Made by a program: the position numbers and the translations under genes. Shown here piece after piece: positions 1 through 64,000 of a DNA stretch of 64,000 nucleotides. Every line of letters begins with the position of its first letter. Positions within the stretch are counted from its first letter, which is position 1. This DNA comes from Thalassospira lucentensis (GTDB lineage Bacteria > Pseudomonadota > Alphaproteobacteria > Rhodospirillales > Thalassospiraceae), in the NCBI RefSeq assembly GCF_001613805.1, contig NZ_LPVY01000013.1, positions 1-64,000 on the forward strand, written 5' to 3'. The notes under the pieces were generated by a model. That model saw only the letters and a list, made by a program, of their open reading frames with translations. It had not been told where the DNA came from and did no database searches.

Positions 1-17
1 TTCCTGCCTTATGGGCC

Positions 18-145
18 TGTGCTCATAACTTGAAGGCTGAGGCTGTGAAGAAATCGCTCCAGTGGAGCGATTTTAAGCCGAAGGTTGAACACGGGCGATA
101 GCCCGCGCGCAGACTGCGTAGGTTCAAATCCTGCCCCCGTAACCA
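18..145 (+). pseudogene. Initiator tRNA-Met remnant split by an 87-bp repeat
   Basis: Bases 117-145 give a T-arm (stem GTAGG/CCTGC around loop TTCAAAT), the 3' acceptor strand, discriminator A and encoded CCA, closely matching bacterial initiator tRNA-Met. Position 72 would be A, the initiator hallmark of a C1-A72 mismatch. Bases 20-36 carry the CAT anticodon loop CTCATAA and the start of the variable loop in the right order and strand. Between them, where only a few bases belong, lies the structured repeat at 31-117. The sequence before base 18 does not resemble the D-arm, so the 5' half looks degraded or rearranged. I call it a non-functional remnant. An unusual processed tRNA is possible but less likely. 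Confidence 0.6.
31..117 (+). repeat. Structured 87-bp repeat, copy 1
   Basis: This copy differs from the one at 210-296 at only 4 of 87 positions. It contains a perfect 10-bp stem (AAATCGCTCC at 51-60 with GGAGCGATTT at 64-73, loop AGT) and a second hairpin (CGGGC at 92-96 with GCCCG at 101-105). It interrupts the initiator-tRNA-like sequence at the variable loop. It encodes no protein. It resembles a REP- or MITE-like palindromic element, but I do not recognise the family. Confidence 0.8.
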
Positions 146-152
146 AAATGTC

Positions 153-179
153 AAAGGCTCGCCATTCGGCGGGTCTTTT
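153..179 (+). terminator. Intrinsic terminator after the tRNA remnant
   Basis: An 11-bp stem (153-163 with 168-178, two G-T wobbles) around the loop ATTC ends in a short T tract. Its placement 8 bases after the CCA end is typical for a tRNA transcription unit, which supports this having once been a real tRNA gene. Confidence 0.7.
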
Positions 180-209
180 GCATTTTTGATTGTCTGGTCG
201 GGTTATGCC

Positions 210-296
210 TGAAGGCTCAGGCTGTCAAGAAATCGCTCCAGTGGAGCGATTTTAAGCCGAAGGTTGAGCACGGGCGGTAGCCCGCGCGCAGACTGC
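210..296 (+). repeat. Structured 87-bp repeat, copy 2
   Basis: Second copy of the element at 31-117, about 95% identical and in the same orientation, starting 179 bp downstream. The 10-bp stem is at 230-239/243-252 and the GC hairpin at 271-275/280-284. An additional inverted repeat (GCCTGA at 207-212, TCAGGC at 217-222) is perfect here but imperfect in copy 1. The right flank is not tRNA-like, so the element moved or duplicated independently of the tRNA. Confidence 0.8.
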
Positions 297-317
297 AGAG
301 GCATATGGATCAGACAA

Positions 318-347
318 TAAAAAAACCCGCTGTTGGCGCAGCGGGTT
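318..347 (-). terminator. Terminator of the TRAP/GMC/FAH operon
   Basis: On the minus strand a perfect 9-bp stem AACCCGCTG/CAGCGGGTT with a 6-nt loop runs into a T-rich tract. It lies about 45 bp after the stop codon of the FAH-family gene, the last gene of the minus-strand operon. Confidence 0.85.
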
Positions 348-393
348 CCTGGAAAGGCTTAAACTTGACCCCTCTAGAAATCTGAGGACGAGT

Positions 394-1251
394 TTAGGCG
401 ACGGGATCGCTTTCACTGACGACGATTTGGCGCTGTGTGCCGAGACCCTCGACCGATAGTTCGACGATATCACCCGTGCTCAGAAAGCGAGGTGGCGTCA
501 GGCCTAGACCCACCCCTTCCGGCGTTCCGGTTGCAATGATATCGCCCGGCATAAGGCGCATGAAACCGGACATATAGGATATGATCTCGGCCACAGGAAA
601 AATCATGTCGGAGGTAGAGCTGTTCTGCACGGTCTCGCCGTTAACAGAAAGCTTCAAGGTCAGGTTTTGAGGGTCGCCTGCTTCGTCGGGTGTTACAAGC
701 CACGGGCCGATCGGTCCGAAATTCGGTGCTGATTTTCCTTTGATCCATTGTCCGCCGCGCTCGATCTGATAGGCGCGTTCGCTGACATCGTTGATCGTGC
801 AAAAGCCTGCGACATAATCAAGCGCGTCGTCCTTGCTGACATAGCTGCACGGGCGGCCGATAATGATGCCAAGTTCAACCTCCCAATCTGTTTTGACAGA
901 GCCGCGCGGCAAGATAATGGGATCGTTCGGCCCGCAGATGCACGATGTGGATTTTGAAAACAGCACCGGTTCTTTGGGTTCGGAGTTGTTGGTTTCGCGT
1001 GCATGACGGGCATAGTTCAAACCGACCGCATAAAAGTTACGTGCCGCCCCAACACACGGGCCGATCCGTGTACCGGGATCGACAATCGGCAAATCAGACA
1101 GGTCGCGAGCAGCCAGGGCCGCCAGTTGTTCGCAATTCACGGTTTCGGGCGTGAAATCGGCAATCAAACGACTGAGGTCGCGGATGTTTCCTTCCTGATC
1201 AAGGTATCCGGGCTTTTCGTCACCAATCGGTCCGTGGCGGAGAAACTTCAT
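394..1251 (-). CDS. Fumarylacetoacetate hydrolase (FAH) family protein
   Basis: A 285-residue protein of the FAH fold used by fumarylacetoacetases, 2-hydroxyhepta-2,4-diene-1,7-dioate isomerases and acylpyruvases. These act on beta-diketo acids or isomerise enols in a divalent-metal-dependent way. The core shows NYARHARET, EPVLFSKSTSCICGP, a metal-binding WEVELGIIIGRP segment, GFCTINDVSER and FPVAEIISYMSG. The start follows an AAGGA ribosome site. It is the last gene of the operon with a TRAP transporter and a GMC oxidoreductase, so it may hydrolyse or isomerise a late intermediate of the imported acid. The exact substrate cannot be read from sequence. Confidence 0.9.
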   Translation of the reverse strand: MKFLRHGPIGDEKPGYLDQEGNIRDLSRLIADFTPETVNCEQLAALAARDLSDLPIVDPGTRIGPCVGAARNFYAVGLNYARHARETNNSEPKEPVLFSKSTSCICGPNDPIILPRGSVKTDWEVELGIIIGRPCSYVSKDDALDYVAGFCTINDVSERAYQIERGGQWIKGKSAPNFGPIGPWLVTPDEAGDPQNLTLKLSVNGETVQNSSTSDMIFPVAEIISYMSGFMRLMPGDIIATGTPEGVGLGLTPPRFLSTGDIVELSVEGLGTQRQIVVSESDPVA

Positions 1252-1289
1252 AATCCAGTCCTTTCAAAAATGTTCTTTCAAATGCGCTA

Positions 1290-2897
1290 TCAGGCTGAGC
1301 GCAAGATCATGTCAGCGGCTTTTTCCGCAATCATCACCACCGGTGTCGCGGTGTTTCCCGATACAATCCGCGGCATGATGGATGCATCGACCACCCGCAA
1401 GCCTTCCACGCCGCGTACCCGCAATTGCGGGTCAACCACTGCACCGTCATCAACGCCCATGCGGCACGTTCCAACGGGATGGAAAATGGTTGTACCGATG
1501 TCACCGGCGGCACGGGCCAGACTGGCATCATCTGTTTTGTCCGTGCCGGGCACGTCTTCGGACGGGGCATATTTTTTCAAAGCAGGCATGGTCATCAAGT
1601 GCCGTGCCTGGCGCAGTGCGCGCACAGCGACATCAATGTCACTGTCTGTGCTTAGATAGCGTGGTGAAATGTCGGGATGGGCGGACAGGTCCGCGTTCGA
1701 TATGTGGGTGGAGCCCCGACTGTCCGGGCGCAGGTTGCAGACCGATACCGTCACAGCCGGATAGGGATGCAATGGTTCTCCCAGCTTGTCGGTTGACAGA
1801 GGTTGAATGTGATATTCAAGGTCCGGCGTTGCCATTTCGGGACTGCTTTTGGTGAAAATCCCGAACTGGCTGGGGGCCATGGACAAGGGGCCGGAGCGGT
1901 TCCACAAATAGCTTGCCGCCATGCCGATCTTTCCCGACCAGGAATTGGCGATCTGATTAAGCGTGCGGGCATTTTCAACGCGGAAAACCATCCTTAGCTG
2001 AAGATGATCCTGAAGGTTTTCGCCGACATCTTGCATATCGCGATACACATCGATACCCGCATCTTGAAGACGTTCGCCCTGACCAATACCCGATGCTTCA
2101 AGCAGTAAGGGCGAATGGATCGCACCGGCGGCGAGAAGGATCTCTGCCTTGGCCGAGGCATGAAGCATCATGCCGTCACGAAGGATGTTCATCGCCTTTG
2201 CACGGCCGTCCTCAAACGTGATTTTTTGAACATGGGCATGGGTTAAAAGCCGCAGATTGGGGCGATTGAGAGCCGGTTTAAGAAAAGCCCGCGCGGCACT
2301 CCAGCGACGGCCGCCATTCTGGTTGACCTCAAAATAGCCGGCCCCTTCGTTGTTTCCAGCGTTAAAGTCATCGGTTGGTGGTATTCCCATTTCTTCGGCG
2401 GCGCGCTGAAAATCATCGAGCAAATCCCATTTAAGACGCTGGCGGGCGACTTTCCATTCACCGCCCTGCCCGTGGATTTGGCCATCACCACCGGGGCGGT
2501 CCTGGGAACGGATGAAGTAGGGAAGCACATCATCCCAACCCCAGCCGGTATTGCCCATCTGTGCCCAACCGTCATAGTCCGCAGCCTGACCGCGCATGTA
2601 AATCATGCCGTTGATCGAGCTGCATCCCCCCAGAACCTTGCCGCGCGGATAGGCCAGTTGGCGCCCGTTCAAGCCTGCTTCGCTTGTGGTTTTCATCATC
2701 CAGTCGGTGCGCGGATTGCCCATGCAGTATAGATAACCAACCGGAATATGGATCCAGGGATAGGTATCTTTGCCGCCCGCCTCGATAAGAAGAACTCGGT
2801 TGGCGGGATTGTCGCTGAGCCGGTTCGCAAGCACACATCCTGCCGTCCCGGCGCCAATGATGATGTAGTCGTACTCGCCGTCTAAATTGCGTGTCAT
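1290..2897 (-). CDS. GMC-family FAD-dependent oxidoreductase (choline dehydrogenase-like)
   Basis: A 535-residue GMC oxidoreductase that oxidises an alcohol to an aldehyde or ketone with FAD. The N-terminal dinucleotide fold DYIIIGAGTAGCVLANRL, the first GMC signature near GKVLGGCSSINGMIYMRG, the second signature GAIHSPLLLEASGIG, and the C-terminal catalytic segment with HPVGTCRMG and SGNTATP are all present. I use the ATG at 2897. The reading frame extends upstream into the TRAP permease gene but that extension is not GMC-like. It sits 22 bp after the TRAP permease gene. Choline is unlikely as substrate because no betaine genes are near; a hydroxyl compound brought in by the TRAP system is more plausible. 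Confidence 0.93.
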   Translation of the reverse strand: MTRNLDGEYDYIIIGAGTAGCVLANRLSDNPANRVLLIEAGGKDTYPWIHIPVGYLYCMGNPRTDWMMKTTSEAGLNGRQLAYPRGKVLGGCSSINGMIYMRGQAADYDGWAQMGNTGWGWDDVLPYFIRSQDRPGGDGQIHGQGGEWKVARQRLKWDLLDDFQRAAEEMGIPPTDDFNAGNNEGAGYFEVNQNGGRRWSAARAFLKPALNRPNLRLLTHAHVQKITFEDGRAKAMNILRDGMMLHASAKAEILLAAGAIHSPLLLEASGIGQGERLQDAGIDVYRDMQDVGENLQDHLQLRMVFRVENARTLNQIANSWSGKIGMAASYLWNRSGPLSMAPSQFGIFTKSSPEMATPDLEYHIQPLSTDKLGEPLHPYPAVTVSVCNLRPDSRGSTHISNADLSAHPDISPRYLSTDSDIDVAVRALRQARHLMTMPALKKYAPSEDVPGTDKTDDASLARAAGDIGTTIFHPVGTCRMGVDDGAVVDPQLRVRGVEGLRVVDASIMPRIVSGNTATPVVMIAEKAADMILRSA

Positions 2898-2919
2898 GTC
2901 GGTACCTGGAAATATTGTG

Positions 2920-4248
2920 TTAGTAAATTGCGATTGCCGGGAAGAGGACCAGCAGACCAACGGCCAGCACCTGCAGGCAAATGAATGGCACAAGTGATCT
3001 GAATATCTCGCCAAGGGTGATGTCGGGCGGGGTCACGCTTTTGAGGTAAAACGCGGCGGGCCCGAAAGGCGGCGTCAGGAAAGAGACCTGCATATTCATG
3101 GCAAACAGCACACCAAACCAGACCGGGTCATAACCAAGATGAAGAATGATCGGCACGAAAATGGGCATGGTCAAAAGTGCGATACCAACCCAGTCGAGAA
3201 ACATGCCGAGAATGAACAGGATCAGCATCATGAACAGGATAATCACCATCGGCTCCTCTGAAATGCCGGTAATCATCTGTGATATGAAGCGGATACCGCC
3301 CATCAGGTTATAAACACCGACCAGTGCGCTTGCGCCGATGCCAATCCACATGATCATGCCGACTGTTGCCAATGTATGCAGGGCCGCATCAAGCAACATG
3401 CCAAAGGAGAATTCCCGGCGCAAAATCGTAGACAGGATCACACCCGCGGCGCCGATGGCAGAAGCCTCTGTGACCGAAGCGATGCCGCCATAAATTGATC
3501 CCAGTACGGAAAACACGACCAAAAGCGGCAGAACAAGACCACGGAGCAGCGGCAAGTTATCGCGGAGCGCGACGCGTTCGACAGGTGGCGGCGGGGCGGC
3601 GTTCGGATCAAGATAGGAACGCAGCAGAATGTAGGCGATATAGAGCCCGGCCAACATGAAGCCCGGCAGAAAAGCCGCGGTAAAAAGATCCCCGACCGAG
3701 ACATTCGCGGTCAAACCGTAAATGATCAAGACGATGGAGGGCGGCACCATTGTGCCCAGTGAACCGCCAGCGCACACAACACCGATGGCCAAGCGCCGGT
3801 TATAGCCAAGGCGCAGCATCTGTGGCAGGGCGACAAGACCAAGCAACACGATTTCACCGCCGATAATACCGCTCATTGCGGCAAGGATGACGGCGACGAA
3901 AATCGTCTGAACGGCAACCCCACCGCGCAGGCGGCCACCGATAAGCTTCATTGCATCAAACAGGTCGCGGGCAATGCCAGACCGGTCAAGTATGGCTGCC
4001 ATCAGTACGAACATCGGTACAGAGACAAACACAAAAGATGACACGAAACTGTATACGCGGCTTGTGATCAAGGGCACCGAGCTTGGCCCAAACCAGCCCA
4101 CGGCAAAGACCAGGGCAACAAGCAGGGTCACCATGGCAAGCGGGGCGCCGGTCAAGAGCAGCGCAATCAGCAGGGCGAACATCAGCAATGTTCCCCAGCC
4201 GATCCCCAGCGCCTTGAGGTTCAGTCCAAGATCAATAAGGTCAAACAT
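2920..4248 (-). CDS. dctM: TRAP transporter large permease (DctM family)
   Basis: About 442 residues, very hydrophobic, with roughly a dozen predicted membrane segments, as expected for the 12-TM DctM subunit that carries out sodium-driven solute transport in the inner membrane. Typical motifs are PLAMVTLLVALVFAVGW, GGSLGTMVPPSIVLIIYG and LDWVGIALLTMPIFVPI. The start codon overlaps the end of the small permease gene by 8 bp, which indicates translational coupling. An in-frame start 30 bp upstream is possible but less likely. Confidence 0.95.
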   Translation of the reverse strand: MFDLIDLGLNLKALGIGWGTLLMFALLIALLLTGAPLAMVTLLVALVFAVGWFGPSSVPLITSRVYSFVSSFVFVSVPMFVLMAAILDRSGIARDLFDAMKLIGGRLRGGVAVQTIFVAVILAAMSGIIGGEIVLLGLVALPQMLRLGYNRRLAIGVVCAGGSLGTMVPPSIVLIIYGLTANVSVGDLFTAAFLPGFMLAGLYIAYILLRSYLDPNAAPPPPVERVALRDNLPLLRGLVLPLLVVFSVLGSIYGGIASVTEASAIGAAGVILSTILRREFSFGMLLDAALHTLATVGMIMWIGIGASALVGVYNLMGGIRFISQMITGISEEPMVIILFMMLILFILGMFLDWVGIALLTMPIFVPIILHLGYDPVWFGVLFAMNMQVSFLTPPFGPAAFYLKSVTPPDITLGEIFRSLVPFICLQVLAVGLLVLFPAIAIY

Positions 4249-4840
4249 CGTCGTGCCTTTGTGGCGCTTTGCTGCCACGTGCGTAATTGAAAGTGAGGAT
4301 GAGAAACTGGACGCTCATGACAACGAGCACGCAGAGCAGGAATATTTTCAGAACTGCGGGCGTGGGTGAGTTCCAGGCACTGCCGGTGGTTTCCAGAAAG
4401 AAACTGCCATCGGGGCGAAACATCGCCTTTTTCACCATCAGCCACGCGGCCCACGCGAAAAACAGACTGACACCAAGGCAGGCAATTGAAATGACCACAT
4501 CAAGAGCACGGCGTGCAGACGACCTGACCACATCATAGATCAGGACGACGCGGATGTGCGTGTTGCGTGCAACACAGTAAAGTCCGCCAAAGATAAAGGT
4601 CACGGCACTTAGGAATATGGTTGTTTCATGTGCCCACACGGTCGGACGGTTGAACACGTAGCGCAGGAAAACCTCCATCACGAGGATTGCCATGGCTGCG
4701 ATGATACAAATCGCAAAGGGACGTGCGGCAAGGGTGATGGCGCGTCCAAGCCAACCGGCTTGTGGCAAATATTCCAATTGGGGTGTCACGGATTGCTGTG
4801 TATCGGACGTGGCAGGGGTATGATCGGGGGGCACTGACAT
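4241..4840 (-). CDS. dctQ: TRAP transporter small permease (DctQ family)
   Basis: A four-helix inner-membrane subunit that pairs with DctM. Helices are visible around PFAICIIAAMAILVMEVFLR, TIFLSAVTFIFGGLYCVA, ALDVVISIACLGVSLFFAW and the C-terminal VLKIFLLCVLVVMSVQFLIL. VWAHETTIFL is family-like. The ATG at 4840 gives 199 residues. An in-frame GTG at 4912 would add 24 residues but lies inside a strong hairpin just after dctP, so I reject it. It overlaps dctM by 8 bp. Confidence 0.92.
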   Translation of the reverse strand: MSVPPDHTPATSDTQQSVTPQLEYLPQAGWLGRAITLAARPFAICIIAAMAILVMEVFLRYVFNRPTVWAHETTIFLSAVTFIFGGLYCVARNTHIRVVLIYDVVRSSARRALDVVISIACLGVSLFFAWAAWLMVKKAMFRPDGSFFLETTGSAWNSPTPAVLKIFLLCVLVVMSVQFLILTFNYARGSKAPQRHDDV

Positions 4841-4882
4841 GGCTGACCAATCGTTTCGAGCGGAGTGATGATCGGGGAAAGG

Positions 4883-4907
4883 TCCGGGCGCATTGACTGC
4901 GCCCGGA
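4883..4907 (-). promoter_or_regulatory. Hairpin between dctP and dctQ
   Basis: A perfect 10-bp GC-rich inverted repeat (4883-4892 with 4898-4907, loop of 5) begins 10 bp after the dctP stop codon. There is no T tract, so it is more likely an RNA-stabilising or partial-attenuation stem than a full terminator. Such stems would keep the periplasmic binding protein more abundant than the membrane subunits. Confidence 0.7.
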
Positions 4908-4916
4908 GGCACCCTG

Positions 4917-5933
4917 TCAGTTCAAGAGACCTTGGGATTTCAGATATTCGGTCAGCAAGTCGTAGACCTTTTGCGCATTTTCAGAGCTTGCAGCGACTTT
5001 TGACCATTGGTCCATGGCAATAGTGCGGAACTTTGCACGTTCTTCTGCCGACCAGTTGTGCACGGTGATCGAAGGATCTGCTTTGGCTTCTGCCACCGCC
5101 TTGAGATCATTGATCGACAATCTGGCAACGGCATCCTGGGCAAAGTCGCGTACAGAAACAGTCATGATTTCCTGCAGGTCTTCGGGCATCGAGTTCCATT
5201 TTTCAAGGTTCATGGCGACCTCGACCAGTGGCATGGAATGGAAGCCCGGATAGACAGGGTGAACTGCGACCTTGTGCAGGCCTTGCTGGTGGTTGGTTGA
5301 GAACACCGTGGAATCGGCGGCATCAATAACGCCCTTGTCGAGGGATGTGTAAACCTCGGAATAAGGCAGGTTCACCGGTACTGCGCCCGCTGCAGCAAAG
5401 ACTTCCTGAATGAGGCCTTCCGGCGCACGGACTTTCAGACCTTTCAGATCGGCAACCCCGTCAAGCGGACGGTCAGAAACAAAGCCTTCAAGGCCGGTTG
5501 TTGTCGCGCCGACAAAACGCAAGCCATAGGGCCCTTCAAGTTCGTTCATCAACTCGTAACCGCCACCATAGTTGATGAAGCGGAACATTTCGTCGGGCGA
5601 CGCCCATGCGCCGATCGGGTTGGCGATCAGACCGAATGCCGGATCCTTGCCGGAAAAATAGCTTACATCGGTAATGTGGCCATCGAGAATACCGGAACCG
5701 ACAGCTTCCTGGGTTTCGTTATATTCCACGACCGAGCCCACGGGCAGCAGTTCGATGGCAATGCGCCCGCCCGACATTTTATGAACGCGTTCGGTCCATT
5801 CTTTTTGAATGGCGAAGTTGGGGTTTCCTGCCGGATCAACCGACTGAAATGTGAGATCAAATTCCTGTGCCGTGGCGGTTGTGCCACTAAGCATAAAGAC
5901 AGCAAGTGCGACTTTCAGACGAGTGCGTTTCAT
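4917..5933 (-). CDS. dctP: TRAP transporter substrate-binding protein (DctP family)
   Basis: A 338-residue periplasmic solute receptor. A Sec signal peptide (KRTRLKVALAVFMLSG, cleavage near TATA-QE) precedes the DctP fold. Family features include the helix with LKGLKVRAPEGLIQEVF, where the arginine usually salt-bridges a carboxylate ligand, followed by GAVPVNLPYSEVYTSLDKGV. The start at 5933 follows GGGAGGAAAA, a strong ribosome site. The frame extends upstream but without a plausible signal sequence. Ligand is probably an organic acid, judged from the conserved arginine and neighbouring enzymes. Confidence 0.95.
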   Translation of the reverse strand: MKRTRLKVALAVFMLSGTTATAQEFDLTFQSVDPAGNPNFAIQKEWTERVHKMSGGRIAIELLPVGSVVEYNETQEAVGSGILDGHITDVSYFSGKDPAFGLIANPIGAWASPDEMFRFINYGGGYELMNELEGPYGLRFVGATTTGLEGFVSDRPLDGVADLKGLKVRAPEGLIQEVFAAAGAVPVNLPYSEVYTSLDKGVIDAADSTVFSTNHQQGLHKVAVHPVYPGFHSMPLVEVAMNLEKWNSMPEDLQEIMTVSVRDFAQDAVARLSINDLKAVAEAKADPSITVHNWSAEERAKFRTIAMDQWSKVAASSENAQKVYDLLTEYLKSQGLLN

Positions 5934-6019
5934 TGTGTTTTCCTCCCTGTTTGCGGCATGTTTTGGTGATCCCATGCCTTTGGACCGTATCGTACGCGAG
6001 ATCGTGCCGTGCGCCAAAG

Positions 6020-7057
6020 TCAGGCAGCGCCACTAAACCGTTTCTGAGCCGGTGCATTAACGAGATTACGCAGGGAACCGTCGCGTAAATATTGCATCGC
6101 GGTTTCCACCGAAAGGCGGCGGGCATCGGCCACACTTTCCGGGCTCGACCATGCGGCATGGGGAGTCAGGAACAGGCGTTCACCAACAATCGGATCCTTG
6201 CCATTGGCATAAGCCAAGGCAATGGCATCTTCAGGTGCGGGCGGCTCTGCGGGCAGGACATCAATACCGGCACCGGCAATCGTGCCGTTTCGCAAGGCAT
6301 CAAGCAAAGCATCAATATCGATGATCGCGCCGCGTGCGGTGTTGATCAGCAGTGCATGGGGCTGCATCATCGCCAGCCTTTCTGCATTGATCATCTTGTG
6401 ACTTTCGGTCGTGAGCGGGCAATGCAAGCTGACCACATCACTTTGTGAAAGCAGGCCTTCAAGCCGGTCACAGCGGTCAACCCCGACAGCAATTTCCGTG
6501 CCCCGGGACACCAGGGGATCGTAGGCCAAAACACGCATGCCAAATGCCTTTGCCCGCAATGCGGCGGCAATGCCAATGCGGCCAAGCCCGACAACCCCGA
6601 ATGTTTTACCGCGAAGGCGAGCCAGCAGCGGGGCACGGGCATGGTCAAAGCCAGCGCGGGGGGAGTCCATCAGGTTCCTGTGATAGGAGTTGATGCCGCG
6701 ACGCATGGTCAGCATCAAGGCGATGGCATGGTCGGCGACCTCGCTTGTACCGTAATCCGGGGTGTTGCAGACCGGAATGCCCGCTTCGGCGGCGGCATTC
6801 AGATCGATGTGGTCAAACCCCACACCGGCACGCACGATGATCTGGCAGCGATCAAGCTTTGCAATCACGTCACGCGTGACCGGCATTTCATGCCACACCA
6901 CCATCGCATCACACTTGCCCAGCACATCGGCCGGAATGTTTTCAGGCGAACGTTCCCGGTAAATATCCCAGTCGACCTGGTCGCCAGACGTGCGACGCTC
7001 GATCTGCGCATCGTCCGGATATTGAGCATCGGGTGTGAGTAGGCGGAAGCGAGACAT
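6020..7057 (-). CDS. NAD-dependent D-2-hydroxyacid dehydrogenase (CtBP/SerA-like)
   Basis: A 345-residue member of the D-isomer-specific 2-hydroxyacid dehydrogenases. The Rossmann motif GKTFGVVGLGRIGIAAALRA is followed by an Asp in AYDPLV that favours NAD. The catalytic Arg lies in LLINTARGAIID, and the segment LFLTPHAAWSSPES contains the catalytic His. The start follows AAAGAGG. It is the first gene of the TRAP/GMC/FAH operon and would interconvert a 2-keto acid and 2-hydroxy acid, either the imported compound or an intermediate. Confidence 0.92.
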   Translation of the reverse strand: MSRFRLLTPDAQYPDDAQIERRTSGDQVDWDIYRERSPENIPADVLGKCDAMVVWHEMPVTRDVIAKLDRCQIIVRAGVGFDHIDLNAAAEAGIPVCNTPDYGTSEVADHAIALMLTMRRGINSYHRNLMDSPRAGFDHARAPLLARLRGKTFGVVGLGRIGIAAALRAKAFGMRVLAYDPLVSRGTEIAVGVDRCDRLEGLLSQSDVVSLHCPLTTESHKMINAERLAMMQPHALLINTARGAIIDIDALLDALRNGTIAGAGIDVLPAEPPAPEDAIALAYANGKDPIVGERLFLTPHAAWSSPESVADARRLSVETAMQYLRDGSLRNLVNAPAQKRFSGAA

Positions 7058-7102
7058 ATGGACCTCTTTGGGGTTCGTCGGCATCGGATATCATGAATTG
7101 TC

Positions 7103-7120
7103 ATTCTAGAATTCTAGAAT
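7103..7120. promoter_or_regulatory. Perfect 18-bp palindrome, probable GntR operator
   Basis: ATTCTAGAATTCTAGAAT is a perfect inverted repeat in the 175-bp gap between the operon start (7057) and the divergent GntR gene (7233). A TTGACA box on the minus strand (7131-7136) lies just upstream, so a protein bound here would overlap the operon promoter. FCD-type GntR regulators usually bind such dyads as dimers. The link to this regulator is inference. Confidence 0.7.
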
Positions 7121-7232
7121 TTTAATTCCTTGTCAATATTGTTTTTTTGGTGTTTGATAGGCGAACAAAATCATGGGATTGATGGTAAATGGTGCCATCA
7201 CGGAACTGATCTGAATTTCGAAGGAGACTGCT

Positions 7233-7928
7233 GTGTCGCTCACTCAAGAGGCTTGTGAACGACTTCGCGATGCAATCGTGTCGGGCAAATTTGAATTTGG
7301 CGAACGATTGTCCGAGGAGCAGATTGCCCGCGCGCTTGGCATGAGCAAAGCGCCGGTACGGGCAGCATTCACGGACCTACGCGATATGGGACTGGTCAGC
7401 ATCGTACCCCAAGCCGGTACTTATGTGTTCACACCGACACCGCAGGAAGTAAACGAAATGAGCCACTTTCGTGCGATGCTGGAGCGTGAGGCGCTTGGCA
7501 GTGCGCTGGCGCGTGATCCCGATAGCCTTGTGCAGGGGCTTTCGGCGGCAATCGTGCAAATGAAGCACGCCATTGATGTTGATGAATTCGCGCTTTATAG
7601 CCGCGCCGATAGTGCCTATCACCGTGTGATCCTGCATCATGCTGGCAACCGCTATCTGGAAAAAGCGTATGATCTGACCGCCACCGCGCTGGAAGCTCTG
7701 CGCGCCCATTTGCAATCGGGGGAAGGAGATTTCTGGCAACGCTCGTTTGCCGAACATACGCAGATGCGTGATTTGATGGCGAACCGCCAGTTTGATGAGG
7801 CGCAGGCTTTGCTGGAAGAGCATATTCTGGTGATCAATCGATCGATTTCACTGCCGTCTGCAAACATTAACCAGCGTACCAAAAGCCGCCGTCGCACTGA
7901 TGAAGAGTATGCAATATTGCTTTCGTAA
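7233..7928 (+). CDS. GntR-family transcriptional regulator (FCD type)
   Basis: 231 residues from a GTG start behind GAAGGAG. The N-terminal winged helix-turn-helix shows LRDAIVSGKFEFGERLSEEQ, ARALGMSKAPVRAAFTDLRD and a wing ending in GTYVFTPT. The C-terminal FCD ligand domain (from about residue 75) has FRAMLEREAL, SAYHRVILHHAGN and EHTQMRDLMANRQF, with the acid and histidines that usually bind a metal and an organic acid. It is transcribed away from the TRAP operon and probably represses it until the substrate appears. Confidence 0.93.
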   Translation: MSLTQEACERLRDAIVSGKFEFGERLSEEQIARALGMSKAPVRAAFTDLRDMGLVSIVPQAGTYVFTPTPQEVNEMSHFRAMLEREALGSALARDPDSLVQGLSAAIVQMKHAIDVDEFALYSRADSAYHRVILHHAGNRYLEKAYDLTATALEALRAHLQSGEGDFWQRSFAEHTQMRDLMANRQFDEAQALLEEHILVINRSISLPSANINQRTKSRRRTDEEYAILLS

Positions 7929-8345
7929 TCACTTTTGTCGTGTTCTTGGGGGATGAAAGTGATCCGCTGCGATGTATACAGACATTGGTCGAATACATCT
8001 CATCCGGCTCAAAATCTGTTTCCCCTTGAGAGGATTGGTTCTGTTCTCTCCTGAGGGTATAATATCCTTGTTTTCCTTGCTCGCATCGATTTTATAATCG
8101 CGCCACACCCGTTCCATTCTAAACATAAAAAGAACCCCGCATCGTAAGGGGGTAATCTTTTCACGAACAGTGCTTCGATCCGTGAAATGGACGGGGATAC
8201 ACGGGGATTTCCCTTGATTTCGGACAATTCGCACCCGGTTTGTCGGTGATGGCGAGTGTTTGGATGTTTGACAGCATGAAAAATTCAAAGTAAATGCAAA
8301 CAATTCGCAGTTGCTTTGCTGCGGGATGTGATCTGTCGGGGGCCC
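7929..8345 (+). other. 417-bp gap holding two promoter-like sites
   Basis: No convincing gene lies here. TTGGTT (8035-8040), 17 bp and TATAAT (8058-8063) form a sigma-70-like promoter with no open reading frame close behind it. A second promoter-like pair near 8268-8296 fits the ECF sigma gene. A weak hairpin (ACCCC and GGGGT near 8133-8151) followed by a T-rich stretch could end a small transcript from the first promoter. Confidence 0.4.
8268..8309 (+). promoter_or_regulatory. Promoter with overlapping Fur-like dyad upstream of the ECF sigma gene
   Basis: TTGACA (8268-8273), 17 bp, then TAAATG (8291-8296). A 7-1-7 inverted repeat TGCAAAC-A-ATTCGCA (8295-8309, 5 of 7 positions symmetric) overlaps the -10 box. 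A Fur or similar iron regulator bound here would block the promoter, which fits a sigma gene heading an iron-uptake operon. The assignment to Fur is inference. Confidence 0.5.
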
Positions 8346-8876
8346 ATGGTTGCAAGTTGGCGCGACGAGGAATTGCTCGCCCTGTTCGTGACCAGAAGGC
8401 GCGAACTGGTCAATTACGCGCGCGCAATTGTCGGAGATCGTGCTGCTGCCGAGGATGTCGTGCAGGATGCCTATTTCCGGCTGGAACGTGCCGGTGCCGT
8501 TAAAATGGATGATAGGCTTGATGAGCCGGTTGGCTATATTTTCCGGATCGTTCGCAACCTTGCCATAGATGGCCGTCGCAAGATGGTACGCGAAAGCAAC
8601 CATGTTGGCATTGATGAAAACAGCATGACCGACGCCGTTCCCGAAGATCGGCCGGGCCCTGAAGCACAAGCCATCGCACGAAGCGAACTCAGGCTGCTTG
8701 AGCAGATATTGGCGGAGCTTCCGGCCCGGTCGCGCATCGCCCTTGAAATGCACCGGTTTGGCGGGTGCAAATTTTCTGAAATCGCCGCAAGGCTTGATAT
8801 TTCGGTAGGTACAGCGCACGCGCTGGTGACCGACGCGATAGAGCATTGCAAAACGCGTTTGGCAAGGGAGAGGTAA
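8346..8876 (+). CDS. ECF sigma factor, FecI type
   Basis: 176 residues with the two sigma-70 domains only. Region 2 shows RRRELVNYARAIVGDRAAAE and DVVQDAYFRL, followed by EPVGYIFRIVRNLAIDGRRK. Region 4 shows LAELPARSRIALEMHRFGG and a helix-turn-helix KFSEIAARLDISVGTAHALV. FecI-type factors recruit RNA polymerase to a TonB receptor promoter when FecR relays an outer-membrane signal. It is followed by a FecR-type gene and an STN-containing receptor, the full signalling trio. I chose the ATG at 8346; an in-frame TTG at 8316 is less likely. Confidence 0.92.
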   Translation: MVASWRDEELLALFVTRRRELVNYARAIVGDRAAAEDVVQDAYFRLERAGAVKMDDRLDEPVGYIFRIVRNLAIDGRRKMVRESNHVGIDENSMTDAVPEDRPGPEAQAIARSELRLLEQILAELPARSRIALEMHRFGGCKFSEIAARLDISVGTAHALVTDAIEHCKTRLARER

Positions 8877-9032
8877 GCGTGCGCAATAAATGCTGAAAAA
8901 TTGAAAATTCAGCAGACTGCCATCGTTTATTCAGTAAGGAAGCAACGCAATGTGTCAGGACATGAAAAATCCCGCAAAACGGACCGCAAAGGCGGCCCCT
9001 GTCCTGCGAAGCACATGGAGAGATGCGAAGCG

Positions 9033-10088
9033 ATGAACGATATGACGAAACCAGAGTCGGCAAGCGAGTGGATCGCCTTGCTAGGCGACGATCCCGATAA
9101 CCGGGATTTGCGCGCGCGCCATGACGCGTGGCTGGAAAGCAGTATGGAAAACCGTGCCGACTGGAACGAGACACTGCGTGTCTGGCAGATGCTTGATATG
9201 ACTGTGCCGGTCCATGTTGCGGAATGGCAGGACAGGATAGGACAAGTACAACCGACCGTTTCGCGCGAAGATCGCGTCGTTGCGAGGCCGGATACGGATG
9301 CCGGTCCAGTTGTCCCGGTGCGCGGGCGAGGCGGGCGTTCATTCTGGCCGCGGCAGCTGTCGCTGGGGCTGTCGCTGGGGCTGTCGGGATCTGCTCTGAT
9401 CGCGTGCCTGCTGGTCTTTGCCTTGCCGGGCTGGATGATTGATCTGAATGCGGATTATCAAAGCCCGATCGGGGAGATACGCGTGGTCGAACTGCCGGAT
9501 GGCAGCATGTTGCATCTTGCTCCAGATAGTGCGGTTGCGCTGGCTTTTGCCGGGGACAAACGACAGATTGAACTGCTGCGAGGTGAAGCGTTTTTCGACG
9601 TTGTACCAATGACGGATCGACCGTTTCGTGTGATTTCCGGCGAAGCGGAAACAACGGTTCTCGGGACGGCGTTTGATGTCCGTCGCGGTGGATACGGTGT
9701 TGATGTCGCGGTCGAACACGGGCGGGTTCGTGTGGAACATAGCCGTGGGAGCCAGTCGGACAATGTATCCGAACTTGGTGCCGGTGACATGGTGCATGTT
9801 GACCCGGATGGTTCATTTGTTCGTCAGACGATGGCGCCCGAACTGGTGGCGGCATGGCGTGGCGGACGACTGATTGCCAAGGATCAGTCGGTTGCCGAGG
9901 TCGTTGAAACGGTTGACCGTTATTTCGATGGCTGGATTTTGATCAGCGATGATGCACTCGGAAGTGAGCCATTGACCGGGATTTATAACCTTGAAGACCC
10001 CAAGGCGGCCCTTGCCGCGATTGCAGATGCGCAAGGTGCTGTGCTTCGCGAAATTTCGCCATGGATTCTTATGCTGTCACCCGAATAG
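9033..10088 (+). CDS. FecR-type anti-sigma regulator
   Basis: About 351 residues. An N-terminal cytoplasmic part (ASEWIALLGDDPDNRDLRAR, DUF4880-like) would hold the sigma factor. One membrane helix lies around SLGLSGSALIACLLVFALPG. The periplasmic FecR domain starts at SPIGEIRVVELPDGSMLHL and contains RGEAFFDVV and FRVISGEAETTVLGTAFDVR. The C-terminal STN-like tail (ESLTGIYN-type segment: EPLTGIYNLEDPKAALAAI) would contact the receptor. The start at 9033 is chosen because upstream codons are not family-like. The membrane helix is coded by a small 12-bp tandem repeat giving GLSLGLSLG. Confidence 0.88.
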   Translation: MNDMTKPESASEWIALLGDDPDNRDLRARHDAWLESSMENRADWNETLRVWQMLDMTVPVHVAEWQDRIGQVQPTVSREDRVVARPDTDAGPVVPVRGRGGRSFWPRQLSLGLSLGLSGSALIACLLVFALPGWMIDLNADYQSPIGEIRVVELPDGSMLHLAPDSAVALAFAGDKRQIELLRGEAFFDVVPMTDRPFRVISGEAETTVLGTAFDVRRGGYGVDVAVEHGRVRVEHSRGSQSDNVSELGAGDMVHVDPDGSFVRQTMAPELVAAWRGGRLIAKDQSVAEVVETVDRYFDGWILISDDALGSEPLTGIYNLEDPKAALAAIADAQGAVLREISPWILMLSPE

Positions 10089-10101
10089 TGCTTGTCTGAA
10101 A

Positions 10102-10121
10102 TCGCCGTGAAAACACGGCGA
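10102..10121 (+). promoter_or_regulatory. Perfect hairpin after the fecR-like gene
   Basis: TCGCCGTG and CACGGCGA pair perfectly around AAAA, 13 bp after the fecR-like stop. There is no T tract. It could stabilise the upstream message or mark the end of the sigma/anti-sigma unit before the receptor promoter. Confidence 0.5.
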
Positions 10122-10261
10122 AGAATGATATTGCGAAAAAATCTCAACTTTTTTTGAATATCGCCACGCCCCCCTTCGTTGCTTGGTTAAAGGGTGAACT
10201 TAATTCGCATTTGCAAATCACCCATTCTGCAAAACGTAAAACCAGGCGGAGACTGAACTTT

Positions 10262-12559
10262 ATGACGGGGGTTAATTTGTCGATGGCTTCGGGGAAATGG
10301 CGTCGTACCTTTGCGATGTCGACAGCATTATCGGCATTTGCGGTTTCGGGGATCGCATTTTCGGCCGGTGCGATGGAAAATACGGTGCCGGCCACGGCTG
10401 CCCAAGCCGCAATCAGTGAACTGGCACAGGCCAGCCAGCAACATGATTTCGATATTGCCAGACAACCACTTGCCGATGCGCTTGCCCTTTTCGGGCAGCA
10501 GGCCGGTCTTCAGATTTCGGCCCATGGCGATCTGGTGCGTGATGTTGAAACCAATGGCGTCGTCGGTCTGATGAATACCGAGGCTGCGCTACAACGTCTT
10601 CTGGCCGGAACCGGGCTTGTGTACCGGATTGCTGATGACGGCTCAGTCACGATTACAAGTTCGGCGCAAAGCAGTGACGCATCCGAAACCATGGTCAGCC
10701 CGATCCTGATCGAAGCTGCCAGTGTGGCTGATGATCGTCCAGGGGCCGCAGATCGGGCAAACTCGGTCCGTGTTACGCGAGAAGATCTTGAACGTCGTAA
10801 TCCACAAGACGTCAAACAGGTTTTTGCCGGTGAATCCGGTGTTTCGGTCGGTGGATCGATCCCCTTAAACCAGAAGCTTTATGTTAACGGGATCGAGGAA
10901 ACCAATCTTGCAGTTTCCATTGACGGCGCGCGCCAGAATAACAAGGTGTTTCACCATAGCGGAACAAACCTGATTGACCCCAGCCTTCTGAAGGCGGCCC
11001 GGATTGATCCGGGTGTGGCCCCGGCGGATGCCGGGCCGGGGGCGCTTGGTGGTGCGATTGTCTATGAAACCGTCGATGTTGCCGATGTCCTGGAACCGGG
11101 CCGTTCACTTGGCGGGTTTGTCAAAGGTAGTTATGACACCGACAGCGAAACCTTCAGCAACGATCTGTCATCCTATGGACGAGCCGGTGCCTTTGAATTG
11201 TTGGGCTATTTCAAATGGGCCAAGGGTGACGATTACGAGGCAGGGAATGGGGAGCAGGTCCCTGGCACTGAAGCCGACATGCGTTCAGGTCTGATCAAAA
11301 CTGCCTACGAAGCCCAAAACGGTCACCGTTTCGAATTTTCCGGGGAACAGGTCCGCGACCGCGCCCAGCGTCCGTATCGTGCCAACATGACCGATCTTAC
11401 CAACCGGAACCAACCGGACGAACTTGGTTATGATATGCGTCGTCGTAACTTTGCGTTCAATTACGGACAGGCCGGTGCACAGGGGCTTTGGGATCCCAAA
11501 GCGGTTCTGGCCTATAGCGAGACATATCTGTACGCGCCGTTGACTGAACAAAGTCGTGGCACGACCAGCAGTTTTTCGGGAAAGTTCGAAAACGACTTCA
11601 ATTTGACGGACCGCGATACGGTTACGACCGGCGTCGATTTTTATAATGACGTTGCCGAATACGATGGGCCGGATACCGATGTAGATGAAGAGGCAACCAA
11701 TTTTGGTGCCTATGCGCAGGCACGTATCCAGCCGTTTGATCCTTTGCGTCTATCGTTCGGTATGCGTGGCGATACACAGAAATTTACAGGCATTGACGGT
11801 ACCGAGTTTGAAAATGATGGACTGAGTGGCAACGTATCTGCGGCGGTTGACGTTACCGATTTTCTGACAGTCAATGCAGGTTATTCCAATGTCTGGGGTG
11901 GCATCGCACTGGCTGAAAACTTTATCCTGAACCCGGCATGGGATTACAGCGACGGTATCAAGCCGGTTCGTTCGGAAAACTACACCACCGGATTTGAAGT
12001 TCATCACGAAGGGTTCAGTTTTAATGCCGGTATTTTCCGCAGTGTATTTGACAATGCCCGTGATCCGGGCTGGACACCCGGTCCTTCGGTTGTCGTCGAT
12101 TTCGAAACACGCGGCTACAATCTCGGTGCCGGTTATAATTGGGGCCCAGGTTTTATCCGGGTGTCTTATACCGACAGCGAAATCACCGTGAACGGCAACC
12201 CGGGTGATTCTGACGGTACCCAATATCTTGGTGCGCCGCTTGGTCGGATCATCGCGCTCGAAGCCGCCCACCGGATCGACACGATCAATCTGACCTTGGG
12301 CGGGACGCTTGATGCCGCCTTGAAAAATACCGATACGACCGATGCGGGTGGAACGGCACAGGAAGCCTATGAGGTCGTCGGGCTTTATGCCGAATATCAA
12401 CCCGAAGCAGCTGACTATCTGACGCTTCGCATCGAAGCAAACAACATCTTTGATGAAGAGTATTCCGATCGTGCATCTTACGGGCAGGACTTCACCAACG
12501 TTGTCCCGCTTTACGAACCGGGCCGGTCTTTCCTGTTGATGGCGAAGGCGCGCTTCTAG
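10262..12559 (+). CDS. TonB-dependent receptor with N-terminal STN signalling domain
   Basis: 765 residues. After a signal peptide (SALSAF...AFSAGA region) comes a Secretin/TonB short N-terminal (STN) domain at about 60-120 (FDIARQPLADALALFGQQAG), the hallmark of transducers that signal through FecR. The plug follows (VRVTREDLERRNPQDVKQVF, LYVNGIEE, GARQNNKVFHHSG), then a beta-barrel ending in YEPGRSFLLMAKARF with the terminal aromatic Phe. The plug is reminiscent of the haem/haemoglobin receptor group, while the neighbouring ABC genes suit a siderophore or haem. The ligand is not certain. The start at 10262 follows GGCGGAGA. Confidence 0.93.
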   Translation: MTGVNLSMASGKWRRTFAMSTALSAFAVSGIAFSAGAMENTVPATAAQAAISELAQASQQHDFDIARQPLADALALFGQQAGLQISAHGDLVRDVETNGVVGLMNTEAALQRLLAGTGLVYRIADDGSVTITSSAQSSDASETMVSPILIEAASVADDRPGAADRANSVRVTREDLERRNPQDVKQVFAGESGVSVGGSIPLNQKLYVNGIEETNLAVSIDGARQNNKVFHHSGTNLIDPSLLKAARIDPGVAPADAGPGALGGAIVYETVDVADVLEPGRSLGGFVKGSYDTDSETFSNDLSSYGRAGAFELLGYFKWAKGDDYEAGNGEQVPGTEADMRSGLIKTAYEAQNGHRFEFSGEQVRDRAQRPYRANMTDLTNRNQPDELGYDMRRRNFAFNYGQAGAQGLWDPKAVLAYSETYLYAPLTEQSRGTTSSFSGKFENDFNLTDRDTVTTGVDFYNDVAEYDGPDTDVDEEATNFGAYAQARIQPFDPLRLSFGMRGDTQKFTGIDGTEFENDGLSGNVSAAVDVTDFLTVNAGYSNVWGGIALAENFILNPAWDYSDGIKPVRSENYTTGFEVHHEGFSFNAGIFRSVFDNARDPGWTPGPSVVVDFETRGYNLGAGYNWGPGFIRVSYTDSEITVNGNPGDSDGTQYLGAPLGRIIALEAAHRIDTINLTLGGTLDAALKNTDTTDAGGTAQEAYEVVGLYAEYQPEAADYLTLRIEANNIFDEEYSDRASYGQDFTNVVPLYEPGRSFLLMAKARF

Positions 12560-12584
12560 GGTTTTAAAGGATTTGGATGCATTG

Positions 12585-12615
12585 CCTGGGACCGGTTCGC
12601 TGGTCCCAGGTTTTT
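12585..12615 (+). terminator. Terminator or attenuator between receptor and binding protein genes
   Basis: A perfect 9-bp stem CCTGGGACC (12585-12593) / GGTCCCAGG (12602-12610) followed by TTTTTC. It probably ends much receptor transcription, with read-through into the ABC genes 23 bp further on. Confidence 0.85.
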
Positions 12616-12637
12616 CTGTTAACGGAGGCAAAGTGGT

Positions 12638-13771
12638 ATGCCGCATGTGATGCGCGCGCTTTTTCTGACGGGTCTGGCTTTGATGGCAAGCCTTCCTGTG
12701 CGGGCTGGAACGATTGAAATAACCGACCTTGCCGGGCGACAGGTGCGCATTGAAACGCCGGTCGAACGACTGGTAATCAGCGAGGGGCGGTATATTCCGC
12801 TTTTGGCCATGCTGCGGCCATATGATCCGGTTGGCAGTTTGGTTGGTATGATGACGCCGCTTGGCTGGACTCAGCCCGACCTTGAACAGCAGCTTTTTGC
12901 CAGTTTCCCTGAAGCAAAAAACATCCCCTTATTTGGCGGGCGCAGCGAGGATAGCGTTTCGGTCGAAAAGATTATCGATCTGGCCCCGCAATTGGCGATT
13001 TTCGGGCTGAATGACCACGGCCCGGGGGCAAAAAATGCAGAAATGATTGATCAGCTGACCGCCGCAGGTACGCAAATCATCTTTATCGATTTTCGAGCTG
13101 ATCCATTGAACAACACCCTGCCTTCCATCGAAATTCTCGGTCGTGTACTGGGGGCGGAGGACCGGGCAGGCGACTATATTGCCTTTTACCAAAGCCGGCT
13201 TGAGACCATTCGCCAACGGGTCGCGGATGTTGATGTCCGTCCGACGGTATTTTTGCAGGCCCATCCCGGTCGTTTCGAATGTTGCTGGGGCATGGCAGAG
13301 GGCATGCTGGGACCGTTTGTTGGTGAGGCGGGCGGCCTTAATATTGCCGATGCCGTCGCCCCCGGACCAACGGCCCAGCATACGGCTGAGTTTCTGCTGA
13401 CGGAAAATCCGGATGTCTGGATCGGGACAGCATCGGGTACGGCCAAGGAATATCGAGATGGGGCTTTGCCGGTTGCGCTGGGGGCAGGTATGACGGCCGA
13501 AATGGCGGCCGACAGTCTCGCACGCTATCTCGCTGCGCCGGAATTTGCAGCCCTTGATGCCGTTCGAAGCGACCGGGCACACAGCATCTGGCACAATTTT
13601 TATAACTCGCCTTTTAACATCGTGGCGCTCGAAGCCTTTGCAACATGGATCCATCCAGACCTGTTTGCCGATCTTCATCCGGAAAAGACCATGCAATATA
13701 TCTACGACACCTGGTTACCGTTCGACCTTCATGGTGTTCACAGCGCGACGGTACATCATGGTGCCCGCTGA
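12638..13771 (+). CDS. Iron-complex ABC transporter, periplasmic binding protein
   Basis: 377 residues of the TroA/FecB-like superfamily. A signal peptide (ALFLTGLALMASLPVRAG) precedes TIEITDLAGRQVRIETPVER, the classic first strand and loop. Later segments ADSLARYLAAPEFAALDAVR and VRSDRAHSIWHNFYNSPFNI fit the C-terminal lobe. There is no lipobox Cys, so it should be soluble in the periplasm. The ribosome site ACGGAGG precedes the ATG. It carries ligand from the TonB receptor to the permease. Its last 14 bases overlap the permease gene. Confidence 0.9.
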   Translation: MPHVMRALFLTGLALMASLPVRAGTIEITDLAGRQVRIETPVERLVISEGRYIPLLAMLRPYDPVGSLVGMMTPLGWTQPDLEQQLFASFPEAKNIPLFGGRSEDSVSVEKIIDLAPQLAIFGLNDHGPGAKNAEMIDQLTAAGTQIIFIDFRADPLNNTLPSIEILGRVLGAEDRAGDYIAFYQSRLETIRQRVADVDVRPTVFLQAHPGRFECCWGMAEGMLGPFVGEAGGLNIADAVAPGPTAQHTAEFLLTENPDVWIGTASGTAKEYRDGALPVALGAGMTAEMAADSLARYLAAPEFAALDAVRSDRAHSIWHNFYNSPFNIVALEAFATWIHPDLFADLHPEKTMQYIYDTWLPFDLHGVHSATVHHGAR

Positions 13772-14807
13772 TCTTTCGCTTCATGACCGGTTTGGAGCCA
13801 TTCATCGTCGCAGGTTGTTGATCATATCCGTAATGGTTCTGGCGCTTTTTCTCAGCCTTGGTCTTGATCTGGCGGCGGGGCCAGCCGGGCTTGATATCGG
13901 CGATATTGTCGGGGGTATTCTTGATCCGCAATCGCTGGCGCTTCGGCATCGGATCATTCTTTGGGAAGTCCGGTTGCCTGATGCACTGATTGCGCTTGCG
14001 GTTGGGGCTGCATTGGGGCTGGCAGGGATCGAAACCCAGACCATTCTTGATAATCCGCTTGCCAGTCCCTTTACGCTTGGCGTGTCATCGGCTGCGGTTC
14101 TCGGGGCCAGCCTTGCAATCGTGCTTGTTCCGGTTCTGCCCTTCCTGCCCGAAACCGCGATCTTACCGGTGATGGCACTGCTTTTCGCGCTGGGATCTGG
14201 GATATTGATCCTGTTGATTGTGCGTTGGAGCGGCGGCGCACGCGAGACCGTTGTTCTGTTCGGGATTGCACTGGTGTTCCTTTGCAATGCCCTGACCGCC
14301 GGGTTGCAATATCTGGCCAGTGCCGAAGCGGTTCAGCAGATCGTATTCTGGACCATCGGCAATCTGACCCGTGCCGGATGGCTTGAAGTCGGGCTGGTGA
14401 CGGCGTGCTTCGTGGTTATTCTGCCCTTTTCCCTGCGGCAGGTTTGGATCATGACACTTCTGCGCGGGGGCGAGGCTCATGCGCGCAGTATGGGGATCAA
14501 TGTTGCCCGGCTTCGCATGTGGGTCATTCTGCGCATTTCTGTTCTGGCGGCCTTTGCTGTTTGCTTTGTCGGGGCGATCGGTTTTATCGGGTTGGTCGGG
14601 CCGCATATTGCCCGCCTGCTTCTGGGCGAGGATCACCGTTTGCTGGTCCCGGGATCGGCAATTTGCGGGGCATTGATCCTGTCGCTGGCGTCTTTCCTGT
14701 CCAAGGCACTTGTGCCGGGCGTTATTATTCCGGTTGGCATTCTGACTGCTGTTGTCGGCGTGCCGGTCTTTCTGGGGCTTCTTGCCGGACGGAGGAAAAC
14801 GATATGA
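13758..14807 (+). CDS. Iron-complex ABC transporter permease (FecCD family)
   Basis: 349 residues with about ten membrane helices. Family motifs include LWEVRLPDALIALAVGAALG, ETQTILDNPLASPFTLGVSS and the cytoplasmic coupling segment GFIGLVGPHIARLLLGEDHR, all typical of BtuC/FecCD subunits. It works as a homodimer with the ATPase. The ATG at 13758 overlaps the end of the binding-protein gene by 14 bp. The frame is open upstream but the extra residues are hydrophilic and not family-like. Confidence 0.93.
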   Translation: MVPADLSLHDRFGAIHRRRLLIISVMVLALFLSLGLDLAAGPAGLDIGDIVGGILDPQSLALRHRIILWEVRLPDALIALAVGAALGLAGIETQTILDNPLASPFTLGVSSAAVLGASLAIVLVPVLPFLPETAILPVMALLFALGSGILILLIVRWSGGARETVVLFGIALVFLCNALTAGLQYLASAEAVQQIVFWTIGNLTRAGWLEVGLVTACFVVILPFSLRQVWIMTLLRGGEAHARSMGINVARLRMWVILRISVLAAFAVCFVGAIGFIGLVGPHIARLLLGEDHRLLVPGSAICGALILSLASFLSKALVPGVIIPVGILTAVVGVPVFLGLLAGRRKTI

Positions 14808-15601
14808 CGATCTTTTCCGCCACCGGTATTTCCGCATCCTATGGCCGGACCCGGATATTGCATGATGTCGATCTGCCTGAATTGCAAGATGACGAGGTAT
14901 TGGGGCTTCTTGGCCCGAATGCATCGGGTAAATCGACCCTGATGCGGTGCCTGACCGGCGAGAAGACCCATCATGGCCGAATCGTTCTGGATGGCAGCGA
15001 CCGGGATGATATGGACGTTATGGCATGGCATCGCCGGGTGGCAACCATGCCGCAAACACCGCCCAATCCCAGTGTCCTGATGCCGACCGAACTGATGTGG
15101 AGTACGGCGCGCGCCCTTGATCTTGATTTTTCGGATCGCGAACTGGCTGATCGGATAGAGGATATCTTTAACCGGCTTGGGCTGGATGATTTTGCCCTGT
15201 CGCCGCTGCATGTTCTGTCAGGTGGCAAGCGACAGCTGGTCGGGCTTGCGCTGGCACTGCTGCGTGACCCGGATGTTTTGCTGCTTGATGAACCGACATC
15301 GGCACTTGATCTGCATTGGCGAATGGTGGTGCTTGATCTTGTGCGTGAACGGTTGACTGAGCGCGGCGGGGTTGTGATTGCCGCCCTGCATGATCTTGAT
15401 CTGGCGGCACGTTATTGCGACCGGATTGTATTGCTTGAAGCCGGTCAAATCGTTGCATCCGGCACCCCCGGCGAGGTGTTAACGCCTGATAATCTGGCGC
15501 GCGTCTATCATGTGGAAACATCGGTTTCGCGAGATGAGCAAGGGCGGCCTGCGGTGCAGGTGATACGGCCCATTCGTTCCGGCGAACGGCTTGCCCGATA
15601 A
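14804..15601 (+). CDS. Iron-complex ABC transporter ATPase (FecE/FhuC-like)
   Basis: 265 residues with Walker A GPNASGKST, Q-loop near TMPQTPPNPS, signature LSGGKRQLVGLALALL, Walker B VLLLDEPTSALD and switch His in AALHDLDLAARYCDRI. The start overlaps the permease stop as ATGA behind GGAGGAAAA, showing translational coupling. It powers uptake of the ligand handled by the two upstream genes and closes the iron operon. Confidence 0.94.
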   Translation: MTIFSATGISASYGRTRILHDVDLPELQDDEVLGLLGPNASGKSTLMRCLTGEKTHHGRIVLDGSDRDDMDVMAWHRRVATMPQTPPNPSVLMPTELMWSTARALDLDFSDRELADRIEDIFNRLGLDDFALSPLHVLSGGKRQLVGLALALLRDPDVLLLDEPTSALDLHWRMVVLDLVRERLTERGGVVIAALHDLDLAARYCDRIVLLEAGQIVASGTPGEVLTPDNLARVYHVETSVSRDEQGRPAVQVIRPIRSGERLAR

Positions 15602-15611
15602 CGGCAAACAT

Positions 15612-15650
15612 GAAACGGCCCGGCTTTGCAATAGCCGGCCCGTTTCCTTT
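15612..15650 (+). terminator. Terminator between convergent ABC genes
   Basis: A 14-bp stem (15612-15625 with 15633-15646, one mismatch) followed by CCTTTT. It ends the iron operon and may also serve the convergent ABC exporter gene on the minus strand. Confidence 0.8.
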
Positions 15651-15656
15651 TACCTC

Positions 15657-17402
15657 TCAGGCGCAGTCCGACTTGTTATCGGTCCTGATGCCAAGTGATT
15701 GTGCTTCATGCAGGCGCCGATAGGTGCCACCGGCGGCAATCAGGGCATCATGGGTACCTTCTTCGGCAATGCCGTCTTGCGTTATCACGACGATCCGGTC
15801 GGCATTGCGGATGGTGGCCAGACGATGCGCAATTACCAGTGTCGTGCGCCCTTCGGCCAGTTCATCAAGCGATTGCTGAATGGCGCGTTCGGTTTCAGTA
15901 TCGAGTGCTGAGGTCGCCTCGTCCAGAATAAGGATCGGCGGGTTTTTTAGGAAAATACGGGCGATTGCGACACGTTGTTTTTGGCCGCCCGAAAGTTTGA
16001 CCCCGCGTTCACCGATCACGGTATCAAGCCCGTCAGGCATATCTGCAATCAGTTCCCGCAGGCGGGCGCGATGGGCGGCATCAATGATTTCATCCTCGGT
16101 CGCGTCAAGACGGCCATAGGCAATGTTGTCGCGCAATGTTCCGGCGAACAGGAAAACATCCTGCTGGACGATGCCGATCTGACGGCGAAGCGATTTCATT
16201 TTGATGTCGCGAATATCGATCCCGTCGATTGTGATCCTGCCCGCTGTCACATCATAAAAACGTGGTACGAGCGAACAAAGAGTGGTTTTACCCGCACCGG
16301 ATGGCCCGACAAATGCAACCGTTTCACCGGCTTTGATCGAAAGATTGATATCATTGAGTACAGTGCGTTCCGGGCTGTATCCAAAGCCGACCTGGTCAAA
16401 TGCGACATTGCCGGAAAGGTTTTCGATATCACGCGCACCATCGCGATCGACAATATCGGGTTCGGTGGCCAGCAATGCCTGATAGTTTTTGAAACCGGCG
16501 ATGCCCTTGGGATAGGTTTCGACAACAGCAGCGATCTTTTCAAGCGGTTGATAGAACACATTGACCAACAGCAGGAAGCCGACAAACCCGCCAACCGTCA
16601 ACCCGCCGGTCACAACGAAATATGTCCCCGTCACCAGAATGACGACCTGGACAATTCGCATGCCGAGGTAATTGATCGCAAGGCTGATCGCCATGATGCC
16701 ATAGGCCTGCAATTTCACATGGCGATAAAGCTCGTTATCCTTGTGAAACAGGGCGCGTTCGTGATCCTCGTTGGCAAAGGCACGCACTACGCGTACGCCA
16801 CCTACATTTTCCTCGATCCGGGCGTTGAAGGCACCGACACGGCCAAACTGGCTTTGCCAGTTGCGTGTCATTTCCCCACCGAACCGGACGACCAGCCACA
16901 TCACCAGCGGCGCAATCGTCATTGCAATCAGCGCCAGTTCCATATGCACGGTAAACATCAGGATCAGCGCCCCGACAAAGGTCATGACCGCCACAAACAG
17001 GTCTTCGGGGCCGTGGTGGGCGACCTCGCCGATTTCTTCCAGATCCTTGGTGATGCGTGCCACCAGATGGCCTGTCTTCTGGTTGTCGTAAAAGCGGAAG
17101 GAAAGCTTTTGCAAATGGTCGAATGCGCGTTTGCGCATTTCGGTTTCGATCGTGATACCCAGAACATGGCCCCAATAGGTGACGACGGCCATCAAGCCGG
17201 TATTGGCAAGATAGACCAGAAGCAATCCGACAGCCGCCAATCCAATCAGCAGCCAGTCCTGTTTGGGTAACAGCACATCGACAAAACCGGCAACCGCAAC
17301 CGGAAAGCCAAGGGACAAAATACCCGACAGGACAGCCGACCCGAAATCGAGCATGAAGAGCCGTTTATGCGGCAGATAGTAGGAAAAGAATTCTTTGAGC
17401 AT
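15657..17402 (-). CDS. ABC exporter, fused membrane and ATPase domains (MsbA-like half transporter)
   Basis: About 581 residues. The N-terminal six-helix exporter domain runs to about residue 310 (FSYYLPHKRLFMLDFGSAVL, GHLVARITKDLEEIGEVAHH). The ATPase domain has Walker A GPSGAGKTTL, LSGGQKQRVAIARIFLKNPP, LILDEATSALD and VIAHRLATIRNADRI. Such half transporters dimerise and export lipids, drugs or peptides. The ATG at 17402 lacks a good ribosome site; a GTG at 17429 would add nine residues. It lies alone between the iron operon and a LysR gene, so the neighbours give no substrate. Confidence 0.9.
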   Translation of the reverse strand: MLKEFFSYYLPHKRLFMLDFGSAVLSGILSLGFPVAVAGFVDVLLPKQDWLLIGLAAVGLLLVYLANTGLMAVVTYWGHVLGITIETEMRKRAFDHLQKLSFRFYDNQKTGHLVARITKDLEEIGEVAHHGPEDLFVAVMTFVGALILMFTVHMELALIAMTIAPLVMWLVVRFGGEMTRNWQSQFGRVGAFNARIEENVGGVRVVRAFANEDHERALFHKDNELYRHVKLQAYGIMAISLAINYLGMRIVQVVILVTGTYFVVTGGLTVGGFVGFLLLVNVFYQPLEKIAAVVETYPKGIAGFKNYQALLATEPDIVDRDGARDIENLSGNVAFDQVGFGYSPERTVLNDINLSIKAGETVAFVGPSGAGKTTLCSLVPRFYDVTAGRITIDGIDIRDIKMKSLRRQIGIVQQDVFLFAGTLRDNIAYGRLDATEDEIIDAAHRARLRELIADMPDGLDTVIGERGVKLSGGQKQRVAIARIFLKNPPILILDEATSALDTETERAIQQSLDELAEGRTTLVIAHRLATIRNADRIVVITQDGIAEEGTHDALIAAGGTYRRLHEAQSLGIRTDNKSDCA

Positions 17403-17677
17403 GGGGAGGATCCGGTGGCAAAGGTTCACTCACAGCGTCGGAGCAGCTACGAAGACATGAAATAGCGAAATTGATTACTATTAGCAATTGGTGCGATGCG
17501 AACTTTAACTGTTATTGCGCCGGGCTGCCGGATAGTTGTGATTTCGGGGGCGTAATTCTGACAGAGGTGACCCAAGCAGGAATGTTCAGGCCCTTTGATC
17601 GAGGCTTCAGCTATTTATAATCACCCCCTCTTTTCATTCTGAACTCGATAGCCCGGCAGCAAGTTTTGAGACAGGCA

Positions 17678-18577
17678 TCAGGGTGACAACTCCCCCAGCG
17701 CATGTGCCAATTGCATTGCAAATCTGGCGGATGCCACGGGCAGGGTACGTCCACGCATCTGGCCGAGAATAAGACTGCCTGCTGGCAGATCCCGTTCCGA
17801 GATCGGACGGTTGATTAGGATGCCATTTTCTTCCGTTCGAAGGCCGATCGGAATTTGGAATCCGATCACATTTTCATGCATTACATAGTGCCGGATCAGT
17901 TCGAAGCTTTCGGTTTCAATAACAGGCGACATCTGTCGGGAATTACGGCGGGCGGCAAAATCCAACAAGTGGCGGACACCAAACCGGTGGGTCGGTGCGA
18001 CGTGGGGAATGTTCAGGCAATCGCGCAAACGAATTTCCGGTTTGGTTGCCAGGGGATGATCAGAGCGCATCACCACGTTAACCGTTTGCGGGATCGTGTG
18101 GATGACTTCGAAATCGACAAGGTATACGGGCTCAAACACCAGAGCCAGATCGCTTGAATAACTTGCCAGTTCCTGTTCGGCTTGCGCCCGATCACGGATA
18201 TTGACGCTGAATGTTACGCCGGGGTGATCCTTGCGGTATTCGGCGATCTGCCGGGGCAGGAAATAGGGCAAAAGAGCCTGTGAGCAGGCAATCGAGATAT
18301 GGCCGCGCCGTTCCCCGGAAAGGTCGGCGACCTGCCCTTGCACGCGTTCCAGGTCGGATGCCATTGCCCGATAATGGTGCAAAAGAAGTTCGCCCGCCGG
18401 ATTAAGTCGCACCCCGCTGGGCAGTCTTTCAAACAGTTCTGTCCCAAATTCATCCTCGAACCCGTTAATCCGCCGGTTCAAGGCCGAAGCTGTGAGGTTC
18501 ATATCTTCGGCAGCCTTGCGCATTGATCCTGCGCGGGCAACGGCCTCAATCAATCGGAAGGTTTGCAGATGCCGCAT
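17678..18577 (-). CDS. LysR-family transcriptional regulator
   Basis: 299 residues. The N-terminal winged helix-turn-helix (FRLIEAVARAGSMRKAAEDM, LTASALNRRINGFEDEFGTE, LFERLPSGVRLNPAG) precedes a type-2 periplasmic-fold effector domain (HISIACSQALLPYFLPRQIA). It is divergent from the peptide-type ABC operon, with a long dyad between, so it probably controls that operon. An ATG 9 bp upstream (18586) is an alternative start. The open frame extends much further upstream but into the intergenic control region. Confidence 0.92.
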   Translation of the reverse strand: MRHLQTFRLIEAVARAGSMRKAAEDMNLTASALNRRINGFEDEFGTELFERLPSGVRLNPAGELLLHHYRAMASDLERVQGQVADLSGERRGHISIACSQALLPYFLPRQIAEYRKDHPGVTFSVNIRDRAQAEQELASYSSDLALVFEPVYLVDFEVIHTIPQTVNVVMRSDHPLATKPEIRLRDCLNIPHVAPTHRFGVRHLLDFAARRNSRQMSPVIETESFELIRHYVMHENVIGFQIPIGLRTEENGILINRPISERDLPAGSLILGQMRGRTLPVASARFAMQLAHALGELSP

Positions 18578-18641
18578 GGGTTGCATTTTCCTGATGATGC
18601 AAATGGTGGTGCATTTTTTGCAACGGATTGGTGAAATCATA

Positions 18642-18667
18642 GCAATTTTCGCGAACGCGAAAAACTG
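18642..18667. promoter_or_regulatory. 26-bp near-perfect dyad between LysR and ABC operon
   Basis: TTTTCGCG-AA-CGCGAAAA is a perfect inverted repeat (18646-18663) and the symmetry extends to GCA/TGC at both ends with one mismatch. It sits in the 139-bp divergent gap, where a LysR regulator would bind. The match to this regulator is inference. Confidence 0.65.
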
Positions 18668-18716
18668 CAAACTATCAGGATTACATCCAATCATGCTGCT
18701 CATGGGGGGTTTGGCG

Positions 18717-20321
18717 ATGGTTACGAGACGCAATTTTCTAAAAGCCGGTGCTGTAATTGCAGGCACATTGCCGTTCGCGCGTTCATTGTCCGCATTGGCG
18801 GCAGGAAGCGACACGCTGGTTGCCGTGTCCGCCCAGACGGTCAATAGTCTTGATCTGCATCGCACCGGGACCAACCGTGCCAGTTACCAGATTGCGGTGA
18901 ACTGTTATGACCGTCTGGTGTCTTTTGGGTCAAAGCCTGCCGAAGGCGGTGGTCTTTCCTATGATTATTCCACCATTGTGCCGGAGCTGGCTGAAAGCTG
19001 GACCTTCTCCGACGATGGCATGAAGATCACCTTCAAGCTGAAATCCGATGCGGTTTTCACCGATGGCAGCAAGGTAACGGCAGCAGACGTCAAATGGTCG
19101 TTTGATCGTGCGGTCAGTGTCGGCGGATTCCCGACAGTTCAGATGAAAGCCGGTGGCTTTGTTCGCCCCGATCAATTCGAGGCTGTTGATGACGAGACCT
19201 TTGTTGTCATCCTTGATCAGGCATCCAAGCTTGCACTTCCCGATCTGGCAGTGCCAGTACCCTTCATCATCAATTCGAAGGTGGCCAAGGAACATGCAAC
19301 CACGGATGATCCGTGGGCAATGGAATATCTGCATACCAACACCATTGGTTCGGGTGCCTATACCGTTACCCGTTGGGATGCCGGTCAGCAGGTCGTCTTC
19401 GAGCGTAATGATAAATGGGTTGGCGGGCCGGTCCCGCCGGTGCGTCGTGTGATCATGCGCGAAGTTCCGTCTGCGGCCACCAGCCGCGCCCTGATCGAAC
19501 GGGGTGACGTTCAGGTTGCCTTTGATATTCCCGACAAGGATGCCGCAGAACTGGCCGGTAAAGTCACGGTGCATTCAACCCCGATTGAAAACTGTATCCA
19601 TTCACTTTGCCTGAACACCAAATTTGAACCGTTCCAGGACCCTGACGTGCGCAAGGCGATTGCCTATGCCGTACCGTATGAGGCGATCTTTAATGCGGCG
19701 GCCTATGGTCGTGGTGCGCCGCTTTGGGGGGGCGAGGCAAAGGCAACCGATATCGCGTGGCCGCGCAAGTCGCCCTATGACACCAACCTGGACAAGGCCA
19801 AGGAACATATGGCCAAGTCGGGCTTTGCCGATGGATTTGAAACCAAGCTTTCCATTTCAACCGATTTGTCTTCGTGGATGGAACCGACCGCCCTGCTTAT
19901 TCAGGAGGCGGTTGGCAAGCTTGGCATCAAAGTCGAGATTGAAAAGATCCCGGGTGCCAACTGGCGTACGGCGGCACTGGTGGAAAAGCGCCTTGATTTC
20001 CATCTGGAAAACTTCGGCGGCTGGCTGAATACGCCCGACTATTACTTCTTCTGGGCCTATCAGGAAGGACATCTGTTCAACTCGTCGAACTATTCCAATG
20101 CCGAGGTTGAACAGCTGACCAATGAAACCCTGCATATGGCCATGGATGATCCGGAATATGCGCCCAAGATCATGCGCATGATTGATATCGTCTTTGAAGA
20201 TTTGCCGCGTATTCCGCTGTGGCAGCCAGCCCTTAACGTCGCACTGAACGGGGCGGGTGGTTATGAATTCTGGTTCCATCGTCAGCTTGATATCCGCGGC
20301 CTGACAACGGTGGAAAGCTAA
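18717..20321 (+). CDS. ABC transporter substrate-binding protein, dipeptide/oligopeptide family
   Basis: 534 residues of the SBP_bac_5 family. The N terminus TRRNFLKAGAVIAG is a twin-arginine (Tat) signal followed by ALAAGSD. The body shows ELAESWTFSDDGMKITFKLK, FTDGSKVTAADVKWSFDRAV and NTIGSGAYTVTRWDAGQQV. The start at 18717 follows GGGGGG. Despite the family name, members bind opines, nickel, glutathione or other small solutes. The downstream allophanate hydrolase hints at a nitrogen-rich ligand here. Confidence 0.94.
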   Translation: MVTRRNFLKAGAVIAGTLPFARSLSALAAGSDTLVAVSAQTVNSLDLHRTGTNRASYQIAVNCYDRLVSFGSKPAEGGGLSYDYSTIVPELAESWTFSDDGMKITFKLKSDAVFTDGSKVTAADVKWSFDRAVSVGGFPTVQMKAGGFVRPDQFEAVDDETFVVILDQASKLALPDLAVPVPFIINSKVAKEHATTDDPWAMEYLHTNTIGSGAYTVTRWDAGQQVVFERNDKWVGGPVPPVRRVIMREVPSAATSRALIERGDVQVAFDIPDKDAAELAGKVTVHSTPIENCIHSLCLNTKFEPFQDPDVRKAIAYAVPYEAIFNAAAYGRGAPLWGGEAKATDIAWPRKSPYDTNLDKAKEHMAKSGFADGFETKLSISTDLSSWMEPTALLIQEAVGKLGIKVEIEKIPGANWRTAALVEKRLDFHLENFGGWLNTPDYYFFWAYQEGHLFNSSNYSNAEVEQLTNETLHMAMDDPEYAPKIMRMIDIVFEDLPRIPLWQPALNVALNGAGGYEFWFHRQLDIRGLTTVES

Positions 20322-20325
20322 AATC

Positions 20326-21351
20326 ATGGCAGTCCGGGGAACCAGCATTCTGACACGCATCGCACAGGCCATTCCGGTCCTGTTCGGGGTCATCGTTATC
20401 AGCTTTGTCCTGACGCGTGCCTTGCCTGGTGATCCGGCCGTCCAGTTTGCCGGGATCATGGCAACGCCCGAAACAATTGAAGAAACCCGGGCAAAGCTTG
20501 GTCTCGACAAACCGCTTCCGGAACAGTTCGTGGTCTACCTTGGTCAACTGTTTCAGGGTGATCTTGGGCAATCGGTTTCAACCGGCCGACCGGTTCTGAC
20601 CGAACTTACCAGTCGCCTTCCGGCATCGCTTGAACTGACGCTAAGTGCGTTGCTGTTATCTTGTCTGGTGGCGGTGCCGCTTGGTGTTCTGGCGGCAACG
20701 CGACCGGGAAGCTGGGTTGACCAGATTTGTCGATTGCTTGTGACAATGGGGGTTTCGCTTCCGACCTTCTTTACCGGTGTGATGCTGATTTACATCTTCT
20801 ATTACCTGCTGGGTATCTCGCCGTCACCCTTGGGACGACTTGATTTTATCTATCTTGATCCTCCGCATGTGACGGGTTTCTTCCTGATTGATGCCGCACT
20901 GGTCGGCGATTGGGAAACCTGGTTTGGCGCATTCAAACAGCTCATTCTTCCGGCTGTGACATTGGCGCTTTTCACCCTTGCACCGATTGCCCGCATGACC
21001 CGGGCCGCCATGCTTTCGGCCCTCTCATCGGATTATATTCGAACGGCCCGTGCTGCCGGTTTGGGATCGGGGCGTATTCTTTACGGTTATGCGTTTCGCA
21101 ATGCGTTGTTACCGGTGGTGACGACACTTGGCATGGTGTTTTCCTTTGTGCTGGGCGCGAACGTTCTTGTCGAAAAGGTTTTTGCCTGGCCGGGAATCGG
21201 ATCATATGCGGTCGAAGCCCTGATTGTGTCGGACTATGCCGCGGTTCAGGGATTTGTCCTGGCGATGGCGTTTCTTTTCGTCTTCCTCAATCTGGTGATT
21301 GATCTGGCTTATTCGCTGATTGATCCGCGTTTCGGGACCTCAGGAAAATGA
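20326..21351 (+). CDS. ABC transporter permease, DppB family
   Basis: 341 residues, first of two inner-membrane subunits. N-terminal TRIAQAIPVLFGVIVISFVL and TRALPGDPAVQFAG are hallmarks of DppB/OppB. The EAA loop lies at YIRTARAAGLGSGRILYGYA, and KVFAWPGIGSYAVEALIVSD is family-typical. It starts 4 bp after the binding-protein stop and ends overlapping the next permease gene by 4 bp (ATGA). Confidence 0.95.
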   Translation: MAVRGTSILTRIAQAIPVLFGVIVISFVLTRALPGDPAVQFAGIMATPETIEETRAKLGLDKPLPEQFVVYLGQLFQGDLGQSVSTGRPVLTELTSRLPASLELTLSALLLSCLVAVPLGVLAATRPGSWVDQICRLLVTMGVSLPTFFTGVMLIYIFYYLLGISPSPLGRLDFIYLDPPHVTGFFLIDAALVGDWETWFGAFKQLILPAVTLALFTLAPIARMTRAAMLSALSSDYIRTARAAGLGSGRILYGYAFRNALLPVVTTLGMVFSFVLGANVLVEKVFAWPGIGSYAVEALIVSDYAAVQGFVLAMAFLFVFLNLVIDLAYSLIDPRFGTSGK

Positions 21352-22286
21352 ACAAGATTTTGTCATCCGCCTCCGAAACGTCTGCTGCGGAACCTGAAAT
21401 GGCCGATGCAGTTACCGACGTTACCCAGCCAGCCAAATCAAGGTCCGGTGGCTTTGCCCATCTGGTTTATGTGCTGCGCGAAAATCCGGTTACGGCATTT
21501 GCGTTTGCAATGTTCGGGGTTCTGATTTTTGCCGCCGTATTTGGCCCGTCAATCGTGCCTTACGATCCGCTGGAAACCAATGCTGCAAGTGTCCTGCAGC
21601 CACCTTCCATGGCCCACTGGTTCGGAACGGACAATCTGGGCCGTGATGTTTTTAGCCGCGTGGTTGTCGCCACCCGCCTTGATCTGGTGATTTCGGTTGC
21701 GGCGGTGGCACTTTCATTTGTTATCGGTTCATTTCTGGGGGCGATTGCAGGTTATCGGGGCGGCTGGACAGACATCACGCTGAACCGCGTTCTTGATACC
21801 ATCATGGCCTTTCCGCTGTTTGTTCTGGCGATGGGCGTTGTTGCGGCCCTTGGCAATTCGGTTGCGAACATCATTTACGCAACTGCGATCATCAATATTC
21901 CGTTCTATGCCCGCCTTGTCCGAGCCGAGGTCAATATTCGTCGAAACGCCGGCTTTACCCTGGCTGCCAAGCTTTCGGGCAACAGTGATGCGCGCATTCT
22001 GGCGTTTCACATTTTTCCGAATGCCTTGCCGCCAATGATGGTGCAGGTGTCGCTGAACCTTGGTTGGGCAATCCTCAATGCCGCGGGGCTGAGCTTTATC
22101 GGCTTGGGGGTCCGTCCGCCGACCCCGGAATGGGGGATTATGGTGGCCGAGGGGGCGAACTTCATCGTGTCGGGTGAATGGTGGATGGCCCTGTTCCCAG
22201 GGTTGTCATTGATGATCGCGGTTTTGACATTTAATCTGATGGGCGATGGTCTGCGCGATATCGTCGATCCGCGACGGAGGACATGA
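21348..22286 (+). CDS. ABC transporter permease, DppC family
   Basis: 312 residues. An N-terminal cytoplasmic tail precedes the first helix (NPVTAFAFAMFGVLIFAAVF). Family motifs are YDPLETN, HWFGTDNLGRDVFSRVVVAT and the coupling region TLAAKLSGNSDARILAFHIF, followed by AGLSFIGLGVRPPTPEWGIM. Start and stop both overlap neighbours as ATGA, so four genes of this operon are translationally coupled. Confidence 0.95.
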   Translation: MNKILSSASETSAAEPEMADAVTDVTQPAKSRSGGFAHLVYVLRENPVTAFAFAMFGVLIFAAVFGPSIVPYDPLETNAASVLQPPSMAHWFGTDNLGRDVFSRVVVATRLDLVISVAAVALSFVIGSFLGAIAGYRGGWTDITLNRVLDTIMAFPLFVLAMGVVAALGNSVANIIYATAIINIPFYARLVRAEVNIRRNAGFTLAAKLSGNSDARILAFHIFPNALPPMMVQVSLNLGWAILNAAGLSFIGLGVRPPTPEWGIMVAEGANFIVSGEWWMALFPGLSLMIAVLTFNLMGDGLRDIVDPRRRT

Positions 22287-23917
22287 AAATGCTATCCATC
22301 AAGGGACTAGGCGTAGCCTTCCGGACGCGAAACGGCGAAGTCAATGCGGTCAAGGGGATCGATTTCGAACTGGCAAAAGGCGAACGCCTAGGCATCGTCG
22401 GCGAAAGTGGGTCGGGAAAATCGGTTACGTCCTATGCCTTGATGCGCATCCTTGATGCTGGCGGGACAATCAAATCCGGCGAAGCGGTCTATGGCGGTAT
22501 TGATCTGCGCCGCGCGTCCGAGCGCGACATGCGCGACATTCGCGGCCGCGAAATCAGCATGATCTTCCAGAACCCCCGTGCGGCACTCAATCCGATCCGT
22601 AAGGTTGGTCATCAAATCGAAGACGTTCTGCGTCGTCACAGCCGCGCCACCCGTCACAATGCCAAGATCAAGGCGATTGAAGCGCTTGAGGCGGTTAAAA
22701 TCCGCGATGCGGCAGCACGCTATGAAGCCTATCCGTTCGAGCTTTCGGGCGGAATGTGTCAGCGGGTTGTCATTGCGCTTGCGCTTGCTTGCGATCCGAA
22801 ACTGATCATTGCCGATGAACCGACCACGGGGCTTGATATCACCACCCAGAAGGCGGTTATGGACCTGGTGGATGATCTGGTGCGTGCACGGGGCATGTCA
22901 TCAATCCTGATCACCCATGATCTTGGTCTGGCATCGCAATATTGCGACCGGATTGTCGTGATGAAGGACGGCCTTATTGTCGAGGCCGGCGATCCGGTTG
23001 AACTGTTCACCAACCCGCAACACGCCTATACCCGAAAACTTGTCCATGCGACCCCGCGCCGGAGAGGGACCATTCGGTCCCTTTTACCCGAAGGCGAGCG
23101 ACCGGACCTTGAACCGCACGTGATTGGCGAAAAGCCACTGATTGACGTGATCAATCTTGCCAAAACCTATCAGGGCAAAAGCGGCCCGGTTCATGCGGTC
23201 AGGAAAATCAGCTTTACTGTCCATGAAGGTGAGAGTGTCGGGCTGGTTGGCGAATCAGGTTGTGGGAAATCAACCACTTCTTCGATGCTGGTGCGGTTGC
23301 TGGATTCCACATCGGGCGGCATTTTCTATCGCGGCGAAGATATCGCGACATTGCCAGCAGCAGGTTTTGCCAAACATCCGTTGCGATCGAAAATCCAGAT
23401 GGTGTTTCAGGATGCGACCGATAGCCTGAACCCCCGCTTTACCGCCCGTCAGGCCATTGCCGATCCTTTGCATCGCCTGATGGGGATGCGCGGCGATGCG
23501 GTAACCACACGCACCGAAGAACTGTCGGAGATGACAGGCTTCCCGGCGCATCTTCTTGACCGGTTCCCGCATCAGCTTTCCGGTGGGCAGAAGGCCCGCG
23601 TAGGTATTGCCCGTGCGCTCGCGACCGAACCCGATTTCCTGATCCTTGATGAACCGACAGCTGCCCTTGATGTGTCCATACAGGCGCTTGTCCTGAACCT
23701 TCTGGCGGATTTGCGTGTGCGGCTAGGCATCAGCTACCTGTTCGTCAGCCACGATCTCAACGTCGTCAGGTTGCTCTGTGATCATGTGATCGTCATGCAA
23801 AATGGCAGCATCGTTGAATCCGGTCCTGTCGCAACCTTGATGGAAAATCCGCAACACCCCTATACACGCGAATTGCTGTCCGCGGCCCCACAGGCCCCGG
23901 AACGTGAAATCGCCTGA
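22283..23917 (+). CDS. Fused double ATPase of peptide-type ABC transporter (DppD-DppF)
   Basis: 544 residues with two complete ATPase domains in one chain. The first has GESGSGKSV, LSGGMCQRVVIALALACDPK, LIIADEPTTGLDI and ILITHDLGLASQYCDR. The second (from about residue 285) has GESGCGKSTT, LSGGQKARVGIARALATEPD, LILDEPTAALDV and VSHDLNVVRLLCD. Each domain ends with the family's NPQHAYTRKL/NPQHPYTREL tail. The fusion replaces separate D and F subunits, as in some glutathione and opine importers. It overlaps the DppC-type gene by 4 bp. Confidence 0.95.
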   Translation: MKMLSIKGLGVAFRTRNGEVNAVKGIDFELAKGERLGIVGESGSGKSVTSYALMRILDAGGTIKSGEAVYGGIDLRRASERDMRDIRGREISMIFQNPRAALNPIRKVGHQIEDVLRRHSRATRHNAKIKAIEALEAVKIRDAAARYEAYPFELSGGMCQRVVIALALACDPKLIIADEPTTGLDITTQKAVMDLVDDLVRARGMSSILITHDLGLASQYCDRIVVMKDGLIVEAGDPVELFTNPQHAYTRKLVHATPRRRGTIRSLLPEGERPDLEPHVIGEKPLIDVINLAKTYQGKSGPVHAVRKISFTVHEGESVGLVGESGCGKSTTSSMLVRLLDSTSGGIFYRGEDIATLPAAGFAKHPLRSKIQMVFQDATDSLNPRFTARQAIADPLHRLMGMRGDAVTTRTEELSEMTGFPAHLLDRFPHQLSGGQKARVGIARALATEPDFLILDEPTAALDVSIQALVLNLLADLRVRLGISYLFVSHDLNVVRLLCDHVIVMQNGSIVESGPVATLMENPQHPYTRELLSAAPQAPEREIA

Positions 23918-23966
23918 CCTTCCGACTTTTCAGAACATTCAACAACGCCACAGACGGAATACCAAA

Positions 23967-25757
23967 ATGATTGCTGATCTTCCCTTCACACTTGCCGCAT
24001 TGCGGCAGGCATACGCATCCGGTTTGCGTCCAGAGCAGGTAGTAGAAGAAGCATTTCGTCGTTTGGATGCGACCGGCGATCCGGGTATCCTGATTTACAC
24101 TGCGCGTGATGAGGCGTTGGCCGCGGCCGGGGAACTTGGTGCTTATGATGGCCGTCCCTTGTGGGGAATTCCTTATATTGCCAAGGACAATATTGACGTG
24201 ATGGGGATGCCGACAACGGCGGCCTGTCCGGATTTTGCATATGACGTGCCGTCAGATGCTTTTGTTGTTGCCCAATTGCGGGCTGCCGGTGCGATCTGTC
24301 TCGGCAAGGCCAATCTGGACCAGTTTGCAACCGGTCTTGTCGGGGTGCGAAGCCCCTATCCCGTACCTCTTAATGCAATTGATCCTGCGATTGTACCGGG
24401 TGGATCGTCGTCGGGGTCTGCCGTGGCGGTTGCTCACGGGATCGCGAGTTTTTCCCTTGGTACTGATACGGCGGGGTCGGGCCGTGTACCTGCCGCACTT
24501 AACAGCATTGTTGGCCTGAAGCCTACACTGGGCACCCTGTCTGCAACCGGCGTTGTTCCGGCATGCCGGACGCTGGATACGATTTCAATTTTTGCCCTGA
24601 ATGTATCGGACGCGTGGGACGTGTTTGATGTTGCAGCACAATTTGACGCCGTTGATGCTTATAGCCGGAATTTCGTCAAAAAGGGTGGATTGTCAAAAGC
24701 GCTTCCTTTGCGTATTGCGGTGCCGGATGCCCGAACTCTCGAGACGTTTGGTGACGATAGCCAGCGCGATCATTTTCATGGCGATGTCGCGAGGCTTGCA
24801 GCACTTGGTTGCGAAATTACAGAGATCGATTTTACGCCCTTCTATGATGTCGCAAGCATGCTTTATCAGGGCGCATGGCTGGCCGAACGTGTTGCTGCGG
24901 TCGGCTCACGCCTTACTGAAAAACCAGAAACCCTGCATCGAACAACACGAGCCATTCTTGAGCCGGGGCTGGATTTGACGGCGGTGGATGCTTTTAACGG
25001 ATTTTACCGGTTAAAAGCCCTGCAACGTCAGTGCGAGAATGCGTTGACGGGGATTGATGCCATCTGTGTGCCGACCATTCCGCATTTCGTGACGGTGAAC
25101 GACATCGCGGCCGACCCGATCGGACCAAACGCGCGTTTGGGGACCTATACAAACTTTGTGAACCTGCTTGATATGTGTGGCATTGCGGTTCCGACCGGCC
25201 CCCGCAAAGACGGCCGTCCAGGCAGTCTGACAATTCTGGCAGGCAAAGGCGAAGATGCGAAAGTTGCATCCTTGGCAGCCTTGCTTGAGGCCGGTGACGT
25301 CGGCGCAACAGGATGGACCCGCGACGAGATCCGCTATTCCGAACCGGCCATCGGTGACGATGAAATCGGGCTCGTGGTCTGTGGGGCACATATGTCCGGC
25401 TTGCCGCTTAATGGTGAATTGACCGGACGGGCGGCCCGCTTGATCCGTAAAACAAGGACAGCCGCAAAATACAGCTTCTATGCCTTGGCCGGTGGCCCGC
25501 CCAAACGTCCCGGTATGTTGGTCAATACCGATACCGGCGGATCAATCGAGGTTGAGGTATGGGCCGTTCCCAAATCGGCAATCGGCAGTTTCCTTGCCGG
25601 GATTCCATCACCATTGTGTCTGGGTACCGTTGAACTCGAAGATGGCAGTCGCCAAAAAGGGTTCCTGTGCGAAGCCGCAGGTCTGGATGGCGCCACCGAT
25701 ATTACCGAGTTGTCCAGTTGGCGGACATATCTTGAGAAGATGGGCAAGACGGGTTGA
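23967..25757 (+). CDS. atzF: Allophanate hydrolase (AtzF-like)
   Basis: 596 residues, close to the usual length of about 600. The amidase-signature domain has the Ser-cisSer-Lys triad: Lys in YIAKDNIDVMG, cis-Ser in PGGSSSGSAVAVAHG and nucleophile Ser in GTDTAGSGRVPAAL. The C-terminal part from about 440 (VVCGAHMSGLPLNGELTGRA, AGIPSPLCLGTVELEDGSRQ) is the separate domain found in allophanate hydrolases, which cleave allophanate to ammonia and CO2. No urea carboxylase, biuret or cyanuric-acid hydrolase gene is beside it. It ends a peptide-type transport operon, suggesting a ureido- or guanidino-type nitrogen source. The ATG at 23967 is chosen; a GTG at 23904 would overlap the ATPase gene. Confidence 0.92.
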   Translation: MIADLPFTLAALRQAYASGLRPEQVVEEAFRRLDATGDPGILIYTARDEALAAAGELGAYDGRPLWGIPYIAKDNIDVMGMPTTAACPDFAYDVPSDAFVVAQLRAAGAICLGKANLDQFATGLVGVRSPYPVPLNAIDPAIVPGGSSSGSAVAVAHGIASFSLGTDTAGSGRVPAALNSIVGLKPTLGTLSATGVVPACRTLDTISIFALNVSDAWDVFDVAAQFDAVDAYSRNFVKKGGLSKALPLRIAVPDARTLETFGDDSQRDHFHGDVARLAALGCEITEIDFTPFYDVASMLYQGAWLAERVAAVGSRLTEKPETLHRTTRAILEPGLDLTAVDAFNGFYRLKALQRQCENALTGIDAICVPTIPHFVTVNDIAADPIGPNARLGTYTNFVNLLDMCGIAVPTGPRKDGRPGSLTILAGKGEDAKVASLAALLEAGDVGATGWTRDEIRYSEPAIGDDEIGLVVCGAHMSGLPLNGELTGRAARLIRKTRTAAKYSFYALAGGPPKRPGMLVNTDTGGSIEVEVWAVPKSAIGSFLAGIPSPLCLGTVELEDGSRQKGFLCEAAGLDGATDITELSSWRTYLEKMGKTG

Positions 25758-25925
25758 ATATTAATCTTCCAGCCTTTCGGCGGTTGTATTGATGGTATTG
25801 CGCTTGAGGACGGATATGTCGGGTTGCCGGAAATTCCCAGCGTTGGTTTCGAAGAAAAATCGACGCTGATCAAGGTTATGCGGGAATTTCTGTTTAGGGT
25901 TGAAAGCCCTCTTGAGGTAATTTAA
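25758..25925 (+). pseudogene. C-terminal remnant of an enolase-superfamily gene
   Basis: Directly after the atzF stop, in the same frame, 55 codons run open to a TAA at 25923-25925. From about 25788 they read like the last strand of mandelate racemase/muconate-type enzymes: EDGYVGLPEIPSVGFEEK, then a final helix. There is no start codon or ribosome site and nothing of the barrel domain remains. I read it as the tail of a deleted dehydratase or racemase gene. A chance match is possible because it is short. Confidence 0.5.
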
Positions 25926-26310
25926 CGGTTGGGTTTTCGTGTGGGAAGAGTCATCAATATACCCTTTTCAAGATTTGCTCTTTGCCATAATCCTTGAGAA
26001 ATTATTTCAAGTTTCGTATTACCTGTAATTTTAACTGGATTTTTAAAATGCCAGACTCTTCGGCTCTGTATTTTTTTATGCAGGGGGAGTTCGAGTTTTT
26101 GTGAACCGAATGTATATCTACAGCAATCTGTTAATCTTGGGAGGGGACGCTACCAACTATCTATTGCACTGCGATCTCTAATGCCGTTTCTATATATTTA
26201 TATAGTATTTTGCGGTGAAAGTCTGTGTGCCGTTTAGATTTGTGATTGGTTGCCGGAGCATGTGAGTTGGAAGATCGCAAACAGATCAATGCCTGTTTGC
26301 AACAAAGAAA
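25926..26310. other. AT-rich non-coding gap
   Basis: About 385 bp noticeably richer in A and T than its surroundings, with runs such as TATATATTTATATAG near 26190-26206. I see no open frame with coding character, no tRNA, and no terminator I would defend. It follows the enolase-superfamily remnant, so it may be a scar of deletion or insertion. Confidence 0.5.
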
Positions 26311-26784
26311 TCAGAAAAACCCGATCCATCGCCCCGCGAGAAGGGCGGAGGGCCAGATCAGCAGCGATAATGCGGCCATGATACGGGTTGGGTGCGTTAT
26401 CCTGCCGGTGGTGATGGTATGGTGCCAGCCAGGTGCGACATGCTGTATTACAATGGTGGCGATACCCAGTGCGACAAGCAGCATCTTCCATCGGAAAGCC
26501 GTGTTGTCGAGATACTCGATCGCGTTGACCGACCAGAGTGCCGGACCGGTCAGAAGAACAAGCAAAAAACCGCATCCTGCCGCACGCGACAGGAACGGTC
26601 CGATCACCCGGATATCGGGCCTGCGAATGATCCCGACAAGTCGCAAATCCAGCGGAACGATAGCACCGATCAGCAATGAAAGCCCGAGAATATGCGCTGC
26701 ATTGACCAGCATATAAAGCGGCCCCGGGCTACGTAATGCGGTGGCAAGGGTGCTTGCCTCCAGCCAGGTCGCAAGTTCCTGCAA
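26311..26784 (-). CDS. Integral membrane protein, DUF6644-like
   Basis: 157 residues, almost all membrane. Four to five helices are visible: LYMLVNAAHILGLSLLIGAI, a segment after SRAAGCGFLLVLLTGPALW, MLLVALGIATIVIQHV and MAALSLLIWPSALLAG. Conserved-looking residues include His in NAAHILG and the DLRLVGI turn. It starts at a TTG 3 bp after the stop of the DUF6152-type gene, so the two are co-translated. Histidines in helices suggest a haem or metal role, but no function is established to my knowledge. Confidence 0.75.
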   Translation of the reverse strand: MQELATWLEASTLATALRSPGPLYMLVNAAHILGLSLLIGAIVPLDLRLVGIIRRPDIRVIGPFLSRAAGCGFLLVLLTGPALWSVNAIEYLDNTAFRWKMLLVALGIATIVIQHVAPGWHHTITTGRITHPTRIMAALSLLIWPSALLAGRWIGFF

Positions 26785-26787
26785 ACG

Positions 26788-27177
26788 TCAGTTTCCCTGA
26801 ATGCGTTCGGGATACAGATCGTAATTCTGGCCGTCGATGATGATGCGGACGGCTTTCATATGTGCTTCTGCCGGGTCCTTGTTCCGGTTTCCGATCACGG
26901 TAATCGCATCACCGGGCTGCGCAGTGTCGCCGGTGAAGCCTGATCGTGCTGTCTGATTGGGGTTTCCCAGATCAACCTGCCAGACTGTGCCTTCGGCGTC
27001 GGTGACTGTCAGCGAGGGATGGGGCGGGTTCATCGAAATGCTTTCGATTGTGCCTTCAAGGGTCATCTGGGTGCTTTCGGCCCAGGACCAGCCGTGATGG
27101 GCGAAGGCGGGCAGGGACGGGGTGATCAGTATGACCGTCACGGCAAGCATGAAAGCCTTGCAGATACGAGTGGGCAT
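26788..27177 (-). CDS. Periplasmic DUF6152-type protein
   Basis: 129 residues. A signal peptide (AFMLAVTVILITPSLPAFA) is followed immediately by HHGWSWAE, the His-rich N terminus typical of DUF6152, then a small beta-barrel-like domain (TLEGTIESISMNPPHPSLTV, GDAITVIGNRNKDPAEAHMK). The ATG at 27177 has AGGAG upstream. The His-His-Gly terminus could bind copper or another metal once the signal is removed. It is paired with the membrane protein downstream, consistent with a two-part envelope system of unknown role. Confidence 0.8.
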   Translation of the reverse strand: MPTRICKAFMLAVTVILITPSLPAFAHHGWSWAESTQMTLEGTIESISMNPPHPSLTVTDAEGTVWQVDLGNPNQTARSGFTGDTAQPGDAITVIGNRNKDPAEAHMKAVRIIIDGQNYDLYPERIQGN

Positions 27178-27408
27178 GTTTCTGTATCTCCTGTCTGGAT
27201 TGAGCATATGCAGGCCCCTCAAACCCGGAGAGAATGACACAATTTTCTCGCCTTATGATTTCACAAGCGTGTGAGACTTCAATTATGGCGCAAGCGGTGA
27301 TGAGATAAGTGCGGTGGATTTCCTGTTACCCCGTCGGCGATTGATCCGGATGATGATTGACCGGTTCCTGTTCAAATTGTATGAGGATATAAAGCCGATA
27401 ACAATAAT

Positions 27409-28416
27409 ATGAGGATCAATGTGGCCGTATCTCCGTCTTTGCATTCCCCGTCATCACAGCCTGCACATCCGGCATGGATTGCGGTGGATTGGGGGACGTC
27501 GAACGTTCGCGCATGGGCGATGGATGATGGCAACAGCATCCTTGATCAGGCTTCAAGCCCGCTTGGCATGAATGCCATTGCCGCCGATGATGCGCTTAGT
27601 TTCGAGGGTGTGTTGATTGGCCTGATTGATCGGTGGTTGCCGCGTGACGCGACTGTGCGGGTGCAGGTTGTTATCTGCGGCATGGCCGGGGCAAAGCAGG
27701 GGTGGCTTGAAGCGCCTTATTGTTCCGTGCCGGTGCGCCCCGAAGAACTGGCATCGGGGGCTGTTCGGCCCGATATTTCCGATCCGCGGATTGATGTTGC
27801 GATCTTGCCGGGCCTTAAACAGGTTGATGATCCCGATGTGATGCGCGGCGAGGAAACCCAGCTTGTCGGGTTCATGGCGGCCCACCCGGCATTTGATGGC
27901 TGGGTCTGTTTGCCCGGCACCCATTCGAAATGGGCGCGGGTTTCCGGCGGTGCGATCCGCGGATTTAAAACCTATATGACGGGCGAGGTCTTTGCCCTGC
28001 TGTCAAAGCAATCGATCCTGCGGCATTCGATGGATGACCGGTGGGATGATGCCGTGTTCGAGCAAACCGTGCGCGAGGCGGCAAGTGCGCCAACCGGCTT
28101 CCTGCACAGGTTATTTACCGTGCGTGCCAGCGGATTGGTCGGCAATGCCGATGCCGCAAGCCAGCCGGGGGCTTCCGTCCTTTCCGGTGCGGTCATCGGA
28201 TCGGAAATTGCCGATGTGGTTCGTGATCTTGGCAGGGATAGCCAGATTGCCCAGATTGCCCAGATTGCCCAGATTGCATTGATCGGCGATGGCAAACTGG
28301 CGGGACTATATCGCAAGGCACTGGCAGCCCATGGGTTTGATGCCGATGCAGTGGATGGCGAGGCGATCACGATCGCTGGTCTGGCAAGTGCCTATCGCGT
28401 AATAAACATATCGTAA
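27409..28416 (+). CDS. dgoK: 2-dehydro-3-deoxygalactonokinase
   Basis: About 335 residues of the DgoK kinase family, which phosphorylates 2-keto-3-deoxygalactonate in the De Ley-Doudoroff pathway. Typical parts are IAVDWGTSNVRAWAMDD at the N terminus, CGMAGAKQGWLEAPYCSVP and CLPGTHSKWARVSGGAIRGF. The ATG at 27409 has no ribosome site; a GTG at 27421 with AGGAT upstream is an equally good start. Near the C terminus a 9-bp unit is repeated four times (28245-28277), coding QIA repeats. The aldolase gene follows 32 bp later. Confidence 0.92.
   Translation: MRINVAVSPSLHSPSSQPAHPAWIAVDWGTSNVRAWAMDDGNSILDQASSPLGMNAIAADDALSFEGVLIGLIDRWLPRDATVRVQVVICGMAGAKQGWLEAPYCSVPVRPEELASGAVRPDISDPRIDVAILPGLKQVDDPDVMRGEETQLVGFMAAHPAFDGWVCLPGTHSKWARVSGGAIRGFKTYMTGEVFALLSKQSILRHSMDDRWDDAVFEQTVREAASAPTGFLHRLFTVRASGLVGNADAASQPGASVLSGAVIGSEIADVVRDLGRDSQIAQIAQIAQIALIGDGKLAGLYRKALAAHGFDADAVDGEAITIAGLASAYRVINIS
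28245..28277 (+). repeat. 9-bp tandem repeat inside dgoK
   Basis: CAGATTGCC occurs in about four tandem copies, the last diverging at its end, and codes Gln-Ile-Ala repeats. Unit length is a multiple of three, so slippage would change protein length without breaking the frame. Confidence 0.9.
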
Positions 28417-28448
28417 CAGTATCTTTTTTCAGGTTTTGCAGGTGTAAA

Positions 28449-29108
28449 ATGGCATATCCGACTTCGGTCAATTCGCAGATCACGGACGCGGCAACCCCCG
28501 TGTCGCATCGCCGGTTGATTGCCATTCTGCGCGGTGTGAAACCCGACGAGGCGGCATCAATGGCGCGTGCCCTTGTCGATGCCGGGATCACGATGATCGA
28601 AGTGCCGCTGAATTCGCCAGAACCGCTTGAAAGCATTGTGGCGATGAAGACAGAAGTTGGTGATGAGGCTCTGATTGGTGCCGGTACGGTCTTGACCGAG
28701 GATGACGTCGAACGGGTCAAGGCGGCACGGGGCGAGTTCATCGTGTCGCCCAATTGCGATAGTGCGGTCATCACCAAAACCAGGGAACTTGGCATGGGAT
28801 CATGGCCCGGTGTTCTGACACCGAGCGAATGTTTTGCCGCGATCAGGGCCGGTGCAAGCGGGCTTAAAATCTTTCCGGCCAGCATCATCGGTGCGGAGGG
28901 CATCAAGGCAATGCGCGCCGTATTGCCAAAAGACATGCCCGTCTATGCGGTTGGCGGGGTCGGGCCGGATGATTTTGCGACCTATGCCAAGGCCGGTTGT
29001 GACGGCTTTGGGCTTGGGTCCGGCATCTATAAGCCCGGTATGGCGGCCAGTGACGTTTCAAAGGCCGCCATGGCCTATGTCGCGGCGCATGATGCGGTGT
29101 TTGGTTAA
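28449..29108 (+). CDS. dgoA: 2-dehydro-3-deoxy-6-phosphogalactonate aldolase
   Basis: 219 residues of the KDPG/KDPGal class I aldolase family. The catalytic Glu is in RRLIAILRGVKPDEA-type context and TMIEVPLNSPEP, the phosphate loop in LIGAGTVLTEDDVERV, and the Schiff-base Lys in GASGLKIFPASIIG. VYAVGGVGPDDFATY completes the barrel. It cleaves the product of DgoK to pyruvate and glyceraldehyde 3-phosphate. The IEVPLNSP segment and the neighbouring dgoK favour KDPGal over KDPG. No galactonate dehydratase gene is intact nearby. Confidence 0.92.
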   Translation: MAYPTSVNSQITDAATPVSHRRLIAILRGVKPDEAASMARALVDAGITMIEVPLNSPEPLESIVAMKTEVGDEALIGAGTVLTEDDVERVKAARGEFIVSPNCDSAVITKTRELGMGSWPGVLTPSECFAAIRAGASGLKIFPASIIGAEGIKAMRAVLPKDMPVYAVGGVGPDDFATYAKAGCDGFGLGSGIYKPGMAASDVSKAAMAYVAAHDAVFG

Positions 29109-29144
29109 AGCGTTTTGCCTTTAATCGATTAACAAACGTTTGAT

Positions 29145-30764
29145 CTATTGGCAGTTGATGGTGCTAAAGCCCACAGAGCCTGTCGTTGCACCAGAAAGGT
29201 TACAACTGCCATCATTTGTCGTGTTCCCGGTAGAGGCAGCGTTGAAGCTTGTTGTTCCTGCGCCACTAGAAGAAATAACAGTTTTAAGGGTGCCTGTTGA
29301 AAACGAAAACGCATTGTTGGCAATGGTGGGATTGGTGGAATTTGAAATGATAATTCCGACCGCACCAGCGGTATTTGATGATGGCGATATGGTGTTATTG
29401 CGAACCACCAGATTGGTTGAATTACGCGCATCAATGCCGACGCCGCCCCCCGCCGCACCGAAGGCCGTGAGTGTACTGTTTTCGATTGTGACGCCGGTTG
29501 TGTTGTCAGCGCGAACGGCAAAAATGCCAGTCCCGCCATTATCCGAATTGCTGACGGTCATTCCGATCAGTTTGGTATTGTCTCTCATTAACAGAGCATA
29601 GGGGCTATTTTGGTCCGTCGCCGCGATTTTGCCGCCAGAGACAGTCAGGATCGCTTCGCGACCGGAAGGGGATTTGACAGTGATATTGCCGGACCCGACC
29701 AGCGTTTGACCGGCAACCATATTTACCTGGGTCGTTACATCAATTGTCCCACCGATGATAACCGTGTTGGCACCTGCTGTGTCCAGTGCAGTATTCAGTG
29801 CTGCTGTGTTGGCCACCGATGAGGAGGTAATAACCGTCAATGTCTGGCCATCGGCGGTTCCGGTTGCGGTTTCAACCGGGCCGAAGGCACCGGACTGGCT
29901 GACAATATCGATATCGCGGATCACCGGATCAGTCATGCGCCGTTCCATCGGTGTCAGGCGTTTGCGGCCTGAACCAAAGAATTGCAACGGAATGCGAAGG
30001 CGTGCCGTCACGAAACCTTGTGAACCGCGCGGATTGTCATGTTGCCATTCGCTGCCGATGGAAAAGCGTGATCCGTCCCAAAGCCAGGGGACCTCGTCGA
30101 ATGCCATTTCAGCCCGCAGTCGCGGACCGGTTATGTCCGCGACCTCGTCGGCAAAGAAATGATATCCACCGGCGAACAGTCTGATTTGCTGGGGTTCTTC
30201 TGGTTCATAGACCGGTAGACGCCAACCGATTTCGCCATCAAAGCCAGCCATGCTGCGTTCTTCGCCGCCACGGAAGCTGATGGTTGTGCCCGACAGGCTG
30301 ACCTCGTTCAAGGCGTCCACATTGCGAACACGACTGCCCTGCGGCACATAGGCATTGGTACGAAAATCCCAGTCGGTTGAAAGCGCCTCGGCACCGAGGG
30401 TTACCTGATTGAAGTAGTTTCCCCATTCACTTTCGCGCCGATCGAAATAGGCAATACCACCCAGATTCCAGCCGCTTTCATGCATGTGGCGGATGCCAAG
30501 GCCAAAGTTGCCTTCGCGGCCGTTGTCGTCATCAAAGCGTGCTCGAAAATTGGCAAATAACATGCTGTCATTGTTTTGAAGAAGAGGGATGAACATGTCA
30601 CCTTCGCCAAGGCTGCGCTCGGTACCGGCCTTGCCTTCAAAGTCAATATGCGAACCCCATTTCGGCACGTCCTGATCTTGCGCGATTACTGCATTGCTGG
30701 TGCCATCAACCACCAGTAATGCAAGCCACGCGGTCAAAAGACCATGAAGATTAACGGATTTCAT
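29145..30764 (-). CDS. Putative surface protein: inverse-autotransporter-like barrel plus right-handed beta-helix
   Basis: 539 residues. After a signal peptide, residues about 35-290 alternate like an outer-membrane barrel and resemble the intimin/invasin-type domain (FANFRARFDDDNGREGNFGL, ESGWNLGGIAYFDRRES, QIRLFAGGYHFFADE). From about 320 the rest is Asn/Thr/Ser-rich with parallel beta-helix rungs (GVTIENSTLTAFG, NLVVRNNTISPSS, NPTIANNAFSF). It would present the helix at the cell surface. No Ig-like repeats, usual for invasins, are present. It has no evident partner gene. Function, possibly adhesion or glycan contact, is unknown. Confidence 0.72.
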   Translation of the reverse strand: MKSVNLHGLLTAWLALLVVDGTSNAVIAQDQDVPKWGSHIDFEGKAGTERSLGEGDMFIPLLQNNDSMLFANFRARFDDDNGREGNFGLGIRHMHESGWNLGGIAYFDRRESEWGNYFNQVTLGAEALSTDWDFRTNAYVPQGSRVRNVDALNEVSLSGTTISFRGGEERSMAGFDGEIGWRLPVYEPEEPQQIRLFAGGYHFFADEVADITGPRLRAEMAFDEVPWLWDGSRFSIGSEWQHDNPRGSQGFVTARLRIPLQFFGSGRKRLTPMERRMTDPVIRDIDIVSQSGAFGPVETATGTADGQTLTVITSSSVANTAALNTALDTAGANTVIIGGTIDVTTQVNMVAGQTLVGSGNITVKSPSGREAILTVSGGKIAATDQNSPYALLMRDNTKLIGMTVSNSDNGGTGIFAVRADNTTGVTIENSTLTAFGAAGGGVGIDARNSTNLVVRNNTISPSSNTAGAVGIIISNSTNPTIANNAFSFSTGTLKTVISSSGAGTTSFNAASTGNTTNDGSCNLSGATTGSVGFSTINCQ

Positions 30765-31103
30765 TGTACGTTTTGCCCGACTGTCCCGGTGAACGCACCC
30801 GGTGATTATCCCATCTTATTGATTAGTTTTATGCTTTTTATTTTATGCGTTCAGTCTTCTGTTTATGTCAACTCCGGGTAATTTTCAATGAAGCCATATA
30901 TCTTCGGGTTACTTTTCTGGAACGGTTCCAATCATTTGCAGTAGGAAGGTCCGCCGTTCGCAGCTTGCCTGTCTCCGGGATGTGGGACGTTATTTCGGTC
31001 CATTTTGAACGATCATTCTGAAAGGACTGGAACGGGGTTTGACCCGCTTGGCAGGCCGGTCTAAATTCCTGCCATTGCAAGAACTCCAGAATGGGAGGAT
31101 CCA
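30765..31103. other. 339-bp gap between divergent genes
   Basis: The left part (30820-30890) is AT-rich and probably holds the promoter of the beta-helix surface gene. The right part holds the promoter for the SDR gene. No coding sequence is convincing. Confidence 0.4.
31039..31067 (+). promoter_or_regulatory. Sigma-70-like promoter for the SDR gene
   Basis: TTGACC (31039-31044), exactly 17 bp, then TAAATT (31062-31067), placed 36 bp before the start codon of the short-chain dehydrogenase gene. Confidence 0.6.
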
Positions 31104-31886
31104 TTGGATCTGGGAATCAAGGGCCGCAAGGCGATTGTCTGCGCGTCATCAAAGGGACTTGGGCGTGGTTGCGCGATCAAGCTGGCGGAAGCGGGTGTTG
31201 ATCTGACGCTGAATGCGCGTTCCGAAGGGCCGTTAAACGAAACGGCGGAATATATCCGCGATACGTTTGGTGTGAAAGTCACCACGGTTGCGTGTGACAT
31301 CACCACCGAAGAGGGTCGCAACAAGGTTCTGGCGGCCGAAGGCATGCCCGATATTCTGGTCAATAATGCCGGTGGTCCGCCGCCCGGTGTCTGGTCCGAC
31401 TGGGGACAGAAGGAATGGGAGGCGGCGGTTCAGTCCAACATGCTGACCCCGATCCTGCTGGCAACCGCGGTTTTGCCGGGCATGATTTCGCGCAAATGGG
31501 GCCGGATTGTTAATATCACGTCAGGTTCGGTCAAATCGCCGATCCCGCATCTGGGCCTTTCGAATGCGGCACGTGCCGGGTTGACTGGCTTTGTTGCCGG
31601 GACCGCACGCCAGGTGGCCAAAGATGGCGTGATCATGAACAACCTTTTGCCAGGCCAACATGATACGGATCGCATCAATGCATTGATGACCAATCGGGCG
31701 AAGAACGAGGATATCAGCCTAGAAGAGGCACGTACCAAAACGCAGGCGGGTCTTCCGACCGGGCGTTTTGGTGATCCGATTGATTTCGGGGCGACCTGTG
31801 CCTTCATGTGCAGCGAACACGCAAAGTTTATGGTCGGACAGAATGTGCTGCTTGATGGTGGTGCCTTCAACTCCACCATGGGCTGA
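31104..31886 (+). CDS. Short-chain dehydrogenase-like protein with altered active site
   Basis: 260 residues with an SDR fold: cofactor loop CASSKGLGRGCAIKLAEAGV, NNAGG motif in DILVNNAGGPPPG, and IVNITSGSVKSPIP with the usual Ser. The catalytic YxxxK position instead reads LSNAARAG, so Tyr and Lys appear to be Leu and Arg. A subgroup of SDR proteins shares this SNAxRAG form, and their chemistry is unclear to me. The start is a TTG behind GGGAGGAT. It is followed by two small conserved genes not obviously related. Confidence 0.88.
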   Translation: MDLGIKGRKAIVCASSKGLGRGCAIKLAEAGVDLTLNARSEGPLNETAEYIRDTFGVKVTTVACDITTEEGRNKVLAAEGMPDILVNNAGGPPPGVWSDWGQKEWEAAVQSNMLTPILLATAVLPGMISRKWGRIVNITSGSVKSPIPHLGLSNAARAGLTGFVAGTARQVAKDGVIMNNLLPGQHDTDRINALMTNRAKNEDISLEEARTKTQAGLPTGRFGDPIDFGATCAFMCSEHAKFMVGQNVLLDGGAFNSTMG

Positions 31887-31966
31887 TATGTCGTCTTTCG
31901 CTACAGGACGGTCTGCAACGAAATCCAGCATATCACCAAATGCCCGGCGCAAAGGGTGGTGCTAGC

Positions 31967-32221
31967 ATGGCGTCATTCACCTTTGTCTATGTGTTGCGCG
32001 AGCGGGAGGTTCTCCGCCCGCGCACCTATGTCGGCTGGTCAACCGATGTCGAGGCCCGGCTTGCCACGCATAACAGTGGCAAGGGGGCAAAGACGACGCG
32101 CGGGCGGCAATGGGACCTTGTTTATGTCGAACGGTTCCGCACCTTTGGCGAGGCGATGAGCCGCGAATGGCATTTAAAGCGTGACCGGAAATTGCGCAAA
32201 ATGCTGGCAGGGGGCGTGTGA
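31967..32221 (+). CDS. GIY-YIG nuclease domain protein (UPF0213/YhbQ-like)
   Basis: 84 residues, the whole protein being one GIY-YIG domain. FVYVL replaces the first GIY strand, TYVGWSTDVEARLATHNSG is the second YIG strand with its Arg, and the catalytic Glu lies in EAMSREWHLKR. Stand-alone proteins of this size may act in DNA or nucleotide damage processing; the substrate is uncertain. The ATG at 31967 follows AAAGGGTGG. Upstream in-frame codons are not family-like. Confidence 0.9.
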   Translation: MASFTFVYVLREREVLRPRTYVGWSTDVEARLATHNSGKGAKTTRGRQWDLVYVERFRTFGEAMSREWHLKRDRKLRKMLAGGV

Positions 32222-32299
32222 TAAACAAATCAGGGCTTGAATATTTGCGCGCACTCGCAGATATGTGGGCCAACAGTTTGAAACCATCAGGACGACATC

Positions 32300-32647
32300 A
32301 TGCCGGTACAACGCAAAAATCCGCTGAAGCTCAATAACCTGCAACTGCGCACGCTTGTGCTGGCGCAGATTATCGCCAAGGACCCGAATTCGGGATCGAT
32401 TGACGAAGCCACGGGTGATGCGACCCTTTTGCGTATTCCGCATGCGCATGGGGATCATGTTCATGTCGGGAAATTCGTGGTTGCCGCGCGCGATGCCAGC
32501 GGCTTTGCCAACCCGGCGGTCTGGGTTGCACTGGCGCGCAAGGGACTGGTGCGTGAAGGTTACCCGGCCAGCATCGTCCTGACCCGCGAGGGCATGGAAT
32601 ACAATACCGGCCTTGCCGAGAATTTTGTCGAAGAGTCAGATCACTGA
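32300..32647 (+). CDS. Conserved small protein of unknown function
   Basis: 115 residues, soluble. It begins KNPLKLNNLQLRTLVLAQI and carries a His-rich middle RIPHAHGDHVHVGKFVVAAR, then NPAVWVALARKGLVREGYPA. The length, good codon use and clean start suggest a real gene, and I recall similar proteins in Alphaproteobacteria, but no function. The HAHGDHVHV stretch could bind a metal. The ending has winged-helix-like spacing, which is speculation. Confidence 0.8.
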   Translation: MPVQRKNPLKLNNLQLRTLVLAQIIAKDPNSGSIDEATGDATLLRIPHAHGDHVHVGKFVVAARDASGFANPAVWVALARKGLVREGYPASIVLTREGMEYNTGLAENFVEESDH

Positions 32648-32760
32648 TTGGACTTTCCTACGGCAATTAAGCTATAAGTAAGTCTTTCTTAATCTGAAAG
32701 TAGATGAAATTAATGCTTTTAGAAATATAAAGCTCTTCGTTTTGCGGTACACTTATCAGG

Positions 32761-33456
32761 TTATTTCATTTGAGGAACTAGCAACTCCTTTAACCATTCA
32801 TCGACGCGTCTGATTTCTTCCAGACGCAGCTTTGGTTCCAGATTGGCGATTGCGGTTGCCGGGTCCATTTCAAGTTCGACACCGGGCGGCAGGGTCAGGG
32901 GGCCAAGTGCTGAACGGCGCAGCCAGTAATAGGCATCGGCATAATCGGGTTCAACACCCCAGCCGCGTTCAGTCATGGTGCCCAATAGAAACTGGGCAGC
33001 ATGCATGCCGTTTTCGGCGGCGATCCTGTAATAGTGGGCGGCTTCGACATAGTTTTGTTCTGCCCCGCGTCCGTGAAAATATTGTTCGCCAATCAAAAAG
33101 GCTGCATCGGAATTGCTGGGTGCAGCGCGAAGAGCACGCTTGAAGAACTCGGTTGCGCGAAACTGGTCATAGCGCAGTCCCCAGCCATTGAAATACATCA
33201 GGCCAAGATAGTAGATCGCATTGGGATGATTGGCACGCGCGGCCAGAGCAAACCATTCGGCAGCCTGCCGGTAATCCTGTGGCCCGGCAAGTCCACGGTA
33301 ATAAAGCAGCCCAAGGGCATATTGTGCACGGGGATCGTCTTCCTGTGCGGCAACGCGCCATTGCGCGCGGGCCATTTCATAATTGCCAGCCTGATAGGCC
33401 TTGTAGCCGCTTGTGTAATCTGCGCGGGCCGGAGGCGCGTGACATGCGAATGCCAA
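32761..33456 (-). CDS. Sel1-like repeat protein, exported
   Basis: About 231 residues. After a hydrophobic leader come Sel1-type TPR repeats: ARAQWRVAAQEDDPRAQYAL, AAEWFALAARANHPNAIYYL, TEFFKRALRAAPSNSDAAFL, AAHYYRIAAENGMHAAQFLL and a fifth around ADAYYWLRRSALG. Such proteins scaffold protein contacts in the envelope. The start is uncertain: there is no in-frame ATG upstream of the leader, and the TTG given here lies inside what looks like the signal sequence (YGLLALAFACHAPPARA). The true start may be a rare codon further upstream. Confidence 0.82.
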   Translation of the reverse strand: MAFACHAPPARADYTSGYKAYQAGNYEMARAQWRVAAQEDDPRAQYALGLLYYRGLAGPQDYRQAAEWFALAARANHPNAIYYLGLMYFNGWGLRYDQFRATEFFKRALRAAPSNSDAAFLIGEQYFHGRGAEQNYVEAAHYYRIAAENGMHAAQFLLGTMTERGWGVEPDYADAYYWLRRSALGPLTLPPGVELEMDPATAIANLEPKLRLEEIRRVDEWLKELLVPQMK

Positions 33457-33543
33457 GGCAAGCAGGCCGTATACAAAAGGGCGAATGCCGCGAACGGGCG
33501 CGCGGAAGAAAAAATGGAAAGGGGCAAAAGGAGGGACCGATCT

Positions 33544-33897
33544 TTAACGGGATTTGAACAGCGGGACGACTTTGCGGGCGCGTTTTTCAACGGCATCAAG
33601 AACGTTCTGGATTTCGGAGCTTTGTTTGATTTTTTCACCGCTGTGAAGTGCAACGAAATGCCCGGCATTCTTGTGATCTGCACCAAGCTTGATGACGGTG
33701 AAGATGGCCGTTTCGTGCGAGGAACGGAAAATCGAGAACATGGCCATGCCATCAAGATGATCAATGGCGTAGTCACGCCATGCACCACTTGCGACCTGTC
33801 TGGAATAGGTATTCATGAGCTGCATCAGTTCAGTCCGGTCGAAATGCACAAAGCTTTTGGCTTTGCGGTATTGAGCCAGATTGAACAATGTACCCAT
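33544..33897 (-). CDS. DUF2794 family protein
   Basis: 117 residues. FDRTELMQLMNTYSRQVASG, WRDYAIDHLDGMAMFSIFRS and the following SHETAIFTVIKL match the DUF2794 family of Alphaproteobacteria. Function is unknown. The ATG at 33897 follows CCGGAG. It sits 87 bp upstream of the Sel1-repeat gene on the same strand. Its presence supports the alphaproteobacterial origin. Confidence 0.85.
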   Translation of the reverse strand: MGTLFNLAQYRKAKSFVHFDRTELMQLMNTYSRQVASGAWRDYAIDHLDGMAMFSIFRSSHETAIFTVIKLGADHKNAGHFVALHSGEKIKQSSEIQNVLDAVEKRARKVVPLFKSR

Positions 33898-34051
33898 GTC
33901 TTTCTCCGGACGTAGTTTCAGAAGGCCGGGTTCGGGCATTTGTGACGCCCTTATGACACGGTAACGCGCTTTGTCCGCAGCCTCAAGTTTGAATAGGCTG
34001 CCGGGGCGAAGTTTTTACAAATATCGTTGGAATTTCAGATGGTTGCCCGGG

Positions 34052-34432
34052 TTACAGGCTGCGTGACCGGGTCGGTGGCCAATCAACGGTTTGGGCGCCG
34101 GTATTATATGGATCAGGCGTACGATAGCAGCTGACCGAGGCCAGAGTGCGATAGCAATAAAGCGGAGGTTCGGGAACCGGGTCCTTTTTGCAATAGGATT
34201 TGCCGTCAATCTTGCGGATGGTTGAGCAATCCCGGCCGGTCGAGAGGGAAACGACGTGATCGACAAGTGTTTTGTCGGTGTTGATGATGCTGACAACATC
34301 AAGGGCGATATACCATTCAACGCCTGTGAACAGATTGGTACCCGCAACGTCGGATGCGGTGGTGTCGCAGCCAGAGACCCCGACGCCAAGCAGCGTTGCG
34401 AATAATCCAGCCAGAATGCGCTGGCGGATCAT
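34052..34432 (-). CDS. Small Cys-rich lipoprotein
   Basis: 126 residues. The start chosen (MIRQRILAGLF) gives a textbook lipoprotein signal ending in GVGVSGC, with Cys lipidation and a following Asp that could favour inner-membrane retention. An ATG at 34477 with good GGAG would add 15 residues. The mature part has several Cys (RDCSTIRK, SYCKKDP, YCYRTLASVSCYRTPDPYN). Similar short envelope lipoproteins occur in Alphaproteobacteria without known role. Confidence 0.75.
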   Translation of the reverse strand: MIRQRILAGLFATLLGVGVSGCDTTASDVAGTNLFTGVEWYIALDVVSIINTDKTLVDHVVSLSTGRDCSTIRKIDGKSYCKKDPVPEPPLYCYRTLASVSCYRTPDPYNTGAQTVDWPPTRSRSL

Positions 34433-34830
34433 CCGTTTCGCCTCTTGACGGCTATGCGCCTTGTACAAGCTTTTCATCCTGATCTCCGTGCATCGACCGG
34501 TCACTATTTGCCCGGTGACGATTAAAATTCCGTTTCCCGAATTTACAAATGCAATCCACGTGCCGTTTTGGCCAACCCAAAAGCCCTCTTTAATGTCGAG
34601 GCAGTTTGGCCACATTTCAGCCGGTTTTACCGATTATTCGAACACAGACATTCATTCCGGTAATGGTTCCGGTTCGTTTTCAGGCATCGTTATCTGTCTC
34701 AGGCGGCAATTCTTTCCTGCGATATGTGTTTACATCACCCAAAACAGGGTGGCCGGGGGCTCTTTGGGGCATGAAAACCGGACTTGCGGGATTTAATTGC
34801 GATATTGGCGGTTCCGGATGTCCAGCGGAC
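34433..34830. other. Non-coding gap upstream of the yfgM-like gene
   Basis: About 400 bp without a credible reading frame. It should contain the minus-strand lipoprotein promoter. I see repeated CCGGTAATGGTTCCGGTT-like short motifs near 34655-34675 but no clear structured RNA. Confidence 0.35.
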
Positions 34831-34859
34831 TTGACCCCTTGCGCACTGGCGCGTTAAAT
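34831..34859 (+). promoter_or_regulatory. Promoter of the yfgM-bamB unit
   Basis: TTGACC (34831-34836), 17 bp, TTAAAT (34854-34859), about 70 bp before the start codon at 34930. Spacing is ideal for sigma-70. Confidence 0.6.
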
Positions 34860-34883
34860 CCTTGCCGGAATTAATTCTGATAA

Positions 34884-34908
34884 GCGGGCAGGTTGCCCGC
34901 TTTCTTTT
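34884..34908 (+). terminator. Intrinsic terminator in the yfgM leader
   Basis: GCGGGCA (34884-34890) and TGCCCGC (34894-34900) pair perfectly around GGT and run into TTTCTTTT. It lies between the proposed promoter and the coding start, so it is either an attenuator or the end of an upstream transcript. Confidence 0.8.
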
Positions 34909-34929
34909 GATCGGATTGGAGCGGTTTTC

Positions 34930-35580
34930 GTGGTTGATATTTTCCAGGAAGTCGAAGAAGACCTCAAGCGCGAGCGCAATGAAGCGCTGTGGCGCAAATA
35001 CGGCAAATACATCGTTGGCGTGGCCGCCGTGATCGTGCTGGGTGTTGCCGGACGTGAAGGCTGGAAAAGCTACGAGGAAAATTCGCGCATCGAAAACGGT
35101 ACGCGCATGGCAAACGCCATCGAACTGGCACAGGCAGGCGAAGAGAAACAGGATGCGGCACTTGGTGCGCTTGACGCGATCATCGCGGATGGCAATGCCG
35201 GTTTTGTCGCCCTTGGTCATTTCCAGAAGGCTGCTGTCTATCTGCGGGCCGGAGCAAAGGATTCTGCTGTTGCCGAGCTTGAGGCAATCGCAGGTAATAG
35301 CGACGTCGAAAAGATTTATCGTGATCTTGCCGTGGTTCAGATCGCGATGAACAATGCCGATGGTGCAAATTCAAAAGACTTGATTGCGCGTCTTGAACCA
35401 ATCGCTGTGCCGGAAAATCCCTGGTACTACTCTGCGCGTGAAATGATTGCGATGTTGCATATTGCTGCCGGCGAAATCGAGGCAGCCAAGCCGCTGTTGA
35501 CCGAAATCGCCGATGACAGCGAAGCACCGTCGGGCATGCGTGCACGTGCGAGTGAAATTCTGAAGGCCGTTGACGCCTGA
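34930..35580 (+). CDS. Tetratricopeptide protein, YfgM/Tol-Pal-like envelope chaperone partner
   Basis: 216 residues from a GTG start. A cytoplasmic start (DIFQEVEEDLKRERNEALWR) and one helix (KYIVGVAAVIVLGVAG) anchor it in the inner membrane. The periplasmic part holds TPR-like helices (ALGHFQKAAVYLRAGAKDSA, ALGALDAIIADG). This is the YfgM (TPR_21) arrangement. YfgM in E. coli works with PpiD at the SecYEG exit. The next genes are bamB and der, the same order as in E. coli, which supports the call. Confidence 0.88.
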   Translation: MVDIFQEVEEDLKRERNEALWRKYGKYIVGVAAVIVLGVAGREGWKSYEENSRIENGTRMANAIELAQAGEEKQDAALGALDAIIADGNAGFVALGHFQKAAVYLRAGAKDSAVAELEAIAGNSDVEKIYRDLAVVQIAMNNADGANSKDLIARLEPIAVPENPWYYSAREMIAMLHIAAGEIEAAKPLLTEIADDSEAPSGMRARASEILKAVDA

Positions 35581-35629
35581 TTGGCGTAATGAAAGCGGCA
35601 ACCTGTTCACAGGGACTGGATCAGAGGAT

Positions 35630-36970
35630 ATGGTTTTGAGACCACGCAACATTAAATCCCTTTTGTGCGTTATGGGCATGTCGGTTGCCGTTTCGGCATG
35701 TTCCAGCTGGCTTGGTGAATCCGAAGATCCGCCGCTTCCCGGTGAACGTCTTGCCGTGCTGTCACTTGAAAGCACGGTTCAGCCCGATGTGGCACTAAGC
35801 GACCAGCGTGTGGTCCTGCCGGAACCGGAGCCGATGGTCGACTGGCCCCAGAATGGTGGTCTGCCAAGCCATGCCCTGCATCATGTCGGTCTTGAAAACG
35901 ACGTCTTGCGACAGGATTGGTCGGTTGGCATTGGCGAAGGGTCGATGGATGACAATCTTCTGCTGAACCAGGCGATTGTTGCGCGCGGAGTTGTCTTTAC
36001 CATTGATGCGGATGCCGTTGTTCGTGCCTTCAGTGCCAAATCCGGCAAACGTATCTGGTCGCTTGAACTGGCGAAGGACGAGGACGAAGACAGCACCCTT
36101 TTGGGGGGCGGTCTTGCCTATGAAAACGGTATTTTGTACGCGACGACGGGCTTTGCCGAGGTCATCGCGATTGATGCGCCAAGTGCGACCGTCATGTGGC
36201 GTTCGCAGGTGACCGCCCCGATGCGCGGTGCGCCGACAGTCCGTGGCGGGCGTGTCTTTGTCGTGACGGTCGATAACCAGACTGTCGCACTGAATGCGAT
36301 GACTGGTGATACGCTTTGGTCCCATCGTGGTGCATCAGAAGGCGCATCCTTTATCGGCGGTGCGAGCCCGGCCGTGGATCAGGGGGTTGTTATTTCTGCC
36401 TATACCACCGGTGAAATGTATGCGCTGCGTGTTGAAAACGGTCAGGTGATCTGGTCCGATGCGCTGGCATCAGCCGGGCGTACCGATGCGGTGTCGGCCA
36501 TTGCCGATATTCGTGGCCTTCCGGTGATCGACAACAATCTGGTGATTGCGACAAGCAATGCCGGCCTGACCGTTGCGATTGACCTGCGGACTGGGTATCG
36601 CGTCTGGGAACTGGAGGCCGGTGGCATTCAATCACCGTGGGTTGCTGGCGACTATGTTTTCGTTCTTACCAACACAAATGATCTGATTGCCTTGCGTCGG
36701 GACACCGGACAGGTTAAATGGGTGACCGCTTTGCCTCGTTTTGTCGATCCCGAAGATCAGGAAGAGCCGATGGTATGGACCGGTCCGGTTCTCGTAGGCG
36801 ATCGGTTGATCGTTGGAAACGAGCAGGGCGAAATCATGACCGTTTCCCCGTATAGTGGCGAGATCATGGGCAAGGATGAAGTTTCCGGCCCTATCACCTT
36901 GCCGCCGTCTGTTGCGGGTGACAGTCTTTACTTCCTGACTGCGGATGCCGATCTAATCGCGTATCGCTGA
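35630..36970 (+). CDS. bamB: Outer-membrane assembly lipoprotein BamB (PQQ-like beta-propeller)
   Basis: About 446 residues. The signal LLCVMGMSVAVSAC ends in a lipobox with Cys near residue 20. Repeated WD/PQQ-like blades follow: AVVRAFSAKSGKRIWSLEL, TVALNAMTGDTLWSHRGASE, MYALRVENGQVIWSDAL and LIALRRDTGQVKWVTALP. BamB helps the BAM complex fold outer-membrane proteins. The ATG at 35630 has AGAGG very close; a TTG 6 bp later is also possible. It follows yfgM and precedes der. Confidence 0.92.
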   Translation: MVLRPRNIKSLLCVMGMSVAVSACSSWLGESEDPPLPGERLAVLSLESTVQPDVALSDQRVVLPEPEPMVDWPQNGGLPSHALHHVGLENDVLRQDWSVGIGEGSMDDNLLLNQAIVARGVVFTIDADAVVRAFSAKSGKRIWSLELAKDEDEDSTLLGGGLAYENGILYATTGFAEVIAIDAPSATVMWRSQVTAPMRGAPTVRGGRVFVVTVDNQTVALNAMTGDTLWSHRGASEGASFIGGASPAVDQGVVISAYTTGEMYALRVENGQVIWSDALASAGRTDAVSAIADIRGLPVIDNNLVIATSNAGLTVAIDLRTGYRVWELEAGGIQSPWVAGDYVFVLTNTNDLIALRRDTGQVKWVTALPRFVDPEDQEEPMVWTGPVLVGDRLIVGNEQGEIMTVSPYSGEIMGKDEVSGPITLPPSVAGDSLYFLTADADLIAYR

Positions 36971-36990
36971 CAGGTCGAACGCAGTTTTTC

Positions 36991-37058
36991 GCAAAAGATC
37001 CGATCTTTTGCCTGATATGCGCGTGCGCCGGAACGGGGTAAACTGCCCCTCGGCGCAC
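36991..37058 (+). promoter_or_regulatory. Two consecutive hairpins between bamB and der
   Basis: GCAAAAGAT-CCG-ATCTTTTGC (36991-37011) is a perfect 9-bp stem. It is followed by GTGCGCCG (37023-37030) and CGGCGCAC (37051-37058), enclosing a second CGGGG/CCCC pair. Neither has a strong T tract except the run inside the first stem. They may end bamB transcription or form a der leader. Confidence 0.55.
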
Positions 37059-37092
37059 ATCGCCGTTTTATAACAATGAGTCTGAAAGTCAG

Positions 37093-38574
37093 ATGTCGCT
37101 GAAAGTAGCCATTATCGGTCGCCCCAATGTCGGGAAGTCGACCCTGTTTAACCGTCTGGTCGGCAAGAAGCTGGCGCTGGTCGATGACCAGCCGGGCGTC
37201 ACGCGTGATCGCCGTTATGGCAAGGCGCGTCTTGGCCATATGGGATTCGACATTATCGATACTGCTGGTCTGGAAGAGGCGTTTGACGATTCCATCGAAG
37301 GTAAAATGCGCCAGCAAAGCGAAATGGCCTTTGAGGAATGCGATATCGCGTTTTTCCTGATTGATGCCCGTGCGGGCCTGACCCCGCTTGACAATCACTT
37401 TGCCGACTGGTTGCGCAAGCGCAAGAAACCGGTCTATGTGATTGCTAACAAGCACGAGGGCAAGGATCAGGATGCCGGCCTTTACGAGGCCTACGGTCTT
37501 GGTCTTGGCGATGTTGCACCGATCTCGGCGGAGCATGGGCTTGGCATGGAATTGCTGATCGATATCATGCGCCCTCATTGGGAAGAATATCGCGACAAGC
37601 AGCGCAAGGCACGGCAGGAAGGCGATCTTGCCGCCATTGATGACGATTTCGAAGATGACGAAATGGACGAGGATGATGGTTCATTTCCGTCCTTTGAAAT
37701 CGAATATGACGAAGACGATGAAGGCGAGGAAGAAGTTGTTCGCAAGGACAATTCGAAAATCCAGCTTGCGATTGTAGGTCGTCCGAATGTGGGCAAATCG
37801 ACCCTTCTGAACCAACTTCTGGGTGAAAACCGTGTCATGACCGGGCCGCAGGCCGGTTTGACCCGTGATTCCATCGCGGTTGACTGGTCCTATGAAGGGC
37901 GTCCGATCCGTCTGGTCGATACCGCCGGGATGCGCCGCAAGAAGAAGATTGATGATCGCGTTGAAAAGCTTTCAGTCACTGATACCCTGCGTGTGATCCG
38001 TTATGCACAGGTCGTTGTCATTATGCTTGATGCGACCAATACGCTTGATAAGCAGGACCTGACGATTGCACGCATGGTCCTTGAAGAAGGCCGTGCGCTG
38101 ATCATTGCTGTGAACAAGTGGGACGCGGTCAAAGACAAGGCCGGTGTGATGTCGGCACTGCGTGACAAGCTTGATACGTCCTTTGCGCAGGCCAAGGGTA
38201 TCCCGATCCTGACATTCTCGGCGCTGACCGGGCGTGGCACGGACAGCCTGATGCCGACCGTTCTTGATATCTATGATATCTGGAGCCGCCGTATTCCGAC
38301 ATCGCAGCTTAACCGCTGGCTCGAAGCCATTACCGAACGCCATTTGCCGCCGGTCATTTCGGGGCGTCGTATCCGCCTGCGGTATATGACCCAGGCCAAA
38401 TCGCGTCCGCCAAGTTTCTTTATCAACTGTTCCAAGGCGGCAGAACTGCCCGAAAGTTATACGCGTTACCTGATCAATGGGCTTCGCGAAGATTTCGACA
38501 TGCCTGGCGTTCCGATCCGCATTTATCTGCGCAGCAGTGATAACCCCTATGGCAACAAGAAGAAAAAGCGCTAG
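37093..38574 (+). CDS. der: Ribosome-assembly GTPase Der (EngA)
   Basis: 493 residues with two GTPase domains in tandem: GRPNVGKSTLFNRLVGKK near residue 9 with DTAGL, and GRPNVGKSTLLNQLLGEN near residue 228 with DTAGMR and NKWD. A KH-like domain closes the protein (FINCSKAAELPESYTRYLIN). Der is needed for 50S subunit maturation. Between the GTPase domains, about residues 185-216, lies an unusually acidic stretch (DDDFEDDEMDEDDG and YDEDDEGEEEV), longer than in E. coli. Confidence 0.97.
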   Translation: MSLKVAIIGRPNVGKSTLFNRLVGKKLALVDDQPGVTRDRRYGKARLGHMGFDIIDTAGLEEAFDDSIEGKMRQQSEMAFEECDIAFFLIDARAGLTPLDNHFADWLRKRKKPVYVIANKHEGKDQDAGLYEAYGLGLGDVAPISAEHGLGMELLIDIMRPHWEEYRDKQRKARQEGDLAAIDDDFEDDEMDEDDGSFPSFEIEYDEDDEGEEEVVRKDNSKIQLAIVGRPNVGKSTLLNQLLGENRVMTGPQAGLTRDSIAVDWSYEGRPIRLVDTAGMRRKKKIDDRVEKLSVTDTLRVIRYAQVVVIMLDATNTLDKQDLTIARMVLEEGRALIIAVNKWDAVKDKAGVMSALRDKLDTSFAQAKGIPILTFSALTGRGTDSLMPTVLDIYDIWSRRIPTSQLNRWLEAITERHLPPVISGRRIRLRYMTQAKSRPPSFFINCSKAAELPESYTRYLINGLREDFDMPGVPIRIYLRSSDNPYGNKKKKR

Positions 38575-38595
38575 GGCTTGATCGATAAACATCAA

Positions 38596-38621
38596 ACGGG
38601 GGCAGGAATGCCCCCGTTTTT
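38596..38621 (+). terminator. Terminator after der
   Basis: Perfect 9-bp stem ACGGGGGCA/TGCCCCCGT around GGAA, followed by TTTTTATTT. It separates der from the convergent thioredoxin-like gene. Confidence 0.92.
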
Positions 38622-39204
38622 ATTTGGCAGCTTCCAAAAGGCGGTCAATGAAATCCGCGGCATCGTCTGACCGCCAATCGACCAGTCCCGATATATAGCC
38701 AAGAATACGGCCATCACGATCAAGGGCATATGTGATCGGCAGGCCATAAAGGGCAAATTCGGCATCCCTGGGATTATCTCGGTCGCTATAGGCGGTTTCG
38801 CCATTCGGGTCGACAAAAAGATCAAGGTTTTCAAGGCCCAGTCGGCGGTAAAAGGGAATGGCAGCCAGCAATCCGTCTTCGTCTATCGAGATCGGAATGA
38901 TGGCGAGGTCATCATTGGAATGATCATTGGCCAACCGGTCAAGCGACGGCATTTCGGCCATACAGGGCAGGCACCAGCTGGCCCAAAAATTGACCAGAAC
39001 CACCTTGCCGCGATAGGCGCTGATATCGGTCGGGTGATTTCGCCGGTCATAAAATCGGGTGTTGCGTGCAATCCGTTGGGGATCAAGTTCGACAAACTGG
39101 CTGCTTTCACCCATTAGCATCAGCGGTGATGCTTCAGTCCCCCCGAAGGCAGGTGCTGTGGCGGCAAATATTGCAGAAACGATAAGGCAGCGCAGAAATC
39201 GCAT
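38620..39204 (-). CDS. TlpA-like thioredoxin-fold periplasmic protein
   Basis: 194 residues. Signal peptide (CLIVSAIFAATAPAFGG), then an AhpC/TSA-Redoxin-type fold with GKVVLVNFWASWCLPCMAEM containing the CxxC active site (WCLPC) and a cis-Pro loop in LYGLPITYALDRDG. Such proteins reduce periplasmic disulfides, often for cytochrome c or oxidase maturation. No maturation genes are adjacent, so the partner is unknown. Confidence 0.9.
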   Translation of the reverse strand: MRFLRCLIVSAIFAATAPAFGGTEASPLMLMGESSQFVELDPQRIARNTRFYDRRNHPTDISAYRGKVVLVNFWASWCLPCMAEMPSLDRLANDHSNDDLAIIPISIDEDGLLAAIPFYRRLGLENLDLFVDPNGETAYSDRDNPRDAEFALYGLPITYALDRDGRILGYISGLVDWRSDDAADFIDRLLEAAK

Positions 39205-39333
39205 CGGGTATCCATGGCATGATCAAACCGGATATTCCGACTAGCCGTTGATGTCGGTAAAGACAAGTCAGAGCCGATCAATCCGTTGTGATCAACGTCG
39301 GATGATCGGCCCTGTGGCAGGTATTCATAACCC

Positions 39334-40371
39334 TTATGCAAATAGGGGCGGGTTCAGTCGGGCGAAGCCTTCCTGGATGAAATAGGGGTAATGCGGGTAG
39401 GGCGGCTGCCTTTTGCTGATGGCATCAAGGCGGGCGATTTGTTCGCTGGAAAGGGACCAGCCAACCGCACCCAGATTGTCGCGCAATTGCTGTTCATTGC
39501 GGGCACCGATAATCACCGACGCCACGGTGGGGCGCTGCAGCAGCCAGTTGATGGCAATCTGTGGGACGGTTCTGCCGGTCTCGGCACTCAGTTCATCAAG
39601 CACATCGACAATGTCATATAGATGATCTTCTTCGACCGGCGGGCCGAATTGTGCTGTTTCATGCAGGCGGCTGCCATCCGGTATCGATGTGCCGCGGCGG
39701 ATTTTGCCAGTCAACCGGCCCCATCCCAAGGGGCTCCAGACCAGTGCGCCCAGTCCCTGATCCTGCGCCAGCGGCATCAGGTCCCATTCGTAATCGCGCC
39801 CGACCAGTGAATAGTAAACCTGATGGGCGACATAGCGGCTGTAACCAAGGCGATCAGACAGGGCGAGCGACTTCATGATCTGCCACCCGGCAAAGTTCGA
39901 TGCGCCGATATAGCGCAGCTTCCCGGCACGTACGAGGTCATCAAGTGTTGACAGGACTTCCTCGATCGGGGTGAAGGCATCAAAGGCGTGAAGTTGCAGC
40001 AGGTCGATATAATCGGTTCCCAGCCGCTTCAGGGCGGCATCGGTTGCCGTGATCAGGCGGTGGCGCGAGGTGCCAAAGTCATTCGGGCCATCGCCAACAG
40101 GCAGGGCAAGCTTCGTCGACAGAATAATCCTGTCGCGGCGTCCCTTGATGGCTTCGCCCAGAACCTGTTCAGACGCACCATCGGAATAGACGTCGGCACT
40201 GTCGAACATGTTCAGGCCTGCTTCGAGGCTGATATCGATCATGCGGCTGGCTTCACGGGCGTCAATTGTACCCCACGCGCCGAACAGGGGGCCCCGACCG
40301 CCAAAGGTGCCGGCGCCAAAGCTAAGTGCGGGAACGCGCAAACCGGAATTCCCCAATTGTCTGTATTCCAT
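39334..40371 (-). CDS. Aldo/keto reductase
   Basis: 345 residues, a TIM-barrel NADPH-dependent reductase. The catalytic set is visible: Asp and Tyr in SADVYSDGASEQVLG, Lys in ILSTKLALPVG and His in LLQLHAFDAFTP. LVRAGKLRYIGASNFAGWQI and VIIGARNEQQLRDN (cofactor phosphate binding) are family-typical. It resembles the plant and bacterial aldo/keto reductases related to potassium-channel beta subunits. It is divergent from a LysR gene that probably controls it. Substrate is unknown. Confidence 0.93.
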   Translation of the reverse strand: MEYRQLGNSGLRVPALSFGAGTFGGRGPLFGAWGTIDAREASRMIDISLEAGLNMFDSADVYSDGASEQVLGEAIKGRRDRIILSTKLALPVGDGPNDFGTSRHRLITATDAALKRLGTDYIDLLQLHAFDAFTPIEEVLSTLDDLVRAGKLRYIGASNFAGWQIMKSLALSDRLGYSRYVAHQVYYSLVGRDYEWDLMPLAQDQGLGALVWSPLGWGRLTGKIRRGTSIPDGSRLHETAQFGPPVEEDHLYDIVDVLDELSAETGRTVPQIAINWLLQRPTVASVIIGARNEQQLRDNLGAVGWSLSSEQIARLDAISKRQPPYPHYPYFIQEGFARLNPPLFA

Positions 40372-40474
40372 TGTCTTCTCCGTCGCTGGAAATGGTTCAT
40401 GGACGGAATATGGACAAAGGGCGCATTTTCAACTAGGGATATTCTAAGAAGAAGATTTGTGAGTTGAATTCACT

Positions 40475-41380
40475 ATGGCTCGACTTGAAACCAATCGATC
40501 CGGCGAGATGGAAGTCTTTGTGCGTGTCGTTGAACGCGGCGGGTTTTCGGCTGCGTCGGGCGATTTCAACATGACACCATCCGCCGTTAGCAAGCTTGTT
40601 GGCCGGTTGGAAGACCGGCTGGGAACGCGATTGTTCAATCGATCAACCCGCAAGTTGCACTTGACATCCGAAGGGCAGCGTTTTTATGAGCGGGCACTTG
40701 ATATCATTGCCGATCTGAATGAGGCAGAACAGGAAGCCGCAACTGCAATGACACCGCGCGGACGGTTGCGCGTGACGGCCAACGTGCCGGTCGGCCTGCA
40801 CCGCCTTTTGCCACTGGTACCGCGATTTCGGGAAAAGTATCCCGATATCACGCTGGATGTGACGGTCAGCGATAAGGTGATGGATCTGTATGAGGAACGC
40901 GCTGATGTCGCGATCCGAAGTGGTCCATTACAGTCATCCGGACTGATTGCGCGCAAGCTTGGCCAATGCCGGATGGTGATTGCTGCGTCCCCGGCATACT
41001 TTGAAAAACACGGGCGACCAACGACCGTAGATACACTGCAAGGTCATACATTGATCGGGTACAACTTTCAGCGTGTTATTCCGGACTGGCCGTTTCGGGT
41101 AAACGGGCAGGAGGTGTCTGTAATGCCGGGTGGCGTATTTGATGTTGGGGATGCAGAAAGTGCGCGTCAATTGGCCGTTGCCGGGGGCGGTATTGTGCGG
41201 CTTGCCCGGTTTCATATCGAAAACGATCTGGCGTATGGTAGGCTTGAACCCTTGCTGGACGAATTTTATCCCGGTGGCGGCGTCGATATTAACGCCGTTT
41301 ATATCGGCGGGCGCGGGCATTTGCCGGCCCGTGTTCGAGCGTTTCTCGATTTCTGTGCCGAAAACATCCGCCTGAATTGA
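40475..41380 (+). CDS. LysR-family transcriptional regulator
   Basis: 301 residues. The helix-turn-helix FVRVVERGGFSAASGDFNMT, PSAVSKLVGRLEDRLGTRLF and NRSTRKLHLTSEGQRFYERA is the form seen in the AaeR/DsdC-like LysR subgroup. The effector domain follows (RGRLRVTANVPVGLHRLLPL). It lies divergent from the aldo/keto reductase with a 103-bp gap, the classic layout for a LysR regulator and its target. The effector is unknown. Confidence 0.94.
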   Translation: MARLETNRSGEMEVFVRVVERGGFSAASGDFNMTPSAVSKLVGRLEDRLGTRLFNRSTRKLHLTSEGQRFYERALDIIADLNEAEQEAATAMTPRGRLRVTANVPVGLHRLLPLVPRFREKYPDITLDVTVSDKVMDLYEERADVAIRSGPLQSSGLIARKLGQCRMVIAASPAYFEKHGRPTTVDTLQGHTLIGYNFQRVIPDWPFRVNGQEVSVMPGGVFDVGDAESARQLAVAGGGIVRLARFHIENDLAYGRLEPLLDEFYPGGGVDINAVYIGGRGHLPARVRAFLDFCAENIRLN

Positions 41381-41382
41381 AA

Positions 41383-41411
41383 AAGGCCGGACAATCAACC
41401 TGTCCGGCCTT
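41383..41411 (-). terminator. Terminator of the rpsF-to-SDR cluster
   Basis: Perfect 11-bp stem AAGGCCGGACA/TGTCCGGCCTT with a 7-nt loop. On the minus strand it is followed by TTTTTC. It ends the long minus-strand gene cluster and sits directly at the end of the convergent LysR gene. Confidence 0.88.
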
Positions 41412-41433
41412 CACAATCTCGATCGCTGCCGTA

Positions 41434-42147
41434 TCAGTAGGCGTCGACGACTTCTGCATGGCGTGTACAATCAGCCGCAGCCAGATCGACAAACACGTCA
41501 GTGATGCTTTCAGCAGTCGGGAGCGTTTCGGGATTTTCACCCGGATAGGCTTCGGCACGCATCTTGGTGCGGATACGGCCCGGATTGATCAGATTAACGC
41601 GTACAGGCGTTTCTTCGAGTTCCTGGGCATAGGACAGCACCAGACTTTCAAGGGCTGCCTTTGTCGAAGCATAAAGGCCCCAGAAGGCACGCCCCTTGGA
41701 CGATGCATTCGAGGTCACGAAAATTGCACGCCCGGCATCGGAAAGACGCAGGAGTTTATCAACACTGCGGATCAGACGGAAGTTCGCCGTGACGTTGGTC
41801 GCATACGTGTTTTCAAACACCTGTGTATCGATATGACCGACCGGGGCAAGTTCACCCAGAAGTCCGGCATTGCCAACGACGATATCAAGCTTGCCAAAGC
41901 GTTCATAAATCGATGCACCCATGGCATCGATCTTTTCATACATGGTCAAGTCCATCGGCAGCAGTACAAGTTTCCCGCCGTCAGCCCGGATTTCGTCATC
42001 AAGTTCTTCAAGCGCACCGACATTGCGACCCAGCGCAATGACAGTGGCACCTTCGGCGGCAAAACGTTTTGCAACCGCGCGACCGATCCCGTGCGAGGCC
42101 CCTGTGATCAGGGCGACGCGGCCTTCAAGGCGCTTTGCGTCACTCAT
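41434..42147 (-). CDS. Short-chain dehydrogenase/reductase
   Basis: 237 residues. Cofactor motif TGASHGIGRAVAKRFAAEGA, VGNAGLLGEL in place of NNAG, catalytic Ser in IFVTSNASSKG and YxxxK in LYASTKAALESLVL. Start overlaps the purF stop by 4 bp (ATGA), so it is translated with purF. This purF-SDR pairing recurs in Alphaproteobacteria as far as I recall, but its reaction is unknown. Confidence 0.92.
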   Translation of the reverse strand: MSDAKRLEGRVALITGASHGIGRAVAKRFAAEGATVIALGRNVGALEELDDEIRADGGKLVLLPMDLTMYEKIDAMGASIYERFGKLDIVVGNAGLLGELAPVGHIDTQVFENTYATNVTANFRLIRSVDKLLRLSDAGRAIFVTSNASSKGRAFWGLYASTKAALESLVLSYAQELEETPVRVNLINPGRIRTKMRAEAYPGENPETLPTAESITDVFVDLAAADCTRHAEVVDAY

Positions 42148-43604
42148 GCGGACTGCCTTTCGACAAGTTGGCTGAGTTTACGGTCCTTGTTCTCGGCCTG
42201 ATGATCGACCAGACGGATCGGGTAATCACCAGTGAAGCAGGCATCGCAGAAGGCCGGACTGTCATTGTCGCGTCCCGGAAGACCGGCAGCGCGATAAAGG
42301 CCATCAATGGTGACAAAGGCAAGGCTGTCGACACCAATGATCTTTGCCATGCTTTCAATGTCGTGATTGGCCGCCATCAGTTTTTCCTTCGATGGCGTAT
42401 CAACACCATAGAAGCACGGATTGGTGGTCGGCGGGCTTGCGATGCGCATATGGACTTCCGCAGCACCGGCCTGACGGACCAGATCGACAATCTTGGTCGA
42501 GGTCGTGCCGCGAACAATGGAATCGTCGACCAGAATAACGCGTTTGCCCTTGAGTTTGCCGGGGTTGGCGTTGTGTTTCAGCTTCACGCCAAGATGGCGG
42601 ATCTGATCTGTCGGCTCGATAAAGGTCCGGCCGACATAATGGTTGCGAATGATGCCCAGTTCAAACGGAACACCGCTGGCCTCGGCATAGCCAAGAGCGG
42701 AAGGCACGCCGGAATCGGGGATCGGCACGACCACATCGGCTTCAACACCGGATTCCAGTGCCAGTTCGCGACCGATATTTTTGCGCACGTCATAAACGCT
42801 TGTGCCTTCGACAATGCTGTCGGGGCGGGCGAAATAGACATGTTCGAAAATGCAGAAACGCGATTTCACCGGTTTGAACGGTTTGATTGATTTGAGGCCA
42901 TCATCGGTGATTTCAACGATCTCGCCCGGTTCGACATCGCGAATGAATTCCGCGCCAACGATATCAAGGCCAACCGTTTCCGAAGACAGGATGTAGCTGT
43001 CATTCAGCTTGCCCAAAACCAGCGGACGAACACCCAGGGGATCACGTACACCAATCAGTTTCTTCTGAGTCATGACCACAAGGCTGTATGCGCCTTCGAC
43101 CTGACGGACAGCATCAATCAGACGATCAACGATCTTCTCGTACAGGCTGGTTGCGATCAGGTGAATGAAGGTTTCGGTATCGGAGGTCGACTGGAAAATC
43201 GAACCACGTTTGACCAGGCGTTCACGCACGGCAAGCGCGTTGGTCAGGTTACCGTTATGCGCAATTGCCAGTCCGCCGAATTCGAAATCGGCAAATAGCG
43301 GCTGCACGTTGCGAAGGCCTTTGCCACCGGCTGTGGAATAGCGCACATGGCCGATCGCACGATGGCCCTGCAGGCTTTTGATTACGTCTTGAGAACCGAA
43401 GATGTCCCCGACCTGACCGGACGCCCGGTGTGCCGGAAAATCTTCGCCGTCATAGGAAACGATGCCGGCGGCTTCCTGTCCGCGATGCTGAAGCGCATGC
43501 AGGCCAAGGGCCGTCAGGGCCGCCGCATCGGGCGAACCGAAAACACCGAAAACACCGCATTCTTCACGCAGCTTGTCGTCGTCAAATGGATTGGTGGTCA
43601 GCAT
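42144..43604 (-). CDS. purF: Amidophosphoribosyltransferase
   Basis: 486 residues. PurF makes 5-phosphoribosylamine from PRPP and glutamine, the first step of purine synthesis. A short propeptide (MLTTNPFDDDKLREE) precedes the nucleophile Cys in CGVFGVFGSPDAAAL. The PRPP loop is VILVDDSIVRGTTS. Cysteines in KSRFCIFEHVYF, NPCFYGVD and FCDACFTGDYP match the four ligands of the iron-sulfur cluster in the B. subtilis-type enzyme. The ATG at 43604 is fixed by the propeptide. It follows cvpA, as in E. coli. Confidence 0.96.
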   Translation of the reverse strand: MLTTNPFDDDKLREECGVFGVFGSPDAAALTALGLHALQHRGQEAAGIVSYDGEDFPAHRASGQVGDIFGSQDVIKSLQGHRAIGHVRYSTAGGKGLRNVQPLFADFEFGGLAIAHNGNLTNALAVRERLVKRGSIFQSTSDTETFIHLIATSLYEKIVDRLIDAVRQVEGAYSLVVMTQKKLIGVRDPLGVRPLVLGKLNDSYILSSETVGLDIVGAEFIRDVEPGEIVEITDDGLKSIKPFKPVKSRFCIFEHVYFARPDSIVEGTSVYDVRKNIGRELALESGVEADVVVPIPDSGVPSALGYAEASGVPFELGIIRNHYVGRTFIEPTDQIRHLGVKLKHNANPGKLKGKRVILVDDSIVRGTTSTKIVDLVRQAGAAEVHMRIASPPTTNPCFYGVDTPSKEKLMAANHDIESMAKIIGVDSLAFVTIDGLYRAAGLPGRDNDSPAFCDACFTGDYPIRLVDHQAENKDRKLSQLVERQSA

Positions 43605-43666
43605 GAGTGGGTTCCGCTCTCTCGCCGGTGGCGCAGGATGCCGCACCCATGCGAAACCCTGTCGCC

Positions 43667-44353
43667 TCACTCGTTGGTGGTCGCCTCTATCAGACGATCC
43701 AAATCATCGCGCGAGGGCCTTGTATACCCGTTTAGGGGCTTGGGTCCAGCACCTTTTGGCTCGGGACCCAGAAGTTGACGGTATGTCTGATCGTTGATTT
43801 CTGCATCACGTTGCGCACGGGCCATTTCTTCGGCCGTTGTGTCAAAGATTTCATCGGGCATTGCGCGCATCAGCAGGAACGCGCCTTCTTCCAGAACCGG
43901 GCGTGTGCGGGCATCGCGAACCCAGTCTGGCTGCGAGGTTGCTGGCAAAAGCCATGACAGGGCCAGAAAGCCGATACAGACGATAAGTCCGCCACGCAAA
44001 AGACCAAAGACAAAGCCAAGGGTGCTGTCGAGGCTATCAAGTCCGGAATTCTGAACTGCACGGCCAATCCGGCCGCTGATGAAGGAAAAGATCAGGAAGG
44101 TGATCAGAAACAGACCAACCCCGGTTGCCAGATCGGCAATCAGTTCAGACGGGATCAGATCGCGGACATAGGGACGCGCAATAGGGTACCCGTACAAGGC
44201 ACAGACACCAGCCCCGACCCAGCCCATCATCGACAGGGTTTCATGGATAAAGCCCCGGAAAAATGCAAACAGACCCGAGATCAGGACAATGCCCACAATC
44301 ACCAGATCGAATACGTCCCGTGCACCAAGATCGGGCAGGCTGGAGAAATCCAT
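43667..44353 (-). CDS. cvpA: CvpA family membrane protein
   Basis: 228 residues. Four membrane helices: LVIVGIVLISGLFAFFRGF, SMMGWVGAGVCALYGY, LATGVGLFLITFLIFSFISG and GFVFGLLRGGLIVCIGFLAL. The C-terminal tail is cytoplasmic and charged. CvpA is needed for colicin V production in E. coli and for envelope stress tolerance in several bacteria. It lies upstream of purF, the conserved order. Confidence 0.93.
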   Translation of the reverse strand: MDFSSLPDLGARDVFDLVIVGIVLISGLFAFFRGFIHETLSMMGWVGAGVCALYGYPIARPYVRDLIPSELIADLATGVGLFLITFLIFSFISGRIGRAVQNSGLDSLDSTLGFVFGLLRGGLIVCIGFLALSWLLPATSQPDWVRDARTRPVLEEGAFLLMRAMPDEIFDTTAEEMARAQRDAEINDQTYRQLLGPEPKGAGPKPLNGYTRPSRDDLDRLIEATTNE

Positions 44354-44415
44354 AATTCAGTAAATCCTGTTGGTCAGTCTGTTCGCAAGCACGCGCACAC
44401 AAAGGCAGCCAATGA

Positions 44416-45828
44416 TCAATACATGCCTTCGCGTGGACGCACCTTGTCGCGGACATCGTCGCCGAAGAGATTTACCAAATCCTGAAGATGGCCGATTTCA
44501 CGCTGGTCCAGGCCCTTTATCGTGATCTTCTTCTTGCCGTTTGCGCCGGTACGTGGCGAATAGGCATTGGCAAAGCCGAGTTTGGCGGCTTCTTTCAGGC
44601 GCGATTCGATTTGACCGACGGGGCGGACTTCGCCTGAAAGGCCGATTTCCCCGACAATAACGGTTTCGGCGGGAACAGGTGCATCTGCGACCGCCGATAT
44701 CAGGGCGGCTGCCACCGCAAGGTCGGCCGCGGGCTCGCCGACGCGCATACCGCCCGCAACGTTCAGATAAACGTCAAACTGGCTAAGCGGTAATCCGCAA
44801 CGGGCATCAAGAACCGCAAGGATCATGTTCATACGGGCCGAATCCCAGCCAACAACCGCGCGACGCGGTGTGGCAAGTGCCGATTGCGCGACCAGTGCCT
44901 GTATTTCCACCAGCATCGGGCGGGTGCCTTCAAGCCCGGCAAACACGGCAGTACCCGATACCGGCGCTTCGCGGTCAGCAAGGAAAAGGGCCGACGGGTT
45001 TGGGACTTCGACAAGACCCGCATCACCCATTTCAAACACACCGATTTCATCGGTGGCACCGAAACGGTTTTTGACCGCGCGCAAAATACGGAACTGATGG
45101 CCGCGTTCGCCTTCGAAATAAAGAACCGTATCGACCATATGTTCCAGAACACGTGGGCCAGCAATCTGCCCTTCCTTGGTGACATGACCAACAAGGATCA
45201 CGGCAAATCCCTTGCGCTTGGCAAGGCGGATCAGTTCAAGCGCACACGCGCGGACCTGCGATACTGTACCCGGGGCGCTATCAAGGGTATCGGCATACAT
45301 TGTCTGAATGGAATCGATGACCACGACTTCATGCGCGCTTTGATCCAGTGTGGCGATAATATCGCGTAGGCTGGTGGCGGCGGCGAAATCGACCTTGGAT
45401 TTTTCAAGTCCAAGACGGGCGGCACGCATGCGCACCTGATCAACCGCTTCCTCGCCCGAGATATAAGCGCATTTATGTCTGGCTGACAGAACGCCAACGG
45501 CCTGCAACAGGATCGTCGATTTACCAATCCCCGGATCGCCGCCAACCAGAAGGGCTGAACCGGGCACCAGCCCACCACCAACCGCACGATCAAGTTCGGC
45601 AATGCCGGTGATGATGCGGGGCGGGCTTGCGCTTTCACCTTCAAGGGCTACAAAATCAAGCTGCTTTCCCTTGGACCCTGTCGCGATGCCGCCGGTCGCC
45701 TTTGGTCCTGCTTCAATGCGTTCTTCCTCAATCGAATTCCATTCACCGCACGCATCACAACGCCCGGTCCATTTTCGGTATTCGGCACCGCAATTCTGGC
45801 AAATGAAACGACTTTGGGTTTTGGCCAC
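44416..45828 (-). CDS. radA: DNA repair protein RadA (Sms)
   Basis: 470 residues. N-terminal zinc finger CQNCGAEYRKWTGRCDACGE, RecA-like core with Walker A GGDPGIGKSTI, the RadA-specific KNRFGATDEIGVF motif, and a Lon-like C-terminal domain (GEPAADLAVAAALISAVADA, VGEIGLSGEVRPVGQIESRL). RadA promotes branch migration in homologous recombination. It lies between mlaF and cvpA in the minus-strand cluster. Confidence 0.97.
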   Translation of the reverse strand: MAKTQSRFICQNCGAEYRKWTGRCDACGEWNSIEEERIEAGPKATGGIATGSKGKQLDFVALEGESASPPRIITGIAELDRAVGGGLVPGSALLVGGDPGIGKSTILLQAVGVLSARHKCAYISGEEAVDQVRMRAARLGLEKSKVDFAAATSLRDIIATLDQSAHEVVVIDSIQTMYADTLDSAPGTVSQVRACALELIRLAKRKGFAVILVGHVTKEGQIAGPRVLEHMVDTVLYFEGERGHQFRILRAVKNRFGATDEIGVFEMGDAGLVEVPNPSALFLADREAPVSGTAVFAGLEGTRPMLVEIQALVAQSALATPRRAVVGWDSARMNMILAVLDARCGLPLSQFDVYLNVAGGMRVGEPAADLAVAAALISAVADAPVPAETVIVGEIGLSGEVRPVGQIESRLKEAAKLGFANAYSPRTGANGKKKITIKGLDQREIGHLQDLVNLFGDDVRDKVRPREGMY

Positions 45829-45882
45829 TGGTGGCTCCGCGCATAAGGATGGAACGAAACGGGCGAGGGGCTTGATCGGTAA

Positions 45883-46659
45883 TCAGAGATGCTTCAGATC
45901 AAGATCCAGCGGACCTTCGATATCACCCGAAACGAACTGTTGCAAATAGGGGTTATCGGCCTTGTCGATTTCAGAAACCGGACCATCCCAGATGATTTTT
46001 CCCTGATAGAGCATGGCAACGCGATCAGCTATCTTGCGGGCACTTGCCATGTCATGGGTGATGGTCATGGCGCAGGCTCCAAGTTCACGGGTGCATTTGA
46101 CAATCAGGTCGTTGATCACATCGCCCATGATCGGATCGATACCGGTGGTCGGTTCGTCAAAAAACAGGATTTCTGGCTCGGTCGCAATGGCACGTGCCAG
46201 ACCGACACGTTTTTGCATACCCCCTGAAAGGGACGCGGGGGACATGTTGGCGACTTCGGAACCAAGGCCGACATCGGCAAGGCGTGCAATCGCAATATCA
46301 CGGGCCTGTTTGCGTTTCATACCGCGGCCTTCGATCAGCCCAAAGGCGACATTTTCCCAAACCGGCAGGGAGTCAAACAATGCTGCCCCCTGAAACAGCA
46401 TGCCGGTATGGGCAAGCATGTCTTCGCGGGTTGAACGCGATGCGCCAACCATTTCCGTCCCATTGACCTTGATGGATCCCTGTTCGGGAACAAGCAGGCC
46501 CAGAACGCATTTCAAGGTGACAGATTTGCCGGTGCCCGAACCGCCGATAATGGCAACAGATTCGCCGGGCCCGACATCCAGATTGACACCCTGCAGCACC
46601 TTTTTCGGGCCAAAGGACTTGTGCACATCACGAAGCGAGATTTTGGCTGTGTCGCTCAT
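45883..46659 (-). CDS. mlaF: Phospholipid transport ATPase MlaF
   Basis: 258 residues. Walker A GGSGTGKSVT, signature LSGGMQKRVGLARAIATEPE, Walker B ILFFDEPTTGIDPI and switch His in MTITHDMASARKIADR are exactly of the Mla/Ttg2A class. It powers the MlaFEDB complex that moves phospholipids between the membranes. Its partner mlaE is 9 bp upstream. mlaD and mlaB are not adjacent here. Confidence 0.94.
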   Translation of the reverse strand: MSDTAKISLRDVHKSFGPKKVLQGVNLDVGPGESVAIIGGSGTGKSVTLKCVLGLLVPEQGSIKVNGTEMVGASRSTREDMLAHTGMLFQGAALFDSLPVWENVAFGLIEGRGMKRKQARDIAIARLADVGLGSEVANMSPASLSGGMQKRVGLARAIATEPEILFFDEPTTGIDPIMGDVINDLIVKCTRELGACAMTITHDMASARKIADRVAMLYQGKIIWDGPVSEIDKADNPYLQQFVSGDIEGPLDLDLKHL

Positions 46660-46668
46660 ATCCCGCCC

Positions 46669-47442
46669 TTAGCGTGTGAAGAAGAGTTCGGTGACGATAT
46701 AGTTCGAAATCAGGATCAGGATGGAGCTTGAAACCACGGCATTGGTCGTTGCCTGGCCCACACCCTGTGCGCCGCCACGTGAATGATAGCCGTGATAGCA
46801 GCCCATCAGCGTGATCAGGAACCCGAATACAGAGGCCTTCACCAGACCCGAAATCACGTCAAGCTGTTCAAGATACTGGAACGTATTGCGGATATAGGAC
46901 CCGTCGTTGAAGCCAAGCTTGTTGACCCCGACAAGATACCCGCCCAGCACCCCGATGATATCACCGATCAGAACAAGCACCGGCAGGGTTACCAGCCCGG
47001 CAATGACGCGCGGCACAACCAGATATTTGAACGGATTGGTCGAAAGCGTCACCAGCGCATCGATCTGTTCGGTAACGCGCATCGTGCCGATTTCAGCAGC
47101 AATGGCCGCACCGACACGTCCGGCAACCATGAGCCCCGCCAAAACCGGGCCCAGTTCACGTGTCATCGAAATGACAACAACCGTGGCAACCGCACTTTCG
47201 GCAGAAAAGCGTGAAAATCCTGAATAGGATTGCAGGGCCAAAACCATCCCGGCAAACAGGGTCGTCATGGCGACGACCGGCAACGAGAAATAGCCGATCT
47301 CGCACATCTGTTTGAATATCAGTCGGAAATAGAATGGCGGTGTTACCATATGGCCAATGGTACGCCCGGCAAAGACCGTGACGCGACCTACAAGGGCCAA
47401 AAAGGCAAGGAACATACGGCCAACCGGCGCAAAGATCGGCAT
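46669..47442 (-). CDS. mlaE: Phospholipid transport permease MlaE
   Basis: About 257 residues. The MlaE signature runs through IGYFSLPVVAMTTLFAGMVL, ALQSYSGFSRFSAESAVATV and MTRELGPVLAGLMVAGRVGA, then GTMRVTEQIDALVTLSTNP. Five to six membrane helices. The ATG at 47442 gives the usual length; a TTG at 47538 would overlap alr by 38 bp and add an untypical tail, so I reject it. It forms the membrane part of the ABC complex with MlaF. Confidence 0.93.
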   Translation of the reverse strand: MPIFAPVGRMFLAFLALVGRVTVFAGRTIGHMVTPPFYFRLIFKQMCEIGYFSLPVVAMTTLFAGMVLALQSYSGFSRFSAESAVATVVVISMTRELGPVLAGLMVAGRVGAAIAAEIGTMRVTEQIDALVTLSTNPFKYLVVPRVIAGLVTLPVLVLIGDIIGVLGGYLVGVNKLGFNDGSYIRNTFQYLEQLDVISGLVKASVFGFLITLMGCYHGYHSRGGAQGVGQATTNAVVSSSILILISNYIVTELFFTR

Positions 47443-47500
47443 TGGAATTATTATTTCCCCTGTTGCAGGCCAGTCAGTGGCATTGGCCGATTTATTCAAG

Positions 47501-48622
47501 TCAGCTTTCTGTATAGACCCGCCGGTAGCGATGTCCAAGAGAAGTCAGTACCTCATAACCGATTGTACCCGCAGCACTTGCGATGTCGTCAACTGTCATT
47601 TTGTCATCAATCAGCGGAATCATGTCGCCGGGTTGCAACGGCTTGCCCGGAAGATCGGTGATGTCGATGCTGATGGCATCCATCGAAACCCGCCCGACGT
47701 AAGGCACTTCATGCCCCTTGATGCGGACTTTACCCGCATTTGAAAGCGAACGTAGCCAGCCATCGGCATAGCCAACCGCAATCGTCGCGATGCGACTTGC
47801 ACGTTCGGCGCGCCAGGTATTGCCATAACCAACCGCTTCGCCAGCGTCGATCTGACGAGTCTGAAGCACCTTGGCCGTCAGTTTGACTACTGGTCGCATC
47901 GGGTTGGTGGTTTCCGGGGTCGGATTTCCGCCCCAAAGCGCAAATCCCGGGCGGCAGAATTCAAGATGGTAATCGTTATTGCGGAAAATCGCCGAAGAAT
48001 TACAGAAACCGCGTGGGGCTGGCGGCAGGCGGCGATACCATTTCATGAACAGTTCGTACTGCTCGGCCGTGACCGGATTTTCAGCCTCGTCGGCGGCTGC
48101 AGGGTGGGTCATGTAACCCGCCTTTTCAAAGCCGTACAAAAGAGACGAATAGCGATCAACCAGCTCACCGATCTCACGCGGGGCAAGGCCCAGACGGTTC
48201 ATGCCGGTATCAAGATGGATGAAGGCTGGTGCCGGGCGTTCATGTTCGCGGCACAGATTTGACCAGCGTTCGATCTGGCCAAGGTCATTGAGAACCGGAA
48301 TGACGTCGTTCTCGATAAAGAATTCTTCGTCGCCGGGAAGAACACCGTTCAGGACAGCAATGCGACCGCCGCCTCGTAACAACGGAAACAGATCTGCTGC
48401 CTCATTTGCCTGCGCGACAAAGAAAAGACGGCAACCCTGCTTTTTCAGAACCGGCACAATGGTTTGTGCGCCAAGGCCATAGGCATCTGCTTTGACAACC
48501 GCACCACAAGTCCGCCCTTTATAGCGTTTCTTAATGATCTGGTAGTTATCTGCAATCGCCCTCAGATTGATCTGAAGTTCGGCACACTCAGCAGCACGGC
48601 CGGCGGCGGGAAGAACGCTCAT
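47501..48622 (-). CDS. alr: Alanine racemase
   Basis: 373 residues. The PLP lysine is in AVVKADAYGLGA near residue 44, and the catalytic tyrosine in AVGYGNTWRAERASRIATIA. HLDTGMNRLGL and GRVSMDAISIDIT are family-typical. It makes D-alanine for peptidoglycan. ATG at 48622 is chosen; the frame extends upstream to overlap the space before dnaB but without conserved residues. Placed directly after dnaB, a common bacterial neighbour. Confidence 0.95.
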   Translation of the reverse strand: MSVLPAAGRAAECAELQINLRAIADNYQIIKKRYKGRTCGAVVKADAYGLGAQTIVPVLKKQGCRLFFVAQANEAADLFPLLRGGGRIAVLNGVLPGDEEFFIENDVIPVLNDLGQIERWSNLCREHERPAPAFIHLDTGMNRLGLAPREIGELVDRYSSLLYGFEKAGYMTHPAAADEAENPVTAEQYELFMKWYRRLPPAPRGFCNSSAIFRNNDYHLEFCRPGFALWGGNPTPETTNPMRPVVKLTAKVLQTRQIDAGEAVGYGNTWRAERASRIATIAVGYADGWLRSLSNAGKVRIKGHEVPYVGRVSMDAISIDITDLPGKPLQPGDMIPLIDDKMTVDDIASAAGTIGYEVLTSLGHRYRRVYTES

Positions 48623-48664
48623 TCGCAATACCCCGTGGAGTCCGTTTCGGTTCAGGCCCAAGGC

Positions 48665-50203
48665 CTATTCATATTCTTCTTCGATATGGTCAAGGTCGCC
48701 AAACTTGGTGTAGTTCCCGTCAAAGAACAGGCGCACGTTGCCCACCGGGCCGTGACGCTGTTTGGCAACAATGACTTCTGCGGTGTTGTAGACGTGGTTC
48801 AGACGTTCCTGCCACTGGGAGTAGCGCTCGCCGAACTTGTCGGTTGCTTCTTCCGGGCGTTGTGCCGGTTCCGCACGTTCGAGGTAATATTGTTCACGAT
48901 AAATGAACATGACGACGTCAGCGTCCTGCTCGATCGAGCCCGATTCACGCAAGTCTGAAAGCTGCGGACGTTTGTCTTCGCGCTGTTCGACGGCACGTGA
49001 GAGCTGCGACAGGGCAAGGACCGGAACTTCGAGTTCCTTGGCGATTGCTTTGAGCATACGGGTGATTTCGGAAACTTCCTGCACTCGACCGTCTCCGCGG
49101 AAGTTGGTTGGCGGTGCCAGAAGCTGAAGGTAATCGACGACGATCATCGCAAGGCCGTGCTGGCGTTTCAGTCGACGGCAACGTGTGCGCAGGGTCGAAA
49201 CCGGAAGGGCTGGCGTATCGTCGATGTAAAGCGGAACGGTGTTGAGTTCCTGGGTGGCAACGACAAGACGCTGGAAATCGTCTTCGTTCAAATCACCGCG
49301 GCGCATATTGTCGCCGGAAACTTCGGCCGCCTGGGACAGAAGTCGCCCGGCAAGCTGTTCCGCCGCCATCTCGAGCGAGAAGACTGCAACTGCACCGGTT
49401 TTTAGTTCGTCACCCATGTCTGTACCGGCACGGCGGTTCTGATGCGATGCAATCGCTGCATTAAACGCCACGTTCATTGCAAGGGCGGTTTTACCCATTG
49501 ACGGGCGTCCGGCAAGGATCAGAAGGTCGGACGGATGCAGACCACCAAGCTTGCGGTCGATATCGCGCAGACCGGTGGTAACCCCGACAACCTTGCCTGC
49601 GTTTTTATAGGCATGTTCGATATTCTCGTACGCCTTGGTCAGGGCAGGGCCGAACGCAACGAAACCGGATTCTGCCGCACCCGCTGTTGCCAGAGAGAAA
49701 AGCTTCTGTTCGGCTTTCTCGATCTGGTTGGCAGCGTCAGTTTCAATTTCGTAGCGATAGGCTTCGTTGACGGTGTCTTCACCGATTTCGATCAGTTCGC
49801 GGCGCAGATACAGGTCATAGACGAGTTTACCGTAGTCGCCGGCGTTAATCACCGAGACAAGGTTGTTGGACAATTCGGCCAGATACTGCGCACCACCGAT
49901 TTCGGCGAGATGTTCGTCCTGACGGAAGAACGCCGACAGGGTCACCGGGTTGGCAAGCTGTCCGCGTTCGATCAGTTTGCCGCACGCCTCAAAGATACGA
50001 CCGTGGCGGGCGTCCGCGAAATGTTCGGGGCGCAGGATATCTGAAACGCGCTCGTAGGCAGCGTTATTATTGAGGATAGCCCCAAGCAAAGCAGCCTCGG
50101 CCTCGAAGTTATGAGGCGGAGTCCGTTCGAGCACCATTCCGGTGTTGCCACCGTGGTTTTCTTCGAGGGGTGCGAACAGGGCATCTAGCTGGGGATCAGT
50201 CAT
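48665..50203 (-). CDS. dnaB: Replicative DNA helicase DnaB
   Basis: 512 residues. N-terminal domain begins TPPHNFEAEAALLGAILNN. The RecA-like motor carries Walker A GRPSMGKTALAMNVAFNAAI, Walker B MIVVDYLQLL, and SRAVEQREDKRPQLSDLRES. DnaB unwinds DNA at the fork as a hexamer. It follows rplI, the conserved rpsF-rpsR-rplI-dnaB arrangement. I see no intein or insertion. Confidence 0.97.
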   Translation of the reverse strand: MTDPQLDALFAPLEENHGGNTGMVLERTPPHNFEAEAALLGAILNNNAAYERVSDILRPEHFADARHGRIFEACGKLIERGQLANPVTLSAFFRQDEHLAEIGGAQYLAELSNNLVSVINAGDYGKLVYDLYLRRELIEIGEDTVNEAYRYEIETDAANQIEKAEQKLFSLATAGAAESGFVAFGPALTKAYENIEHAYKNAGKVVGVTTGLRDIDRKLGGLHPSDLLILAGRPSMGKTALAMNVAFNAAIASHQNRRAGTDMGDELKTGAVAVFSLEMAAEQLAGRLLSQAAEVSGDNMRRGDLNEDDFQRLVVATQELNTVPLYIDDTPALPVSTLRTRCRRLKRQHGLAMIVVDYLQLLAPPTNFRGDGRVQEVSEITRMLKAIAKELEVPVLALSQLSRAVEQREDKRPQLSDLRESGSIEQDADVVMFIYREQYYLERAEPAQRPEEATDKFGERYSQWQERLNHVYNTAEVIVAKQRHGPVGNVRLFFDGNYTKFGDLDHIEEEYE

Positions 50204-50330
50204 GACGTAAAAAGGTATCAGTCATCTTGTTGGGCCGAAAGGGCTAATCGGTATAACTCATAGCCGGTATACCGCAAGCGCAGAGGTGACTTTAGGGATA
50301 AAAAGCTGAAATATATTACAAAACCATAAG

Positions 50331-50363
50331 AAAACGGCGCATCCTTGCAGATACGCCGTTTCC
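50331..50363 (-). terminator. Terminator after rplI
   Basis: On the minus strand AAACGGCG and CGCCGTTT pair, extended by ATC/GAT with a one-base mismatch, followed by TTTTC. It lies about 28 bp after the rplI stop and before dnaB, so dnaB may have its own promoter in the 187-bp gap. Confidence 0.75.
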
Positions 50364-50390
50364 AAAATGGCTTCGAATGAAGGGCAACGA

Positions 50391-50996
50391 TTAAACGTTG
50401 GCTTCTTCTTCGCCTTCAACTTCATCAGCAATGTCAGCCGGAACGTCTTCTTCGAAGAGTTCTTCAGCAGCTTCTAGAGCTTCTTCAGCTTCCATTTCGT
50501 CGATGGTGCCCAGAACGGCGCCGCCCTTACGAAGCTGCTCGGCGGCATCTTCTTCGGAACGTGCGACGTTGGCGGTCACTTCAACGGAAACTTCCGGGTG
50601 AAGGTTGATTTTGACCTGGTGCAGACCAAGGGTCTTGATCGGCTGATCAAGAACGACCTGGGTACGGGCAACAGTGAAACCTGCTTCGGTAACCGCGTTC
50701 GAGATATCACGAGCGGTAACCGAACCGTAAAGCTGACCGACGTCAGATGCCTGACGAACGAGGGTAACAGCAAGTTCACCCATGTTCTCGGCAACCGCTT
50801 CGGCTTCTTTGCGGCGTTCCAGGTTGTCAGCTTCCAGCTGTACTTTCTTTGCTTCGAAAGCAGCAAGGTTCGCTTTGTTTGCGCGAAGGGCCATGCCCTG
50901 CGGCAGCAAACGGTTGCGGGCGTGGCCCGGCTTGACGGTGACTACGTCACCCATCTGACCGAGTTTTTCTACCCGCTGGAGCAGAATAACTTCCAT
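50391..50996 (-). CDS. rplI: 50S ribosomal protein L9 with acidic C-terminal tail
   Basis: 201 residues against about 149 in E. coli. The N domain [20 protein letters not shown] and [17 protein letters not shown] and the C domain are clear ([18 protein letters not shown]). Beyond about residue 148 a Glu/Ala/Asp-rich extension ([20 protein letters not shown]) follows. Such tails occur in alphaproteobacterial L9. ATG at 50996 shares one base with the TGA of the upstream DUF2232 gene and has GAGGAGG before it. Confidence 0.96.
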
Positions 50997-51934
50997 CACC
51001 GATCCTCCTCATTGCTACGGGTCATCGGTTGTTTCCCCCGCAGCCTGATTAAATGCTCTACAATTCCAAGTCCGGTGATCGCGACAAACGACCACGTGGA
51101 CAGAACCGCGACGATATAGAATACCGTCAGTATCATACGTTTTTGCGGCCAACGGGCTGCCTGCCCATGCACCAGCGCCAATCCCTGCAAAAGGAACGGC
51201 ACTGCCAGCACCACCGCGACGTTTCGCGCCACATAGGCCAGAGAACCATCGGCAAAACCGATAAGAAACCCGGCCAGGGCAAACGCAAACAGTGACCAGC
51301 CAGGCAAGGCCATCGAGGCCAGATCGGGCGACGGACGCAAATTGCGGCCGGAGCGCACCAGAATTGCCTGTGCGATCGCAGCATTGGCAAACAGCATAAG
51401 AAGCCAGCTTACCGCTACAATCGCCGGGAAGTATGTCTGGAACATACCGATGACATTCTGGACTTCCGGCGTCATTGGGACGCCCATTTCCGAATACATC
51501 TGGCCCAGGAACTGCGAAATGAATTCCTGAATGTCCAAACCTTCCGCCGTTACGCTGCCGGTGATGATAATCATCACCATTGCAATCATCACGGCCATGG
51601 CACTGACCAGTATTCCGGTCGGAACAAAACCCGGTTTCCCGATTTCGTCCTTGCGGATGACCAGCGCCATGCGGGTCAACAACATCGCCGGTCCGGCAAA
51701 CACGACCATAAAGACCGTGAAAGGCAGCAGTCCCCCCAGCAGAACCAGGGCACTGCATGCGGCAATTGCCGCAACCAGCAGGCGTTTTGGACCTTGCCAA
51801 AATCCAATAAGGAAAAGTGGCAGATGCCCGAAATAGGAGAGCAGCAGCGCCAACGGATTACCCGACAACACCAGCAGAAACAGGACAGAACTGCCCAGAC
51901 CTGCACCGACCGCCATTAGGGTATTACGCGACAT
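50996..51934 (-). CDS. DUF2232 integral membrane protein
   Basis: 312 residues with about eight membrane helices ([56 protein letters not shown]). It belongs to the YybS/DUF2232 family, usually found between rpsR and rplI in Alphaproteobacteria. YybS-type proteins in Bacillus also lie beside rplI. Function is unknown. It ends on the rplI start (TGATG), so the two are translationally coupled. Confidence 0.88.
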
Positions 51935-51981
51935 CAGCTACTCCTGGCCCGAGACCGCAAAAGGATCTCTTGCCGACTGCC

Positions 51982-52215
51982 TCAGATCTGGTCTGCGTAA
52001 GGCAGCAGCGCCAGGAAGCGTGCACGTTTGATGGCTTTCGCCAGCTCGCGCTGCTTCTTGGCCGAAACCGCAGTGATACGGCTCGGAACGATTTTGCCGC
52101 GTTCGGAAACGAAACGCTGCAGCAGTTTGACATCTTTGTAGTCAATCTTCGGCGCATCCGCACCCGAGAACGGGCAGGTTTTGCGGCGACGGAAAAACAG
52201 ACGACGTCCAGCCAT
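51982..52215 (-). CDS. rpsR: 30S ribosomal protein S18
   Basis: 77 residues, full length. [40 protein letters not shown] and [20 protein letters not shown] are diagnostic. It lies 22 bp after rpsF, its assembly partner on the 30S platform. Confidence 0.98.
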
Positions 52216-52237
52216 AATATATTCTCCTCGCTATCTG

Positions 52238-52615
52238 TTAGCCGTGCTGACGGGGACCGCCGCGACGATTACCGCCACGACCACCGCGCTCGTCGCGATT
52301 ACGCAGAATGGCTGACTGTTCTTCTTCGAACTCTTCAACCTTGACAGTCATCTGACGCAGAACGTCTTCGTTCAGGCGCATCTGACGCTCGTATTCCGCA
52401 ATCGTTGCGTTGTCGGCTTCGATCTGGAAGAGGGTATAGTGGCCTTTACGGTTCTTCTTGACACGGTATGCCAGGGAACGCAGACCCCAATATTCGGTTT
52501 TGGCAACTTTGCCACCGAGACCTTCGACGGTCTGGGTGAGTTTTTCATTCAGGGCTTCGACCTGTGCGGTCGAGAAGTCCTGACGTGCGATAAACACGCT
52601 CTCGTACTTGCTCAT
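52238..52615 (-). CDS. rpsF: 30S ribosomal protein S6
   Basis: 125 residues. KYESVFIARQDFSTAQVEAL, KTEYWGLRSLAYRVKKNRKG and HYTLFQIEADNATIAEYERQ are typical of S6. A Gly/Arg-rich end (DERGGRGGNRRGG) follows. First gene of the minus-strand cluster. S6 with S18 often autoregulates its operon through an mRNA structure, but I could not identify that leader here with confidence. Confidence 0.97.
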   Translation of the reverse strand: MSKYESVFIARQDFSTAQVEALNEKLTQTVEGLGGKVAKTEYWGLRSLAYRVKKNRKGHYTLFQIEADNATIAEYERQMRLNEDVLRQMTVKVEEFEEEQSAILRNRDERGGRGGNRRGGPRQHG

Positions 52616-53021
52616 AATACTCCTATTACTCCTTGTGGCTTATCTCTTCCTTACATGACCTCGTGCCATGCAGGCATAGCCGGGCAATCCCGGCAAGGAG
52701 CCGTGAGACGGCGGAATATACACTTTTCCACAGGGCATGCAACCGTAAATGCCCGCCGGAACTTCTGGTGAAATCTGACTTAAATCGCCTGTGCCAGAAC
52801 GGGTGCCGTTGTCATGGACATATTTTTCTGAATCGACAGAAATCAGTGCTTTTTGCGGCCGGTTGCAGGATGCGACCGACATTATATATAGGGAGACACA
52901 TGCCAATCGCCAAAACCGTTACATTGCACCGCGCAACAAGGTTTTGTTTTCGACGTTTGGCAAGTCTGTTACTTTGCGGGCAACAAAGCTACGGAAAGTC
53001 GCATGACATTGTCGTCTGTTC
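52616..53021. other. Divergent control region between rpsF and fabD
   Basis: About 400 bp with no gene I can support. A TATAAT on the minus strand (52881-52886) could be the -10 of the rpsF promoter, giving a long leader of some 260 nt, room enough for an S6:S18-binding mRNA structure. Its -35 box is weak. Confidence 0.35.
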
Positions 53022-53049
53022 TTGACACGGGGCTTGCGGGCAGTATCAA
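53022..53049 (+). promoter_or_regulatory. fabD promoter
   Basis: TTGACA (53022-53027), 16 bp, TATCAA (53044-53049), 68 bp before the fabD start. Perfect -35, fair -10. Confidence 0.6.
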
Positions 53050-53117
53050 GGGTAGCTCGGAAAGGGGCCTGACAGAAGCGGGTCCTTACGAAAGCAGACA
53101 AGGGTAAATTATATATA

Positions 53118-54059
53118 ATGACACGCGCATTCGTTTTCCCCGGTCAGGGGTCGCAAGCGGTAGGTATGGGCAAGGAACTGGCTGACGCATTTCCGGTCGC
53201 CCGCGAAGTTTTCCAGGAAGTTGATGATGCGCTGTCGCAGAAACTCAGCACCCTGATGTTCGAAGGCCCTGAAAACGAATTGACGCTTACTGAAAATGCG
53301 CAGCCAGCCCTAATGGCGGTCAGCCTTGCGGTTACACGCGTTCTGGAAGCCGAAGGCGGTTTCAAACTGACCGACAAATGCGATCTGGTTGCTGGGCATT
53401 CGCTGGGTGAATATTCCGCCCTTGCTGCTACCGGTACCTTTGCGATTGCTGATGCGGCCCGCCTTCTTAAAATCCGCGGGCAGGCAATGCAGGCAGCCGT
53501 TCCGGTCGGGGTTGGCGCGATGGCAGCCCTTCTGGGGCTTAACTATGTCGACGCCGTTGCCGTTGCCGAAGAAGCCGCCCAAGGCGATGTTTGTACCGCT
53601 GCAAATGACAATGCCGACGGACAGGTCGTTGTATCGGGTCATAAAGCGGCTGTTGAACGCGCGATCGAGATCGCCAAGGAAAAGGGTGCAAAGCGTGCCG
53701 TTTTGCTGCCGGTATCGGCACCCTTCCATTGCCCGCTGATGCAACCGGCTGCGGATCGTATGGCCGAAGCACTGGCTTCGGTAACGATGAATGCCCCGGG
53801 TAAACCGGTTGTCGCAAACGTGATTGCGGAAAAAACTGCTGATCCGGAAACCATTCGTAAACTCCTTGTGGAGCAGGTTTGCGGAACCGTGCGCTGGCGT
53901 GAGTCTGTTCTTTATATGAAAAAGCAGGGTATCACCGATTTGGTGGAGCTGGGCGCAGGTAAAGTTTTGAGTGGTATGGTTCGCCGTATTGACCGTGACC
54001 TGACCGGTTCGGCTGTTAACGGTCCGGCCGATATTGAAAGCTTCCTCAGCACGCTTTAA
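53118..54059 (+). CDS. fabD: Malonyl-CoA:ACP transacylase
   Basis: 313 residues. FVFPGQGSQAVGMG at the N terminus, nucleophile Ser in VAGHSLGEYSALAATG, and catalytic His in VSAPFHCPLMQPAADRM. It loads malonate on ACP for fatty-acid synthesis. First gene of the fabD-fabG-acpP-fabF-mltG block. Confidence 0.97.
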   Translation: MTRAFVFPGQGSQAVGMGKELADAFPVAREVFQEVDDALSQKLSTLMFEGPENELTLTENAQPALMAVSLAVTRVLEAEGGFKLTDKCDLVAGHSLGEYSALAATGTFAIADAARLLKIRGQAMQAAVPVGVGAMAALLGLNYVDAVAVAEEAAQGDVCTAANDNADGQVVVSGHKAAVERAIEIAKEKGAKRAVLLPVSAPFHCPLMQPAADRMAEALASVTMNAPGKPVVANVIAEKTADPETIRKLLVEQVCGTVRWRESVLYMKKQGITDLVELGAGKVLSGMVRRIDRDLTGSAVNGPADIESFLSTL

Positions 54060-54097
54060 GTGTTGCGCGAAACAGACGAACCCAAAGGGATGGATTG

Positions 54098-54838
54098 ATG
54101 TTTGATCTTGCAGGCAAAACCGCACTCGTAACCGGTGCGACCGGTGGTATCGGCGGTGATATTGCCAAACTTCTGGCTTCGGCTGGTGCAAAGGTTGCTC
54201 TTTCAGGTACGCGTGCTGAACGTCTTCAGGCGGTTGCTGCGGAAATCGGCGAAAATGCTGTCGTCGTTCCGGGTAACCTGTCTGATCCGGAATCGGTCGC
54301 CGGTTTGATCAAGGAAGCAGAAGAGGCCCTTGGCGGGCAGCTTGATATTCTGGTCAATAATGCCGGGATCACCCGTGATCAGCTGGCGATGCGTTTGAAA
54401 GACGAAGACTGGCAGGCGGTCCTTGATGTCAACCTGACTGCGGCATTCAAACTTGCGCGCAACTCGTTGCGCGGCATGATGAAGCGCCGCCATGGCCGCA
54501 TTATCAATATTACCTCGATCGTTGGTGTGACCGGGAATCCAGGGCAAACCAACTATTCTGCAGCGAAGGCTGGCATGATCGGCTGGTCAAAATCGCTCGC
54601 ACAAGAAGTTGCATCTCGCGGAATTACTGTTAACTGTGTTGCACCGGGGTTCATTACCACGGCGATGACCGACGAGCTTGATGATGGGCAGAAAGAAAAG
54701 CTTCTGGCCAACATTCCGGCGGGGCGCATGGGGGAAAGCAAGGAGATTGCAGCAGCGGTTCTGTATCTGGCAAGCGACGAAGCAGCTTATGTTACCGGGC
54801 AGACCTTGCATGTGAATGGCGGAATGGCGATGATTTAA
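54098..54838 (+). CDS. fabG: 3-oxoacyl-ACP reductase
   Basis: 246 residues. TGATGGIGGDIAKLLASAGA (NADPH loop), NNAGITRDQLAMRLKDEDW, catalytic Ser in NITSIVGVTGNPGQ and YxxxK in NYSAAKAGMIGWSKSL. These features and the neighbours identify FabG rather than a generic SDR. ATG at 54098 is chosen over a TTG one codon earlier. Confidence 0.97.
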   Translation: MFDLAGKTALVTGATGGIGGDIAKLLASAGAKVALSGTRAERLQAVAAEIGENAVVVPGNLSDPESVAGLIKEAEEALGGQLDILVNNAGITRDQLAMRLKDEDWQAVLDVNLTAAFKLARNSLRGMMKRRHGRIINITSIVGVTGNPGQTNYSAAKAGMIGWSKSLAQEVASRGITVNCVAPGFITTAMTDELDDGQKEKLLANIPAGRMGESKEIAAAVLYLASDEAAYVTGQTLHVNGGMAMI

Positions 54839-55007
54839 CCCGTTGCGGGTTGCTTGCTTTTCTGTTTAAAAGAGGCCGCTATACAAAATCACGAAACCGG
54901 CAATTGCGGTTGTCGGATTCCGGTCCTCGCAAGTTCCTTCAATAGGGGGAAGGCGCGAAGAACCAACCAAAACCAACTGACAGAAAACCTATTGAAGGAT
55001 TTGAGCT

Positions 55008-55244
55008 ATGAGTGATGTCGCAGATCGCGTGAAGAAGATCGTTGTCGAGCACCTCGGTGTCGAGGAAGACAAGGTCACCGAAAACGCAAGCTTCATCGAC
55101 GATCTGGGCGCCGACAGCCTGGACACTGTCGAACTGGTCATGGCGTTTGAAGAAGAATTCGGTTGCGAAATTCCTGATGACGCAGCAGAAAAAATTCTGA
55201 CCGTTAAAGACGCGATCGACTTCATCGAAAAGGCGAACGGCTAA
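55008..55244 (+). CDS. acpP: Acyl carrier protein
   Basis: 78 residues, strongly acidic. Phosphopantetheine Ser in [20 protein letters not shown] near residue 37. It carries growing acyl chains for FabD, FabG and FabF. The 169-bp gap before it and the terminator after it suggest its own strong expression. Confidence 0.98.
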
Positions 55245-55260
55245 TCTTGCCGTGAGACAT

Positions 55261-55293
55261 GGGCGCCAGAGGGCATCCTCAGGCGCCCTTTTC
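55261..55293 (+). terminator. Terminator after acpP
   Basis: GGGCGCC (55261-55267) pairs with GGCGCCC (55282-55288), with an inner GAGG/CCTC extension, followed by TTTTCG. It likely lets acpP message exceed that of fabF downstream. Confidence 0.85.
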
Positions 55294-55331
55294 GTCTTTG
55301 CTGTATTCATAAAATAAAGGCGTAGTGCGGG

Positions 55332-56591
55332 ATGAGACGCGTAGTTGTTACCGGTATTGGTGCTGTTACTCCGCTTGCCAGCGGTGCACAGAACACCTGG
55401 CAGAAATTGCTGGACAGCCAATCCGGAATCAAAAGCATCGACACCTTCGATGTGTCCGATATCCCGGCCAAGATCGCAGGCCTTGTGCCGCGTGGTGTGG
55501 GTGACGGACTTTTCAACGCGGAAGATCATGTCTCGGTTAAAGACATGAAGAAAATGGACGATTTTATCGTCTATGGTGTTGCCGCTGCCGATCAGGCATT
55601 GGCCGATTCCGGATGGAAACCCGAAACCGACGAAGACCAGGAAAATACCGGTGTTCTGATTGGTTCGGGTATTGGTGGTCTGCCTAAGATCTCCGAAGCC
55701 ACGGAACTGGTGAATAACGGCAAGACCCGCCGTGTCAGCCCATTCTTCATTCCATCCTGCCTGATCAATCTGGTTTCTGGCCAGGTTTCGATCAAACATG
55801 GTCTTAAAGGTCCGAACCATGCCGTCGTGACCGCATGTTCAACCGGTGCACACGCCATTGGCGATGCATCGCGCATGATCATGCTTGGTGATGCCGACGT
55901 CATGGTTGCTGGTGGTGCCGAAGCCGCTGTTTGCCGTTTGGGTATGGCTGGCTTTGCCGCAGCACGTGCGCTGTCGACCGGTTACAATGATACCCCGACC
56001 GAGGCATCGCGCCCTTGGGATCAGGGCCGTGACGGTTTTGTCATGGGTGAGGGTGCCGGTTGCGTGGTGCTTGAAGAATATGAACATGCCAAAGCACGCG
56101 GTGCGAAAATCTATGCCGAAGTTGCCGGTTATGGCATGTCGGGCGACGCTTATCACATCACGGCTCCGGCCGAAGATGGCAATGGCGGTTTCCGTTCGAT
56201 GCGCAATGCTCTTCGCAATGCCGGCATCAACCCGGAAGACGTCGATTATGTGAACGCACATGGCACGTCGACTCCGTTGGGTGATGAAATCGAACTCGGT
56301 GCGGTAAAACGTCTGTTCGGGGATTCGGTATCGAAACTTTCGATGTCCTCGACCAAATCGGCAACGGGTCATCTTCTTGGTGCCGCAGGTGCGATTGAGG
56401 CCGTATTCTCGATCCTTGCTATCCATGAAGGTGTGGTTCCGCCAACCCTTAACCTTCGCAATCCGTCCGAAGCGTGCCTCGGGATTGATCTGGTTCCGCT
56501 CGAAGCAAAAAAACGCAAAGTCAATGTCGCACTGTCGAACTCGTTTGGCTTTGGCGGTACCAATGCTTCGCTGGTCTTCAAAGGCGTTTAA
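55332..56591 (+). CDS. fabF: 3-oxoacyl-ACP synthase II
   Basis: 419 residues. Catalytic Cys in VVTACSTGAHAIGDASRM, His in VNAHGTSTPLGDEIELGAV and His in KSATGHLLGAAGAIEAVFSI, plus the C-terminal SNSFGFGGTNASLVF. It elongates acyl-ACP chains. Next to acpP as usual. Confidence 0.98.
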   Translation: MRRVVVTGIGAVTPLASGAQNTWQKLLDSQSGIKSIDTFDVSDIPAKIAGLVPRGVGDGLFNAEDHVSVKDMKKMDDFIVYGVAAADQALADSGWKPETDEDQENTGVLIGSGIGGLPKISEATELVNNGKTRRVSPFFIPSCLINLVSGQVSIKHGLKGPNHAVVTACSTGAHAIGDASRMIMLGDADVMVAGGAEAAVCRLGMAGFAAARALSTGYNDTPTEASRPWDQGRDGFVMGEGAGCVVLEEYEHAKARGAKIYAEVAGYGMSGDAYHITAPAEDGNGGFRSMRNALRNAGINPEDVDYVNAHGTSTPLGDEIELGAVKRLFGDSVSKLSMSSTKSATGHLLGAAGAIEAVFSILAIHEGVVPPTLNLRNPSEACLGIDLVPLEAKKRKVNVALSNSFGFGGTNASLVFKGV

Positions 56592-56624
56592 GACAGCAGA
56601 TTCAACCTGACAGAGGGAAACCCC

Positions 56625-57599
56625 TTGAAGCGTTTTCTGCTTGTTCTTGGCTTTTTATGCATCACCGCCGCTCTCACCATTGGTGGGGCGGCGGTGTATG
56701 TTTATGTGCAATATACATCGCCCAGCAAACTGGTGCAGGGCAGTGATATTGTCATCCCGCAGGGTACAGGTGTTCGCGGGATTGCGGACATATTCCGTCG
56801 TGAAAACATCATTCAGGAACCTCTTGTATTTCTGCTTGGGGTACGTATTGCCGGACTGGATCGTTCGTTGCGTGCCGGTGAATATCATTTCCCCGCACGG
56901 GTCAGTCCGAAGCAGGCGGCTGAAATTCTTGCTGCCGGTGATACCGTTAAGCGGTTTGTGACCATCCCCGAAGGACTGCGGTCTAGCGAAATCGTTGCTC
57001 GTATCAATCTTGTCGATGGTCTGACAGGTGAAATTTCCGACATCCCGCCCGACGGTATGCTGTTACCCGAAACCTATCAATTCTCGTTTGGTGATACGAA
57101 ACAGAGCATTATTGATCGTATGGCGGCGGCTCATGATGCGCTGGTGGCGCAATTATGGCCGGGGCGAGAGGCCAATCTACCGTTTGATACCATCGATGAA
57201 GCCATTGTTCTGGCGTCTATCGTAGAGCGGGAAACCGGTATTGCCGCCGAACGCCCGCGTGTTGCAGGTGTATTCGTCAATCGGCTCAGGATGAACATGC
57301 GTTTGCAGTCCGATCCGACGGTTGCCTATGCCATCAGCCCGAATGAACCGCTTGATCGAGCATTGACCCGGGCTGATCTGAAATTCGACAGCCCCTATAA
57401 TACCTATGTTTCGGCGGGATTGCCTCCCGGACCAATAACCAATCCGGGCCGGGATGCGATATTTGCGGTTCTGCATCCTGCAGAAACTGATGAGATTTAC
57501 TTTGTTGCTGATGGCACCGGTGGTCATGCGTTTGCCCGGACACTGGACCAACACAACCGCAATGTCGCGCGCTGGCGTCGTATCCGGGACGGCCAATAG
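56625..57599 (+). CDS. mltG: Endolytic transglycosylase MltG (YceG)
   Basis: 324 residues from a TTG start behind AGAGGG. One N-terminal membrane helix (FLLVLGFLCITAALTIGGAA), a LysM-like part, and the YceG domain with catalytic Glu in VLASIVERETGIAAERPRVA and the RLQSDPTVAYAI and SPYNTYVSAGLPPGPI motifs. It cuts nascent peptidoglycan. The fabF-mltG order is widespread; pabC is absent here. Confidence 0.95.
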   Translation: MKRFLLVLGFLCITAALTIGGAAVYVYVQYTSPSKLVQGSDIVIPQGTGVRGIADIFRRENIIQEPLVFLLGVRIAGLDRSLRAGEYHFPARVSPKQAAEILAAGDTVKRFVTIPEGLRSSEIVARINLVDGLTGEISDIPPDGMLLPETYQFSFGDTKQSIIDRMAAAHDALVAQLWPGREANLPFDTIDEAIVLASIVERETGIAAERPRVAGVFVNRLRMNMRLQSDPTVAYAISPNEPLDRALTRADLKFDSPYNTYVSAGLPPGPITNPGRDAIFAVLHPAETDEIYFVADGTGGHAFARTLDQHNRNVARWRRIRDGQ

Positions 57600-57620
57600 G
57601 TAACGGGTTATGCTTCCCTG

Positions 57621-58445
57621 TTACTGACGGGGCTGTGCATGTTCGGGTGGGGACTCCAGTCTTTGATGTACCTCATTTTTCGAAGCCTTGCGCGGGATGC
57701 GTGATGCTGCCAGGTCGAGTAACGATTGCGGCACAATCTTCAAAACACCGATCAGGATATTCATCTGCCATGGGAATGCGATCATCCCTCTGTTCTTCGT
57801 GAGCCCTTTGTCGATCTTGATTGCGGCTTTGTCCGCCTGCATGAAGAATGGCATGGGGAAGTCGTTGGCATCGGTGATGCGACTTTTGACAAAGCCCGGG
57901 CAAATCACATTAACCTTGATCCCGAACGGGGCAAGGGCACCGCGCAGTCCTTCGCCATAGGTCCTTACCGCCGCCTTGCTGGCACAGTAGGCCGGTGCGG
58001 ATGGCAGCCCTCGCCATGATGCCTGCGACGAAACCAGTGCGATCTGTCCGTGCCCGCGTGCTGACATGAAAGTGATCGCAGGATCAATCGTGTTCAGAAC
58101 ACCCGCGACATTTGTTGCAAAGATATCGCGTACCTGATCGGGGTCCTCGCCTTCGCTGCCGGTTCCTGCCGAAATACCGGCATTGGCGACAATCAGGCTC
58201 AGCGGTGTGATCTGATCACATTTGGTGACATATTCCGCCATCGTTTCGCGCTCAGTTACGTCAAGCACGTCGGCAAAAACGTTCGCGCCTGCCGCCCGGC
58301 ATTCATTTTCGACCAGTTTCAGACGTGTTTGATCTCGGCCGCTGATGAAAAGAGTAACCCCGGTTCTGGCATAATGACGGGCAAGTGCGGCCCCGATGCC
58401 CGAGCTGGCACCGGTAATCAGGATGGCATGGTATTGCAGTGACAT
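57621..58445 (-). CDS. Short-chain dehydrogenase/reductase
   Basis: 274 residues. ILITGASSGIGAALARHYAR, VANAGISAGTG, catalytic Ser in IALVSSQASWRGLP and YCASKAAVRTYGEGLRGAL with YxxxK. The C-terminal part has a hydrophobic helix (MNILIGVLKIVPQSLLDLA) that may associate with the membrane, as in DltE/YqjQ-like SDRs. ATG at 58445 is fixed by the fold. It is oriented against the fab and yicC genes, an insertion in the otherwise collinear mltG-yicC-gmk block. Confidence 0.92.
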   Translation of the reverse strand: MSLQYHAILITGASSGIGAALARHYARTGVTLFISGRDQTRLKLVENECRAAGANVFADVLDVTERETMAEYVTKCDQITPLSLIVANAGISAGTGSEGEDPDQVRDIFATNVAGVLNTIDPAITFMSARGHGQIALVSSQASWRGLPSAPAYCASKAAVRTYGEGLRGALAPFGIKVNVICPGFVKSRITDANDFPMPFFMQADKAAIKIDKGLTKNRGMIAFPWQMNILIGVLKIVPQSLLDLAASRIPRKASKNEVHQRLESPPEHAQPRQ

Positions 58446-58635
58446 GGTTGCTCGTGATCCCGTTGGACGATGTTCCGGATTGTTTGGGCGGACCATGGGA
58501 CAGCATTAGGGCAGCATTATGAAATGCGGGCAATTACAGCTTGTCTTCATGATCTGCCCCAAACGACAATCCCTTGGCGCGTCGGGGCACAACCGTTATA
58601 AACGGGCAACCGACAATTCAGACTGGATCAAGAAT

Positions 58636-59520
58636 ATGACCGTATCAAGCATGACCGGGTTCGCACGTACCGACGGCGGCGCAGAAGGCTTTGGCTGGAC
58701 CTGGGAGCTGCGCAGTGTCAATGGTAAGGGGCTGGATGTTCGCACACGCCTGAATGGTGGTTTTGAACGTCTGGAACCAACGGTTCGAGAGGCAATCTCC
58801 AAGCGGTTCAAACGGGGAAATATGGGCGTAACATTAAATGTTGTCCGTCCCGGGGAAAGCAGTGCCTATCGTATCAATCGGGATCTGCTTGCCGAACTGG
58901 TTGCTCTGGCCGAGGAATTTGACCGTGCCAGCAGTCTTTCGGCTGGCACCATAGCTGATCTTATGAATGTGCGCGGTGTTCTTGAAGCCGTTGAACAGCA
59001 GGAAGACGACGACAGTCGTGAAACACTTGATGCTGCGATCCTCAAAAGTTTCGGCGAGGCGCTTGATCAGATGGAAGCCCATCGCGCCGAAGAAGGCGCT
59101 AAGCTTGATGAAATGCTGCGCGGTCATATCGATCGTATCGAGGAAACTGTTTTGCGGGCCGAAAGCTGTGCATCGGTTCGAAGCGACGCGATCAAGGCAA
59201 AGCTCAAACGCCAGATCGACGAGTTGATGGAAGCCGGTAAATTCGACCCTGAACGACTTCATCAGGAAGCGGCGCTGCTTGCGACCAAGGTTGATGTTCG
59301 TGAGGAAATTGATCGGCTGAAGGCTCATATCGTTGCTGCACGTGACATGATCAAAAAGGGCGGAGCAATTGGCCGCAAGCTTGATTTCCAGTGTCAGGAG
59401 TTCAATCGCGAGGCCAATACATTGTGTTCCAAGGCGAACGATATCGAACTGACCAATTGCGGGATGGAATTGAAGGTGATTATCGATCAGCTGCGCGAGC
59501 AGGTTCAGAACGTTGAATAA
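58636..59520 (+). CDS. yicC: YicC/YloC-type endoribonuclease
   Basis: About 294 residues. The N terminus SSMTGFARTDGGAEGFGWTW and SVNGKGLDVRTRLN and the C terminus GRKLDFQCQEFNREANTLCS, KANDIELTNCGMELKVIIDQ are diagnostic. E. coli YicC is an RNase reported to act on small RNAs. The coiled middle region is typical. It lies just before gmk, the conserved pairing. Confidence 0.93.
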   Translation: MTVSSMTGFARTDGGAEGFGWTWELRSVNGKGLDVRTRLNGGFERLEPTVREAISKRFKRGNMGVTLNVVRPGESSAYRINRDLLAELVALAEEFDRASSLSAGTIADLMNVRGVLEAVEQQEDDDSRETLDAAILKSFGEALDQMEAHRAEEGAKLDEMLRGHIDRIEETVLRAESCASVRSDAIKAKLKRQIDELMEAGKFDPERLHQEAALLATKVDVREEIDRLKAHIVAARDMIKKGGAIGRKLDFQCQEFNREANTLCSKANDIELTNCGMELKVIIDQLREQVQNVE

Positions 59521-59530
59521 GGATACCCCG

Positions 59531-60163
59531 ATGACTGATCAGGTAAAACGTCGTGGTGTAATGCTGGTGTTCTGTGCGCCCTCTGGCGCCGGGAAAACCA
59601 CAATCACGCGTCAGCTTCTGGAAAAGGATAGCCAGATTTCACTTTCGGTTTCAGCAACAACACGTGCGGCACGTCCGGGCGAGGAGGAGGGCATCCATTA
59701 CTTCTTCAAATCCGTTGACGCGTTCAAGCATATGATTGCCGATGACGAATTGCTGGAATGGGCCGAAGTGTTTGGCAATTATTACGGCACGCCAAGCGGC
59801 CCGGTCGAAAAGGCGCTTTCGGAAGGGCATGACGTTCTGTTTGATATCGATTGGCAGGGGGCACGGCAAATACGCGAGAAGGGCGGTGATGATGTTGTGT
59901 CTGTTTTCATTTTGCCGCCCTCATCGGCCGAACTGGAACGTCGTCTTCGAGACCGAGGGCAGGATGCTGACGATGTGATCATGAAGCGTATGGCGAAAGC
60001 CGGTGCCGAAATCAGCCATTGGGAAGAATTTGATTATGTGCTGATCAACGATGACCTAGATCGTTGTCTTGCCGATGTTCAGCATATTATCGGGGCAGAG
60101 CGCGTAAAGCGTGAACGCCAATCCCAATTGCCGGGGTTCGTTAAAAAGCTTTTGACAGATTGA
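59531..60163 (+). CDS. gmk: Guanylate kinase
   Basis: 210 residues. P-loop FCAPSGAGKTTITRQLL, SVSATTRAARPGEEEGIHYF (GMP site), and DIDWQGARQIREKG. It converts GMP to GDP. Starts 10 bp after yicC; ATG at 59531 behind AAGGAT. Confidence 0.97.
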   Translation: MTDQVKRRGVMLVFCAPSGAGKTTITRQLLEKDSQISLSVSATTRAARPGEEEGIHYFFKSVDAFKHMIADDELLEWAEVFGNYYGTPSGPVEKALSEGHDVLFDIDWQGARQIREKGGDDVVSVFILPPSSAELERRLRDRGQDADDVIMKRMAKAGAEISHWEEFDYVLINDDLDRCLADVQHIIGAERVKRERQSQLPGFVKKLLTD

Positions 60164-60169
60164 TGATCT

Positions 60170-60199
60170 GAAATGGCCGCCTGTTCAGGCGGCCATTTC
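60170..60199. terminator. Hairpin shared by convergent gmk and rsmA ends
   Basis: Perfect 12-bp inverted repeat GAAATGGCCGCC/GGCGGCCATTTC around TGTTCA. It covers the last codons and the stop of rsmA. It lacks a T tract on both strands, so termination may be weak or the stem may protect mRNA ends. Confidence 0.65.
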
Positions 60200-61051
60200 A
60201 TCATGAATACGTGTCAACCGGACGAAATCGGCCACGCTTAATTCTTCGGCACGTGCAGTCTCTGTAATTTGTGCACGTTCCAATAAAATCCCGACATCCA
60301 TGTTCAATGTCTTCAGACTGGCGCGCAACATTTTGCGTCTTTGGCCGAAGGCTGCCTGTGTGACCTTGCCCAGACTGACAAGATTTACAGCTTCTCCGCG
60401 ATCTGTTTTCGGTCGTAGTTGAACGACGGCAGAGGTTACCTTGGGCGGTGGAGTAAATGCACTGCGATGGACATCGAACAGTATCTGACAGTCACATAGA
60501 TACTGGCACAGGACTGAAAGACGGCCATAGGCTTTGCTTTTCGGGGCAGCAACAACACGTTCTGCAACTTCTTTCTGGAACATCAAAGTCAGACTGGCAA
60601 ACTGGTCAATCTGCATCAGCCAGCCCAGCAACAGTTGGGTGCCCACATTGTAGGGAAGGTTGGCGACAATCTTTCGTGGGGCCGGACCAAGTGAGGTGAC
60701 GTCAACTTCCAGTGCATCACCGTCAATCACATGAAGTGCGCCGGGGTAATGATTGCTGATTTGTTCAAGGACAGGCTGGCAGCGGGGATCACGCTCGATA
60801 ACTGTTAGGCTTTTGGCTCCATTATAAAGCAGGGCACGTGTCAGGCCGCCCGGACCCGGACCAATTTCGATTACAGTGGCATCTTCAAGTGGTGCCGCCG
60901 CACGTGCGATCCGTCCCGTCAGGTTGAGATCAAAAAGAAAATTCTGGCCGAACTTCTTTTGAGCCGACAGACCATGTGTTGCAATTACTTCGCGCAAGGG
61001 CGGGAGCCCGTCATTGGCAAGGTTGGCGGTTTCATTTTTCTGGTCTGACAC
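60185..61051 (-). CDS. rsmA: 16S rRNA dimethyladenosine transferase (KsgA/RsmA)
   Basis: 288 residues. [23 protein letters not shown] motif [15 protein letters not shown], catalytic [15 protein letters not shown] (NLPY) and the C-terminal helices with [16 protein letters not shown]. It dimethylates A1518 and A1519 of 16S rRNA. It ends the lptD-surA-pdxA-rsmA operon, the same order as in E. coli. Confidence 0.97.
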
Positions 61052-61055
61052 GATG

Positions 61056-62087
61056 TCAGGCTCCTTGTGAGGCGGCTTTGCCGGCTGCTCGTTTTCGTGC
61101 CATGTCCGCCGCCATTTTGATCGCAGCGATCAGGCTGTCCGGTCGTGCTATGCCTTTACCTGCAATATCAAGAGCCGTTCCATGATCCGGGGACGTTCTG
61201 ATGAAAGGCAATCCGAGCGTGACATTCACACCACCATGGAAATCAAGCGTTTTGACGGGGATCAGAGCCTGATCGTGATAGGGGCATAGAGCGACATCGT
61301 AGTTTGCACGTGCTTCGGCGTGGAACATGGTATCGGCGGGCAGGGGGCCAACAACATCGAAGCCCTCATCCCGCAATGCCATGATGGCGGGGCGCATGAC
61401 CTTGATTTCTTCATCCCCCATTGATCCGTCTTCACCTGCATGCGGGTTTAATCCGGCAATCGCGAGCCTCGGTTTTTTTAATCCAAAATCACGTTGCAAC
61501 GACTTTGCTGTGATGCGGACCAACTGTTTGATCATCTCACCTGTCAGTTGTTTGGGAACTTCGGACAGGGCGATGTGGATTGTCATCGGTACGACGCGCA
61601 ACTTGCTGTTTGCCAGCATCATGACCGGAACTGCATCTGAACCGGAAAGTTCTGCCAGAAATTCTGTGTGACCAGGATGTTTAAAGCCCGCCTGATAAAG
61701 TGCACTCTTCTGGATCGGGTTGGTCACTACAGCACTTGCGGATCCTGATCGTGTCAGGTTAACGGCATGGGTAATGCTATCTATGACAACGGACGCGGTT
61801 TTACTGGATGCCGTCCCGGGCTTGATATCCTCAGCGTTACCTGGAATCTCCAAAACGGGAAGGGCATCCTCGAAGAACTGGCCTGTCTGGCTGGCTTCGT
61901 CTATCACCTTGGTTTTTACCCATAGTCCCAGACTTTCGATAGTTTGATCCATGATTGTCTTGGGGCTCAGAATAAAAAACGGCGGCAGATTATGGTCGGC
62001 GCGGCCAAGCCACGCCTTGATGGCAAGCTCCGGGCCAATGCCGCCCGGTTCGCCCAGTGTCATTGCGATCGGCTTGATATCGCTCAT
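61056..62087 (-). CDS. pdxA: 4-hydroxythreonine-4-phosphate dehydrogenase
   Basis: 343 residues. [18 protein letters not shown], the metal His in [28 protein letters not shown] and [20 protein letters not shown] are PdxA hallmarks. It acts in pyridoxal phosphate synthesis. ATG at 62087 follows AAGGA. Confidence 0.97.
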
Positions 62088-62107
62088 AGGCTTGCGTCCT
62101 TTCCGGA

Positions 62108-63379
62108 TCACATCCGGATATCGATAAACGCATTGCGGCGCAATTCGCGCAGTTTGCGGCGTGCAAGAATTTCAAGGCGTTCCATTTCAAGGCGTTCCCG
62201 AATGTTTTCCCTGTCCGGAAGCGTACTTTCTTCGGTTTTGTCACAGACCATAACAAGGAGCGCGCCACCATCTACCTTGATCAGGTCGGAAATGCCGCCT
62301 TTGTCCAGGTTTGCAACTGCATTTCTTACCGGACCGGCGAGGTCATTTGGAGAAATGCCTCCGGTCTTGCCGCTCATTTCCGATCCGAGATCAACTGCAA
62401 CATTGGCCAGTGATTGACAGCTATCGGCGTTCTCTTTGGCATTTTGCAGGATACCGAGTTTGGTATTTACCTCATCCTGCGGGGTGTTGGCCGCTATCGG
62501 GACAAACAACTGGTAAAGATCAAGTCGGACATCTGTCAGAGCATTAGCATCGCCTCGACGACGATCAAGTAATTTCAGGATGTAATATCCGCGAATGGTT
62601 CTGATAGGATCGCTTACATCACCGGGCTGCATCTGATTGACGGCTTGCTGCAGTTCTCCGGCCATTTCGCCGGAATAAAGCCAGCCAAGATTGCCACCGT
62701 TTGCCGCACTGGAACTTGCCGAAAACTGCCGCGCAAGGCCACCAAAGTTGGCACCCTGTTCCAGAGCCCGGATCACCTCGCGGGCATTTTGATAAACTTT
62801 CGTCTCGTCCTGGGGATTGTCGACAGGCAGGAAAATTTCCTGAACATTGTTTCGCGGTTTTCCCTGATTGCTGCGAATACGTTCAAGATTGTCATCAATC
62901 TCGGTATCGGAAATCTGGATTTCGCGTCGCATTGATCCTAGAAGTTTCTGCCATGCAATTTGCGGACGGATTTGATTTCGGATAGTTTCCGTTGCGATAC
63001 CATTTTGAGCTAGAAACTGGTCCAATCCTCCGGGGGGTAATCCCGAATTTTGCTCAATCAGGTTTTGGGCCCGTTCAATGTCTGCGTCGGTTACCTCAAA
63101 ACCACGACGTTCTGCTTCCTGCAGTTGCAGCTTCTCGTTGATCAGCTGCTGTAAGATTTGCGGTGCCATTTCCTGGCTGCGCTGCGGGCTCATCGGGATG
63201 TTTGAGGAGGCGGCTACAAGCTTGATACGTTCGATCAGATCCACCACCGAAATCGGAGCATCGTTGACGACGGCTGCGACGCCTATGGTGCTTTGAGCTC
63301 GCGCTGTCGAAATTGAAACAACGGTAAAAAGCACAACGGCAATTGCTGCGACGAGATGGGAAAGTCTAGTGATATGCAA
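62108..63379 (-). CDS. surA: Periplasmic chaperone and peptidyl-prolyl isomerase SurA
   Basis: 423 residues from a TTG start. Signal peptide (AVVLFTVVSISTARAQ), the SurA N domain (NDAPISVVDLIERIKLVAAS, PQILQQLINEKLQLQEAERR) and a parvulin PPIase domain (ANGGNLGWLYSGEMAGELQQ). A second PPIase domain is less evident than in E. coli. It guides outer-membrane proteins such as LptD to the BAM complex. Lies between lptD and pdxA. Confidence 0.94.
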   Translation of the reverse strand: MHITRLSHLVAAIAVVLFTVVSISTARAQSTIGVAAVVNDAPISVVDLIERIKLVAASSNIPMSPQRSQEMAPQILQQLINEKLQLQEAERRGFEVTDADIERAQNLIEQNSGLPPGGLDQFLAQNGIATETIRNQIRPQIAWQKLLGSMRREIQISDTEIDDNLERIRSNQGKPRNNVQEIFLPVDNPQDETKVYQNAREVIRALEQGANFGGLARQFSASSSAANGGNLGWLYSGEMAGELQQAVNQMQPGDVSDPIRTIRGYYILKLLDRRRGDANALTDVRLDLYQLFVPIAANTPQDEVNTKLGILQNAKENADSCQSLANVAVDLGSEMSGKTGGISPNDLAGPVRNAVANLDKGGISDLIKVDGGALLVMVCDKTEESTLPDRENIRERLEMERLEILARRKLRELRRNAFIDIRM

Positions 63380-63391
63380 AGCTGTACTGCC

Positions 63392-64000
63392 TTATAATCC
63401 GGCTGCTGACGCAAATTCGCCAAGTGTTTTGAATACCAATCGGAAAAGAATCTCATCCGACTGACCAAGATCCTGGTCTTCGTAGAACGTTCTTCTGACC
63501 TGACCGTCAAACACGAAGCATTCGTCTTCGTAAACAAAGCCGAAACCGTATTCAAGAGGGTCGTTCTGATCAAGATCATAACGACTATAAGCCATTCCCG
63601 ACCAGAATTCACCGAACTGTCGTTCAGCACGGAAGTAAACCTCTTCTCGTTGCCCGAACTCCTCACTGCCCGCATCTTCTGCAAAGTGAACGTAATCCAG
63701 ATTAAGGCGTAACGTTTCCTTTTCACCCAAACCTGCTGATACCTGATTTCGGCGTGTCGAGAAATCTTCATTATCAAGCCTGAAGCGATAGGTCAGGTCG
63801 ACATATTCGTTTGGAGAGACGGTTACTCTGCCGACATAATCCGACAGATGATCTTCGAGGCCAGAGCCTTCTTCAAAGGTATCGCCCTTGTTGGCGCGAT
63901 AGCTTTGGCCGAACATGGCACTGGTATATCCTCCTTCCTCGCCGTAGACCCCCCATTCAAGGCCGTAGCTGGTTCTAAAACCGTCTTCTGCACGGTCAAG
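63392..64000 (-). CDS. lptD: LPS-assembly protein LptD, C-terminal part (cut by window edge)
   Basis: The frame is open from the stop at 63392 to the end of the window, giving the last 202 residues. Alternating strands of a large outer-membrane barrel are visible: VYGEEGGYTSAMFGQSYR, DYVGRVTVSPNEYVDLTYRF, EYGFGFVYEDECFVFDGQVR. The Cys in DECFVF fits the conserved C-terminal LptD cysteine that forms a disulfide with the N-terminal domain. It inserts LPS into the outer leaflet. The position before surA-pdxA-rsmA supports the call. Confidence 0.92.
   Translation of the reverse strand, partial: LDRAEDGFRTSYGLEWGVYGEEGGYTSAMFGQSYRANKGDTFEEGSGLEDHLSDYVGRVTVSPNEYVDLTYRFRLDNEDFSTRRNQVSAGLGEKETLRLNLDYVHFAEDAGSEEFGQREEVYFRAERQFGEFWSGMAYSRYDLDQNDPLEYGFGFVYEDECFVFDGQVRRTFYEDQDLGQSDEILFRLVFKTLGEFASAAGL

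What the first reader, a model, noticed from the sequence alone, without database searches (positions are those of the whole stretch)
18..145. Initiator-tRNA-like sequence interrupted at the variable loop by a structured repeat
The anticodon loop and the T-arm/acceptor/CCA end of an initiator tRNA-Met flank an 87-bp three-stem element. A matching terminator follows. Interruptions of tRNA genes usually lie in the anticodon loop (introns) or at the 3' end (islands), not at the variable loop. Either a palindromic element jumped into a tRNA gene copy, or the tRNA end was captured by the element. The 5' half does not match, so I favour a dead copy.
Basis: partly seen in the sequence, partly recalled or inferred. 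Interest (0 to 1): 0.7.

Follow-up and report, generated by a model that had tools for sequence, protein, structure and literature searches.

The report
tRNA-derived hairpin repeat beside initiator tRNA
This is most likely not a working split tRNA gene but a folded repeat element, partly built from pieces of the initiator tRNA gene, that sits behind intact copies of that gene in Thalassospira and a few related bacteria and looks like a by-product of DNA repeatedly inserting at the tRNA's end.

Summary
Window 21-36 matches the anticodon arm of initiator tRNA-Met (15/16), 119-145 its T-arm to CCA (26/27), a three-stem element lies between them at the variable-loop position, and a terminator follows. 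The window begins at a contig edge, so nothing upstream can be read. In a same-species genome the same unit lies downstream of an intact initiator tRNA and its terminator, after 5S rRNA. So no working tRNA gene is shown to be split. The unit (E1) is a repeat family found in 23 of 29 genomes of the genus and, strongly, in 2 of 383 sampled genomes of the class outside it. Its stems show compensatory changes. Its left arm is an inverted copy of the tRNA 3' half. The tRNA 3' end in the window looks like a displaced copy with its old terminator. At one orthologous locus E1 is present in the window's genome and absent from the same-species genome. In five genomes a large serine recombinase gene ends exactly at this tRNA 3' end. 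Best reading: a small tRNA-derived palindromic module added at the tRNA-fMet 3' end and spread among rRNA operons. The enzyme is inferred.

The parts
1..20 (+). Truncated left arm of E1 (stub of the inverted tRNA-fMet arm; TTATGGGC at 9-16, loop CTGT at 17-20)
   Evidence: Pairs with 21-28 as a palindrome (sequence). By itself the stub does not match the tRNA reverse complement above chance (661 of 5000 shuffles); the full arm in G041 does. Cut off by the contig edge.
21..36 (+). tRNA-fMet anticodon-arm-like segment GCTCATAACTTGAAGG
   Evidence: 15 of 16 identical to the intact tRNA-fMet at C18:12-88; 0 of 5000 shuffles as good.
37..118 (+). E1 core: stem 1 (37-44 with 76-83), stem 2 (50-60 with 64-74, apex CCAGTGG), stem 3 (89-95 with 102-108), closing helix (84-86 with 112-114)
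   Evidence: Consensus fold and pair counts on 23 copies; window positions converted from alignment A3.
119..145 (+). Displaced tRNA-fMet 3' end: T-arm, acceptor strand, CCA
   Evidence: 26 of 27 identical to the intact tRNA-fMet; the same join of E1 to a tRNA 3' end is at G041 C2:1895483-1895661, C22:1-47 and C24:1-47.
146..188 (+). Terminator (type T4) of the displaced tRNA end
   Evidence: Hairpin plus T run. A closely similar terminator directly follows an intact tRNA-fMet in G005 (L069).
189..319 (+). Second E1 copy (core about 208-298) inside flanking inverted repeats (189-209 with 299-319)
   Evidence: 93% identical to copy 1 over 92 nt; fold z-score -5.5; covariance model E 3.6e-20. 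It lacks the GCTCATAAC piece.

Best explanation
The feature is one member of a family of small structured repeat modules (called E1 here) partly built from the 3' half of tRNA-fMet. They sit at the downstream edge of initiator tRNA genes, mostly at rRNA operon ends, in Thalassospira. A module consists of a terminator, an inverted tRNA 3'-half arm, a forward anticodon-arm piece and three covarying hairpins; it holds no recognisable gene. It was added at the 3' end of a tRNA-fMet gene so that the tRNA stays intact on the left, while the old 3' end (T-arm to CCA) and its old terminator are pushed to the right of the module. The window shows the right part of such a module with the displaced tRNA end and terminator; the intact tRNA would lie off the contig edge. 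Shown: the intact upstream tRNA in the same species, displaced tRNA ends followed by terminators that elsewhere directly follow intact tRNAs, presence versus absence of E1 at one orthologous locus within the species, and use of the same tRNA end as the junction of serine-recombinase genes. Inferred: that modules moved by site-specific recombination in trans at this end, or were copied between rRNA operons by homologous recombination, and that the conserved fold matters at the level of DNA or RNA.
For: Same-species G041: 5S - intact tRNA-fMet - terminator T1 - inverted arm - E1 - tRNA 3' end - terminator T2 - second palindromic element E2 - tRNA 3' end - T3; 186 bp separate the CCA from the displaced end. 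In another G041 operon T2 follows the intact tRNA directly, and the flanking DNA is 96% identical over 1532 aligned bases to G000 C24. C24 instead starts with the E1 right end joined to the tRNA end and T2. A terminator like the window's follows an intact tRNA-fMet in G005. The left arm aligns to the reverse complement of tRNA-fMet, 0 of 5000 shuffles as good in each of three copies tested (L065, L066, G041; L066 was compared with the window genome's tRNA). AGGTTC of the T-arm follows the E1 core within 12 nt in 8 of 34 distinct copies. A tRNA 3' end lies 50-300 nt upstream of the core's second GAAGG in 16 of 21 copies with at least 200 nt of that flank, against 301 of 20000 random 250-nt window segments. 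Large serine recombinase genes (Pfam Recombinase and Zn_ribbon_recom in the two tested) end exactly at CCCCGCAACCA in five genomes. Covariation.
Against: No recombinase or transposase gene lies in the 186-bp module of G041; its open frames are at most 83 aa and do not look like genes. No excised or circular form was looked for. At the single filled/empty locus the filled side starts at a contig edge, so the full insert there is not read; gene conversion from another rRNA operon would give the same result. Five of the 21 copies lack an upstream tRNA end. T-arm sequence after the core is absent in most copies (26 of 34 lack AGGTTC). A degenerate third copy in the window's genome (C24:10092-10185) shows no clear tRNA flank. 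L060 and L118 have forward tRNA sequence in place of the inverted arm. Correspondence between the inverted arm and the adjacent tRNA's T-stem is only moderate (198 of 20000 permutations as good, 9 pairs, relatedness not removed).
Confidence: 0.6

Rival explanations
1. Scar of a genomic island: an element with a large serine recombinase (or an ICE) integrated at tRNA-fMet and later lost its interior. E1 plus terminator are what is left of its end, and the tRNA 3' end is the ordinary attachment-site duplicate.
For: Five recombinase genes abut the tRNA 3' end. In G009 a TrbC-like conjugation gene lies about 2 kb from a tRNA 3' end, a terminator and a short stretch like the E1 right end (26 nt matched). 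Partial tRNA copies from integration are described as widespread (PMC9897764, passages read).
Against: In the five recombinase cases the stretch behind the tRNA end differs between genomes while the recombinase gene is 93-100% identical, so it looks like resident DNA rather than the island's own end (inference). E1 is a conserved, covarying unit with its own inverted arm.
Confidence: 0.25
2. A palindromic repeat of the REP/RIME/RPE sort jumped once into the variable loop of a tRNA 3'-half relic, and the compound then spread with rRNA operons.
For: The element lies between anticodon piece and T-arm in the window, G041 and G286, and in split form in G378. GAAGG is repeated on both sides of stems 1-2 and is invariant or nearly so at both places. 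A sister element, E2, has hairpins in the T-loop of a tRNA 3' end (my reading). Relics of the tRNA without E1 lie behind a DUF3422 gene in G041, G009 and G020, while G024 has E1 there; other genomes printed have no relic at that place. L060 and L118 keep forward tRNA sequence on the left.
Against: The inverted left arm of most copies is not explained by a simple jump. The pattern scans found no free-standing core elsewhere in the window.
Confidence: 0.3
3. A functional small RNA or processing/termination element at the end of rRNA operons, under selection for its fold.
For: Two-sided compensatory changes in 10 of 26 pairs. The whole G041 unit folds better than 200 shuffles as RNA and as DNA (z -4.4 and -4.0). 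A weak match to the Brucella sRNA family BASRCI153 (25.1 bits against a cut-off of 137, E about 0.0004).
Against: In G041 E1 lies beyond a strong terminator-like hairpin, so little transcription of it is expected (inference). It is missing at some operon ends of the same species. The Rfam match is far below cut-off and agrees best in two hairpins.
Confidence: 0.1
4. A real interrupted initiator tRNA gene whose variable-loop insert is removed from the transcript.
For: Both flanks match the tRNA in order.
Against: No copy that I read has a complete tRNA 5' half in front of the element; most have an inverted arm and two have a short forward piece. Intact tRNA-fMet genes exist in this and the same-species genome. 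ARAGORN finds none here.
Confidence: 0.01

Closest known systems
Partial tRNA copies left by islands, prophages and ICEs at tRNA genes
   Same: A displaced tRNA 3' end with CCA lies downstream of an intact copy (G041), and the tRNA end is the junction of recombinase genes in five genomes.
   Different: The unit between the copies in G041 is 186 bp, has no recognisable gene, and is itself partly made of inverted tRNA sequence.
REP/BIME and Rhizobium intergenic mosaic elements (RIME), bacterial palindromic repeats
   Same: Short, strongly palindromic, several stems, multiple variants.
   Different: Few copies per genome (0-5 in 29 genomes), frequent association with tRNA-fMet ends, and tRNA-derived arms. 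No sequence comparison with RIME itself was made.
Rickettsia palindromic elements
   Same: The review PMC2229807 (passages) gives 105-146 bp long stem-loops and says that repeats have been found inserted in RNA genes.
   Different: The flanks of E1 in the window are a partial tRNA, not a working RNA gene. No sequence comparison was made.
E. coli tyrT repeats with the rtT RNA (recalled, from no call)
   Same: A repeat downstream of a tRNA gene that includes a copy of the tRNA 3' end.
   Different: No inverted tRNA arm or covarying three-stem core is recalled for it; the window has no Rfam match at gathering threshold.

Membership tests
Attachment-site duplicate of a tRNA-targeted island | Intact tRNA on one side, 3' fragment of the same tRNA on the other | tested here: met
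   G041 operon A; in the window itself only the fragment side can be read.
Attachment-site duplicate of a tRNA-targeted island | Recombinase gene and cargo between the two copies | tested here: not met
   186 bp without a recognisable gene between the copies in G041. Recombinase genes abut the same end in five other genomes.
MITE | Terminal inverted repeats and target-site duplication | tested here: inconclusive
   The outer inverted arms are tRNA-derived and not present in every copy. GAAGG direct repeats flank stems 1-2. No clean empty site of the core alone was found.
MITE | A related full-length transposon | not tested
   No transposase with matching ends was searched for.
REP/RIME-type palindromic repeat | Stem-loop forming, multiple copies in a genome and in related genomes | tested here: met
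REP/RIME-type palindromic repeat | Sequence homology to a described REP or RIME family | not tested
   No RIME sequence was at hand; only Rfam was scanned, without a hit at cut-off.
Intron-containing tRNA gene | Complete 5' and 3' tRNA halves flanking the insert | tested here: not met
   No 5' half in the G041 copy, an inverted arm instead; not readable for the window copy itself.
Rfam BASRCI153 sRNA | Score at or above the gathering cut-off | tested here: not met
   25.1 against 137 bits, E 0.00047.

The most novel reading that the evidence does not exclude
Initiator tRNA 3' ends at rRNA operons of Thalassospira act as docking sites where gene-less cassettes, each carrying a terminator and tRNA-derived palindromes, are added one after another. 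They would be moved in trans by the large serine recombinases that use the same site, so that an rRNA operon's tail is a rearrangeable array of terminators and hairpins.
Probability: 0.2. Interest if true: 0.7.

Novelty: new variant of a known kind. Interest (0 to 1): 0.45.

Why it matters
It suggests that small modular DNA can build up behind an essential tRNA gene at rRNA operon ends without breaking it, and ties those modules to the same tRNA end that recombinase-bearing islands use. If the modules move, this would be a very small class of integrative element, testable in a marine bacterium. It also warns that tRNA-like hits at contig edges may be displaced relics.

Tried and rejected
ARAGORN and Rfam at gathering thresholds found nothing in the window. 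The E1 stretch 20-125 had no match in plasmid or phage records, and an exact pattern had none in viral contigs. Rfam at loose thresholds gave only below-threshold hits. A first stem register gave poor pairing and was my own misplacement; the corrected one is. A LexA-like box downstream of several copies did not explain the element. Paper searches listed no paper whose title or shown abstract start describes this element; passages of five papers were seen or sought (in one search none of the terms occurred), so this is not proof of absence from print. The T-stem correspondence test was only moderately positive.

Rows dropped before counts: of 25 copies listed, two (L003, degenerate; L122, fused to a tRNA) were left out of the alignments. 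Alignment A2 with 18 copies was made and not used further. Counts use 34 distinct copies found by regular expression in the loci fetched, not all hits; copies with identical sequence count once; L193 (G286) was not among them, 13 of the 34 had too little upstream flank. One search used 9 hand-picked pairs and left out L151, L069 and the other-family pairs L193 and L198.

Full report
What is in the window. Window base 1 is base 1 of contig C13 of a 4.55 Mb, 24-contig genome. Bases 21-36 match the anticodon arm of the genome's own intact tRNA-fMet (C18:12-88) at 15 of 16 positions, and 119-145 match its T-arm, acceptor strand and CCA at 26 of 27; neither was reached in 5000 dinucleotide shuffles. 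A terminator-like hairpin follows at 146-188, and a second copy of the element lies at about 208-298. ARAGORN finds no tRNA.

It is a repeat family with a conserved fold. Aligning 23 copies (two of the 25 listed were left out) gives 26 pairs with 97.3% of cells paired and 10 pairs with changes on both sides. No shuffle of 500 reached the observed percentage, pair count, cell count or covariation score; the number of further pair types was not above shuffles. The structure was derived from these same sequences. A covariance model finds E1 in 23 of 29 genomes of the genus at E up to 0.001, with 0 to 5 matches each. In a class-wide sample of 385 genomes it finds 8; two are this genome and another of the genus. 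Of the six outside, G378 (three copies) and G286 score above 70 bits and four are weak, 32-43 bits. A copy in G033, of another family of the order, was found by DNA similarity in the search of 40 relatives. There was no match in plasmid or phage records or, by exact pattern, in viral contigs.

Where the copies sit. In the same-species genome G041 one rRNA operon end reads: 5S, intact tRNA-fMet, terminator T1, an arm that is an inverted copy of the tRNA from T-arm to anticodon, a short loop, the anticodon-like piece, the three-stem core, a tRNA 3' end, terminator T2, a second palindromic element (E2), another tRNA 3' end, terminator T3. A second operon end has intact tRNA, T1 and E1 without the tRNA end behind it; a third has intact tRNA followed directly by T2 and E2; the fourth 5S has no tRNA-fMet in the roughly 0.9 kb read behind it. 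The order tRNA-fMet, terminator, E1 is also seen in L055, L063 and L065 with a complete tRNA, in L053, L054 and L062 with the tRNA cut by the edge of the locus, and in G378. Of 34 distinct copies in the loci fetched, 21 have at least 200 nt of upstream flank; 16 of these 21 have a tRNA 3' end 50-300 nt upstream of the core's second GAAGG, 6 a longer tRNA-fMet pattern, and 5 none, against 301 of 20000 random 250-nt segments of the window. The window genome's degenerate third copy at C24:10092-10185 shows no clear tRNA flank.

The 'anticodon' piece belongs to the element. It is present, with up to two changes, in 21 of the 23 aligned copies; the two without it are the second window copy and L069. 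Upstream of it lies, in most aligned copies, an inverted tRNA arm; L060 and L118 have forward tRNA sequence instead. The inverted arm aligns to the reverse complement of tRNA-fMet, 0 of 5000 shuffles as good in L065, L066 and G041. Together arm and piece form a palindrome (TTATGAGC, loop, GCTCATAA). In the window only the stub of this arm remains, and by itself it does not match above chance (661 of 5000 shuffles). The right flank of the core begins with AGGTTC of the T-arm in 8 of 34 copies. The full order anticodon piece, core, T-arm to CCA occurs in the window, in G041 and in G286; in G378 the T-arm-to-CCA part is itself split by a 27-nt palindrome, although the last ten bases there could also be part of that palindrome's own surroundings. 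So the variable-loop position of the core is real and recurrent, but in a partial copy, not in a working gene.

How it got there. The tRNA 3' end behind E1 looks displaced. Terminator T2, which follows the displaced end in G041 operon A and in G000 C22 and C24, directly follows an intact tRNA in G041 operon C. The flank of G000 C24 is 96% identical over 1532 aligned bases to that of operon C, starting at the T-arm; C24 instead begins with the E1 right end. That is presence versus absence of E1 at one orthologous place within a species. C24 starts at a contig edge, so the whole insert is not read there. A terminator closely like the window's follows an intact tRNA in G005 (L069). In G041 operon A 186 bp lie between the CCA and the displaced end, with no open frame that looks like a gene. 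In five genomes (G004, G007, G009, G012, G014) a large serine recombinase gene, 93-100% identical to that of G007, ends exactly at the tRNA 3' end (domains by Pfam for the G007 and G014 genes). What follows differs: a terminator and E1 in G007; a terminator and a left part of E1 fused to a tRNA-fMet in G014; terminators and, as far as printed, the beginning of an E2-like element in G004, G009 and G012. In G012 a second recombinase of the same kind (49% identical) lies beside a tRNA 3' half that starts in the anticodon loop. The tRNA-fMet is thus a repeated insertion site, at its 3' end and at the anticodon loop. I infer that E1 modules were added and copied at this site, by recombination in trans or by gene conversion between rRNA operons; no step of the movement itself was observed.

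What speaks against this. No recombinase lies in the module and no circle was sought. Most copies lack the T-arm on the right (26 of 34 lack AGGTTC). The inverted arm resembles the T-stem of its own neighbour tRNA more than that of others, but only at the level of 198 of 20000 permutations in 9 hand-picked pairs, without removal of relatedness. A locus downstream of a DUF3422 gene holds tRNA-fMet pieces without E1 in G041, G009 and G020 and with E1 in G024, which also fits a single jump into a relic. A match to the Brucella sRNA family BASRCI153 has an E-value of about 0.0004 but 25.1 bits against a cut-off of 137; it is not taken as membership.

Known context. Partial tRNA copies from integration of mobile elements are described as widespread (PMC9897764, passages read). 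Small bacterial repeats inserted in RNA genes are mentioned in PMC2229807 (passages). Rhizobial REP elements are mentioned, and the RIME paper is cited, in PMC2873474 (passages). The E. coli tyrT repeat is recalled, not looked up successfully (searches listed nothing on it that I could use). No paper in the listings describes this element by title or shown abstract start.

Verdict. It is a new variant of a known kind of thing, of moderate interest.

Noticed in passing
G041 C2:1895660-1895800, L004/L005 1-215, L256 around 2636-2830: A second palindromic element (E2) with the same plan, an inverted tRNA end on the left and hairpins between GGTTC and AATCCTGCCCCCGCAACCA on the right, i.e. in the T-loop.
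   Followed up: partly
L122:1383-1570 (G014 C1): The left part of an E1 copy is fused into a tRNA-fMet so that the tRNA's 5' acceptor strand is replaced; a serine recombinase gene ends just upstream.
   Followed up: no
window 320-413 and G000 C18:230-323: A repeated stretch of about 94 bp with a terminator-like hairpin, 83-93% alike in G000 C18 and six other genomes of the genus; in G000, G016, G020 and G021 it lies a few hundred bases behind a tRNA-fMet 3' end.
   Followed up: no
L151:8458-8480, L156:3149-3171, L163:1590-1612, L183:1612-1634: A GTTC-N7-GTTC box (like the LexA box of alphaproteobacteria, recalled) and a similar leader lie downstream of several E1 or E1-like stretches.
   Followed up: partly
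L250:7707-7778 (G000 C18): A second tRNA-like sequence resembling tRNA-fMet but with a changed anticodon loop and acceptor, several kilobases behind the intact tRNA-fMet.
   Followed up: no
L118, L214, L216, L218 downstream of the DUF3422 gene: tRNA-fMet fragments at one chromosomal locus in several species, followed by different DNA in each, as at an island insertion site.
   Followed up: partly
G041 C2:4186000-4187025: One of four 5S genes has no tRNA-fMet behind it in the stretch read.
   Followed up: no
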